A stretch of DNA of 64,000 nucleotides from Polytrichum commune (lineage: Eukaryota > Streptophyta > Polytrichopsida > Polytrichales > Polytrichaceae): the NCBI GenBank assembly GCA_950295325.1, contig OX485806.1, positions 46,371,169 to 46,435,168 of the forward strand, written 5' to 3'. Below are positions 1 to 64,000 of this stretch, one piece after another. A program made the translations under genes and the position numbers. Under the pieces are notes generated by a model that had not been told where the DNA came from, searched no databases, and was given only the letters and a program-made list of their open reading frames with translations. Position 1 is the first letter of the stretch. Every line of letters starts with the position of its first letter.

Positions 1-1069
1 CTCTCTTTACCCCTCCACTACTTCATTAATTAACACTCCAACACCTACCCTAATTAATCCCTTCTCTAATCACTACTTAATATCCCAGCCTCCCCTGGTC
101 CATTAGCTCTGCATCTTAAAGTGTATCGGCACTGCCATCCACTAAGCCCCCTTGTCAAACTGAAGTACAAGTAATAGCTCAAATGAAACCCCTTAATCCT
201 ATGTATTCAACTCCCAGCAACAGACATGCCCTCGACCTTGCTGTAGGTTATGGGCTTCGAAGGTCCTGGCTGCGGCCTTCTCACAGCAATAACAACCTCC
301 CGACTGCACCCAACATTTTCCACCATCCAACTAATTCTCCAACTAGCAATGCACAAGCGCCTGACTTCGAGGATGGAACTGGGAGGGATCCTGAATGTGA
401 TTCCAGCAGATAAATCTGTGGCTGCAAATTCCCAGCCAGCAATGTGAATGGAAATCTCTGTCTGGAGGTATCATGCTCTGATTCAGTCTATAGAATGTGG
501 GATGATGCCATACACGCTGAATCCCTTGGAACCACCGAGGTAGTCCAAACACGCAAGCACAGCAGTGAACAAAATTCCAATTTTGTCAGCCGTAGTGTCC
601 CCTCTGCATTTCTACCCTCGCCATCTGTGCAATGAATTCGGTTAATCTCCTCACCTTAGTCTCCCGAGCCCTCCGAATTCAAACTCCCTCTATTCCCAAT
701 CCCCTTAGCATCTCAGCCTGTTAGATTTTAGACGGCCTTCACCCCTGTCTCCCGAGCACTGCTGGAATGCAGTAGCTTGCCTCTTTTTCCTTGCTCTGAG
801 CTCCTCGATTCTACTGCATCCCCTTCGGCCTTACTGGCTTGTGCCTAGATGTTGGCTCCCATCTCCTCTACACGATCGTCTTCTCACCCTCTAGTCGGAA
901 CTGCCTCAGAGCCCCGATCTCACTTCGGAGCCCCCAGCTCCCGGTGCTCGCCTAGCAGACCTGCCGCCATCTCCGAATTCCAGCAAGAGAGTTCCTCTGT
1001 CGCCGTAACTCCTTACTGTCCCAACCGAACGCCCTCTCTCCTCTAATCCCAACCTCCTGAAATTTCTAG
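1..1069. other. No recognised gene; strand-asymmetric, pyrimidine-rich DNA
   Basis: The plus strand is pyrimidine-rich and comparatively GC-rich. Short open frames occur on both strands but none shows a recognisable domain or a believable exon structure. On the minus strand the composition resembles 27.9-29.4 kb, and a short stretch beyond the solo LTR (about 3000-3050 reversed) resembles about 29190-29225. These could be parts of one old retroelement leader or LTR. That link is weak and judged by eye. Confidence 0.3.
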
Positions 1070-1074
1070 GGGTA
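1070..1074. repeat. Left target-site duplication of the solo LTR
   Basis: GGGTA, identical to 2985-2989 directly after the LTR. Five base pairs is the usual target duplication for LTR retrotransposons. Confidence 0.75.
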
Positions 1075-1771
1075 TGTGAGCCCAAAAGGGTGCCCACATT
1101 TAGTCTTAGACCCTTGAAACGTTAGTTGATGCACTTTGAAGTAGCATGTTACTTCACAAAAATATAAAAAGAGTGAAATGTTAGTCTTAGAAGTACCATG
1201 TTGTAAGAGGCTAGGATGTGAGTTGTTATTGTGTTTTTACCTTCGGAAGGATTTGAGTGAATGAGGATAGGTAAGGAGAACTTGGATTGAGTAGTTAGTG
1301 AGTAGGCTAGTACAAATGGATGGAGACAACCAAAGTGACTCAAGAGGCAAGTGCATTCGAATTGGGATGAATGGAGGATCACATGGAGCGCACAAGTGGA
1401 CCACCTCATCATGGCCACTTAATGGGGAAGGCCCAAGGAAGAATGCAAGGTGGAGGATAAGCAAATTCTCAAAGCACCAATCAAATCACGAATTAAGCAT
1501 CGTGGTTTGAATTAAGTGGTGAGCGACGATTTGGGAAAGTAAGGGGAGAAAGTTATGGCGGCGGAAAGCGAAGGAGGCTAAGTTTGGGTTGAAGCATCCC
1601 AAGTTTGGTAAAGTGTGGTAGGTAGAAAGCCAAGGCTAGTTAAATGTTCGAATTAGGATCCTTGTTGATCATTTGAGGGAGGAAGGCTTAGAAGATAGGA
1701 TTGGCGCCTACTAAGTAGGAGGAAATCTCAAGGGCTTATCGTGAGCCTTGAGGGTGCTCACCCCCTCAAGC

Positions 1772-1782
1772 TTACTATATAA
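1772..1782 (+). promoter_or_regulatory. TATA-like box within the solo LTR
   Basis: TATATAA lies in the middle of the LTR, followed by a pyrimidine-rich stretch (TTCCCTCACTCATCC). This fits a retrotransposon U3/R promoter on the plus strand. Prediction from the motif only. Confidence 0.4.
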
Positions 1783-2283
1783 TCCCTCATTCTTCCCTCA
1801 CTCATCCTCTCTTTCCTTTGTGCTCCAAGGCACCCCACGAGTTATAAGTGTGGGTGTGGGAAGCCATATTGGAGCACATGTGTGTGCTTAGTTTTTAGTT
1901 TGAGAGCCAAGGCTTGTTAGCCTTGAAGAGGGCTTGACCTCTTGGTAGAATTAGTGTTGACGTGAAGGATTTTAAAGTTAATTCATGATTCCAATTTGTG
2001 GTACTTTAAGTTCATGTTTTGAATACACGTGGTTGCAAGTTCCATGTTTAAGAGTTGAGCACTTGATGTTGTGATGAGTGCAAAAATATACTTGTGTGGA
2101 TTAGTTAGTCTTAGTGAAGTTAGGAAATTTTCTCTCCCCCTCTCCTCTCTAGGATTTTAGGATTTTAGGATTAGAGAAGAATTGTGTGATTAGAAAGGGG
2201 TTGTTAGTAGAATTAGGGAAATTAGGTAGGAAGATTAGTTAAGGGCTTGAATAATTAGTGAGGTAGTTGGGGATTACAACTAC

Positions 2284-2640
2284 AAAGTTGTGGGTTCATG
2301 AAGGAGCTGGGTTCATGAAGGAGCTGGGTTTATGAAGGAGCTGGGTTTGTTTAGTTAGAAAGTAAAGAGCTGGGTTTATGAAGGACCTGGGTTTGTTTAG
2401 TTAGAAGCTAAGGAGCTGGGTTCATGAAGGAGCTGGGTTTATGAAGGAGCTGGGTTTGTTTAGTTAGAAGCTAAGGAGCTGGGTTCATGAAGGAGCTGGG
2501 TTTATGAAGGAGCTGGGTTTGTTTAGTTAGAAGCTAAGAAGCTGGGTTTATGAAGGACCTGGGTTTATGAAGGAGCTAGGTTTATGTAATTAGAAAGTAA
2601 AGAGATGGGTTCATGAAGGAGCTTAGTAGATAGCCTACCT
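2284..2640 (+). repeat. Minisatellite inside the solo LTR (17-bp subunit, 63-bp higher unit)
   Basis: The 17-bp subunit GGGTTCATGAAGGAGCT (with GGGTTTATG variants) is repeated. Groups of three subunits plus GGGTTTGTTTAGTTAGAAGC form units of about 63 bp, almost identical at about 2410-2472 and 2473-2535, with diverged units on either side. It is not coding. Confidence 0.85.
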
Positions 2641-2984
2641 AATTAGCTCATAGACAAGTAGTTAGTTACATTATGCTAGTTAGTGTTATGTGTGGCTTTC
2701 ACAAGTAAATGTATTTGAGATTGACTATAGAGAATAGTGTTTTTTTTAACACTTGCATCCTCTCTTTTAAAATAAACCACGTGCACAACTTAATGGAGAA
2801 TGTGGAGCACTCTCGCGATGGCAAGACAAAGGAAGCAAAGACCAAAGTTAAATCCAAGACCACTTGAAGGGTGAACCTTGCACTATGGACTCATCCAAGT
2901 CCAAATCCAATACCGCGGAGGAATGTGAGCCCAAACCCACTACTCGGACTACGGACGCTTAAGGGTGGGGGGTTTGGCCTCACA

Positions 2985-2989
2985 GGGTA
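2985..2989. repeat. Right target-site duplication of the solo LTR
   Basis: GGGTA, identical to 1070-1074 directly before the LTR. Confidence 0.75.
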
Positions 2990-5190
2990 CAGTACCCCCC
3001 TCCTAATACAAACACTCTACTAACCTAGTTCGGTTAATAAAAACCCAGCCTCCCTCCTAAGCCTAAGTTCCATCCCTTCTATTGTTAACTAACTCCTAAT
3101 CTAATTCCATCACCCATCAAGTGTCAAATACTAATACTCAAACTAATAATCAATCCTAACAAAAACTTAATGCATAACTATTTTTTATGGTTTTAAATTC
3201 ATAAGTAGAAATTCAAATCCTAACATTAACAATTTTTAAGCTCAAAAGCACATGTGGGCCTTGACTTTAGGCTCACAATGCGGTGGAGTTCTATGGCACG
3301 AGCTTCCATCCAGGTGCACCGTATTGGATATGCTCGGCCGATAGGGTGTAGATGGAATTTGCATTTCATCTAACATACACAACCTACATACATGTGGAAT
3401 CCACATTTATTTGGATTCACATTTTTGAACTGGATACACATTTTTGTAACTCTTAAGTTTGGCACCTAACTTCACCTACATTTTCTCGGCCAATCAAATA
3501 TTTTGTAAGACATTGTAAGAGCCCACCAGAAGGTGTCCAAAGGCCGTCCCAAGACACCTCCAAAAATATGTAGTGTGGTCACGGATCCTCAAGTGTAGTG
3601 TGAAGCCATATGTGACCAGGCCCTCAATCAAATGCTATTTCAATGGATTTCTATTCATGCGAGTCTTCACACATGATAAAAACAAAATAAGTCAACGGTT
3701 GTGAATATTCGGAATGCCAAGGTCTTTTGATTTTGTGTTAGGCCTACCTCCCAAAGGTGGATTCTTATGTTGTTGTTTGATTTCAATTGATGACGTCAGC
3801 CCTAATTTAATATGAAACCATTTGAAACCTAGAATATAAGATCTTTGATATCAAATACATTCTTCCACGCCTTTAGGTTTCGGTTGTTCCTCGAACTAGG
3901 TTGGGTTATTATCTCCACGGGAATGGGGGCCTTTCCAACAAATTGAATTCAAACTATCTATAAATTCCACGGAAATAAACACTGCTTGTCCTAAAATTAT
4001 CCAACAAAGTCAAAATTTTCTGCTCTCCGCTCACATTACTAAGTTTCCCCCCAAAAGACTACCGAGCAACATGATCCGGAGGCAAATGGGACAAAAATAC
4101 AACAAAGCGATGATAAGGCGAAGGAGACAAAAGAAAAATTCGGGTGATCTGAAGGATTCAAAAGCAAAAAAAATGCAATCTAAAGGAAAGAAGAACACAA
4201 AAAATGTTGAGAAGAGAGGGGGGTGACAATAGAGCTTCATGGGCAAATTCTTCTTCGAAATTCGTAGTTGGCCAACTGCCAACCTAGCTACTATAACACC
4301 AGGGAAACTACTTGCATAGTTGGCTTAGGGGCTTCATGGAGTGTCGTGGGGATAGGTAAGGGCCCCGAGTAGGGGCAATAATGACACAAACGGGGGGAGT
4401 GGAAATGAGGTGGATTTGGCCCCATCAATGTTGGGGGCCGCAACAAATCCAGGGATCAAATCGCCCCAACAAAGTACACAAATTTGCTAGCCCCCGGCAA
4501 TGATGGAGTGTGGGCTATGAGTAGGGGGTTGCACATCCATAGTGCAAATTAACTCGGGCAGGTATGGAATGTGGGCTATGGACAGGGGTTGCACATCCAC
4601 GGTGGAGATGAGCTCAGGTAACTAGGATTTGGGACTTTGGCGAGGGACATGCCCAAAAATTGTCATCTCCAAACCTTTATGTTCACCATCCCTGTCATCC
4701 CCGTCCCTGTCTCCCTCGCTTTCGGTTCTTATTTCTTGCCTTCCATTTCCTTCGCCTCCATGTTGTTTTTTAAAACTCTTGTGTGCTTCACCTTGAGATC
4801 CCATCCACTCGGCAATCCTATGAGTGAGGCATGGCATTCTTGGCGGTGTGACAGAGAGTGCATGCAAGGGCCAAAGGAGTTCTAATCATGGTGGTGTTTG
4901 GAGATTGTAGGATGCATCCTCTTGTTCTAGGCAGCTCTATCAAGAGATGGGTCGCTCTTGCAGCGCAGGTTCCAACGCATTTATGAGCACATTCACTATT
5001 GCAGCGAGGTGTCAACTAATGGGATCAAATCATGGGATCCTGAAGTAATATGAGGCTTCACAAAATCTATCAAATCCAACACCTTAGAAAGATTGCACTA
5101 GTGTGAGGGGTGACCCATGTTGCTTGCATTTCTAGCAGCTGGGATTTTGCATGCAACCACCATTTTAGAGTTGCATTCGTTGGGGATGAA
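2990..5190. other. No recognised gene
   Basis: Mixed-composition DNA. The first 250 bases are pyrimidine-rich and continue the sequence interrupted by the solo LTR. Open frames at 4031-4282 and 4622-5015 have no recognisable domain, overlap each other on opposite strands, and are treated as chance. Confidence 0.4.
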
Positions 5191-6120
5191 CTGGGATGGA
5201 TGTGGCAAGGTTGTTAGTTTCATGAGTCAATGTTTTTTCCCTCGGTTATGGGGAAAGCGATGTGGCAAGCTTCCTTGATCTCTACATGTTCTTGATCTTC
5301 CCATAAATTGCACTCTTAGCAAGACTAAATACAAAATGAATACGATTATGATGTAGCACCGCCTCTGATTTTTGTGGTCGTGCAGAGTTATTTTCCGCTA
5401 TGTAGTCTGCATTTTGCATATCAGGCATAATTCATCGTGGTGTTCATTGTTGATGTGAACCATGTGGTAGTGACGGTGGGTTGCTCATGGGATTATTGGT
5501 TGTGTGAAGAATAGCTTATATTTGTATTTCTCCTTCACTCACATATTTCGTCGGTGTGGCCCTCGTCCAATGTAGGACTTGAATGTGCAGGCTACATGGA
5601 AGAGGAGGCTTGGGAGTAACAACAAGGAAAACAAGAACATGTGAATGTCATATGGTTGGCCATGTAATGGAAGCCAAGCCGTGGCCTTCCATTTGGCAGT
5701 GTTAAGGACGAAGTTATTTTGGAGGCTTGGTGATGTTGTTTTTTGGTGTTTTTGTTTGTCTTGGTTGAATGCACACTATTGTTGTGTTTGTCTTGGCTCA
5801 TAATTTTGGTTTCTATATGTAGTTCATTGTTGTGTTGATCCTGCAAAGCGCCCGATTCAATGCTCCTGGTTTTTCCATCATTTGTTGGCTTGGTAGTGAC
5901 ATCGTGGCTTATTAGATGTGTAGGTCTTTATGTTGTTGCTATAAAATGGCTTTGTTTTTAGATGTGGAGGGAAAACGTGTGGTTTCCAGGTACCACTCTG
6001 TTGGTTGGCTAAACTTTGTTGCCAAACCCGTTTTTTCACAATCCATGTTTATTATGAAACATAGAATTGCTCATCGTGCAGAATGTACTTAAGAAACTCA
6101 TTCTATGGTAATAAAATGTG
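5190..6120. repeat. Dispersed repeat, direct partner of 14.87-15.41 kb
   Basis: Two blocks recur in the same orientation and order downstream. The stretch 5370-5610 (containing CATCGTGGTGTTCATTGTTG) matches 14880-15085, and 5890-6115 matches 15185-15410. A third, partial relative of 5198-5300 lies at 7885-7990. Because the partners flank the CACTA transposase they may be non-coding parts of two related CACTA copies. No CACTA terminus was found to prove it. Confidence 0.55.
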
Positions 6121-6368
6121 TAAACATATTTTCACAAATGATTGAAATTTGGCGCCTAATCCATTTGGCGGGGTACCCTTGTAGAGGGGGTTTGTTTATA
6201 TATTTCCGCATAATTATAATTGCCTCATGGTGTCATTGGAGATGCAATTGTTGGAGTCTGGGAAGTGCAAGGTGAGGTTGACAAAGACCTATTTGCAACC
6301 AGAGTCTTTATTGTACTATTCCAAAATGTGGTTGTGTTGTGAATTGAAGCTAAACGAATTTTTTAGAG

Positions 6369-6630
6369 ATCTAACATCCCAAAAAGGGACCAATATATGA
6401 AACCTCCTTCCCACTAAGATCTTCATGTAATTTATGCTTTTGTGCAAAAACATAATCCGCCTAGGTCCTCTACAACAAAAACATGTGTTTCATTTACTAC
6501 ATTCTTGTATGGCAGCCCAAAGTTGGGCCAATATGTGACACCTTCTTCCATCTAAGTATTTTGAGTTATTTATGTTTTTTTTGCAAAAACATAATCCGCC
6601 TAGATCTTCTTTAACATCCAACTTGTGTTT
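6369..6630. repeat. Two-copy tandem duplication, about 144 bp
   Basis: Positions 6369-6490 and 6513-6630 are diverged copies. Both contain CAAAAACATAATCCGCCTAG and flanking matches (ACC-TTC-TTCC and TTTATG). Non-coding. Confidence 0.65.
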
Positions 6631-6639
6631 GATTTATGG

Positions 6640-8300
6640 TGCCACCAATAAAAATGTATCGGCAAATTTGGTTTTTTAAAAAAAAAATTATGTATAATCT
6701 ATCACGATTCTAGTGGGTTCTTTGCAAGAAAAAAATGTTGTAGAGGTTGATACACACGGTTGCTTTGACTCAGTGTTTGGATGCAATGCATTGCATAATA
6801 TGAACGGGAGCATTATTTGGGCAGGCCATCTGATTGGTTGTCCACATATTATCGACACAATAGTTCATGGTGGATTGGAGTTTGGGATTCACATATTGCT
6901 GCTTAGAAGCGAGGGAGCGTCCTTCATGATGGACATCTTGCTAGTCAGGTAAGTAAGGCAAGAAATAATGTAGTATTGCAATTTGTTCTTCACAAAATAT
7001 GATGAATGAAATGCATGCATGAACACGATGGTCCTGATGATATTGAGCAACCTTTATGAACCTTTCCGTGTTTGTCCAAAGTTTTCTTTTGACTCCTCAA
7101 TCTATGCTTCACAGCTTGGGCTATTTCATCTCCATGGTCATATATGATGTTCACCAAGTGACAGAGGCAATGATGTCTTCCTACAGTTGAGCTTGATTTG
7201 TGAGGTGCATGAAAAAACCCATGCTCATTTTTTTTGGCAGTCGAGGTTTTCGTAGTCCATTATTTTTTTGTAGTAAGGTCGATTTTGCAATTTTGCATTT
7301 GTGCATGTGGGAGGAATATCTTGATAGATTGTACATCTCCACATCTTCATTAGTTCATTTTCTATAAAAGAATTGTTGTTAAAATTACTTACTAGTTATC
7401 AAAATGTGTAATTATTATGTGTTCAACAGGCTAGAAGTGCTTAGTTATGTCATTGCCTCGATTCTAACACCTATGTTTTTTTCTCACAAAGTGGGAAATT
7501 GTAACCTAGGAAATGAACACTAATGATATTATTTGAAGGATTCAAGTTGCAACTAATAGGTTGCAAGACATAGAAAGCCAACGCCCATCACTTTCCCCTT
7601 GGGATTGCCTTAATCTTCGTATGGATTTGATATTTTTATGGATTTTTTTGGGTGAAAATGTTTATTATGGGTGTTTTTGTCCTAGTGAGCAACACATACA
7701 AATACTCTTTTGTGATGTACCTATTGTCAAGGAGATATCATTGGAAAGATCTCATATCTAACCACATGTTGTAGCAACTTCAAATTTGATCAATATGCAC
7801 CCATGCACATGCACTTAGTGCATAATGATGCATGTTGCGTTTATTGTTCAATGTGAATTAACATCTAGACGCATGAAGCAATGTAGTAGTAGTAGGATGT
7901 GGCAAGGCTATTTGCTATGTTTTGTCTTTCGGTTTTGGAGAAAGCGATGTAATTGGTTTCATTGATCTCAACATGATCTCATAATTTGGTCCATTGCAGA
8001 GTGGGAACAACATCCCAACCAAATGTGATTTTGAGTAATAATGAATTTCCTCGGCTCCATGTGAAAATGAGGCCACACAGTTGAAATTATAGGTGACATC
8101 CCTTCCCTTGCGATGCCAATTTTGAAGAAACTCTACGTACTGATGTTGCACATGAACATTGTTTGGCCAATAGTGAATGCAACGGTGGAAATCATATGTC
8201 AATGGAGGATACAACAATTCGTTTGTGTAGGTCCATCACAAAAGGAGATGTAGTGAGGTGTAAGATTGAAGCACTAGAGATTTGAGTGGTTCAGAGTTGA
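6640..8300. other. No recognised gene; presumed CACTA 5' region
   Basis: AT-rich DNA upstream of the CACTA transposase start. Open frames at 6713-6952 and 7561-7761 show no domain I recognise. The stretch 7885-7990 is a diverged copy of 5198-5300. Confidence 0.35.
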
Positions 8301-8729
8301 GAAAGATATATAAACATGGAGGATGAACCTATAACTCAACTACCACAAAATTATCCACACCCCATTAAGGCAAGAGATTAAAATTGCAAAAAAGTTGAAA
8401 AATGTGCAAGTAGGAATGAATTGTGTAGGTACAGGTGCTCGTACAATCTTTGTGAAGGTCGAAGGCGGCCCTACAAGAGTACCATAGTTGCACGGCACCT
8501 AAGGCATCGAACCAAGCATGGTGCCCAGAGAAGAAGGACATAAGTAAAAAAATTCCTACACCATGGCTGAGAGGGTGGTTTGAGGAAATGCTTATCCACT
8601 ATTTTTGATTTGCAAGTACTCTTGTGTAGAAACGTTAATTAATTTATTTATTTTTCTAAATCAAGGTGACAACTATGACTCCTCAGACAAGGAATGGGAC
8701 CAACACATTGGGAGACATGCTAAAGCACC

Positions 8730-10862
8730 TGTCGCAACCTTTGCTAGCCCCCCTTGACCATCCTGCCAATTTTCATTCCTAGCAAAGGTTACGAGCGCTA
8801 ACCCTTGCATTCCGCCATGCTAATGGTTAGCTCCTCTCACTCCGGATCTTATAGTTCATAAGAAGGAACCAACCCTCCTACTTTGCTTTCAAGACTCACC
8901 CTTTAATCGGTAACCCATTCCTTGATGTGGACTTCCATTGATGGAAGTCCAATCCCATGTTGATCATCGCGTTGCCGGAGCAACACTACAACAACCCAAA
9001 CCATACTAGGCAACTATGGCCTCACATTGGGCCAATGCCTATGGAGGCCGTGCCGTTCGGCCTCGGGTGGGTGAGGCCACACCACCTCACCCATATAAGC
9101 CTCTAGGACTCTACGCGGGGCCCCTACCCCACCGTCAAGAAACCTTTTGTCTCTCTACCAAGAGTTGGGGCCAAGTAGACATTTTCCCTTAGCTGCTGGG
9201 CCTGGAAGCCCCTAGCAGCTTCAGACCATCATAACTTCCTTGTATGATGTCTGATAGTAACAACCAACCACTTGATCTTCATCTACGCTTCACGTACATG
9301 TTGATGTACTCCTCACTTACCCCATTCAGGCAATAATTGAGGAAGTTATGCCTCTTCGAACCTTGTCAGTCCCGGGAATCACTCCCAGGCACTGCTGTAC
9401 CAGGGTGCTGTCCCGGGACAGCGGCCCACTCAATTGGGCATAACTCTTAGCTCACACCTCCGATTGAGGTGATCTTGAGCATTCTAGAATCATCACGCCA
9501 TGAACTACGCATAGCTTATGGCCCTACCCTCGTGCCTCCTAGTCTCCGTGGGTGGGAGGCGTTCCCAACGCCCGGGGCCCTCACCCACACTAGGATCACT
9601 TGGGCCCTCTCACCAACAGCGCCACAAGTCCCGGGTTACTCCGGGGTCCCCCTTTTGCCCATGGTGTTTTGGGCACTCCTCATGGAGAGGTGCGCGACAA
9701 CACCTCTTGGCCTTAACGAGCAAGTGGCTGAAATAGCACTAGACGAGGGGGTTGGGATGGAAATGATGGTAAGGAATGCTTTTGCGCGTGTAGACGTCAT
9801 TCGCATGCACATCTCTAGATAGTTGCTCTTCTACTAGCATTCCAGACGGGTCACCTATGGACCATCAGATGTTTGGGCGCCAAGATTTTGTCGTAACCCT
9901 TACTAGCCCCCTCAACAATCTTACCCATTTTCATTCCTAGCAAAGGTTACGAGCGCTAACCCTTCGCATTTCGCCATGCTAATGATAAGCTCCTGCTACC
10001 CTGGACCTTATAGTTCATAGGAGGGGAACCAACCCTCCTACTTTGCTTTTGGGACTCACCCTTTAATTCGTAACCAATTTTTAGATGTGGACTTCCATCC
10101 ATGGAAGTCCAATCTTATGTTGATCATCACGTTGCCGGAGCAACACTATAACAATCCAAACCATATTATGCAATTATGGCCTCACATTGGGCCAAAGCCC
10201 ATGGAAGCCGTGCCTTTCAGCCTCGGGTGGGTGAGGCCACACCACCTCATCCATATAAGCCTCTAGAATTCTACGCGAGGCCCTTATCCCACTGTCAAGA
10301 AACCTTTTGTCCCTCTACCAAGAGTTGGGGCCACGTAGACATTTTCCCTTAGCCGTTGGGCCTAGAAGCCCTCGGCAGCTTCAGACCATCATAACTTCCT
10401 TGTATGATCTCTGATGCTAACAAGTGACCACTCTATCTTCATCTACGCTTCACGTCAATATTGTTGGACTCTTCATTTGCCCCATTTGGGCAAGTATTGA
10501 GGAATTTATGCCAGTTCAAACCTTGGCAGTCCCGGGAGCCACTCCCAGGCCACTGTTGTACCAGGGCATTGTCCCGGGAGAATGCCCGACTCAAATTGCC
10601 ATAAATCTTAGCTTACACCTCCGATTGAGGTGGTTTTGAGCATTCTAGAATTAACACGGCATAAGCTACCCATAGCTCATGGCCTTACCCTCGTGCCTCC
10701 TAGTGTCTGTGGGTGTGAGGCATTCTCAACGCCCGGGGCCCTCACCCACACTAGGATCACTTGGGCCCTCTCACCAACGGCGTCACAAGTCCCGAGTGTC
10801 ACTCCAGGGTCCCCCTAGTGCCCATGGTGTTTTGGGCACTCCTCATGGAGCGGTGCGCAACA
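8730..10862 (-). mobile_element. Short LTR-LTR retroelement inserted in the CACTA transposase
   Basis: Two same-orientation LTRs (8730-9699 and 9889-10862, about 970 bp each) flank only about 190 bp. Read on the minus strand the LTR begins TGTCGCGCACC and ends GGGTTGCGACA, giving TG...CA ends. Directly after the upstream (higher-coordinate) LTR comes TGGCGCCCAAACATC, a tRNA-type primer-binding site, which fixes the orientation. There is no gag or pol, so it is non-autonomous or internally deleted. The outer 5-bp flanks (GCACC and TATTG) do not match, so the pair may be a recombinant. GCACC does nearly match ACACC right after the lower LTR. Confidence 0.65.
9867..9884 (-). other. Primer-binding site (tRNA-Lys-like, TGGCGCC)
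   Basis: On the minus strand TGGCGCCCAAACATCTG starts four bases after the LTR end at 9889. TGGCGCC is the usual first part of primer-binding sites for tRNAs ending in GGCGCCA. It supports the minus orientation of this LTR family. Confidence 0.6.
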
Positions 10863-13800
10863 TATTGGGTTGGGGTTAATAATATAAAGGTGCATAGAAA
10901 TGATGAAGAGATTTCTGCTTCTCAAACATGCCACTTGCTTGGCTCCGCATGTGACATGGATATGCATTCCAATTACACTTCAAGCCTAGGAACAAATTCC
11001 TCCAAGTCGGGTGACTACGACACCTGAGAATCATGTGGAGATGGAGGCGCCAATGGCTATGGAGGAACCAAGGCACAAGAGGATTTTTTCGGCAGAAAAG
11101 AGAATGAGGACCCGAAAGACAACTCAATTGACTCTTCCAATGAGGATGAGTGGGATGCAACTGATGACGTATCTAGTAACGGCGAGGATCTAGAAGAGAT
11201 GTTGGGACAAATTCCTCATGATCGCATGGGATCAAATCCCAAGATTGACATTGCTACCACACTACCCTTGTATGAGGACAACATGTTGTCGATGTTGTGC
11301 CCGACTTTACTTATAGTGAATTGTTGCAAGACTCATAGAGTTTCCAACATATTCATGAACAAGCTACTTATGCTCTTGAGCATAAGCATTCTGCGCATGG
11401 GAAATTGCCTACCCAAAACAGAGTACGAGGCACGCAAAATTTTGCATGTCCCAATGGTTGTTGTTTATTTAAGTGTGATTGAAAGGACAAAGAAAAATGT
11501 CAAGTTTGTGAGCATAAGAAATATAGAATGTGCGGTATATTAAGGGTATCGACTTTGAAATTGCGTCATTTCCCACTCATTCCATGGTTGCAAAGAATGT
11601 TTAGCTCAAAAAAATTGTCCAAGTTAAACGTGTGGCATCATTTTCACAAAAGTGAAGATGGAAAGATGAGGCACATAGCTGATTTTCCACAATGGAATTT
11701 TGTGCACACAGATTTGGAACTTGAAGTGGGGAACGATATGTTTGGACGGGATCCATGGGATATCCATCTTGGACTTGCCGTATAGTCAAAGAAAACGCAG
11801 TTTCCAAAGCTTAACTTCGGTTATTGTGTTCAATTACAATTTGCCTCCATGGATGGTAACAATTTTTTTTGTAATGTTATGTCTTTTGATTCCAACAAAA
11901 TTAAGTCTAATCGGCTCAAATTTTGATGTGTTCATACAATCATTGGTAGATGAATTGCAACAACTTTGGAGTTGGGCAGGGGTTTTCACACGGGACGCCA
12001 GAACTTACATGAGGATGTCGCTCTTCAATATGAAGGTTGTTTTGATGTGGACATTACATGATTTTCCAACTTATGAACCTCAACTTCATGTTGGTTGCAG
12101 TCCATTGGGTTTTGGAGCGGCTTAAACCAAGAGAGACGATAATGACAACAAAACTGTTATTGTTTTTGCTTCGAGAAGCAATAACCAAGTTCAACCCGAT
12201 TATTTGACTATGGAATGAGAGGCATTGACCACAGTTTGGCCTGTACATGTCCACAACTTTAGTCATCATGCATGTTGTGGTTTTTTGTTCAATTCACACA
12301 CTGTTTATGAAAAACATACCCAATGTTGGATTATATCTAACGTGCTTCAAGTTTTTGTCGTAGAAGCTTCCAATTTGCCATCTATTGGATGTAATGCACA
12401 TTGAACGGAACATATTCAAAAGCTTGTTAAAATAGCTATTTGGAGCCAAAGACGTTGCATCATCACGTTGAGACATGGGAGAACAGAGAATACAAGTGCA
12501 CTTGTGGATTCAAGGAGGGCCGATAGTAGGTGGAAATTACTTTAAGCCTCCGGTGTTGTATATGCTCACCAAAGATGAACAAAAAAAATTTTAGAGCAAT
12601 TGGATGCTATATCACTACTGACGGGTTATTGCAGGCCAATGAAGAAGCACATCATGAAGAATAGAATTGGTAACATGAAGTCACATGACTTTCCTATTTT
12701 TTTCAATTTATATTTCCTTTTGTTTGAAACATTTTTTGGACTCTGGGCCTCAACATGCCATAATTTGGTTGGCCAGGTTATTCACAATGATCTGCAAAAA
12801 AATGATAAATGTCACATAATTAGAGCGTCTCCAACATTATGCAATAGAAACCATGTGCTTGATGGAGATTTGGTTTCCTCCTTCATATTCTGACATTATG
12901 GTCCATTTGCCAATCCACCTTGTTAAGCAGGTGAAGATGTGTGGACCAATTGCTAATGCTTGGTGCTATCCAATAGAGAGACATTTGAATGTTTTGACAA
13001 ATATATCCAAAATAAGGCACATCCCAAAGGTGCCATTGCGAATGCTTATATGTATGATGAAGCATTAGGATTCTGCATCGAGTACTTGAACCTGTATCCT
13101 CACACACGACAAAAAATTTGGACGAGGAGGAGGAGCTAGGCGATTGTGGAGAATTGTTGGAAGGAAAAACCTTGAACTGAGAACTAACCAACAAAAAGTG
13201 ACGAGGAATCCATTATTGGATTATTAGGAAATAAAAAACAACTAGACAACCTTGGAGGCAAGTTGTTTGTAACCCTTAGTATGAATAATATGTATCAAGC
13301 AAAGTTTGGGTGGCAGCCAACTCTAATGTTTGCATGTTGCACTCAACACTAAATTTATTTTAGTTGTTTCTGTTGGAGAGAGTAACAGGCACTTGCCGAG
13401 GAGCTTGAGGCGGAAAGGGAAACCTTCAGAAGGGATGCTGCATCAAGGGGACTTCCTCGAAGAACGCAATATCTATATCCAAAAAACTTATTGCATGATC
13501 TGTCAGACTTTGTAAAGTGGTTGCCCCAGTACACAACCCAATTGGTAAATACTTACAGTTCAAGCAACGCCGACATTGAATTACTGCGGCTATTGGCTTT
13601 CCCCTCGAGGCAAACGGAGATTTACCAACAAATGTGGGCCTATGGGAATCATTATAGGATGGAGAATGAAGGAATCGAATTTGGATTCATCATGCAAGAT
13701 TATGGCATCGCCAATATACTTGGAGCAAAGAAAGGATGGAGTGCAGGGGTGAGCATGTTAGGAGTCTTGAAAGAGATTATCATTGTAAGGTACTCGGCCC

Positions 13801-14419
13801 AACGGAGAGTTGAATTTTATGGATCCTGGTTCTGAATGAACATGGGCCACGGTCATCAACAAAGTTAGACCAATATGGCTTCACCATGGTATGTTACAAT
13901 GATCGAATTGCATACAACAGGGAACCGTATGTATGGCCGGCAACGGTCCGCCAGGTACTCCAGCTAGTGACCATAATTGGTTGCATATAGGATAGTGGTA
14001 TTGTTTGTCGCAATGTGTTGCAATATATGTAGCAATGAAGGTTTTGCTTAATTGTTCTCAAGGGATACAATGATGTGGTGGCAATTTGCAAACATGGAAT
14101 ACGTGTTATCATCCCAGATTGGCAACATCTTGGGTGGCGCGTTGTCCTTCAGAAGGAGCTGCGATCTAGGATAATATTGGATAACAATGACGAATAGATA
14201 TTGGGGATATTGAGAGAATTGATTGGCTTGCAATTGCTGGATATGAATTTAGTAGAATTATGCCCAAATTTGAGCCATGCCAAGGAAAGAGTTCCAGTAG
14301 AGATTGCCAGGTTGAATGCATTGGTCAAGGGTGAGAGACACCAAGAAGACGAACATGGAAGAGCCCGGGGAAAAAGGGGAAGGGGAAGCAACAGGAGAAG
14401 GCTTCCCCAGAGGAATTAG

Positions 14420-14870
14420 AACTAATCCACAATAGTGGACCAGGAAAAATTGGCTAGTGAACATCGGTGAGTAGCAGTAGACTCTATGTATGTAGCTTCC
14501 GTTATGTGGTTTTTTTGTGTTAGAATATGGGTGGTCAAGTATTGTGAGCAAAGAATTTCAAATTGGCCATTTGAAGAGGTCCTGAAATCTATTCTAAAAA
14601 CTTTTTGCAAGACTTTCTGGTTGCAGCTTGTGTGCACCGCCTTCTTAGCTGTAACGAAGCTTTCGATGACGCGTGTCGGCCAATTCTTAATCCAGAGAAT
14701 TGTGGAGTACAGTGAGGGGACCATTGCATTTGCACAACAAGGCTACACTCTTGCCCTCTTAGCAACCTAGTGCCAGATTGTGGGGGTTGTGTGCACTTCT
14801 CTATGCCAATTCTTGAATATGGTGCATTGTAACCTTTTTTTTTGTGCCAAACCAAAGCTCTTGTTCCGCT
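14420..14870. other. No recognised gene; presumed CACTA 3' region
   Basis: Sequence just downstream of the CACTA transposase remnant. Opposing overlapping frames occur here but none has recognisable content. Confidence 0.35.
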
Positions 14871-15410
14871 TTTAAGTCTGCAGTTTGCATCTCAAGCCAA
14901 TACATCGTGGTGTTCATTGTTGATGTAGTCCATGGGATCGTAACGTAGGATTACTAATGGGTTTATTCCCCGTGTGTATAAGAGCTATACTTATGGTTCT
15001 ACTTCAGTCACATATTTCGCTAGTGTGGTTATGCTCCGATGTGGGAGTTGAATGTGCAGGCTGCGTGGAAGAGGAGGTTGGGTAGCGTTCTAGCGTTCCA
15101 ATTTTTTCTCCATTTGTTGGATTTTTGGTGTGCCTTTTGGATATGAGGATCTATGTGGAAGACTTGGGTGATGCTGCCGTGGATGACATCGTAGCTTATT
15201 GAATGTACAGGTCTCCATCACATTCACAAAAAATCTTGCTTTTAGATTTCAGACGAAAATGTGTGGATGTCAAGTACCACCCAGAGTATTGGCCAAACCT
15301 TCAGACCAATCTCGCTTTTGAGAAAATTATATTTGCAAACATAGAGAGTCGGTGCTCGTGCAATAGGTACTTAAGGAACTCATTCCATGATATTGAAATG
15401 CCTTGATAAA
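14870..15410. repeat. Dispersed repeat, direct partner of 5.2-6.1 kb
   Basis: Diverged copy, in the same order and orientation, of the two blocks at 5370-5610 and 5890-6115. The shared stretch CATCGTGGTGTTCATTGTTG is the easiest anchor. The spacer between blocks is shorter here (about 100 bp against about 280 bp). Confidence 0.6.
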
Positions 15411-16440
15411 TACTAAGTTATAGAAGAGTTGTTTATGTTTGTGGGATTAAGCATTACTATCATGTGAATTGTTGGTGTTGGCATTGTCTCTTTGGGTTTT
15501 TGTAATGTAGTCTTGCTTTCTCGGTGTCTATGGGAGTCCTTATTTTATTTGTCATCCTTTATGATGTGTAGGGAACATACAATGTCCGCCTCCAACATGT
15601 GGAGGAATACTCTGTTGGGAAGATTGGAAGCGGTGCCGGTGGCAGGCACGGGATTCAGACTGAGGTTGTTCAAAAATAGTTGGAGATGGTTTCCAAACTG
15701 ATTAGGGATTTGGAATTGGGGATGGCAAGAATTTTTGGTGGCATATGGTACTTTTCGGCACCGTGGTAGCTTTTTTTATGCCACTTGTAAGGGTCAAGAT
15801 TGCTTATTCAGTCATCCCAATGCACTCCACGTTGTTTATGTTCGGTATATTTTTCCATCTTGACATTTATACACTGTACATATTGTGAGGATTGTTCTTT
15901 AATCTGGCCCAGGATTCTTTTGTCAAGTGGTAGTAGTTGCAACATTACATCTATAATGTGTACAGTTTTTGAAAAAAATTGAAAAAAATTGTTGGGTATG
16001 CATTTAGTGTTGATGACACTACAAGGGTTGTTTACAATCAATATTGAGGAAGACAAAAAGTGTTGGTGACACTGAATGCAATATTTAGTGTAGCCACATT
16101 CTTGTTTGAAATAACTGTAATTCTGGCACAATGTTTAGAGCTTGAAAACCTTTGGAATGTATGTTGTAAAGTTCCTCAACAGCTTTTCACGTGTGTGTTA
16201 CATCTATGCATGAAACATTTAACCAAAGAATCCATGGCAAATTTCCATCCATGTAACCACCCACCTTGATTTCAAAGAAGCTTTTCACATCCTCTTGCTC
16301 AAGTCCACTAGTACATGTGTTAAGGGCCTGTAAGGCGCATAGTGCCTTACTCTTTGCGCATTCTGTAAACCACACTCTATAAACGAAATAAATTGAATTT
16401 GAGAGACTCTCGATTTCAAATAGCATTCGCAATCAAATTT
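15410..16440. other. No recognised gene
   Basis: AT-rich sequence with short frames on both strands and no recognisable domain. It probably belongs to the CACTA 3' non-coding region. Confidence 0.3.
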
Positions 16441-16700
16441 GAACAACACTCGATTTCGGGTGACAGTTGAATTTGAGTGTCAGTCGATTTCTCTATGCAG
16501 TTCAATTTGAGCGACACATGTATTTGGGTGAGAGTGGAATTTGGGCGGCACTAGATTTCGGTGGCAGTTGGAATCGAGTGACAATTGATTTTGGGTGGCA
16601 GTGGAATTCGAGCGGCACCCGATGTCGGGTGACAGTTGAACTTCAATGACACTAAATTTTGGATGGCATTTGAATTTGGGTGATGACTAAATATGACCGA
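16440..16700 (+). repeat. Degenerate minisatellite, possibly CACTA subterminal repeats
   Basis: A loose unit of about 18-20 bp alternates between versions of TCGGGTGACAGTTGAATT and GAGCGACACTCGATT, at least ten times with heavy divergence. CACTA elements carry arrays of short repeats next to their ends, which would fit the position downstream of the transposase. The terminal CACTA motif itself was not found. Confidence 0.5.
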
Positions 16701-17517
16701 CAGACGACTGTGAATTGACAATCCGGGTGACTGTTGAGTCCCATCTTCCATGTAATTCCAAATGCAACAAATCTCAATATGTGCATGAATGAATTGAGGC
16801 ACAAACACATGGTATGACATCGGGCAGCCAGCTATAAACATTTACAAAAGACATCGATGTGCAACATGTATATAAGTTATGTGATGATCAAATTTATCTA
16901 ATTGCAGAAGATAGTAAATGCATATTACTAGCTAGCTGATAGATCAACAAGTGCATGAATTTGTAATGCAAATTATGGATTCACGTGAGAATTCCCTATA
17001 AATTAAACCATGAATATTGCATAATTAGTGTACACACATAATTTTGGGGAACAATTAATTGCATGCATGTGCTTATAGAAGGATTGGGAAATTCATCAAT
17101 GAATACAAAAGTAGTTGGAAACTCGAATTACAATGACTCAAAATTGGAAATTAGTACAAAAAGAAACCCCTGCAAAATAGTGGTCAAAAGAACCGCAATG
17201 GGAAAATGACTACGGTTTTTTTTTTGCCATGATTTCTACCAGTGATGGTTTTCCATTGTCAAGCCACCCCTTGATCGCACGGGGGTGATGCCAAGTCCCA
17301 CCCAACTCAGTTTTCACTTTATTCTTTCAAGACATGGGTTTATGATTTCCATGCGCCAACTCTAGTTAGCTCGTGGGTTGCATTTTTATGAGACCGCGTT
17401 ACCACCTTGCCCTCGCTTGGACAAGCCTATGGCTAAGAGTTTTCTTAGTTTTATCCAAGCCCCCTTCAAGCCATGGTCCCCAATTATTCGGCCTACCTAA
17501 CATAGTTTTGCATGTCA
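16700..17517. other. No recognised gene
   Basis: AT-rich sequence between the subterminal-like repeats and the next LTR. Nothing recognisable on either strand. Confidence 0.4.
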
Positions 17518-18447
17518 TGTCGCGCACCTTTCCATGAAGAATGCCCACACCACCATGGGCATAAAGGGGACTTTGGAGTGATGCCCGAGACTTGTAGCGC
17601 CATAGGTGAGAGGGCCCAAATGATGGGTGAGGGCCCCGGGGGTTGAGAATGCTTCCCACCCACGAAGACTTGAATTCACGAGGGTAAGGCCATGAGCATT
17701 GAATAGCTTATGGCATTTGGATTCTAAAGTGCTCAAAAACTTCTTATTAAGAGGTGTGAGCTAGGAAATATGGCAATTTGAGTGGGGCATTACATAGGGA
17801 GAGCGTCGTGGGACAATAATGACATGGGAGTGGCACCCGAGATTGCCAAGGTTAGAATAGTCATAACTTGCAGAATACTTGTCTCAATGAGGCAAGCAAA
17901 GGGTCCATTGGCATCCAGCAAAGAGTTGATGTTGATAGAATGGTTGCTTGATAACATCAAAAATAATACACTAAACCTATGATGGTCTAAAGTTGTTGGG
18001 GGCTTTTAGCCTCAACAACTAAGGGAAAATGTTTACTTGGCCCCAACTCAGAGTAGGGGGACAAAAGGCTACTTGATGATGGGGTAGAGGCCCTTTCCAA
18101 AGTCCTAGAGGCTTATATGGATGAGGCCGCATTGTTGACCAACCCCACTCAAAGCATACTTGGCAACTATGCTTTGGGTTGTTATAGTGTTGCTTTGGCA
18201 ACACGATGATCAACTCAAGATCGGACTTTCATGGATGAAAGTCCACATGTAGCCATTGGCTTCCTACTAAGGGGAGAGTCCCAAATGCATGGGTAGGAGG
18301 GTTGGTTACCAAACCATGAGCTTGGAGGTCCGTGGTATGAGGAGCTAACCATGCATGTGTGTGGGATGTCTCGGTTAGCACTCGTGACATTTGCTAGAGT
18401 TGTGAAGCGGTCAAGATAAGTTAAAGGAACCTAGCAAAGGTTGTGAA
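17518..18447 (+). mobile_element. Solo LTR, same family as 8.7-10.9 kb
   Basis: It begins TGTCGCGCACC and runs through the family landmarks (CCATGGGCA, the GGCCC-rich block, TTGGGGCC-like stretch, GTTGATCATCG) to CTAGCAAAGGTTGTGA. It is in plus orientation, opposite to the 8.7-10.9 kb pair. No internal domain or partner LTR is adjacent and no matching flank was found. Open frames inside are LTR sequence and not genes. Confidence 0.7.
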
Positions 18448-19490
18448 ATATCTATTCCTATTTTGATATTAACCAAACACAAATACAAGATTAAGACCTC
18501 ATTTGACATTTTATGTTGCACCACTTAAGTTGAACTTTATTGCCTCAAATCAAAGAACAAATACATGTTGTAGAGGACATTGCCTCCAAGCCTAACGGAG
18601 ATTGATGTCCTCACCAATGCCTACGTATTTTTGCCTCCATGGATCCTATAATTCATTATTACATTACTTACGCTTCAATTTTTTTCCAGTCTTTGGTAAC
18701 TTGGTGGTAACTAGGGACATCTATTTCGAGGATTTGTTTCCTAAAAGTGCAGTGCATGCCAATGCCCCCGAAATAGGCAACTCACTAGCAGTGGGTTGTA
18801 AAAGAACCTTTTTTAAGGCCTAGAGTATCTACAAGCGTTGATTCCAAAACATGGCCTATTATAACAACTACACAAGCGTTGAAACAACCCTGTCTTGATA
18901 GAATGCACTCTATCACTTGTACACATTGATATAAAGGCAATCGTGTTGATAACTCTCCATGTTACTTGTAGTGATTGTTCAAATAATCTGTATTGAGTGA
19001 GGTGAGGAACATATACAATGAGCAACTTGGATGAGAGAATAAAAATTAAACCATTTAAGTAAAGGAGTGGTGTAGTAACAGGGGTGGTACGCAACCACAA
19101 GGGAGATATGAGATCATCCCTGCAGTTACCATTTAAATACCCTCATTAGCTTGCTAAACCTGATTGGGATCCCTGAGGATGAAGAACAAAGTATGAATGC
19201 AAACATCTTTCAACAAACCCATTGTGACAATCTCGGAGTTTGAGGCCCATGATTGATTCAGTAGGGACTAAGTTTGATACAACAAAGAGAAGGAAAAAAA
19301 AGTTGGAGACACTGAGGACAAAGAATGGAGTAGTTGCAATTCTTTGAGAGTGCTTCAACAAACTGCTTTGGTGCCTAAGGTTTGAGATAAACGGATATGT
19401 AATCAAATTCTGAGTGAACTAAAATTCAATTATCCAAGAAGCACTATGGGATCATCCATTTTGGATTTGCTAGGAGTCCACATCGGGTTT
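18448..19490. other. No recognised gene
   Basis: Mixed AT-rich DNA. Frames at 18602-18823, 18813-19100 and 19146-19406 have no recognisable domain. Confidence 0.35.
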
Positions 19491-19685
19491 TGTACCCAAA
19501 ATCTATAGATTGAGTTGGTACCAAAATCTAGGGACTGAGTTGTTTTGAATTTGTTGATCGAGTTTGTGACAAAGCCTGTAGATTGAGCATGTACCAGAGA
19601 TTGAGTTCGTAACTTCTACCAAAGACTGAATTATATCTTACAGTAAATACTGAAATATTTCCTACACCAAAGATTGAATTGTCTT
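19490..19685. repeat. Degenerate minisatellite, about 25-30 bp unit
   Basis: Repeated variants of ACCAAAATCTATAGATTGAGT, with TACC or CACC at the boundaries, six or seven times with strong divergence. Non-coding. Confidence 0.55.
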
Positions 19686-19914
19686 GTGTTGAGGACCAAG
19701 AGGTTGTCAAAGAGCAACAAGGATACCACCCTCTGAGTCTCTTGAGAAGGCCAAAAAATCCTAGAATGAGACCTGGATTGTGCATGTGCAACATGGTGTG
19801 CTGATTCGGAGTTGCAAATCTAAAAAAAACAAAAAAACGCAAAATTTTACATCCTCCATATATCATAATGCACATAAACATTGGAATGCATTAGATTGGT
19901 ACATAGGAAAGCTA

Positions 19915-20700
19915 AGACATGAGCGATGAGTTGGAATTTGTGAGCAACAGGCATAAAATTGGAAATTCCCATAGGTATAAGGATCATATAAGATATTTTA
20001 ACCCATATTATTTGATTATTGCCATGTTTGTGAAAAACAATCTATTGTCATGGAATACCATAACATTAATGATGAACTGATGTATTTTATTATGATGTGT
20101 TGGAAATATACTAAGCCTACTCACATTAGGATAAATCCATCTATGTTCAGATACCTATTGTTTTGAAACATTATTATGAAGACATGACCGCCATGACTAC
20201 TCATGTTCAACCTCACCGACAAGCTCCAATAGATGCATGACTTCGTTGTATGTATGCGTTGGAGCATGAATGAACTTGTTGTTCTCATAATCCAATTTGC
20301 AAAGAAACTTGAACACATAATAAAAGTGTTTGTAGGACACCTACAACATTTTCTCCCCCAAAAAACCTGATGACATTTTAGTGAAGTCCGCACATGTGTA
20401 TTGAGGGATATCTCCAATTATTACATGGTAAGACGTGTCCTCTTTGGAGATGATGTTGATGATCACTCCAAATCCTACATATGGAATGGCAATGACAACA
20501 TAGTATCCATCCATGAGTAAAGCACTCTTCCATGTGTATTTGTTATCCATTGACGATATTGTTGGATTCCAACACACCGCCATTAACATTTTGGAAGTTG
20601 GGTGGACATTAAGGTTTGGTGGCTCACAAAAATGTGGCGACGTGTAAATAGTGTTGCAATTGTTGAAAGTTCACAATGAGGCACAAGTGCATCCCTCTAT
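19915..20700 (-). pseudogene. MULE/SWIM transposase remnant, C-terminal part
   Basis: Read on the minus strand from about 20700 to 20195, the translation matches the C-terminus of the transposase at 43.4-43.95 kb: DGYYVV, YVGFGVIINI, YHVIIGDIP, ADFTKMSS, YKHFYYVF and FIHAPTHTYNEVM occur in the same order. The SWIM cysteines are partly lost (QYTCADF in place of HCTCPDF, YKH in place of CKH) and a stop interrupts the finger. After the stop, near 19917-19930, ATGAGCGATGAG matches the right-end motif of the intact-length MULE, so this is the 3' end of a third, older copy. Confidence 0.75.
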
Positions 20701-20966
20701 GTTAAAGGATATTTTAATTTAAACCTGGTAGAATTGGGCATTAATTGCTAACCCTATTTGTTTTCCCTCCTATTCCTCCACCAAACTATGATTTTGACAC
20801 ATTTTTGGGTGACACTACCACTACTATGTCTACCATCGACTCATAGGCCCCCACACCTAATGGTGGTGAGGCCAGTCGACAACTCCCACCAATAGGGTCC
20901 AACTTTTTAGTTATTTTGACAGTCGCAACAATTGGGTTTATTTGTCTTGCCACTTGGTCGTTTGTT

Positions 20967-21652
20967 ATCACAATCGTCGTTAGTTCCCCTTAACTAAATT
21001 GGTCATTTTTTAATTCTAGCAAGGGTCACAAACGTTAAGCCTTCACATTCCGCCATGCGAATGGTTAACTCCCCATATCGCAGACCTCTTAGTTCATAAG
21101 AGGGGGACCAACCCTCCTACACTTGGATTTGGGACTCACCCTTTAATTGGCAACCAGTGGTAAGATGTGGACTTCTTCCTATGGAAGTCCAATCTTAAGT
21201 TGATCATCGCGTTGCCGGAGCAACACTATAACAACCCAAACTATACTAGACAACTATGCCCCCACAATGGGCCAATGCCCGTGGAGGCCGTGCCATTTGG
21301 CCTTGGTTGGGTTCGGCGGCCACATCGCCTCACCCATATGAGCCTCTAGGACTTTTGGCAAGGCCTCTACCCCACCGTCAAGAAACATTTTGTTTTTACC
21401 AAGAGTTGGGGCCAAGTAGACATTTTTTCTTAGCCATTGGGGCTAGAAGCCTCCAACAGCTTCAAACCATCATAACTTCATTGTATGATGTGTGATACTA
21501 ACAAGCAGCCACTCCATGGTCATTTACGCTTCATGTAGATACCAATGGATTTCTCACTTGCTCCATTCAAGCAAGTATTGATGAAGTTATGACTATTCAA
21601 ATCTTGGCAGATTCGGGAACCACTTCCAAGACATTGTTGTACCATGGCGCTA
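20967..21652 (-). mobile_element. Partial LTR, same family as 8.7-10.9 kb
   Basis: Diverged copy in minus orientation covering roughly the downstream two thirds of the LTR. It stops at the junction with the next LTR at 21653. Landmarks are GTTGATCATCGCGTTGCCGG and CCAAGAGTTGGGGCC. Confidence 0.65.
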
Positions 21653-22602
21653 TGTCGCAACCCTTGTTAGTTTCCTTAACAATCTTGCCAATTTTTTTTT
21701 AAAGCAAAGGTTACGAGTGCTAACCCTTCGCATTCCGCCATGCTAATGGTTAGTTCCTCCTACCCCGGACCTTATAATTCATAGGAGGGGAACCAACCCT
21801 CCTACTTTGCTTTCGGGACTCACCCACTAATCGGTAACCCATTTCTTCGATGTGGATTTCCATCCATGGACGTCCAATCCTATGTTGATCATCGCGTTGC
21901 CGGAGCAACACTACAACAACCCGAAGCATACTAGGCAACTATGGCCTCACATTGGGCCAAAGCCCATGAAGGCCATGCCGTTCGGCCTCGGGTGGGTGAG
22001 GCCACACCACCTCACCCACATAAGCCTCTAGGACTCTACGCGGGGCCCCTACCCCACCATCAAGAAACCTCTTGTCTCTCTACCAAGAGTTGGGGCCAAG
22101 TAGACATTTTCCCTTAGCCGCTGGGCCTAGAAGCCCCTAGCAGCTTCAGACCATCATTTCTTCCTTGTATGATGTCCGATACTAACAAGCAACCACTTCA
22201 TCTTCATCTATGCTTCACGTAGATGCCGATGGACTCCTTACTTGCTCCATTTAGATAAATTTTGACGCAGTTATGCCCGTTTGAACCTTGGCAGTTCCGG
22301 GAATCACTCCCAGGCACTGTTGTATCAGGGCGCCCCACTCAAATTGCCATAACTCCTAGCTCACACCTCCGATTGAGGTGTTCTTGAGCATTCTAGAATC
22401 ACCACGCCATGAGCTACGCATAGATCATGGCCTTACCCTCGTGTCTCCTAGTCTCCGTGGGTGGGAGGCGTTCCCAACGCCCGGGCCCCTCATCCACACT
22501 ATGATCAATTGGGCCCTTTCACCAACGGTGCCACAAGTCTCGGGTGTCTTTCCGGGGTCTCCCTTGGTGTTTCGGGCACTCCTCATGGAGAGGTGTGCAA
22601 CA
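21653..22602 (-). mobile_element. LTR, same family, nearly full length
   Basis: About 950 bp in minus orientation, with TG...CA ends (plus strand TGTCGCAACCC ... GGTGTGCAACA). It abuts the partial LTR at 20967-21652. The remainder of that partial copy does not resume after 22602, so this is not a simple nested insertion. No primer-binding site follows it. Confidence 0.7.
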
Positions 22603-25600
22603 TTTGTTCATGCTTTCGTGATTTTGCATTACCGAAACCAAAAAAAATGCACAATGATTGTCCTTATTTTTTAGTGTTAATATTCAATTAATAATTATTT
22701 ATGGTTACGCAATGTTATAACTATTTAATAAGTGCGTAATATTTATGTAGGTAGATTCTTCAATAAAATAAATATTTAATTCATTAAAAATAAATATTCG
22801 ATTATTTTGATTGTTTTAATTCATGCATGCTTGTATTCATAGTTACAAATTGTTATAATCATTTAAAAAATACGTAATCACAAAGCTTGGAATTTTTTTA
22901 TAAAAAATTAATTAAAATTTAAAATTTCTAAAAAAATTCATTAAATAATTATGTTAACTCATATATAAGACGTTGATGCATTGCGTAACTGTGAATAGTA
23001 ACATACACTAAGGATTAAATATCCATGATTAAGTCGATAATTCTCATAAAATTAAAGCTAAAATAAAAAAATACAAAGTTCTATTAAAAACATCAATAAT
23101 GTTTCATATAATATAGCTAAAAACTTTAGAGTTTATGAATATATGGTAAAATAAAATTTGTATGTATTTTCTAGTCTATATTTTATTAAAAAAATCAAAT
23201 ATTTTTGTAAATTTTTCTCTCAATAACTAAACAAAATGTCTCTTATCTTATTGGTTGCTATGGATGTAGCTTGCTCAAATATTTGTTGTCTAGGTCTGTT
23301 TAAATTGATGTCGATTAATGTTGGATCTTCTAATTGTTCTTTTTCACAATGTTAGTTCTTTTTTAATACGACATAAGTTGTATAAAACAAAACAAACAAC
23401 TATTATTAGAGCTACACATTAGACCCCCACATTCATGTTTTTTAGAATAGACTCTCTATTTTTAAATATTATGAATACATTCTCAATGCGTACTTAACCT
23501 TTGATTATATTTTAGGTATATGCATTTTGATCGACTTGTCTTGTCATTTTTGTAGTGAAATATTTTTATATCCATATCAAAATAAAATAAGAAAAGTCAT
23601 GTTTTATATATGGTGAGATTCGTTGTCTTCCAATTGTGAAAACGTGTTTTTGCTATATTTTTTGCTTTGTGAATTTATTGTAAAATGAAGATTGTTGTAT
23701 GTGTGTCATATCATGAATCTTTCCTGAAGCTCTCATAGATACATCCTTAAAAATCTTTTTGTTCCCACACACATATTGCATTAAGTATACAAATTAAGTA
23801 GCAATGCTACCAAGGTACCCTTTGGGTCCGTGAGTGAGTACAAAGTAAATGTACATAAAATGAAAAATATTACCATTTAATGTAGATAAAGATTCAGCTA
23901 AGCAAAGCTAAAATCTACAAATTTAGTGTCATATACAAAATTTAATCAATTAATTTTAAAAAAAATACAAATTTAAACTAATATCCAAGTTAGACTAATA
24001 CCGGAAAAAAAATGAAAAAATGAAAAAATAGCAAGGGGCCACTTGCCCCCTTGCCAACTAGATGGCGGAAAATTAGAAAGAATTTGAAGGACTTCCATCG
24101 GAGCCACCTCGGTAAGAGGGGTGCAACCTCAACCAAGAAAACCCCTAAGCCCAAAATTTGGGAGGGGGGATTTGAAAGAATGGAACCGGTGGCGGAGGGC
24201 TCCGATCTTTTTGTAAGATGATTTAAAAACCCCCTCTCCCCACATTGCAAAGCCTTTTCTTTCTCCAACATTGGGGCAAAGCCCTACCTCAATGTAATTT
24301 CGTAACAAAACCTCTCCGTCTCCACAACATTTGGACAAAACCCTACCTCCATATAGTTAGGCATAAAACCCATATCTATTTGAAAAATGAGAACAAAGTT
24401 TTATTTTCTTTGTAATTTAGCTTGACAAAGACCTTTTCCTACCTTCTCTTAGTTGGAATGTTTGTTTGTTCACATACAAAGTTTCTTATTTTCTTACTTT
24501 AAGGCATTATAGACCTTGGCAGCTGATGACATAAATGATTAGCTGCCTACCCTCAATTAAGAATTTATTATCCTTGTTAGAGCTATTTTGTAGTTAGCCA
24601 TATCCATTTGTAATTTGTAATTTGGTTGAGATAGCAAAGAACTATGAATTTTCAAAATTATAGTATAAAATAAGGTGTTTATTTGTGTAGCAGCTATTGG
24701 ATTAGACTTGTTGTAAGACAAAAACTTCAATCTAAAAAATTATATTTTTCCAAATAAAGGTCTTCTCTAAATTTCTAAAGCCCTTTAAAATGTAAGATTT
24801 GGTTAAGTTAGAGACAAGATATTAGATATATAGTTTGCAATTACAACTGCCTAGGTGTCAAAAATTAATGTTGGAGTGTTGAGGTGAATAGATAGACCTA
24901 TTTGATATTTTCCTTCATAAAAAACTTTATTATATTTCTAGATTTGTGTTTTATGATGGATTTGATTGAAATATGAATTAAGGAGATTTGTTTTTTGAAG
25001 TTGAATTTGCTCTAGACTTGCAACTCACTGTTTGCACTCAGTGAGGCACTTGAATCCATCTCAGTCTATCTTCCTAAGCACATATTGTTCTCTAATAGAT
25101 CTCCTATATAACTTTCCAAAGGTGTGTAAAAAACCCCAATCCGAGTATTGTTTGTGGTAGTAACTTTGAACACTATAAATGTTTTGCATGTGGTGAAACC
25201 GGATAATGACCGGCACGACCACTCTGCATGTTGTTGGTGGAAATGTGAGATTAATAACCCATGAATCTATTATTATGTTATTGGTCCCATAGATTGGGAG
25301 TTATGGTTCCAATCCATGTTGAATATATAATTGGTTAAACCTCCACATCATCCGTCACCCTAGTCCCATTTAATTGCATTTTGTAGTCCATCCAGTATAA
25401 CACACTTAACTATAAAAACATAAAAAAACATATCGTAAATTTTTCTTGGCGAGATAATCCGAAACAGAATCCTAATTCGGTAGGGTGACACAACCATTTG
25501 GACTGTCATAGTCCGAAGGGTTTGGGTTGTCACTCGACCTACAAGGGACCTGAATGAGGTATTAGGAGGTTATGAGCTAAAGGGTGCACCAACCACGTAA

Positions 25601-26190
25601 GGGGTAATGCCTAATGCATGAATGTAATAAGATAGGATATATGAACAAATTGATTAAGTAAAAAAAATTACATTAAAAGTCAAACCTAAGCCAAGTCCTT
25701 TCTTTTAGGAGATCTAAACACAACTACATAAAAAAATAAGAAGAAATTGAACAGTCGATCAAACTGTCATTATTTCATGAATAGAACTAGGGGTGGTATG
25801 AGTCACATCGATTGGTATGTATTGGTTAGCCATCTCAATTCATAAGTTAGGATTGCCCTGGATCCAAGGTTGGTTCATTTGCGCTTAGACTAGGTCGTAG
25901 GTCTAGGTTAGAACTAGGTGAAAAAATGATTAATAGGTTTTAGAGACAAAATAATAAAAACCAAGGCCTAGCTTTCAAAAATGCTACAAATGCAAATTCA
26001 ATCCCCCTCCAAAAATCTAATTATCCACCTTATATACCTACCATCCCGGTCGGGCAAGGTTCAGCTTGAGCACTTGCAAGTGCATGCCACCCTTATCGAA
26101 GGACTTGTGTGGCACTTCTAGGCTCCTTTAGAGGGGGGTGGTTCAAAAACGCCACACTTTGCATCATGAGAAACTAGAATTTTTGTGTTG
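22603..26190. other. No recognised gene; AT-rich
   Basis: Very AT-rich to about 24 kb. A less AT-rich patch lies at 24020-24350, with two related segments of about 52 bp (each with CAAAGCCCTACCTC or CAAAACCCTACCTC). A frame on the minus strand at 23990-24271 is hydrophobic at its end but has no recognisable domain and no supporting structure. Confidence 0.4.
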
Positions 26191-26523
26191 TCAAACCCTT
26201 TTTTCTTTGCCCCACTTGAGTTCTTGATTCATAGAATCCATGATCTCAAACATTTTAAGTTGGAATTTAAATCCAACATCACCACTTTCTAAGTTTTTGA
26301 GTGCATTTGATAGTCTAGCCCCCGAATTTATTTTGAGACTCGGGGTATCATTTTGAAAAGAATTCTCTACTTCCTCCCACATTCCACCATCATCCCCACC
26401 ATTGTCATTAGAATTAATGGCGGTGTCGAAATCCTCATGGACATGATTCTTGTTCCGTTTTGAGCGTCGCAACTTTTTTGAATCCCCGAACTCACCATCG
26501 TCACCCGCATGTCTGGTAGCCAT
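26191..26523 (-). CDS. Putative gag-like 5' frame of an LTR retrotransposon (fragment)
   Basis: A 110-residue frame starts 33 bases after a primer-binding site and LTR end, which is the place of gag in an LTR retrotransposon. It begins MATRHAGDDGEFGDSKKLRR, with a basic patch (KKLRRSKRNKN) followed by an acidic Asp/Gly/Asn stretch. It ends at a stop with no capsid, zinc-knuckle or pol domain beyond. I do not recognise the protein family, and the call rests on position alone. It is probably a relic of a larger element of the 8.7-10.9 kb LTR family. Confidence 0.4.
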   Translation of the reverse strand: MATRHAGDDGEFGDSKKLRRSKRNKNHVHEDFDTAINSNDNGGDDGGMWEEVENSFQNDTPSLKINSGARLSNALKNLESGDVGFKFQLKMFEIMDSMNQELKWGKEKRV

Positions 26524-26555
26524 CTCTCACTAAAAATGCTAGCTCGAAAGCTGAA

Positions 26556-26572
26556 ACCATACTATGATACCA
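26556..26572 (-). other. Primer-binding site (initiator tRNA-Met-like, TGGTATCA)
   Basis: On the minus strand TGGTATCATAGTATGG follows the LTR end almost at once. TGGTATCA is the start of the common plant initiator-Met primer-binding site. It differs from the TGGCGCC site used by the 8.7-10.9 kb copy. Confidence 0.6.
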
Positions 26573-26906
26573 TGTGTTGCAACCCTTGCTAGTGTCCCTT
26601 AACTTATCTTGACTACTTCCCAATGTAGCAAGTGTCGGGAGCTTAACATGCACATTCCACACATGTGCATGGTTAGCTCCCCATACCGAGGACCTCCAAG
26701 CTCATGGCTTGGTAATTAACCCTCTTACACAAACATTGGGGATTCTCTCCTTAGTATGTAGCTAATGGTTGGATGTGGACTTCCATGCATGGAAATCCAC
26801 TATTGGGTTGATCATCGCGTTTTCGAAGCAACACGATAACAACCCAGAACATAGTTGCTAAGTATGCTCCGGGTGGGGTCGATCAGCAACGTCCCCTCAC
26901 CCATAT
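26573..26906 (-). mobile_element. Truncated LTR (3' part) of the same family
   Basis: Plus-strand reading TGTTGCAACCCTTGCTAGTG to CCCTCACCCATAT. In minus orientation this is the last third of the LTR, ending at the primer-binding site. It is cut at 26906 where an oppositely oriented LTR begins. Confidence 0.65.
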
Positions 26907-27845
26907 TATCGCGCACCTCTCCATGAGGAGTTCCCTCAACACCATGGGCACAAGAGGGACCCCGGAGTGACACCCGGGACTTGTGGCGCCATTCGTGAGA
27001 GGGCCCAAATACTCTTAGTGTGGGTGAAGGCCCCGGGCGTTGAGAACGCCTCTCACCCACGGAGACTAAGAGTCGTGAGGGTAAGGCCATAAGCTACTCA
27101 TAGCTCATGGCGGCGGAATTCTAGAATGCTAAGGAACACCTCAATCGGAGGTGCGAGCTAAGAGATATGGCAATTTGAGTGGGGCGATGTCCCGGGACAA
27201 CACCCTGGGACAGCAGTGACCTGGGAGTGGCGCCCGGGATTGCCAAGGTTTGAAGAGCCATAACTTCCTCAATACTTGCCCGAATGGGGCAAGTGAGGAG
27301 TCCATCAGCATCTACACAAAGAGCAAATGACAATAGAGTGCTCGCTTGATAGCATCAGACATTATATGTAGAAGTTATGGTGGTCTGAAGCTGCTGGGGG
27401 GGTTCTGGCCCCAGCGGCTAAGGGAAAATGTCTACTTGGACCCAACCCTTGTCAAGAGACAAAAGGATACTTGACAGTGGGGTAGGGGCCCCGCCCAAAG
27501 TCCTAGAGGTTTGTATGGGTGAGGCAGCTTAGCCGACCGACCTCCCCGGAGCATACTTTGCAATGTGCTCCGGGTAGTTGTAGTGTTGTTTTGGCAACAC
27601 AATGATCAACTCAAGAGTGGACTTCCATGGATGAAAGTTCACCTTAGCCATTGGCTACCTACTAAGGGGAGAGTCCCGAATGCATGTGTAAGAGGGTTTG
27701 GTGACCAAGCTATGAGCTTAAAGGTCCGCAGTTTTGGGAGCTAACCATGCATGTGCGTGGGATGTGCAGGTTAGCGCTCGTGGCACTTGCTAGGTTGGAA
27801 AACGGTCAATCTAAGTTTAAGAAAACTAGCAAGGGTTGCAATACA
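26907..27845 (+). mobile_element. LTR, same family, plus orientation
   Basis: About 940 bp starting TATCGCGCACC (TG changed to TA) and ending GCAAGGGTTGCAATACA. It stands head to head with the truncated minus-oriented LTR, so 26573-26906 and about 27520-27845 form a large imperfect inverted repeat. Confidence 0.7.
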
Positions 27846-28052
27846 AAAGTTGTTTTAAGGGTGCAAAAAATAGGGAGTCTTAAGTGAAAAAACTAAAAAA
27901 AAATTAGGGAAAGTAACCTAGGGCTTAATCCTTGTTAAGGGGCAAAAGTGGTTTAGAGTGAGGGTTGTTTTTGAATTAAATGGGGTTTAAGGTTTAGGGT
28001 TTCGGGGTTAAGTGGCGAGAGGGGTCCGGAGAGTTTCCAGAGTGCCTCGCCA

Positions 28053-28087
<35 letters not shown>

Positions 28088-29939
28088 AGCTGTGGAGTGT
28101 GTGGCCAGAGCGAGGCGGAAACGCAGACAACTTGGGATTCAAGATACAGGGAATTGGGTTGCAGTTGAGAGATTGGCACAAGGCAGCACATGGTTCTTAC
28201 TTCCGTTCCGAACAAGAGGTTCGGAGGAACCAGAAGTGGAGCCTGCAACCAGAGAGTTATTGCTCCACTGGGAGCCTCATTTTCGGCTAAAATGAGTCAT
28301 TTGCAGCCCTCGGAGGATGAAGAAAAATTAATTGTTGTGGCCAGGGAGGCTGCTGACCTCTTGGCTGGAAGCAGACACTCACGTTAGAATGGACATCTCC
28401 GAATCCGGGCGGAGGGAAGAATTTCAGGCAATGTAAGCAGCGGAAGGAGAGGAGGAATTCGGCGAATGCATCAGAGGGGGAGTTCGTAGCATTGTAGAGT
28501 TGCCGCGCATTGAGAGCTGATGCATTCATCTACCTGGGTTCATACACCAGCAGAGTGGAAGGGAGGAGTTGGCTACCAGAGATTTACCGTACAAGCTGGA
28601 CATTGATGAGGGGAATGGCACTCAATTATGTGGTTGGGATTCAACTATTCGATGAAGAGAGGAAGGGGAACGAGTTGTGTTGACGGAATTGAGGTGTTGG
28701 CCACAATGCCGGAGACGGCATACTGAGGTAGACTTTCTCTAAGCCTGCGAGATTCAAGGCTGATGGTTGGCTTGAGATGAAACTTGGCTGCCAGATGGGC
28801 GAGGCCGCTAAACGGAGATTTTGATCGGTGGTAGCTCCTAGACCTCTGGTTAATGGTCAGTATTCGGCGGCATTGAATTCCCACCTGGGAGGATAGATAC
28901 GTGAGTTGAGAAGAAACGCATTGAGCTGTGCAGTAAGGCCGCAGGTGTTATGGCCTGTGGCTGCTAATTCCAGGGCTTGGGACGAGTTATAACGCAGTGC
29001 GGCCGGATGGAAGGGGGTCCAGCAGAGTTGGAGGTTAATCGAAATTGAAGGTCAAGCCGAAAGCATGTTGATTCGAGACTGGAGTAAGGAGCTGGAGGAT
29101 GGTGGAAGTAGGCAGTGTGTAGTTAGTGGTTGAATTGATTAGATGATTTATAGTGAGAAGGGTGGCCAAGCCTAACTGTTAATTAGATGTTGGTGTAAAC
29201 CCAACTTAGGTTAGTGTACTGTGATAGGGTTTAGGGCTTAAGGGTGGCATGTTGAAGAATTAATGAGTGAGTGTGTGTAGTAAAGTTCACTAGGAAGAAA
29301 AGCATTTCTAAATGCTTGTAACGTGGATCATTTGAGTAAAGCTATGTGTGTGACATCTATATTGTGGAGCATTGGGTGCCGAGTTACCATGGCTAAGTAA
29401 GGCCAATCAAGTACATGTAAGCCATAGGCTTCCACCCAGACTACGACGCACAAGGGTGGAGGTTTAGGGCTCAGATATGGGTGGTATGGATTAAGGTTCA
29501 TAATATGATTTGTTATGTGCTAGCATTAAAATACATAGATCTAAAATTGCTCATTTTCATCATTGAATACTTAGTTATATTTTATATGTGGTTTGGTGAG
29601 GATCAAAGAACAAACATTATAAACACACATATTCTAAGGATATTGATCTATAGCTTCAAATATTAATAACAATATTAAATATTTTCATTTAGTGTTATTT
29701 ACAATTTGGAATTACATTTTTATATTTATTTGTATGAACATTGTGGTGGTCATTCAATATTATGTCATTGTTTGATAAATATAATTTTTTGACTTAATTG
29801 ATTGAATCTTATTTCTCAACAATTTCAACGTCCTTTGCATAGTGATGTCTATAGGTGCTACATTAAATGTTAACATGGCATTATTTGTCATTCCTTACAA
29901 ATTCAGTGGAGATTACAAATTTATAGTTGTGCAATTACT
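27846..29939. other. No recognised gene; purine-rich block to 29.4 kb
   Basis: From about 27960 to 29200 the plus strand is purine-rich, with interrupted frames. The end near 29384-29475 (CCAGACTACGACGCACAAGG) loosely resembles the end of the solo LTR at 2930-2984. It may be another LTR or leader. From 29480 it turns AT-rich with nothing recognisable. Confidence 0.3.
28056..28085 (+). repeat. (CT)n microsatellite
   Basis: Uninterrupted CT dinucleotides over about 30 bases. Confidence 0.95.
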
Positions 29940-30010
29940 GGGGAGTGCTATCATGTGAGCGGTGAGCAGTGAGCAATGAGCAATGAGCAGTGACATGTGA
30001 GTGGTGAGGA
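29940..30010 (+). repeat. Left end of the older MULE with TGAGC(G/A)G-type tandem motifs
   Basis: Start GGGGAGTGCTATCATGTGAG, then at least five variants of a 7-10 bp unit (GGTGAGC, AGTGAGC, AATGAGC). Confidence 0.75.
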
Positions 30011-30394
30011 GGGAAAGGATGTTGGTTTTACACACACTTGTATCCTATAACTGTGGATTTTTGACATGAAGTATATGAACACTATCCGTGAAAATATAAA
30101 GGGGGATGGAAAAAATTATCTTTATTTTATAAATCTACATTAGTTTGATTATGTGCAAATGCTTAGGTTGTTTCTTAAATTCAAAAGTCAATAGAAGCGG
30201 CCAACACGTTGTTAAATAAATGCTATGCCAGTAGAGGCACCTTAATGGATAAATGATCTCACTTATAAAAAACTTGAAATCCATGAAAACCAAGTTAGTT
30301 TAAAATTTTGAAAACAAAACCCATTTATTGCAATCATCTAACAATCTCCACATTGCATCCAACAAAACTGGTAATTTTTTCAAAATTCTCAAAA

Positions 30395-30475
30395 TCAAAC
30401 CAATTGTCAAATCAAATCAATTATCATATCAAATCAATTATCAAATCAAATTAATTATCAAATCAAATAAAAAAA
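30395..30475 (+). repeat. Short tandem repeat, about 20 bp unit
   Basis: Four to five copies of AAATCAATTATCAAATC-like units. Confidence 0.7.
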
Positions 30476-30774
30476 CAACACCAAAACAAATATATTCATA
30501 TACTATGGTCTTTTGTTGCCTCTAGAAAGAATAAAATCTTCAATTGTGACAAAAACCTCCTTGTTCTCGTACGAGGTATGGGTGTGGACATGGATGTTTG
30601 TGCAATAGCAATAGTCTCTGCATATACAAGAAATGCCATTGCTTTCGGAGGGGAGTCTAATGACTCCATCAACTCTGCACTGCAAACACCAATTATCATA
30701 TGAGTGAGAAATGATAAAGAAATGCCAATGAAAAAATGAAAACATTAAAAGAAAATCCAAGGAGAAACTCACGT

Positions 30775-33090
30775 ACTCAAACGAGTTTTTCTAGCCACCT
30801 TTCTGACAAGTTCTTCATCATCCTCCATGACTATGGATTGTGTTGGTGTTTGCAATCTAAAACGTTAAGCAGGCAATGCACAAAGTGGAGCGAGAATGGT
30901 ATTGAAGATTCGGGAGTCTACTTCATATGCAACAAGGTGTCGACCACTCTTCGAACACGCATAAACAGAAGCACCTACAAACACTATTGAAATAGATTTC
31001 AATATATTAGACTCTAAAATAAATTTGAACAAATGCACATAATCGTGTTACAGTTAAGAAAATGAACTTGTTGATGCAGTTACATCCACAACTACTCCGC
31101 CAGGCTTAGTTAATGATTCGATAAACATTTGATGTATGTCTCGATGTTTTTCTTGAGCACCCCGCCACGGCACTGAACCATCCATTAATTGGTCTTTCTC
31201 TGATGTGTAGTTGAAGATAATATCATCATCCTTGACACTAACACCTTCTTTGATGAGGACTTCATCTTGTTAAATAAAATGGCCATGTTACCTTTTTTGG
31301 CTCGGCGGTAAAAAAATATGCAAAAAAATTTTGACTACAAAACCAACAACATTATGGATATTAGTATACGAGTGTTTCTCACGCCAACATTAATTTTTTC
31401 ATGTAAGAAATTTGAAATAATAATCATCTACACATACCTTTGCAAATGCATCCACACCTGAGTATTGATGCATGGAGTTGATGTCTCACCAATCTCTAAT
31501 GAAATTAAATTCGTAAATTGCTGCAAATTTTTGAACATTTTTGGATTCTGACACGAATAAGAGAATGTGTGCATCATCGTGAAGAAAATGGAATGCAAAT
31601 TCCAAAATTGTTTTTATTTCATCACTATCGTGTTTATTCCATTCTGGAATAACAGATGGTGAGACAAGAGGCACGGGAAGTCCTTCAGACAAATCTGCGA
31701 TCAACAAATCGAATCCTCTGTGTGGACATATATCGTTTGAAATTTGTGTTGTACGCACATCATCAAACTGCACTCGCAAACAATAAAACAACATTAGGAA
31801 AAATGATAGCAATCTTATGTGATGATAACAAACTAACAATTAAATATAATTATTAAATCATCAAAGAAAGAATGTAGATGCTCACTTGTTTTACAAAGTC
31901 GTGAGTGAATTGATATCAATCCCAGGATAGAGGTATTTTCCAACAACACTTGAACCAACGATGAAGAAGGCCTTGCAGGTTATTGAACCACAATCAGGAC
32001 TTCTTGTGAGAAGAAGAAAACTTTGTCTACGTTGATAGGTGTAGATATACATGTTGCATCATTGGTGGTTAGATTTGAAGGTGTATGTGGAATATCAACC
32101 TTCTTACCCTTTTTACGTTTTCGGTTGTATGACCACATTTTTTTGCATGGGTTGGAAATCAATATTATTGGTTTCAATTTATCTTGCGATGCATCAAGGG
32201 GCGTACTTCCGATCATAGCCTTACGCTCAGCCTCTTCTTTTGCTGGATAGAAAGCAGCAGACCAATCCACAAACCAAGGACATTCTTGGAGAACATGAAA
32301 ATCTCAAAGTTTCAATTGTGCGGGAGTGTAAATGCAATTTTTGTGGATTTTTTCTATCCAAGCATTTAAGAAAACATGCAAAGAGAGAAATTCTATTGTT
32401 TTTTTTACGAACAATTTCCTTCGCAGATATCTGTATTGAACAATCACACATACTTAGTCTTTGCATTGCAACTAGCAAAATTGTAATGAAGATATTTAAC
32501 AATTTAAATGCGGTTTTAAAGTTCAAATTACATGTATAAAACTCTCTTCATAGCTATCTCTCCGAAAGGAAAGTCCAAAAGCTTGATGCCCTTAAAGAAT
32601 GGAGGTACTGCACGTATTAAAGTGAAGAATGCTTTATCCCAAAGCATAATACGCCATTTCTCAACATAATCAAAGGCCTTCAATATATCATTCCTCCAAT
32701 GCACTTTACCCAATTCTTTGTCAATATTCTCGAATTTTTTTACAACCTCCTCCTCCAACTACACAATGAAAAAAATATTAACATATATAAAATTAATATA
32801 TAAAAATGATAATCGCATTAAGTAATTAAGCATCTACATGTGACATGAAATTGAAATATTATAAAATACCTGAGCCCACACAGATGCTCGAGCAAGAAAT
32901 GAATCCAATTTTTTTTCCTTTACTGGAGAATGTGGGAAATGATTCGCTGCACGCAACATTGGGCTAGGATTCCACCACCTCAACCACCGCATCTTATATG
33001 TGCCATGAACTGCTGATGTAGCAATTTTTAGCAATTTTTTTAATGTCATCTCCGGTTCTGGATTGGAGTTCCAATGGGTATTGACCTGGA
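30775..33090 (-). pseudogene. Methyltransferase-like gene of the older MULE, 3' half
   Basis: Six exon-like segments on the minus strand match the inner copy in order. They are about 33085-32870 (KMRWLRWWNPSP), 32758-32531 (YVEKWRIMLWDKAF), 32345-31985 (ECPWFVDW), 31767-31485, 31270-31075 and 30985-30785. The segment at 31767 reads FDLLIADLSEGLPVP, in the place of motif IV of beta-class amino-methyltransferases, followed by a helix-strand part ending LLFV. The segment at 31270 has VPWRGAQEK and then VVVDVTAST, like the motif X and motif I order of that class. The last has SGRHLVAYEVDS. Family: DNA N4/N6 methyltransferase-like (PF01555) is inferred from motif order. Stops near 32300 and in the last exon show it is dead. 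Confidence 0.6.
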
Positions 33091-33340
33091 TAAGTATTCA
33101 AATGATGAATATGTATGAAATTTATAAAATTAATGTATGAAATAATGAAAATATGAAGAAAAAAAAATTTAATCATACAAGAACTTAAGTACAAATAAAT
33201 TCAAGTATCTAAGAATCAAAGATGTAAGTATGCAAAAAGTTAAGCACATAAAAAAATAAAAAATAAAAAAATTTAAGTATATATAAAATCAAGCATGCAA
33301 AGTTCAAGTATGCAAGACCTAAATATGCAAATAATAAGTA

Positions 33341-33350
33341 TGTTACAATC
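33341..33350. repeat. Left 10-bp target-site duplication of the inner MULE
   Basis: TGTTACAATC, identical to 44269-44278. Nine to eleven bases is typical for MULEs. Confidence 0.8.
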
Positions 33351-33470
33351 GGAGAGTGTTATCATGTGAGCGGTGAGTAATGAGCGGTGAGTGATGAGTA
33401 GTAACTTGTATACGGTGAGTGATGAAAGATTTTTGGAAATACACGCACTAGTACCCTACATCCGTGGTAT
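33351..33470 (+). repeat. Left terminal inverted repeat of the inner MULE
   Basis: GGAGAGTGTTATCATGTGAG followed by a degenerate tandem of GGTGAGTAATGAGC-like motifs to about 33425, then TACACGCACTAGTACCCTA, which the right end mirrors as TACCCTAAACCCGTGTG. Confidence 0.75.
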
Positions 33471-34094
33471 TTTAGCATAAATAATAGCTTAAGGGTTTGA
33501 AAAAAAAAATAATATTGTTGTTGGATTCAACATCCAATTGTAATATCAATGCAAGCACCTTCCAAATATTGCTTTGAACTATATTTCTAAAATTTATGTA
33601 AGTTTGAGAAATGAATTGATGGAGGTAATTAAGTTTTAGGATATAGGGTTCAGGAATAAGAGGAAATTGCTTACACAATTCAATGTTCACTAATGGTGGT
33701 AATTTAAAATGATGAATCCGAACTTTGTCACACATCCAACCAAATAATATCCAATCCAATCATATCCAATCCAATCAAACACATAGTGGATGGTATTGAC
33801 AACTACCTAAATGTCCCTAAACTAATTTAGCTTAATCATTTAGATCATCGCATTGAATCGCCTCATCATCTACATACGGGTTACGAGCAATTCGTGCAGA
33901 CATACGGCGAGGTGTTGGCGTCATTGATCTTGCCATGATTTGAGCAACATTTTCAGCATATACTGGCAAACCATATTTGGAGATGAAGTCATGTTGTTCT
34001 TTTTTCTGCGAAATAAAATCACAAGTGTTAGAGTTCTAGTGCACACATACCAGACATTGGAGGCCAAGTTAGCAAACAATATGGAAAAATAAAA

Positions 34095-37000
34095 AACTTA
34101 CGTACTCAATCGATTTTTTCTCGCAACCTTCTTAACATGCTCTTCATCGGAAATTGATGGAGGCATTATGTGGCATAAATCCACCTACACTAGTAGTTAG
34201 TAGTGGATCACTTAATGGGGATAGAATGGCATCAAACAATGTAGAATCTTCCTCGTATGCAACTAGATGGCGGCCACTATTTCTGCAAGCATGAATAGAT
34301 GCACCTGCCAATGAAATGTTGCAATGTCAGTTAATTTGCAAAAACCATTGACAACACTATAGTGACTTCATTAAAACACATTGAGAGATGATATAATAGG
34401 TCCTTGAGTAAGAGATAAACCAACCTGTAGATGTGTAAGCATCGAGAACAACCGATGCGGGGGTTGTTAAAGCCTCTATTAAGATTTGCATAGATTTTGA
34501 GTCCTTCTCCCTACCACCTCTCCATGGCACTTTTCCGTTCATGAGTTGAGTGCTCACCGATGTAAGATTGAAAAACACATCCAAGGCCTCCACATCCACC
34601 TCAGTATTTCCGTTTATTTTTTGAAAAACAAACTCCGACTTGGGAGTAGAACGAAGAAACAACATGATGCGGAAACGACGAGTCTATAAATCACAAGAAA
34701 TTTTTTACCGGAGGAATCGATTGCAAAATTGAGGAGAACATTGCAATATAATGAAAAAATAGAAATCAAAGTAATAAATAATAAAGTTTAATGTATACCG
34801 CCAATGACCCCGGGTACGCAATTTCCATATTATACGCAAGGGGCATCGTATTAAAAACGGCTTAGAGGACGGCTTTTGTAAAAATTATATCAAATTAAAA
34901 TGATTAAAAAGTTGGGTGAAAACCAAATTAAATAAACTGAGATGAAAAAAAAATTGGGTAAAAACCAAATTAAATAAAATGAGATGAAAAAAAAGTTGGA
35001 TGAAGACCATATTAAATAAATGAGATGAAAAAAAATTGGGTTGCATATTTATTAAAAAAAACTCCAACGTATATAAACAATTGAAACACCTAGTTTTTTA
35101 ACCTTGTAGAGCGTCTAAGAGGGGTATTCAATGTAGATGTCGGATTAATATTCACAAATGATAGAGGGTTCTTTCAAGGTTTCCCTCTTTTGGAAGGAGT
35201 TGTGGCAATTACAGGTGTAACATATTTTTTCTCCCTATCTCTACCTCCACTACATGAGCCTCTACGCTTCATCTCACAATCCATGTGTTTGTTTAAGTGA
35301 AGAATGACCCTCCCAAACGAGCACAAGCACGCTCCAAAGCGACAACACAAAGGCTCCAAAACCGAACACAAAAGCTTCAAAACGAATATATAGAAGCCTC
35401 AAACCCTAAGCCCTAACCCTAAACCGGGAACCCATGATATTTTGAAATACCCCATCATATCCTTGAGTAGTCGGGGCACCATATGATGTATATGGTCTTA
35501 AAAATACATACCTCAACTGTATCCTAACACAAATCATTAATTTTCTATCCCAACAGTTAGACCAGTAAGTTGCCTATACATGATTTTAAAAAATCCACAC
35601 GAATATTTGCCTCCAATTAGAACTATAAGCCACGAATAGTTGCCTCCCATTAAAATTATAAGTCATTCACAATGTTAAAATTTTATTTAAAAGTCGAAAA
35701 AGTTGGGTAGTTTGACCTATGGTACATGTATTAAAAAAATCATATAATTAGGTTTTTAATGCAATTATATGCTTCAAAATATATTCATATCCTATATATA
35801 ATTACATTTTTTGATTCCTTGTTAGAAGGGCTACAAGGGTTTCCTACATTAAAACAGATTGTATCACTCAATATTGGACTAAAACGCATTATAAGTGATT
35901 ATGATCAGGACCATATAATACGGGAGTTGCGTACGTGGGTCAACGACGTGTCAAATGGATAACACAAAGGCAACTTGTTGAAGCCCCACCAATTTTTTCG
36001 CAATACAAAATCACAAGAGGCTACGAATATCCTTACATCGTCTCTAACATCTTTCTTCTTAGGGACAAACTAAAGCAAAGGGCCATCATCGGTGAGATAT
36101 GCACATGCAAATTCAAATAGAGCCTCAATGTTTTTTCTCTTGTGGTCGTTCGAAGGTGGGATTAGATATGGAGGAGATGAAACGTTAGGTACAGGTAAAC
36201 CTTCTAGAAAATCTACATTAATAAGATCAAAACTTCCAAAACTACAATCCTCTGAAGAAACCCTCCTCTTGCGTCCAGAACCCACCTATCAAAAGAACCA
36301 AAAAACAATAATTACACTCAAGTCCAAAGCATGTTGCAAAATCAACACCATATTTTATAAAATAAAAATAAATTCAGTATTCAATATACTGACCTTAGTC
36401 ACAAATTCAAATGTTTTCAACATTAACGGATTCACATGACCATCATTCTCCATCAATATTTGTATTGAAATTTTCTCCAACATCACTGAAGAAATTGGCC
36501 TAGAAGGTGAAGCACCATTGACAATGGTTTTTGACACATGTTGAGATCGTAGTGATCTCGAAATGGGACAAAACTTAGGTCCATCATTGCCTTGAGTGCT
36601 AGTTGTAGATGTTGAGGGACTAGGATTGCGTGCCATAATACCAGTTTGAGATGAAGGTGTTGGATTAGCCTCATCCACCTTTAAGCCACGCTTATGTCTA
36701 GTTTTTCCCTCCGATTTGACTACTTTCACCACACACACATCCTCATTGTTTATCATGTCAATATCATCAGGAGGCAAACCTATTAGACATGATTGTTTCA
36801 TGAGCTCCTCCTCCTCACTTGAACAAAATATAAGAGGACACTCAATGAACCATGGATAAGATTGCAAAGTGGCATAATCCCATATTCTTATCTGGGTTGC
36901 CGTAAAAATGCAAAGGTCACTAGATTTGTCAGCCCATGAAGAGAAACAACTTGGAATGGAGCCCAAGGAGATGGCGTTTGAAGCCAATAACTCGTTTTTT

Positions 37001-39495
37001 ATGTACCTTTGACACAAAATAACAAGTTAATTAAAGTTAGTAAATTAATTATTTCAAGGCAAACTTCAAGCATGCGATGAAATAATTGAAGTTATAAAAC
37101 AAAAAAATATAGAGTACTTGAATACCACTCGTTTGATAGCAATGCCTCCACCAAAAATTTTACCGAGTAGACCTAGATTTTGGCAATGCACTCATGCCAC
37201 CAAAAAAATGCCGGATTGCTTTTGTTCAAAGCATAATGCGCCATTTCTCAATGTACTAAGTAGGCCTAAGTATAGGTGCGCTCCAAAGAATCTTGACATT
37301 CATTTCTTTTTCCATATTATCAAATTGTTTCACAAAATCATCTTCCAACTGCAAAATGACACATATGCATCACGACCATTGACCAAATCATAAAACATTA
37401 AAGTTTTGAAATGAAAACACATAGACATTTAAGGATGAGGGAAAACCTGGGCCCAGAATGACGCTTTGATCAATTATTTTTCAAGTTTTTTTTCATTAAT
37501 ATCTCCCAATGGGAAGCGCAGAGATTCACGGGACATATCGCTAGAATTCTACCACCTCAACCATTTGATTTTGAAGATTAATTTCACTGGAGCAGTTGCA
37601 ATCATTTGTAATTTTTATAGGATCATGGTATGCTCGGAGTGATCTCCAAAATGTTTATTGATTTGTGAAATGGAAGGTGAAAATAGTAAAAAAATTCTCA
37701 TATAGAATGTCGAAATAAATGCTATATAGAAAAACATAATAACTTACCTCATCCAAAAAGTTGAACCCATTGGCTGGATTTGCGACAGCGAGAAGTTTTT
37801 CAAAAAAAATTCACGAATTGATAATATTTTATTTTTTTGCATTCCGCATGACATCCTAAATACCTTTTGTTGTCCTTGATTGAAATGGGATTTTCTCATT
37901 GTATTTACGAGGTGCATTTTCAGTCATAGAGGCTATCTTATGCTATATAAACAAAAAATAAGAATTAGTTTAAGGTTCATTAGTAAAAATATCTTCAATA
38001 ACAAGGCTTAACATGAATTAAAATACCTACCTTATATAGAAATTGACTAAAGACTAGAAACATACATGTTCACATCATGCATAGCATTTAGAAAAAAGGC
38101 CACCGAACCAGTTGATTCAAGTACGATACAATCAACAGAGTAATGTCACTCTCTATCTTCTTTATGCAGCCTATCGATATGGCGGCGCCAAGCTGTCACC
38201 CAATGGTTACCCTTCCAAACAAAAAACATTTTACCACAAAAACTTTCATAATCTTTGTAATTCTTGAGGATTTCCTCAAATGATTTATTGGAAGATTGTC
38301 AGTACTCTCCCCAAGTATCTGCATCCCGAATATCCATAGTATTTTCATCTTTGTCATATGGAGATACGTATAATACCCTATCACCCTCCCTATAACCATT
38401 CACAAATTCATTCTCCAAAAGTTAGACATCGATTTCCAAGATTGAACTCACAACAGGCAACGGTATTAACCGACAAAGAAAGATTGAAAATCTTAGCTTT
38501 GAAAACGGCTTCATATGAAGTCCTCCAATCAAATAATTGAAGTTGGTATTTTGCAAATCTCGCATATGATACAAAGTCTCTTCCACATTCAACAAATCAT
38601 AAGGCAGTGGAGGACCGCTATCGTCATCTCCACCATCCTGAAATACAAATTACAAATAAAATAAAATAAACATACAACTATTAAAAAAAAAAACATTCAA
38701 TCCAACTGAATAAACATTATTCGTCAACAAACAACCACTCACAACAAAAAGCTAAGCCCTCAACCTTTTAGAAATCCTTCTAGCTTCAATTTCAACCTTT
38801 AAGCTTCTTCATTGAAAGTCTTTGATGCACTACAAACCCATCAAGTAAATCACACAACAACTTCCAAGCATACATATCAAAGCAAGATACAAGTAATGAA
38901 GATAAACAAGTGCAAGAAGAAAGACAAAAATAAGACATGAAGAGGCAAGAAGAAAACCCTAAAATTCCAAAAAACCTAGTCTCGGACCCGGAACTCACTT
39001 TGTTAAAATTTTGATGTTTTTTCTTGCTTCTTCATTTGTTGTTTTTGTGGACATTAATGTCTCATTCTCAGCACCTTATGAAAGCAAGGGCTAGATGAAG
39101 GTGATGAAATCCGTGCCCTCAACCTTTAAGAAACATTTGAAGCATTCAAATTCAATCTTCTTACCTTAAGCTTTTGAACCGCGGTGGAGTTGCCCCCTCC
39201 ATCAATTTCCATGCTCCCTCTTCCTTCTTCTATCAAGCGTCTTCTTACTTCATCTTCTATACCATCTCCTCCTTCTTCATCTTCATTCAAGTCTTCCCCT
39301 TCATCCTCGGCTTCAGAAGAATATTCTTGGTGTCCGTAATTCTTTCCGTATTGGTTTCGCCTCCAATGTAAAATGTTGAGCCGAGCCTATCGAAGTATCT
39401 TCGTCTCCGGGCTTAAACAATATAGTTCTCGATGTCAAAAATGCCTCTCCCTCATAGACCCTACTCAAATTTTTGCCCATTCTTGATCTCGCCAA
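34095..39495 (-). pseudogene. Methyltransferase-like gene of the inner MULE, multi-exon, broken
   Basis: The first exon (39495-39165) has a start MARSRMGKNL and, after a frameshift, an acidic Glu/Asp-rich stretch. The second (about 38637-38066) has NGYREGDRVLYVSP and a WRRHI..LHKEDRE region. Others are at 37930-37745 (AVANPANGFNFL), 37680-37450 (KIKWLRWW), 37350-37118 (EKWRIML), 37010-36380 (PWFIECPL, then a Ser/Thr-rich linker), 36285-35935 (FGSFDLINVDFLEGLPVP; later NWWGFNKLPLCYP), 34620-34425 (VPWRGGREK; VVLDAYTSTG) and 34305-34100 (SGRHLVAYEEDS). The order motif IV-like, then motif I-like, then motif II-like is that of circularly permuted beta-class amino-methyltransferases. Several in-frame stops, one of them at a conserved tryptophan near 37246, disable it. 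Catalytic function of the family is unproven. Confidence 0.6.
34890..35050. repeat. Tandem repeat, about 50-bp unit, three copies
   Basis: Three copies of a unit containing AACCAAATTAAATAAA and GAGATGAAAAAAAA, within an intron of the methyltransferase-like pseudogene. Confidence 0.7.
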
Positions 39496-40000
39496 TGTTT
39501 TTATGGTGGAGTATTTAAAACCACCCCTCTTTCTCTTCTGCTTGTTGGTGTCGCATAATCATGTTCTTGCATTTACAACTTTAAAAATATTTTAGGTCTC
39601 TGCATGCGCTTTTTGCATAACCTAAAAACTCTGCTTCACTTTGAAGTTGTAAGAAGTTTGAAAAATATCATAACTCATTATGTCTTGTTCTTCTTTGGGA
39701 TTTAGGGTTTATTAATGGCCCACCACCATCATCTTTGAATCCCAAACATTAAGATATTGAATTTTATTTGGAAGCTAGAAATACGCTATTAAAATATATT
39801 CCTTGCATTGATCATTGTCTATCCAATGTAAGCAACAACTGGCATTATTTTTTTTACACCTACCAACCCATGTGCATCATCTATTTCAATAGACATTCAT
39901 CTAATATATTTTTCAAATCCACAAATTAAAATTTTTAACACACAATATAAGTAGGTCATGGTTTCCATAGTGTGATATACATTGCATCCACACATTCTTC

Positions 40001-40162
40001 ATGGCTACCATCCGTGCTCATGGATCCTTTGTATCCTTCAATTTGCCTCTTGAGGGTGATGGTTGTGTGGTTGTTTTAGAAGATTTGCTTGGTTTGAGAT
40101 TCAACCTCCAAATAGGAACCATTTATGTAGAATTTCCCATTTATGTAGATTATTTTTAGGAT
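40001..40162 (+). pseudogene. Duplicate of the MULE transposase N-terminus
   Basis: A 52-codon frame beginning MATIRAHGSFV repeats the start of the transposase at 40357 (MATIRAHGSFV). The two copies lie 356 bp apart in the same orientation and both continue into a match of CTTGGTTTGAGATTCAACC / TTTAGTTTGAAATTCAACC. This copy keeps the reading frame that the second lost by a short deletion, but stops after 52 residues. It is probably a local duplication within the element. Confidence 0.6.
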
Positions 40163-40356
40163 CTCGTTTAGGATTCTATGTCTTGCTTGTAAATATTCTC
40201 TGAATACTATTATGATTTGTCTCCTTTTGTATTATTAGATGCTATGGTATCACATGTTTTCATTTCCATCCATTATTATATTATACATCATTCAATACAA
40301 AAGGGACATTGATCCAATATTATTGTGAGGTGTTGTTTATCTATTCTTTGTTCTTC

Positions 40357-43300
40357 ATGGCTACCATTAGAGCTCACGGATCTTTTGTTCCCTTCAAGAT
40401 GATGGTCATGTGGTTGTCTCGGAGGATTTGTTTAGTTTGAAATTCAACCTCTAGATAGGAACCATATATTTAGAGAAGGAGATGTACTTTGCAGATGGAG
40501 AGGTGTGTGAAACAATTTTGGTTCAAAAAAATAGAACTGAGGTTGGTTTTATGTGGATCTTAGGACCTGGTTCATTTAGAGTGATAGGTCTTTTTGAGTC
40601 TCAGATGCAAACTTCAACTGTTATATTGACAAACGAATCCGGTACATCCATAGTTCAAATTCCCTATGTTGCACCTGTTAAATTAGAATCCACTGATGAT
40701 AATGTGTTAGTTCTATAAGATTTAGAAGATGACCTTTGTGCATCTGTTGATCTTTCAAACACATCACCGTTTTCATTTAAAAGTGTTCATTCCACTTCTT
40801 CACAACTTTCTATACATGTAGCCAAATCCCCATGCGGTCCTATGTATAGGAGGTTGGTTCCTCAAATCTTACCTTCTCAACGTCCTCCACTACACCCTTC
40901 ACCTTCATCTGTAGGGTCTACTATCGTTGATGCCTTAAAGCTTACAAAGTCAAGAAAAAAATCAAAGTCAAATATCGCATCCATTGATTTTGACAATATA
41001 GATGTTCGTGATGTCAAGTACTTACCATCTTTTTTTAATGCCGACGTTTTGTTTCTCTTGCCCCCTGTGGCACTTAAAGTTCCAAGTACGTATGGCCACT
41101 CAATGGACGACATGAATAAGATGTGCGATGGTCACCTTTGGTGCACCACCAAAACCACGAATATCCAAAATGATTTTGGATTATCCTTCTGGCGGTCTAC
41201 TTGTGCAGGTCATCTCTAATGTCCTAATGACTATTGTGATTACATGCATCGCAATGGGGGTCTCCGAAACAACACCGAATGGGTTGGTTCAACTCCTCTC
41301 CCATTTGTTGTGGGGAATATTTCCCCTATTAGGTCCACTATTGAGTGTAAGGTATGTCGTTCTACACCTGTGTGCATTTCTTTGTGTCATGCTCGAATAA
41401 TATACATCCACTCCACATCTGTTGGTATGTCCAGGGTTTGCATTCATCTTGGTGTACATGATCATCCTGTGGCCAATGGCACATGCTGTGAATCATTGGA
41501 CATGGCATACCAGTGCGTTGCAAATGAAGTATTGAAAACACCCACAGTAAAAAACTTCAGCCATAGTTATGGCAGCGAGCAAACAATTTCTGGCCGATTA
41601 CCTTCTCAAATCTCCCGCTAGTGGCGAAAACCATCACTTGGTTGGTTCATCTCTAGAGGTGGTCATGGACAAGTTCAGCACTCTTGCGTCCCCAAATTGT
41701 CGTAATTTTGTATCTGGATCAAAACGTTTTTTGCATAGTAGAATGGAAACTATGGATAGTATTATGGCACATAAAGACTACTTTGCTTTTAAGTTCGTCC
41801 ACTGTAGTCAGTTCCCAGGGCAATCAAAAGATAAATTGTTTATTTTCAAGATGTCTGTAGACCTACCAGGTAGTGGTGTGGAACTTGTGAAGAAGATGCA
41901 AGTCGGGGGGGAGGATATGGAGAATTTTTGGATTATGTTTGACCATATCAAACGTTTGAAAGATTGGACGATAATGGTTTGCCCTGTATACAACAGTCGA
42001 TACTGTAAAGTGTTAACCATTGCGTGCTGTGATATGCAATATAAAAATGATGCACCACAATTTCTTTTTTGGGAAAATTTGAATTATGTCACGGCAAAAA
42101 ATGGTGTATCAAACGTAAACTTCAAAGGGTTTATGGCTGATAGTGTTCAAGCTAATTGGAATGCGGTGAGGACAATTTATGGGGATGGTGACCCAAGTCT
42201 CCCCATGGTTGCATGTGAGCGTACATGTCTTTTCTATTGATCTACGAGCTTGGATAAGGTGACCCAAAAGTATATCAAACCATCCTTGCAATTTCAACAC
42301 AAGCAAATATGCAAGGATTACAAAGACGCGAAAATAATGGACGACGCCGAGACTAAGTATCATGTGATTCGTTCTTGGTGGTTGTCATCCGGAGCTGCCT
42401 CGGACGAAGGCATCCTTGGCCTTTCAAAGTAGTTGGATTTTTGGCACTTTCATTACAGACAATGGGGTGGTCATATGTTATTTGTAAGTACATATCAAAA
42501 TTCATTATTCAATGTCATTCAATTTTTTTCCACTATTATATATATCTTATGTTTATTTTATCCTCATATTTGTTTCTTGTTCATAGGATATGACAATAGA
42601 AGAAATTGAGGAAATGCCAACTTGCAATTTTGCAGAGACTGTACACAACAAATGGCTCCAATAGTCCGGTAACAAGATGACTTATTTATATGAAGCTATA
42701 GTGGACGACATGATCCGTGCCTATATGCAAATTGCAAATTACTGGACATGGTTGAAAGGGGAGTCTAATGGTAAAGGTCATGGTTCGGCATCTTTGAAAC
42801 TCAAAGCGGCTACGAGATGTGGAGATCCAAAAATGTTGGTTGATGCCATGAAGGCTTACCCAGAGACAGAAGACATCAACACTAGAGATTGTACATTGGA
42901 AGGGTTAGAGCTCTTTGGTTCCACCAAACGCAAATTCAACCTACCACCGAATTTTGATTGTGACTCTCATCGACCCGACAAAGTGAATTATTCCATTTTT
43001 TGTCCCAACACCCGAGCAATTCGTCAACGCATAGAGGAATTATTGATCTCTGCAATTCATGGTATGGCTCATACCACGTCCGTGTTAGAGACTGATTGTC
43101 TTGCTTCTAAGTGGCACATTGCAAGATTACCACCCAACTCAGCCAAACGATGTTGAGCACTGCAAGCCATTACAGGGACTATGTGCAATGCCAAAGTCGA
43201 GACTGGAAAACATGGCACACCTACTCCAACATACAAAGGACTCATGAAGGAATTTCACTCTCTCAACAATGTGGAATATGAATTTTGGTTTTGCCTTGAT

Positions 43301-43954
43301 GACATTAAGCGTTGTGTGAGTGGTAGTAAGAAGAAATATGTGTTAGATTGGCCTATAGTGCCCAACACGTGGCCGGTGAAAATAGGTACCAATCTATCGA
43401 GAGAGGAGATTTTGGCACTTGAAGATGTTGGATTTCAACTACAGCAGAAGGAGGCATTGTCCCCTCGTCGTAGGTTTTCAACAATCACAACTCTCCCCAT
43501 CCCTCGCTTTTATTTTCGTATGCCACCAAACCCGGACGCCCACCCTACATTCAAGTTTGGGAAGACAGTGCGTCGTAATCCAACAGCACCGCTGGCGGAT
43601 CACAAAAACAAATGGGAGAGCGTCGGACTCATGGAAGGTTACTATGTGGTTGGAGTCACTGCCATTCCATATCCGGGCTTTGGAGTGATAATCAACATTT
43701 TTTCCAAGCAGGATATCACATACCATGTCACAATTGGCGACATCCCCCATTGCACGTGTCCAGACTTCACAAAAATGTCCTCTCAAGCATTGGGAAAGAA
43801 AAGGATATGGATGTATTGCAAACATCTTTATTATGTGTTAAGATTTTTGTGCAAGGTGGATTATGATAGTGATAAGTTCATTCATGCACCTACATATACG
43901 TACAATGAGGTTATGTGTTTAGTTGAACTTGCTGGTGTTGTAGAATATGAGTAG
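40357..43954 (+). pseudogene. MULE-family transposase with zinc-binding N-part and C-terminal SWIM finger, broken
   Basis: The transposase of the inner MULE. The N-part has a Cys/His region (CPNDYCDYMHR ... CKVCRSTPVC ... HLGVHDHP; 41215-41470) like WRKY/GCM1-type DNA-binding fingers. The core (41569-42475) contains YCKVLTIACCDMQ, FKGFMADSVQANW and KYIKPSLQFQH, the pattern of MULE DDE transposases. The SWIM finger is intact at 43748-43830 (CTCPDF, then CKH). An intron with GTAAGT...CATAG lies at about 42485-42587. In-frame stops at 40716, 41217, 42238, 42430, 42662 and 43154 and a frameshift near 41555 inactivate it. All five stops from 41217 on can be explained as Trp or Gln codons altered by one transition. 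It ends about 300 bp before the right terminal repeat. Confidence 0.75.
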
Positions 43955-44147
43955 TTGTGCAAATGTTGGTTGTAACTACATGTATAAGGATGTCAATAAA
44001 TGACATGTATTGGTTTGAATTATTATAATAAAAATGAACAATAGATTGAAAGTGTTTTAAATGATCCTTTCACTTGTGCTTCACTTAAATACTGGCAATT
44101 TACAATTGAAAATATGCAATTAATTTGTCAAAAATTTGATTATGTAC

Positions 44148-44268
44148 CCTAAACCCGTGTGTCTTTACTAAATTTGGATTCATTGCTCATATGTTACTGC
44201 TCATTGGTCATGTGTTACTGCTCACTGCTCACCGCTCACTGCTCATCGCTCATAAGATAGTTTCCCTT
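44148..44268 (-). repeat. Right terminal inverted repeat of the inner MULE
   Basis: On the minus strand GGGAAACTATCTTATGAGCG, then GATGAGCAGTGAGCGGTGAG and further variants. Inverted partner of 33351-33470. Confidence 0.75.
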
Positions 44269-44278
44269 TGTTACAATC
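44269..44278. repeat. Right 10-bp target-site duplication of the inner MULE
   Basis: TGTTACAATC, identical to 33341-33350. Confidence 0.8.
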
Positions 44279-45620
44279 TAATATTACAACAACCAAGAAT
44301 CAAGTTTGCAAACATTTAAATATGTAATATTCAAACATGCAAAAAATCAAGTATGCAAATATTATAATAAATAACTCATAATGAAATATAATATAAATTA
44401 AAATTAAAATTAACCTCTGCCAAAAATTCCATTCCGTTTCTTGGATCTGCAACTGCGAGCAATTTCTCAAATTCTCTGGTTATGATACTTTTGATGATTT
44501 TTGTATGTGTCTTTGATATTACCTCTCCCAATCCTTGTTCTGACCTTTCCACGGAAGGTGTAGTCTCATTATAAATCCTACATGCCTCGTCAATAGCCAC
44601 AACAACTTCAAGCTGCATGCACAAATACATAATGAGTCCTTAACTTTCAAAATAAATATGAAAACAAATATACAAAAATGAAATGGGGGTTTGAAATTGG
44701 ACCTTGTACAAGAATCCTACAAAGGCATCAATTATTAAAGCATACCAAGTCGAATTAGCATTTTTTTTCTCACTCTTTTTGTAATCAATAGTTGAAATCA
44801 ATGATTTGAAATCCTCAAGAGGTAGAAGATCAAAATCACGAATGTGATGAAGTTTGTGGACAAGATTGGTCTTCACAGTCATTTTCAGTGGACCTAGGGA
44901 AAAAAATGTTAATCAAAATTTTAAAATTCAAAAACCAAAACAACTTGCAAAAAATGGATATGGATTTTATACATGTTCACATCATGCATTGCTTCAAGAA
45001 GTACTCCAACATTGCCAAATGCATTCAAGCATATGCAATCAACTGCATAATGTCATTCTCGATCCTCTGCATGAAAACGCTCTATATGTCGTCGCCATGT
45101 AATCACTCGATGATTTCCTTCCCAAACAAAAAACATTTTGTTTTGCAAATTGACATATTCATCATCATCAGCATTAAGTTTTTGTTCAAATGAGGCATTA
45201 GCTGCACGCCAATGAACATTCCAAGTTGCTTCCATTTCAACATTCAATTCAAATTGATTGCCATTTTGATAAAAAATTGTTACATAGAGAACCCTATTGC
45301 CTTCTCTGTAGCCATTGATGAATTCACTCTCCAATAATTGCACGTCAACCTCAAGCACATGTCGAACAATAGCCAATGAAACCAAACGACATATAGAATT
45401 GGAAATCCTAGACTTCCCTAATGGTTTAATGCGCAAGTTGCTAATCATAGAATTGAAGTCGGTTTTTTGTGGTTTTAGATCCCATTGACAATCTTTTCAA
45501 CATCCTTCAATAATTCAACATTTATATCATCATTAACGTGATCACTGGCACTACAATCCTGAATCCAAAAACAATTGCAAATTATTAATAAAATATGTAT
45601 TCTCATTTATAATCTCACAC
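44279..45620. mobile_element. Older MULE copy, right part (truncated)
   Basis: Continuation of the element that starts at 29940, displaced by the inner MULE. It holds the 5'-middle exons of the methyltransferase-like gene and then ends in CA-rich repeats at about 45.6 kb. No transposase and no right terminal repeat follow, so this end is truncated or replaced. Confidence 0.6.
44411..45562 (-). pseudogene. Methyltransferase-like gene of the older MULE, 5'-middle part
   Basis: Minus-strand exons match the inner copy exon by exon. The segment at 45562-44970 has NGYREGNRVLYVT, then FFVWEGNHRVITWRRHIERF and an AMHDVNM end. The segments at 44882-44700 (DFDLLPLEDFKSL) and 44600-44411 (KLLAVADPRNGMEFLAEV) follow. 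The next exon in order is at 33085, on the far side of the inner MULE, so the insertion is intronic. The acidic first exon seen at 39.2-39.5 kb in the inner copy is not found here. Stops near 45475 show decay. The role of this N-terminal half is unknown. Confidence 0.6.
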
Positions 45621-46930
45621 ATTCATGCACACACATTCTCATTCTCATTCCATATATACACTCTCACACATAGACACTCACATACACACATATATATATT
45701 ATCACTTACATTCACATAAACATTATCACACATATAGACAAACCACACACACATACACATATTATCACTCACACTCACATATACACTTAACTAAACATAC
45801 ACATACATACATATTCAAACACACTATCACTATCACTCACATTCACATATACTCTCTCATACATATATATAAATCACACACACATACATATTATCACTCA
45901 CTTACACTTACATACACACTTACCTAAACATGCACATACATACATATCACACACACATTATCATTCATATTCATGTACTCTCTCATACATATACAATCTC
46001 ATACATACACACATATTATTACTCACACTCACATTCACACTCTTACACACTTACACTCTCATACTCACACATATATAAATGTGCACACACATTTTCACAC
46101 ACACACACATTTTCATTCATACAAATATACACATACCTTTGTCAATGCATTTGGTGAAGACATTAGATTACACATTCCAAACCCTAACCTTTGGATTATT
46201 TTTCATATCCACACTAACAATCTTATCATTACACTCACATATATATTCACACACACACACACACACACATTTTCATTCATACAAATATACAAATATACAC
46301 ACATACATTTGTCAATGCATTTGGTGAAGACATTAGGTTACACATTCCAAATCCTAACCTTTGGATTATTTCTCATCTTCACACTAACACTCTTATCATT
46401 ACACTCACACATATATTCACACACACACACACACATTTCTATTCACACAAATATATAAACATACCTTTGTCATTGGATTTGGTGAAGACATGGGGTTGCA
46501 TACTCCAAGTTCCTCGTTTTTTATTTATCTTTTATATCCACACTAGTACTCTCATACTCATACACACATTCTCATTTATTCCCTCACACATTTATAGTAA
46601 ACCCTAATATTGCAAATATTGGGTTCCACACTCTAAGTTCCTCACTTTTGGCTTGTCTCTCATATCCACACTTACACTTCCATTCTCACACTCACAACTA
46701 CATTCTCACTCCCACCCACATACACATTCTTACTCACATTCTTACACTAACACACACATTGTCAAATATTCTCATTCACACTTTCACACTCTCATCCTCA
46801 CATACATACATTGTCATTCACACTCTCAATCACATTCTCATTCATACTTTCACATACTCACTCACACTTATACACACTCACATTCACACACACATTCTCA
46901 CTCTCATACTCAAACACTTATATAAAATCC
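45610..46930 (+). repeat. CA-rich low-complexity block with an embedded 160-170-bp repeat
   Basis: Interrupted CACA, CATA and TCACA runs dominate the plus strand. Three copies of a unit containing TTTGGTGAAGACATTAG-like sequence start near 46150, 46320 and 46479, with a fainter fourth near 46617. Long frames rich in His, Thr, Ser and Tyr here are translation artefacts of the repeat. Confidence 0.85.
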
Positions 46931-46974
46931 TAAAACTATTCATATATTGTATGAACACAAATTTGCGAATTTCT

Positions 46975-49625
46975 TAGAATTTTTTGGAAGTTTGGGCATT
47001 CGTTATAAAACTTTTTAGGAAAGGGGATCAATATATTCTTTTAAGTGGCATCTCGGATCCGAGATGCCACTTTCAAAATGATAATCGATCCCCCTTACCC
47101 ATAAGGTTTTATAACCAACTAAAAAAAATCCCTAATTATTGAGCTGATGTGGGAGGGCAAATTTCTCAATTTTGTGGAATTGTTTTGAACAAACTATGAA
47201 ACTTTCCAGGCAAGGGAGATCATTTGTCCTTTTGAAAGGGGCATCTCGGATCCGAGATGCCACAATATAAAAAGGAAAAACATCTACCTCCCATAAAAGT
47301 TTAAAAACAATTCGAAGAAATTTCAAAAAAATCACACAATCCAAAACTATTGATATATTGTATGAACACAATTTTTGGAATTTGTTGCAAATTATTTAGA
47401 TTTTTTTGGAATTTTCAAGCATTAATTATAAAACTTTATGGGAAGGGGGATCAGTATATTTTCTAAAGTGGCATCTCAGATCCGAGATGCCACTTTCAAA
47501 ATGATAATCGATCCCCCTTGCCCATAAGGTTTCATAACCAACTAAAAAAAATCCATAATTATTGAGCTGATGTGGGAGGACAAATTTCTGAATTTTGTGG
47601 AATTGTTTTGAACAAACTATGAAACTTTCTGCGCAAGGGAGATCATTTGTCCTTTTGAAAGGGGCATCTTGGATCCAAGATGCCACATTATAAAAAGAAA
47701 AAACATCTACCTCCCATAAAAATTTACAAGCAATTCGAAGAAATTCCAAAAAACTCGTACAATCCAAAACTATTGATATATTGTATGAACACAATTTTCG
47801 GAATTTATTGCAAATTTTTTAGAATTTGTTTGGAATTTTCGGGCATTAGTTATGAAACTTTATGGGAAGGGGCATCAATATATTCTTTTAAGTGGCATGT
47901 CGCATCCGAGATGCCACTTTCAAAATGATAATCGATCCCCCTTTCCCATAAGGCTTCATAACCAACTAAAAAACATCCATAATTATTGAGCTGATGTGGG
48001 AGGACAAATTTCTAAATTTTGTGGAATTGTTTTGAACAAACTATGAAACTTTCCGGGCAAGGGAGATCATTTGTCATTTTGAAAGGGGCATCTCGGATCC
48101 GAGATGCCACATTATAAAAAGATAAAACATCTACCTCCTATAAAAAGTTACAAGCAATTCGAAGAAATTCCAAAAAACTCGCACAATCCAAAACTATTGA
48201 TATATTGTATGAACACAATTTTCGGAATTTATTGCAAATTTTTTAGAATTTGTTTGGAATTTTTGGGCATTAGTTATGAAACTTTATGGGAAGGGGCATC
48301 AATATATTCTTTTAAGTGGCATGTCGCATCCGAGATGCCAATTTCAAAATGATAATCGATCCCCCTTGCCCATAAGGTTTCATAACCAATTAGAAGAAAT
48401 CTATAATTATTGAGCTGATGTGGGAGGACACATTTCTGAATTTTATGGAATTGTTTTGAACAAACTATGAAAGTTTCCGGGCAAGGGAGATGATTTGTCC
48501 TTTTGAAAGGGGCATCTCGGATCCGCGATGCCACATTATAAAATGAAAACACATCTACCTCCCATAAAAGTTTACAAACAATTCGAAGAAATTCCAAAAA
48601 AAATCACACAATCCAAAACTATTGATATATTGCATGAACAGAATTTTTGGAATTTGTTGCAAATTATTTAGATTTTTTTGAAATTTCCGGGCATTAGTTC
48701 TGAAATTTTATGGGAAGGGGGATCAATATATTTTTTAAAGTGGCATCTCGGATCCGAGATGCCACTTTCAAAATGATAATCGATCCCCCTTGCCGATAAG
48801 GTTTCCTAACCAACTAAAAAAAATCCATCATTATTGAGCTGATGTGGGAGGACAAAATTCTGAATTTTGTGGAATTGTTTTGAACAAACTATGAAACTTT
48901 CTGGGCAAGGAAGATGACTTGTCCTTTTGAAAGGGGCATCTCGGATCCGAGATGCCAAATTATAGAAAAAAAAAACATCTACCTCCCATAAAAGTTTACA
49001 AACAATTCAAAGAAATTTCAAAAAAATCCAAAAAACTTCCAGAGAACTCACACAATCCAAAACTATTGATATATTGTATGAACACAATTTTTGGAAGTTT
49101 TTGCAAATTATTTACAATTATTTGGAATTTTCGTGCATTAGTTATGAAACTTTCTGGGAAGGGGGATCAATATATTTTCTAAAGTGGCATCTCGGATCCG
49201 AGATGCCACTTTCAAAATGATAATCGATCCCCTTTGCCCATAATGTTTCATAACCAACTAAGAAAAAACAATAATTATTGAGTTGATGTGGGAGGACAAA
49301 AGTCTGAATTTTGTGGAATTGTTTTGAACAAACTATGAAACTTTCCGGGCAAGGGAGATCATTTGTCCTTTTGAAAGGGGCATCTCGGATCCGAGATGCC
49401 ATATTATAAAAAGAAAAACATCTACCTCCCATAAAAGTTTACAAACAATTCGAAGAAATTTCAAAAAAATCACACAATCCAAAACTATTGATATATTGTA
49501 TGAACACAATTTTTGGAAGTTTTTGCAAATTAATTAGAATTATTTGGACTTTTCGGGCATTAGTTATGAAACTTTCTAGGAGGGGGGGATCAATATTCCC
49601 CTTCCAAATTCTTATTCAACTTGAG
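46975..49625. repeat. Palindromic tandem array, about 424-bp unit, six units, twelve palindromes
   Basis: Each unit holds two near-perfect palindromes with the core GCATCTCGGATCCGAGATGC. The central six bases (GGATCC or a variant) lie at 47055, 47248, 47478, 47671, 47902, 48095, 48326, 48519, 48750, 48943, 49194 and 49387. Spacing alternates 193 and 230-231 bp, with one 251-bp step caused by about 20 extra bases near 49030. The first palindrome of each unit has arms extending to about 30 bp (AAGTGG...CCACTT). Weaker inverted matches continue outward (AAACTTTATGGG / CCCATAAGGTTT). No coding function is supported. Confidence 0.9.
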
Positions 49626-52600
49626 GATGTCATCATATATTTAAAAGTCCCTCTAAGAACAATCATTGGTAAAAACGTAAAAAACCTCGTGTGAGAAAAA
49701 ATGAAATGGATTTTATTTAAGATACATAATTTTTATTTTTTTAGGATATAAGATAACATCCTCTTGATGTAAATTTGGAAATTATATAGTTTACCGTATG
49801 GTTTTAGTTGTGGCATTTTATTATTTATATTTAAAATAATATAAATAAAAAATATATTTGATTTATTTATAGGTTCAACACAAATAATCTACCATTAGTT
49901 TTTTTGTATAAAAAATAGGCAAAATGTATGTGGACATGTGGATGATTTTTTTGAGATGGTAGCTTTTGAATGAGAAGTACAATTATCCAGGAATGAAAAT
50001 GTTAATTGGTTTATTTAGGATTTTTAAGGTGTTCAAGAACCATATGCAGGATATTAAGGTGGTAAAAACTATTTTTTGGATGTCATGCATTAGACAAGCA
50101 TGGAAGAGGCAATCTTAGGATTTTGAAAGGGGTTGTTGAGCTCAATTTGTCATTTCCATTTGTAGGTTTTTGTTTAACCTCTAGTCGGCGACCGCAATTT
50201 CTTTAGACAGAGCACTTGCTCATTTTGTTTCGATTTTGGAGCCTTTGTTTTTGTGATTCAAAGGTTGAACATTTATTCATTGTTTGAACTTCATGATGTC
50301 TGTGCAAGAATTTTTTGGTTGTGTTCAAGGTGTTGGAATTTTCAAATCCTTTGTATGTGTTAACACTTGAAGGTTAATTACAATGTAATGTTGAAGTTCA
50401 ATCCTTAAGTATATATTTCAGAATGTATATTAAAGTTGAAGGTGTAATGTCTTTGTTGTTGTTGATTTGTTATGTATATTGGAGTTGAAATTTATCTATG
50501 TCGATGTTAATTTACTACTATATATATTGTTGCTATGCTAGTTAGATGCTAACATTTATAGTAAGATGGTTGTACGTGTGTTATATACATAGTAATATTT
50601 GCAAAGTGTAATGTATGCATAATGTATGTGCGCATTATCCACACAAAATTTCTACTACTTATAAATAAGACAAAGTGATTATAATTATGTGATTCTAAAA
50701 TTTACATATAATGATAGGGTGTTAGAAAATACCATCCAATAGAAATTTAACTACTTATAGAGTGGAAAATATTCAACGAAAGAAGGTAAATACCCCCTAT
50801 TAAATGGGGGGTTTTCGCATGTGTAGACATAAATTAAATGTAAATGCTCCAGGGAAAGCCCTATTAGTTGAGTGTTTAATGGATCAAGAATTTAATTGAA
50901 TACATTTTTAAGGCATGTCTATCTCATCTTGTATTCATTTGAGGGAAACATTACATTTATTTTAAACTTAATTTTTTAATTTTATCTTGTTTTATACAAA
51001 TTTTAGACAATTATGTGTTTAATATATCTACTTGCATATTAATTGCACCAACTTCTAAAATATGTAGATTTTTCTTGATTTTTTTGTCAACCTAAATTAC
51101 TTGGCTTTGTAGATCAATGTGTTTTTCAAATGTTTACAAATTTTTCCTCTACAAAATTCAAATTTAATATATAATTTTGAATTATTTTCACTTAAACCTA
51201 TACAAGGTAAGGGGGTTGTGAACTTGACCGTGCTTGCGCCATGCATGTATTTTTACATGACAAAATTGAAAGGGGCTACAAAAAATTGTAAAGATGATGA
51301 CAATTGGAAGTGAAATGACAGAGCATAAAACACAATGTATCCATATTTCATGGGATATATCTAAATATGAAGGCTCTAATTGACAATGGAAAAAATGATA
51401 AGGATTTCAATTGTGTTTCACTTGAATTGTACGTGCTCAAGCATCTAAATAGTTTGAATTTTGGGCTTCGGTATTGTTGGCATATGTTGAGAGGGATATC
51501 ACATTGGACAAAACTTTGTAATGATTTGGTGAGAATTTTTTAATGCCTTAGCATGAAGGGTTTGTTGATGCTTTGGGTGTTCAAAAATATTCTACAATGG
51601 AAAGCGAGGTTGTAGAACACTCATTACTTAGAGCTTTGATGCACAATGATGCTTCATGGGCAATTAAAAAAACACACCATCTAGCCCTCCAATTTTTCTC
51701 CTTTTTTTTCACCTTTGCCTTCCTACAAGAAACCAACACATGCATCCACCTACTCTTCATGTACACAAACACCACCCTTGATAACATTCAAACAACCAAA
51801 TACAATGAGTTTGTATGGTAAAAACATAAACTATTACCCTCCCACTCCTCAATAAGAGTCACATTCTTAATGAACGTCCACACTCACCTTGGAAGCCCTC
51901 ATGAAAACACAATCAACCCATGGATATACTCGTGCCTCTACACCACAAATCTTGTTGACGCCTTGCCAAACTTTGACCTCACATCCTTGTCATCACCACC
52001 ACCTCTACCCCAAAAAACACACACCACACCACCCAAAAATTGTGCCTACAATTCATTGAATTCACATTATGCCAAGATCATGATCCCACCCCCAACATCC
52101 AACAAAACAATTACCAACCTTTGGTGGATTCACTGAAAAAAAGTTGAATGGTATGTAACACTCATTATTTTTACAGCATGCTTCTAAAAGGCATACACAT
52201 GAACAACATCACGAACTTCTTCGAACAATGCTACATGCCTTTAATGCCCATACATGCATATGTGCAACAAATCCACCTAATAGCTATCAAATAACCTACA
52301 CTACTTATGCTTAAAAATTTGGAAAACCATCAGCCACTAGTATTTTCCAACATTCAATCTCTTGATATTTTGGGGGATTTTTGAGGATGAGGTGAATGAG
52401 AGAGGATCATTAGAATGTCAAGAGGCCAACATTAAGCTTTTTGGGGGAGACCATTCATTTACAAATGAGATCCAAGACCTTGATTGTTGGGTTAAAAAAC
52501 AACAACATGAGATTTGGCCATAGCCATAGTCAAACAACAATTTTCAATCAAGTTTTGACATGAACCCAAGTATGTTTTAGTTTACGTAGTTAAAATCATA

Positions 52601-55130
52601 TTATTGATGAGTAATAGAACCAACGTTACTTCAACATGTACAAACAATACCAAATTATTATGAGATCATATGCATTATTTTATTATTAAATTATTTTATA
52701 TTTTTAAGAGTCGGCTTCATTTTTTGTTAGTAAAAATTGAATTTCAAGTGCCAAAATATGTTAGAAATTGCTCGTGTGTTGTGTTCAATGAGTGCTGAAG
52801 AATTTCAATCAATTTGGTTGTAATGGTTGATGTAATTGCACGCTTCAAGAATTGTGTTTCATAGCTTATTTTGCAGTTGGATGAGCTCTATTTGTTGCCA
52901 AACAACCATGATTTATAATTCAAACAAACATGAAAATGGACCAATGGACATATATAGTGGTTGACATTTTGATTTTGGGCAGTCATACAATCCTAAAATT
53001 CATGATTCGATAGTCAAACATTTAGACAATTAAACAATTTATGACATTTGAATCTTGCGGCTTGTTGTTGCATTGGTGGGTGACAACTGCAATAAAATCA
53101 AAGGTTGGCCATGGTGTTTTAAATAAGGCTAATAATAAGCCTTTACCCCATTTGCTTGTTGTATGATGGGTGATCATGCCCTCATAGCTCGGATAAAATG
53201 CCTATATGACCAAATTCTAATGGTGGCCAAGCTATTTAACCATTGTAGTCTATAGCCATGCGAGGTTTGGGGTAGGTCTACTAACTTTGATTTGTTTGCT
53301 ATCATGCTACTTTGAATTCTTATAACACAAATTCTATGCGAATTTTTGTAAGGACCCCCCCCACACACACCTATAATTGTTTTTGTTGAGCAAAAAAACA
53401 ACATACAATCATAATCAATTGACATTCATTTGACATTCATTTGAAGTTTTTGAAGAACATATATTTCAAGGATCTTTGACATCCCAAATATGGCCACATT
53501 TATAGGTTCCTATCGGTAATAATATGACATGAGCTCAAAAATGCTTTTAGATCACTCCTATGCCTTTATTTATTTATTTATTTGAATTTATCCCTACGTT
53601 CAATCCCCTACAAGGCATTTAAACTCAAATGTCACATAAAATGAGTCAAAAATTCAATTCCAAGCCAAATTATCATAGTTTTTGGAGCTCATGTGAATGT
53701 TTTATTCAATATCAAATTGAAGATTCTTCATTTTTATAGAACAAAATACAGGTTCTTTCCATCAAATTGATATTGGGCATAACATAGTTACTAATTAAAA
53801 AGGCTGCAGTCAAATATATTTTAGATATGTGTATTTTTGGTATTTATTTTTAAATCCAAATTCAATTGTTCCCTAATCAAATATAAGTGTTTGACTAAAC
53901 TTAATAATAGAATTAGGCTTTCTTACTTTGTGGGGTTCAAATTTGTAGATTGTTCATTATGATTTATAGGATTTTGTAACTTTTGACAATTACGTTTATT
54001 GTAAGATGTTTATTTTTCAATACTATATATTTTTCATTGGTTCTTGATTTTTTTACTTGATGTTGTTTTGTAGTTTATTTTTTATTTTTAATAGGTTAGA
54101 TTGTTTTCTAAATGTTTTTGATGAATTCTCATGTTGTTGTTGAGCTAGGATGACATATGTCCAAATTAATTACCTTACTAATGCTCCCCATCCATGGCCT
54201 TTGAGCTCTCATGGAGTTTCCGTGTGAGGGGTGGACATTTGTGCAATGTGTACCTTTTCCTTGTGTTGTCACATTCACATGGTGTAATTTATCACCTCTC
54301 AAAATTGTGCAATGGATTAATGTAAAATGCTATACAAGGTCCAATTTTGTTTTTTTGAGTGCATACGTTGCCACATATTTTTTTCCAACGGTTTAAATAA
54401 ATGTGCTCAATGTGCCATCTAATATCCACTCAATGCTTCCGCCCCAACACCATGACATGAGATTCTTAGATAATTTATTAATAGAATGTTCATCGAAAAC
54501 AAAATATTTTCAAATGAATCCTAAAACATATAGTAGGGATTTTTTTGCCATGTGTAGTAATTCGACTGTCATATAGAACTTCATGACTGTGACCTCCTAC
54601 TACTAGTTGCAGTGCCACGAACCCCTTTCTAACATCAACTTGCTAATGCTAACTTACAATCATGGAAGTAATTTGTAAATTATATGTTATGGCGGCTTCT
54701 CATGGGATATGCCAATATAAGAGCCCGACCGACAAAAGAATGTGACCAATCTTTTTTTTATCTTGTTAAAGAGGGACCTTTTACATACTTAATGTCAATG
54801 AAAATGCCTTACTAACTTCCTCAACACATGTGCAAGTACACCTATAACATTTGTTAAATAATACAAGCATTTAGAATCCAAACAATTGCATTCCCCCCAT
54901 TCCACAATGTAAAATATATTTGGAACCCAAGTGAATGACAGACTCATCATTAGAATGCTTTGGAAGCTGTACAATTGATGTTGTTCAATTGTTAACTTCA
55001 TGGCTAAATGAATTTTAAAAATTTCTCAGAATCGTCTGTCTTGTTGGCGGGGACAACAGGGGTCCAAGCTACTCCTAGATATATAGATATGTTTATCTAC
55101 TTATTCTACAATGGACGAGAGATGGGTATG
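49626..55130. other. No recognised gene; AT-rich
   Basis: About 5.5 kb of AT-rich DNA on both strands. Frames at 51573-51821, 51870-52136, 53174-53425 and 54211-54396 have no recognisable domain, no matching splice context and no repeat partner in the window. Confidence 0.45.
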
Positions 55131-55139
55131 CGGATGATG

Positions 55140-55255
55140 ATTCGCTTTATTTCCTCGTTGCTGTCCTGTTCGTGATGGAGGAGAATTTTGAGCTGTTCAG
55201 GAGAGGAAGAGGCTGGAAACCCTAGATGTCGCAACAAGGAAACATCTTGGTTATG
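55140..55255 (+). other. Possible 5' exon of the zinc-ribbon gene
   Basis: A GC-richer stretch ends at 55255 with ATG followed by GTATGT, a good donor site. An ATG at 55226 opens ten codons (MSQQGNILVM) that would join in phase to an acceptor TAG at 57131-57133, just before AATATGG. If used, it adds twelve residues upstream of the ATG at 57137; otherwise it is a 5' untranslated exon. The splice-site match is the only evidence. Confidence 0.3.
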
Positions 55256-57136
55256 GTATGTCCGAGAGCTATCTCCACATCTTCACCGAGAGAGGCCACA
55301 TCCATCTCTTTGCGCAGATTTGCCCTCCCTGTGAGAAATCTTCAGTAATTGTCCCTGGATGCTTGGACTGGCAATTCCCACCTATCACGCTAAAGGCACA
55401 CACCCCGAAGCTGGTAAGCAAAACTCCCCAAATACCAAACCCACCCTCCTACCGTCTCGATTATGGCTTGACTGCTCATCGCAACCCTCGGCAATGTTGG
55501 ATTGGGTCGGGCCCAGGGTCTTTTCTCCACTGAAGTCTTGATGCGAGAAGGAGAGGGGCCGTGTAGGTTCTTCGAATTTAGGCCTTACTGGCAGTGCGAA
55601 CTCTGTGCTCGGGGCATATCAGGGAGTATTCTTTTTGGAAAATGGCGTGAGCTGTAGTTGCGAGGATAGGGTTAAGAAGTGTTGAAAGAGTCTTTTATGG
55701 TTGTTCGAGAATTGGTCTTGGTGTACTCATTTGGTCGTTTAGGTGCCATTCTGCCACTATAGGGATATGGTATTTCTATAACTTCCAAGTCGATAGGACC
55801 CTTATGTTCTCGTCGTGGAAGGTCACCAGTTAGGATGCCGGATTTCGGATTGGCGACGGTGCGCATGGTGTTTTTTGTTCTCCGGAGTAGGAATGGGGAT
55901 TCCCGTAGCTGGGCTTGCACTTCTATTGAATATATGTCTTTTCTGCCAGGTCATCTTCCAGGACGTGTGTGTGGTTATTGAAACTAAGCATTGGCAGGAC
56001 ATGCGCGTGTAGGGTTACTAGTGTCTTGATGTGAGGGCGTGAGGAAAAGTGGCCTACGGATGAATACAGGAAAGCGGAATGGCTGACGTTTGTTTGGTAG
56101 TCTTCATGTGTTTAGGAGAGTAGTGCGGTAGTAGGCTTTTCTAAGTTTTTGAATTCAGGTCTTCCTGGCAGCTCGAATTTTGTGCTAGTCTGCCCTTAAA
56201 AACTTGTTTGAATTGTTGGTGGTAGCGCGTGTGGGCAGGAGGTGCGAGGTCAGGGCTCATCGTGTCGTAATAAGTACGGCTGGCGAACATATTGGGTTGG
56301 GTGCTACGTCTAGTATTGAAGCCGAAGGGATTTATGTCTAGACTACGATACAAAAGGTCAAGACAGCTGTACAGACTCTCTGTCTAAGAAGTTTGGAAGA
56401 GTTGCTTGATTTGAGGAGGATATTCTACGGGACGGAAAATATACTACTTTGCAGTGGTGTACCTGTGATAACAGATGCATTGCCGTGGTAGATTATAATG
56501 AGTTTGCAAGAAATGGGCTACTTAAATTACAAGGAAAATACATTTTGCTCTTTATATTGTGATGATGGGAGCACTGCAGGGTTTTCTAGTTCTATGAATT
56601 TATGTCTCCATGGCAAAGTTCATGTTGTCATGGTATGTGCTCCAGGAAGTGTGGTTGTTTGAAATGTGCAATAGGGAGGGTAGGGTCAGAGCTGTCATGA
56701 ATGTGGCTGGCGAATGCCTGGGATGGGTGCTCGTTCCCTTGGAGACCACCTGTCTCGAGGATTGAAGCTGGAGGGGGTTTTATGTCTCGAATGCGGTGGA
56801 GCGCACACTGGATTCGCTCTGTTTTTGCACATTAGGTGTTCCTTTAAACAACACCCATTCTCATTTGCCACCGGAAGAACCGGGCATTTGTATGAATTTT
56901 CTAAGCATGTAAATAATGTGTTCTCTTGATGGACTTGGATGTTTTCAGGGTGAGATGGGCGTGGAATGTATCTTTGAGTAGTCTATGCTTTTTCAAGAAC
57001 AGTTTGTTTTGAAAGAATTGTTTTGGAAAGTCTCAGCAGAATATTCTTTATCTTCTGGCCCTGTATCCCCTCTTCAGTCTTATAGTCTGATCTCTGACAA
57101 AAGTTTATTTTGGTTTTAATGGTGGGTAACTAGAAT
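55256..57136. other. No gene of its own; upstream region or first intron of the zinc-ribbon gene
   Basis: Contains overlapping short frames on both strands (for example 55258-55541 and 56714-56929) without recognisable domains. Confidence 0.35.
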
Positions 57137-60100
57137 ATGGCGGCGAAGGTTATTTTTGTCAACCAGAATGATAAGGCACAAAGTTTCAAGGTGAATCTTT
57201 TCGGATCTGGTCGGAATCGCGTCAAAGTTGCCAATGTCCTCGCAGTTTTCAAAGCCTCTGTGGCCATTATGGGAGATGGCAGCATTATGGAAGCTGATGA
57301 TGATGGTTTAAGCATGGACACTTTCAATTCTGGAGCCACATATACCATAACCTGTCTACCACAAGGTTGTTTTCATACCCCGCAATTGTATATCACTGTT
57401 AAGTATTTAGTGGTGAGAAGCTGCAGAGATTCTCGGACTATAACAGGATGCTGGATTTCACCTATACATCTTGTCCTACAAGATAGGCGGTTCTTAGCAA
57501 TGACTGCTTCTTGTCTTAATATTATAAAGTGAATGCTCTCGGATGATCAAGATAATTACGCTCTGGACTTTTGAGTTCAAAGGCATCCAGTTAAAAGCCT
57601 GGTCAGCTCAAAGATGGCTATACTTTTAATGTGTTGCAGAAGGAGAAACTAATTACTATTTGTAAATGAGCAGACCCTCACTTAGCTGTGCAAGGTTTTC
57701 AGAGGCCATCAGAATCATCTGAAGATTGTAAGGTCCTTGATTGACCACCTTTATATTAGTTGCAGAGCCAAATTCACAGGACTAACAACAATGGCAGTTT
57801 TACACCGCAACATTAACTTGTAGTACAGTGCAGGTGGGGGGCCTTCTATCAAAATTCATTGCCCCATGATAAAATTGAGTTGAGGATTGAGAACTTTACT
57901 ATTTGATGTAGTGTTCAAATTCTGACTTAGCTGTGCTAACAAGGACATCATTTTTATCTGGCAATTATGAATCTTTTGTGACCTCCTGATGACCTACAGA
58001 GACAAGCTTACAGCAGCTGATGTATTGTAATGGCATTATTTGATGTCTGTGAAATTGGAGTTGTGTAATCTCTACACTGCATGAGAACACTTTGAGCTCA
58101 AATCCATGCATTACAGCTGTCTCTTGAAACTTGGAAAATTGTAATATCTATTCAACGCACATTGTGCTGGAAGTAACTAGGAGAAGAATATTGACCTTGA
58201 TATGAGAACTCAGATATTGGACAACTGATTGTTTCTGCCAAGTTCCCCAGCTGGCTGGAATCAGTACAAGGGGATACTGATAATACCTCCAATGTTGATG
58301 TTATTTTCTCAGAGCAGCAAGCAATGCATACAGTAGCTGAGGAGCCACCTGTAATTATGCCATTGCAGACTTGGGGAGCTAATCCAGGAGGTAATTCCTC
58401 TCTATTTGTTTGGTTCTGTTGTGTACCATGTTCATTAGTGTGAGATTCCGGAGTTGAAAAGCACATTAGGTTATGCAGAAATTGGAATAAATATGCCCAA
58501 TCAAAACGTGTTTCTCATTCCACTCTCTGTACATTTCTTCAAATTATATTAGAGGAAAGTGTCAGACATGCAAAAATTCACCAAGTCATACTGGGTCATT
58601 GTTTTTGTTGGCATTGAATGGAAGAAGATATCTACACTGGTATGTGCAATTATGTTGACCTTGTGAATAGGTTGAATCTTTACCTATGCAAATTACCTTG
58701 GGTCAAAACCAACCACAGTTGAAAAGTATTTCATGTATTCTGTTACTGTGGTAATAAATTTACAAAATAGTGTGCAATCTTGATAAATTATTGTGGGTCA
58801 ACCTAATCGCACATTGCAGTCTAGCTGTGAGGGGAACATAACACCATTCATAACTTTTGGTGTTGATGACATCAATAAAACATCAAAGCAGTTGTAGGGA
58901 TGGAAAATTGGTGGAAAATTCCAATTAGGAAATAAAAGTTGTTTGGACACTTGAATTGTAGCACTACACTATTTGTCCACTTGAAATATTATTTTGAATA
59001 TTATTCAATTTTCCAATTGGCTTGAGGAATGCAACCAAAGCCAAGGTGGTGGGTGAGGAGCAATGAATATTGTCTCAATCGATCATTGTTTTAACAACTT
59101 ATCAGGTTCACAGATTCAGGTGCAGCAAGCACTTCCTTGGAAGAGAAGGTCACAAATACTCACAGTATCAACCCATGGAAAAGATGTAGTGTAGACTATA
59201 ATATTTCCCCCCCTTCTTTAACTTTATTAACCCATTTACACTCACGGATGTATAGATGTAAGGTGCCTCTACCTCACAAATTATTGGATGAGGTTTGCTA
59301 CCTGTTAAGGAGAAATACATGGCAATTCTGAAGGTTTTTGCATGGGTCTGATCAAATCATTTTGTATTCATCTTAAAGATGACAAACTTTTCTATTTAAT
59401 TCTACATGCCTTATAGCAATGCCTAGATACATAAATCACGAAGCTGTATATGAACTTGAAATTGATTATGAAAAGCTCCTAAGGTAGTGGTTCAGTTTCA
59501 GTAAATGTATATGTGCCGACTGGACCATTCAACTACAGCACTTCAATGCGTAGGGCAGATTCATAGGTATTCTTTGACTTGTTTTTGGACTTGCAATCTG
59601 GTTGTGTCACAAGGGTATCCATTTCATCAAATGTTGAGGTCTATACAGGATATGGTATTCATCTCGTGATTTCACATTCTTATACTGCCAGAAGTCTTTG
59701 TCTCAAACAAGTCTCTGATGTCTTGGTGCACTGAAGTGTCTAACAATATTTGTAGGTGATGGGCACCTTGGAAATGTTTCTGAACAGAGATCAATGAATA
59801 AGGCAATGTGCTCGGAATTCTATAATGAAGCATAACTAATACACACATTGTTCATCCCTGATCAAGAGAACAAGAATTGTTCTTAGAACATCTTGAGAAA
59901 AAGTATTTCTCAATCGATTGTAACCAAGTTTGCAGCGGTATTGCAGAAGTACGGTCAATTGCAAATCCGAATATAAATGCACCCAAGGAAAAGCGTAAGG
60001 GGAAAAAGAGAGGTTACGCAGGGCTGCCCATCATGGTCTGTGACCAAGGGGGTCTAGAAACAGTGGAGCCCTCATCGTCTCATGTTGGTCAGCTCTAGTT

Positions 60101-61937
60101 GCCCTCACTTTGGCAATACTGATTTATTGAGCTTCATCTCTCTAACAATTTGCACTACTGGATACAGTATATATAATGAAGCAATGTAAGTCTTGGAGCT
60201 TCTTTATCTAGCTTCACAGTCATACCCAGTGCTGTCTTGTTTCTAGACACGCCCGGCTTGGTAATTTATGTTTCCTTCTAAATCTATCTGAATCCAGACA
60301 AAACAAAATGAGAATTTTGTTTTATTTGCACACAGGTGCTATACAAGCAGCTCAGCACAGTACAGGCCATCATCCTCATGAAGTTGGTGACCTTGTGGGG
60401 TTTCTTCAAGGCCCCTCAGGACAAGGTTTTTAACGAACTCTGCCTGATTACTTGGAAGATGGAATCTTGTTTGTTGGTCTTTGCAAGTGAAGGTGTTGTC
60501 ATATCTGCAGATTAGATATGTCCTAGTGAGTTTTGGTTTCATCAGCATGCTATACATGAATATGGGTCTGGTTTGTCTTGATTGTAGGCTCTGGATTATC
60601 GAAGGGGGAAAGTCCTCCTCCTGAAGGAGACAGTGAAGAAGATGTAGCTGGCAGTACCCCGTGCATAGACAATGGGAAGGCTTCAAGGGGACATACCAGA
60701 TGTGTGAAGTGTGGTCATAGCAAAAATCCCTCTGCAAAGCTTCAATGTACACACTGTGGTGCTTACTTGCGGGACCAGACTAAAGCTCGCGTTGCTCAAA
60801 GATGGGCTATGCTAAAGGAAAAGGCTAAAAGAGAGGGTCGTTTGGGAGACAAGGTATGAGCCCCAGTGGTTGAAAGTCCTGAGCTTTTCGCATAACTACA
60901 GAAGTGGCATTGAAGTAGTGTTATCCTGGTTATTAGTATGAAGTGTGGATGTTTTACTCATCGAATGTAATGATTGTTAATTTACTGTCATTCCATTATT
61001 TAACCCAAGTAGTCACCACTGCTTATCTGAAAGTGGAACTGACTATATTCATTGGAGTTCCAGTAGCAGAATTTAACCAGCTGTTGTCATACTCACCTTG
61101 CAGTTCATTGTGTGAATACGTAACAATCTAGATTCTTACATTGCAGGAATCAGGCGTGTACTGCATATATATTTACCCATTGTCAATGTCAATGTGCTCT
61201 TTTAGACATGTGATGAAAATGGCCATTCTCAGCAGCTATATATGTTGGAAATTGCTCTGAGCTTGTGTTTAAGGACTTGGTTTCACCTGGAAATTTGTTT
61301 CATCTAGTTAAGGTTGTTCTTGGTTATTGGTTTGACAGTCCATAACTGCCTTCACATAGATAGATATACACGGTCAGTCTGTTTTCCTCTGCTGTGTTTT
61401 GTTGGAGTAAAAAATGCATGTGCGGCCATTTTGGTGGTTATGACTTGAGTTAACATTCAGGTTAATAAGGGCATTGCTGTAAAATTGTTAAAGATCTAAC
61501 AATCTCTTTATGGATACAAGGTGATCATAAAACCTCAATTCCACAGTCTTTATCTCACTCTAATGCACCAGATTCCTTGGCTAGGGAAATTACACAGGGG
61601 TTGTTGTTCTTGCTTGTACTCTTGCTTTAACAATGTCCATCTGGTACGCATGCAGGCATGGCAAAGAAGGAAGAAATATGCCTTTGACAAGCTCACTGAT
61701 CTCACACTACTGGACCTGGAGAACACATATTTTGCACTCTTCATTTCCCGTCGCAATCGTGAGGGTGATAAATTTTCGTATGATGGATGGTATTCTGAGG
61801 GGGCTGGCAAGGAATTCGTGACCACTGGAGATGTAGAGGCCATCTGGAAAAGCTTCGTGAAAAAGCACCACAAGAGGAAGTTGTGCATTGCTCATGGGTG
61901 TGATGTTGCAGGAGAGCTTGAGGCGGGTCCAAGTTGA
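57137..61937 (+). CDS. Five-exon gene for a predicted 364-residue protein with a CxxC...CxxC zinc ribbon; function not recognised
   Basis: Proposed exons: 57137-57365, 58214-58390, 59947-60087, 60588-60853 and 61656-61937. All introns are GT-AG, all splice phases agree (1, 1, 1, 0), and the total is 1095 nt with a TGA stop. The start ATG at 57137 has A at -3. Residues 1-76 (MAAKVIFVNQNDKAQSF...) look like a compact beta-rich domain. The middle is acidic and low-complexity, with a basic patch KEKRKGKKR. Cys221, 224, 236 and 239 form a zinc ribbon (CVKCGH...CTHCG), followed by a Lys/Arg/Ala helix. The last exon is mixed alpha/beta with WYSEGAGKEFVTTGDVEAIW and a basic HHKRK run. There are no membrane segments or signal peptide. 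I do not recognise the family. A nucleic-acid or protein-binding role is a guess from the ribbon and basic patches. Internal exons could be missing. Confidence 0.6.
59114..59148 (+). other. Candidate alternative small exon
   Basis: 35 bases between AG and GT would encode DSGAASTSLEEK in phase with the preceding exon. Its end phase (0) does not fit the next exon starting at 59947, so it was left out of the model. Confidence 0.2.
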
Positions 61938-64000
61938 TTTATTTGGATAGATAAATTGTGGCTCTCTTTATCTTCCACCCTACATGTTGATGAGAAATAC
62001 TGGAAGCTGAATGTTCCACAACCCCTGCTTCCATGGTCTTTTGCATCTTCATAAAGCTAAAAGTACATCTCCATGACTAGTCTTGTGCATTAGGTCATCC
62101 TTGTTTTTTTTGGGGTGAAAGTAATGTTATTAGTGCCATACTGAGATTCTGGTCCTAAAAGTGTGGTGCCTGAAGATTGGTCTGATTGATAACATCTGTT
62201 GAGTTGTCCAAGTAAGATACGGTACTCATTGTGTGAATATCTACCATAAAAGGTGATCTGGTATCCATTCCTGGTAAACATTATGCAGTTGCAAAGAAAT
62301 GACTGAGGCTGTAAGAATGTAATGGATGTGAGGGGAGAATGACCAAGTATTGTGGCATAAAAGAGATGGATTTTGAATTACTGGATTATTATTAGTGTTA
62401 CTCAGTCAACTGAACCTGGTTGTTTGATGTGTTTTGTAATGGTAAGCATGCATGGATGTGTCTGGTACCAGTTTTATCTACTTGTGTCTAAGAGGCCTAC
62501 TCTGGGCCTCCAAGCAGAAAATAGTGTGTTTGAGCGGAATACTCTCAGTTTTAGCTAATCATGTCAAAAGTGACCCTATTTAAAAATCAACTTATTCATC
62601 AAGTACACTATCTGATTAAGTCAAAGACCTCAATGTTATTGAAATTTCAGTTCAAATTTGCAGGATGGATCCCTGTGGATGCAAACACATGTGGTTTATT
62701 TTGATTATCATTGTCGAGTGTGAGTATATATTTTCTTTCCCTGACATACAATTCAATGAGTATACATTGTTTATATAATTATATGTTTGAACGTATATTG
62801 AGTGTGAGTATATATTTACTTTCAAACATATAATTATATAAAATATGGTCTCTGAACTTGGTGAAGCCTGTATAAATTGTGTGTGTGGCTGTATATTGAG
62901 ACCCCACATCCTCAAAGCATTCAGCTCTGAAGAGGTTCAAGCAGGAATGCTTCCCTTGCATAATTTGGAAGGGAAAGCTCATTATCATTGCTTCAATCTG
63001 GTATCAGGTATTTGAAGAGTAACATGGGTTATGTGGTATCACCAAGGGTTTTATCCACCAAAAGGCTTTAGTATCCAAGAGATGGAGATCAATTGTTAAC
63101 TGTGCCTGCCTTTAATGTGGGGTAGGGTTTTGGGGTGAGCATGTATTGCAGAATAGCCACCGGGACCCATAATATGCAATCTGGATAAGGTAGATTGTTT
63201 ACTTTTTCCAATGAGGGTACTCCTCCTAGGATATTGAAATATGTGATTAGGGCGGGATGGTTAGCAAATCTATATCGAGGCCATATACACAATCCCCATA
63301 AGTTTTGGAGCTTATATGAAGATTCATAGTTCTTTGTCAAAGTGAAGATTCTTGTGCATATTAAGTGGGTGTATGCCAACCCCCCCCCCCCCCAGTGTCC
63401 AAATTATGTTCACTGTTGAACTTAGAATGGTTAACACATTCTTTACATAGTCCAATCTCTTTTGACCAGATGTTTTTTTGGTGTTTCTTCTTGGATGAAC
63501 ATGTAACCACACACCATTAAATATAGATGTTTGAGCAAGATAAGTAAACGAGTTAGGTGCATCCACCTTAAATGATGTGCTAATGTGGTAGTTTCCTTGC
63601 CACTATATTGATGTTTTAGATCTTTATTGATTTGGTGTACATTGTCTTGGTATTTGGTGTCATGTATACTCCTAGCTTGGAGCCGTGCCATCCCAACCAG
63701 TTACACCCGTCCATATGAATCAATGTCCTTCGCCACTATGAGTATTCCTGGCATGTAGCACCCATGTGAATGTAGTTGGGAAAAACCTTCTGAATTTTTT
63801 CTTTTTTCCTTTCATGGCCGAGACTTGGACCTTTTTTTTTATAATTCCTTGATCACGACTTTTGCAAGGAAAATACGAAGGTTCTCACTGCAATGAAAGC
63901 TTGTAACTGAAGATCCCTTGTAAATTGCAACCACAAAAAATGGAGACTCTGTGATTTTAGGTTCGTGAATGTGATAGTGCTTCCAAAGCTCTTTCTCTAG
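61938..64000. other. No recognised gene; 3' flank of the zinc-ribbon gene
   Basis: Contains the presumed 3' untranslated region and then AT-rich DNA. No frame has a recognisable domain. A homopolymer of 14 C lies at 63380-63393. Confidence 0.4.
62772..62840. repeat. Perfect 20-bp inverted repeat with 29-bp loop
   Basis: Arm TATATAATTATATGTTTGAA at 62772-62791 is exactly reversed at 62821-62840. The loop and the sequence upstream share GAGTGTGAGTATATATTT as a direct repeat (about 62736 and 62800). Confidence 0.85.

Follow-up and report, generated by a model that had tools for sequence, protein, structure and literature searches.

A MULE-like transposon family of Polytrichum commune carries a methyltransferase-like gene divergently from its transposase

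A family of MULE-like transposons in Polytrichum commune carries, divergently from its transposase gene, a second gene that, judged by profile matches and motif order, is a genuine relative of bacterial-type beta-class DNA amino-methyltransferases. It appears to be an old accessory gene of the family. On the evidence of its catalytic motif IV, the encoded protein has most likely lost conventional base methylation. The source DNA is a stretch of 64,000 nt, referred to as the window (assembly GCA_950295325.1, contig OX485806.1, positions 46,371,169-46,435,168, forward strand), and contains two nested elements, E1 and E2 (Table 1).

Table 1. Coordinates of the elements, genes and repeats within the window.
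Feature	Position	Strand	Basis or remark
E1, MULE-like element inserted in E2, with a divergent gene pair	33351..44268	.	Target duplication, terminal repeats, genes
Target-site duplication TGTTACAATC, left copy	33341..33350	+	Exact 10 bp
Target-site duplication TGTTACAATC, right copy	44269..44278	+	Exact 10 bp
E1 left terminal inverted repeat	33351..33405	+	38/55 positions matching
E1 right terminal inverted repeat	44214..44268	-	Related repeat at 29/30 transposase loci
E1 second gene, motif X and motif I exons, VPWRGGREK ... VVLDAYTSTG ... GRHLVAYEED	34201..34683	-	PF01555, E=7e-5
E1 second gene, motif IV exon, DFLEG in E1	35947..36231	-	DLPEG in most readable E1/C-type relatives
E1 second gene, exon preceding methyltransferase part	36802..37005	-	Sequence match
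E1 second gene, middle exons	37447..37936	-	tblastn to relative C
E1 second gene, GNHR-type motif exon, 3 stops	38056..38553	-	Sequence comparison; ParB-like by eye only
E1 transposase gene, SWIM-like C terminus	39971..43951	+	tblastn with exons of relative A, 60-88% identity
E2 (older copy), left terminal repeat	29940..30061	+	74% to E1 33351-33473
E2 second gene, C-terminal and middle exons	30880..33082	-	Sequence match
E2 second gene, exons beyond E1, including GNHR-type exon	44409..45469	-	Sequence match
Remnant of a third copy: 3' part of a transposase gene related at 59-61% identity	20200..20655	-	Sequence match
Tandem array of about six 424-bp units, in which palindrome GGCATCTCGGATCCGAGATGCC occurs 12 times (<=3 mismatches)	46974..49596	.	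Possibly central array of E2

The first-pass annotation had described E1 as a MULE-like element that is bounded by a target duplication and terminal repeats and encloses a divergent gene pair, and this description holds. The duplication is exact, the terminal repeats are identical at 38 of 55 positions (a separate alignment gave 80% over 46 nt), and both genes are located between these repeats on opposite strands. The second gene contains three stops within one 166-codon stretch and the transposase two within a 293-codon stretch; decay is likewise seen in many other copies of the family. The older copy reported nearby is real and contains the same second gene. It is, however, not a separate neighbour: E2 is the host into which E1 inserted, and parts of E2 flank E1 on both sides. 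Neither the right end of E2 nor its transposase was found within the 64-kb window. A 10-bp match at position 58643 was considered as the right end; no terminal repeat is present there on reading, and the match was taken as chance.

In the transposase exons scanned, no match to the Pfam MULE transposase domain was found. The signature of a SWIM zinc finger is CxC...CxH. This pattern is visible in the transposase, and the match to PF04434 (SWIM) is weak and below the cut-off (E=0.039-0.067). The first exon of the E1 transposase is apparently duplicated (39971-40144 and 40312-40395). AlphaFold models of the GNHR-type part of the second gene and of the transposase had low pLDDT values of 34 and 33, respectively. 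The target duplication has a length of 10 bp and is exact in E1 and in the related element A, whose terminal inverted repeats match at 42 of 55 positions; in element B, 8 of 10 positions agree by reading. For MULEs, passages of PMC6446971 give target-site duplications of 8-11 bp.

The second gene was found divergently upstream of the transposase at 110 of the 144 listed transposase places, with a spacing of 7-12 kb in 94 of these pairs, whereas the three other orientations were found at 0, 2 and 3 places. Random positions yielded a mean of 1.3 pairings and a maximum of 5 in 200 trials; chance pairing is therefore very unlikely. At the remaining 34 places no partner was found among the matches listed for the few probes used, and 27 of these places belong to the lower-ranked half of the list. 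A terminal repeat is close to the gene at 27 of 30 gene loci and close to the transposase at 29 of 30 transposase loci. The second gene is thus, as had been claimed, a regular component of the family and not a one-off capture, given pairing at 110 of 144 places compared to about one by chance.

The proposed methyltransferase-like gene with beta-class motif order could be substantiated by a profile search among the family members. The joined C-terminal exons of E1 match PF01555 with E=7e-5 and 23.3 bits. Since this score falls under the Pfam cut-off of 26.7 bits, E1 taken alone is only suggestive. The 577-aa open frame of A, an element of 15,167 bp with both genes between matching ends and an exact 10-bp duplication, reaches a significant 32.4 bits over positions 1-216 of the 221 profile positions; a piece of the F-type scored 20.7 bits, which is under the cut-off. 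Furthermore, a profile of six members matches solved DNA adenine methyltransferases with E=5e-6, the aligned PDB regions being largely those of motifs X and I, and the second gene matches a PHROG DNA methyltransferase family with E=4e-8. In the beta class, motif IV is located ahead of motifs X and I. This order is kept in A, which follows the profile in sequence, and in the exon order of E1 and E2. One subfamily has an additional kinase-like stretch; a kinase common to all members was considered and rejected, as no kinase match was found in the window.

The catalytic motif IV normally reads D/N/S-P-P-Y/F/W, with an aromatic fourth residue as in DPPY. The motifs of the subfamilies read here are DLPE, DIPD and QFPN. 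The aromatic residue is replaced in all 27 readable E1/C-type loci (by Glu in 23, Lys in three and Gln in one), and the single F-type copy read contains QFPN. Among the ten exact A-type matches, nine contain DIPD; the sole aromatic exception is copy A itself with DIPY, so that DIPY, seen once, was rejected as the usual A-type state. With one exception, the copies read lack the aromatic residue, and activity has therefore probably been lost or changed. For the same reason the gene is classed as a methyltransferase-like relative and not as an active enzyme. Some copies may nevertheless be active, because copy A reads DIPY. In view of the altered motif IV, the suggestion that the gene marks or protects the DNA of the element by methylation is not supported.

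Between two subfamilies, the second gene is under purifying selection. Comparing E1-like with C-like loci, the median dN/dS is 0.20 for the motif I exon and 0.14 for the motif IV exon, and values were below 1 in 128 of 128 usable pairs (of 138) and in 113 of 113 (of 115), respectively; the pairs are not independent, and locus L031 was excluded. Among young copies, the medians are 0.33 and 0.65 within the E1-like and 0.38 and 0.56 within the C-like group. The corresponding median for the transposase is 0.11, which indicates stronger selection than on the second gene among young copies. The comparison of A with B gave 0.52 for the whole frame and 0.87 for the methyltransferase part (13 changes).

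Tandem palindrome arrays are present in four of the five elements examined, namely A, B, C and F, and none was found in E1. Allowing up to three mismatches, A contains 7 sites, B 6, C 10, and F 20 and 8 of two kinds. Perfect palindrome centres number 4 in A, 7 in C and 14 in F per 1.5-kb stretch, compared to means of 0.01-0.04 and a maximum of 2 in base shuffles; these stretches were picked on the arrays afterwards, and base shuffles ignore tandem duplication. The arrays are internal and do not adjoin the element termini. The palindromes differ between subfamilies but are not fully private, since the half-site TGTGCG is common to those of A and to the second kind of F. The array in the window is possibly the central array of E2, its membership being unproven. 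The arrays make a role of the gene in de-silencing or transposition more attractive as a proposal.

The N-terminal half of the second gene was considered as a ParB domain on account of the stretch KMFFVWEGNHRVTAWRRHI. No test lent support to this assignment, and it is kept as no more than a likeness seen by eye, for which a precedent has been published. A Pfam scan of second-gene pieces and a PDB profile comparison gave no ParB match. One of four members matched PHROG ParB weakly (E=0.25), and one of four matched an unnamed phage family (E=0.0024). A tblastn search against phages gave four weak matches, none with a ParB label, and a genome scan with PF02195 four matches, none on an element. 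Comparison with the ParB profile did not rise above shuffles; with the insert cut out by hand, 34 of 60 shuffles scored equal or higher. A search with a ParB-methyltransferase from a small contig (C12) yielded three viral loci and none in genome contigs.

What might such a protein do? To the reading of the second-gene product as a DNA-binding pseudo-methyltransferase that recognises the DNA of its own element and counters silencing or aids transposition, we give about even chances. The protein would bind DNA sequence-specifically, possibly also SAM, and would attach to the palindromes arrayed in elements of its subfamily; this binding would either prevent silencing of the element or help to gather transposition complexes. 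We infer binding to the arrays, the countering of silencing by binding and the loss of catalysis. A stricter version, drawn by analogy with ParB on parS or VANC on its repeats, is more doubtful: each protein might read its own array and de-silence or mobilise only its own copies, such that protein and array co-evolve. Counting against the array model are the lack of an array in E1 and the fact that the array in the window cannot be assigned to E2.

The alternatives differ in what they make of these observations. An active DNA N6-adenine or N4-cytosine methyltransferase marking the element's own DNA would accord with the sequence relationship, the motif order and the DIPY of copy A. Many methyltransferase sites are palindromic, as the arrays are. 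An active enzyme has also been proposed for an Ectocarpus protein (excerpts of PMC12477816); yet replacement of the motif IV aromatic in 27 of 27 E1/C-type, 9 of 10 A-type and the single F-type copies makes this reading unlikely for the present family. Similarly improbable is a cofactor that works together with the transposase in transposition, as MURB and Mutyl mutB do, the arrays being unrelated to the gene. That the gene is paired divergently with the transposase and maintained alongside it fits such a role, and additional MULE genes with DNA-binding or integration functions are known (parts of PMC6446971), but internal arrays that differ between subfamilies are left unexplained by a cofactor acting at the termini, which is an indirect argument. 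A captured passenger without function, comparable to Pack-MULE cargo, was already disfavoured: the many decayed copies and the moderate dN/dS among young copies would suit it, whereas pairing at 110 of 144 places and median dN/dS values of 0.14-0.20 between two subfamilies leave it very little probability.

For mudrB of maize MuDR, we know of no methyltransferase relationship. MuDR (mudrA/mudrB) resembles the present family in being a MULE with two genes, one of them for an accessory protein that integration apparently requires, and mudrB is described as of unknown function (both from passages of PMC6446971). The pseudo-methyltransferase reading has a parallel in the VANDAL elements, likewise MULEs with accessory genes and with internal tandem target motifs that vary between related elements; their VANC is an anti-silencing protein (sections of PMC5735166). 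VANC carries DUF1985/DUF287, and those sections mention no methyltransferase; the present arrays are palindromic, and as protein targets they are putative. No Pfam match to DUF1985/DUF287 was found among the second-gene pieces scanned. The present family is thus not a VANC member, although by analogy it may work in a VANC-like manner.

The Ectocarpus Sola transposon contains a ParB-plus-methyltransferase gene opposite its transposase, and algal parallels are cited with it (excerpts of PMC12477816). Both systems are large DNA transposons in which the transposase and a gene with an N4/N6-type methyltransferase domain are encoded opposite each other. For the Ectocarpus protein, binding to and modification of the element that encodes it have been proposed, and binding to the own element is proposed here as well. 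In contrast, a ParB-like domain is reported for the Sola case, whereas the present family is MULE-like without a significant ParB match. The altered motif IV in the copies read and the palindrome arrays are findings in the present family. Some retrotransposons likewise encode methyltransferases, either cytosine enzymes (DNMT) or Dam-like adenine enzymes, and their DNMTs were shown to methylate CG (passages of PMC5890265); they differ in being retrotransposons with other methyltransferase classes, compared to a terminal-repeat DNA transposon here. Bacterial ParB-methylase fusions combine an adenine methylase with an additional domain (portions of PMC5512222), whereas no significant ParB match was found in the present family. 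In the open-licence literature, as covered by titles, beginnings of abstracts and passages, no MULE with a methyltransferase-like gene was found.

The general idea is thus already in print for Ectocarpus Sola; the motif IV change, the palindrome arrays and the kinase-like stretch go beyond the first-pass annotation. DNA transposons with DNA-modification genes are a young topic. The present family is a possible second parallel to VANC: with more than 100 paired copies, a protein that is under selection although its catalytic site is apparently altered, and palindrome arrays that differ between subfamilies, it would offer a testable system for how transposons might evade silencing in the absence of a functional modification enzyme.

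For E1, the nested MULE-like element, the matched ends and divergent genes of the first-pass annotation are borne out. The 10-bp target duplication is exact, the terminal repeats are identical at 38 of 55 positions (80% over 46 nt), and a transposase gene and a multi-exon, methyltransferase-like second gene lie on opposite strands; both genes are broken. The second, older copy with the same gene was likewise recovered as E2. Since parts of this one copy flank E1 on both sides, E1 jumped into its own relative. CA-rich imperfect simple repeats form a long stretch (45600-46930) between the last E2 exon found and an array of 424-bp repeats.

Features in the window, element A and palindromes of its relatives B, C and F elsewhere in the genome (palindrome sites in A, B, C and F counted at up to three mismatches)
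Feature	Position	Strand	Remarks
E1	33351-44268		exact 10-bp target duplication, terminal repeats
E1 transposase gene	39971-43951	+	
E1 second gene	about 38553 to 34201	-	multi-exon
E2 left end	29940		
E2 second-gene exons	30880-33082, 44409-45469		continuing past E1
Third-copy fragment	20200-20655		
Window array	46974-49596		424-bp unit repeated about six times in tandem, each unit containing a 22-bp palindrome twice; 12 copies of GGCATCTCGGATCCGAGATGCC
Element A	C1:9648778-9663944		15,167 bp, exact duplication AGGTAACAGA
Palindrome TTGTGCGCtaGCGCACAA			7 sites in A, 6 in B
Palindrome GGTTTCGGtaCCGAAACC			10 sites in C
Palindrome TTTGGGTCGttCGACCCAAA			20 sites in F
Palindrome CCTGTGCGttAACGCACAGG			8 sites in F

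The proposed methyltransferase match of the second gene failed the cut-off for E1 itself (C-terminal exons against PF01555, E=7e-5) and was obtained with a relative. The genome containing the window (407.8 Mb, 64 contigs) was searched and holds better-preserved copies. In element A the transposase exon (455 aa) and the second gene (577 aa) are open, and the 577-aa frame matches PF01555 with 32.4 bits over profile positions 1-216. A profile of six second genes, two of them partial, matched solved adenine methyltransferases (E=5e-6), chiefly in the motif X/I part, and a piece of the F-type gene matched a phage methyltransferase family (4e-8). Open methyltransferase-like frames of exactly 460 aa, about 31% identical to A, occur at several places (for example C3:47762922, C5:48760094, C6:39020673) and are maybe another subfamily or element type.

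That the second gene is a regular component of the family is supported by its genome-wide pairing. Among the best 144 of 2683 first-look transposase candidates from one probe, at least 110 have a second gene divergently upstream at 3-25 kb among the matches listed for three probes; the first two probes alone pair at least 70. At least 94 pairs are 7-12 kb apart (median 9,345 bp), and the other three orientations yielded 0, 2 and 3 among these matches. Random positions gave a mean of 1.3 pairings (maximum 5 in 200 trials). The 34 places without a listed partner include 27 from the lower-ranked half. Terminal repeats were found close to the second gene in 27 of 30 second-gene loci and close to the transposase in 29 of 30 transposase loci.

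The second gene has evolved under constraint. Between the E1-like (L006-L028) and C-like (L029, L030, L032-L035; L031 left out) subfamilies, median dN/dS is 0.20 for the motif I exon and 0.14 for the motif IV exon, at dS near 1.6 and for pairs sharing ancestry; all usable pairs are below 1 (128 of 128, from 138, and 113 of 113, from 115). Among the young E1-like copies selection is weaker, with medians of 0.33 (205 of 239 pairs below 1) and 0.65 (174 of 235), compared to 0.11 for the transposase. A versus B gave 0.52 for the whole frame and 0.87 for the methyltransferase part, where changes are few.

The aromatic residue of motif IV, the catalytic DPPY of beta-class amino-methyltransferases, is required. 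It is present at the fourth position in none of the 27 readable E1/C-type loci (of 30), 15 of which contain ADLPEG; E1 has DFLEG and E2 DLSEG. As exact patterns, ADLPEGLPVP occurs at 40 places genome-wide (control 0), the A-type DIPD at nine and DIPY at one, and the F-type QFPNGLDFN at five and DFPNGLDFN at none, covering a minority of F-type copies. Motif I is also changed (VVLDAYASTG in 11 of 23 readable loci; DLFVGTGAS in this region of B). Catalysis is therefore expected to be lost or changed in most copies.

A/B-type elements carry a kinase-like stretch on the second-gene strand; a query joined by hand stayed under the cut-off with PF00069 (E=0.019). Thirteen of the 16 distinct best kinase places have a same-strand second-gene match about 1.5-6 kb away, usually at around 4.1 kb; for 10 of the 16, a listed transposase is located inside 25 kb. 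Many places resemble the kinase-like stretch at about 30%, a good number in open frames of exactly 708 aa (for example C7:11402951, C2:35844386). Of 65 places checked, 61 are over 25 kb away from any listed match to the transposase or the second gene; these places may represent a further repeat family that carries a kinase gene.

According to PMC12477816, which also cites green and red algal cases, a Sola element encodes a ParB-like plus methyltransferase protein opposite its transposase, the arrangement of the second gene here. The general kind is therefore already known, and the present family is a variant of it. In contrast to the Sola protein, the second gene gave no significant ParB match with Pfam, PHROG, PDB, phage tblastn, a PF02195 genome scan or profile comparison. 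Small contigs with bacterial or phage-like genes (C10, C12, C23; L001-L003) are probably assembly contaminants; C12 encodes a single-frame ParB-methyltransferase fusion, and C10 has ParB and methyltransferase profile matches in 722-aa frames. For MULEs, PMC6446971 mentions the accessory genes mudrB, mutB, vanB and vanC.

The central parts of five elements were inspected for palindromes. Tandem arrays occur in A, B, C and F; none was found in the central part of E1. Of 30 transposase loci, 24, including F itself, contain one or more sites of the first F palindrome, TTTGGGTCGttCGACCCAAA. The window array may belong to E2. The A palindrome and the second F palindrome share the half-site TGTGCG, the remaining half-sites differ, and each array palindrome has CG on either side of its centre. 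Perfect centres number 4 in a 1.5-kb stretch of A, 7 in one of C and 14 in one of F; the window array, 2.6 kb long, has 8. Base shuffles gave means of 0.01-0.04 (maximum 2), a comparison limited by stretches picked after the arrays were seen and by non-independent tandem copies. The window outside 29940-50000 has five in 44 kb, three within one 1.5-kb stretch. The counts indicate several different repeat arrays, each palindromic. In VANDAL MULEs, as PMC5735166 describes, the targets of the anti-silencing protein VANC lie in tandem repeats, which differ from one related element to another, a parallel to the arrays of A, B, C and F. By this analogy we infer that the second-gene product would bind the palindrome arrays of its own subfamily and may thereby counteract silencing or aid transposition.
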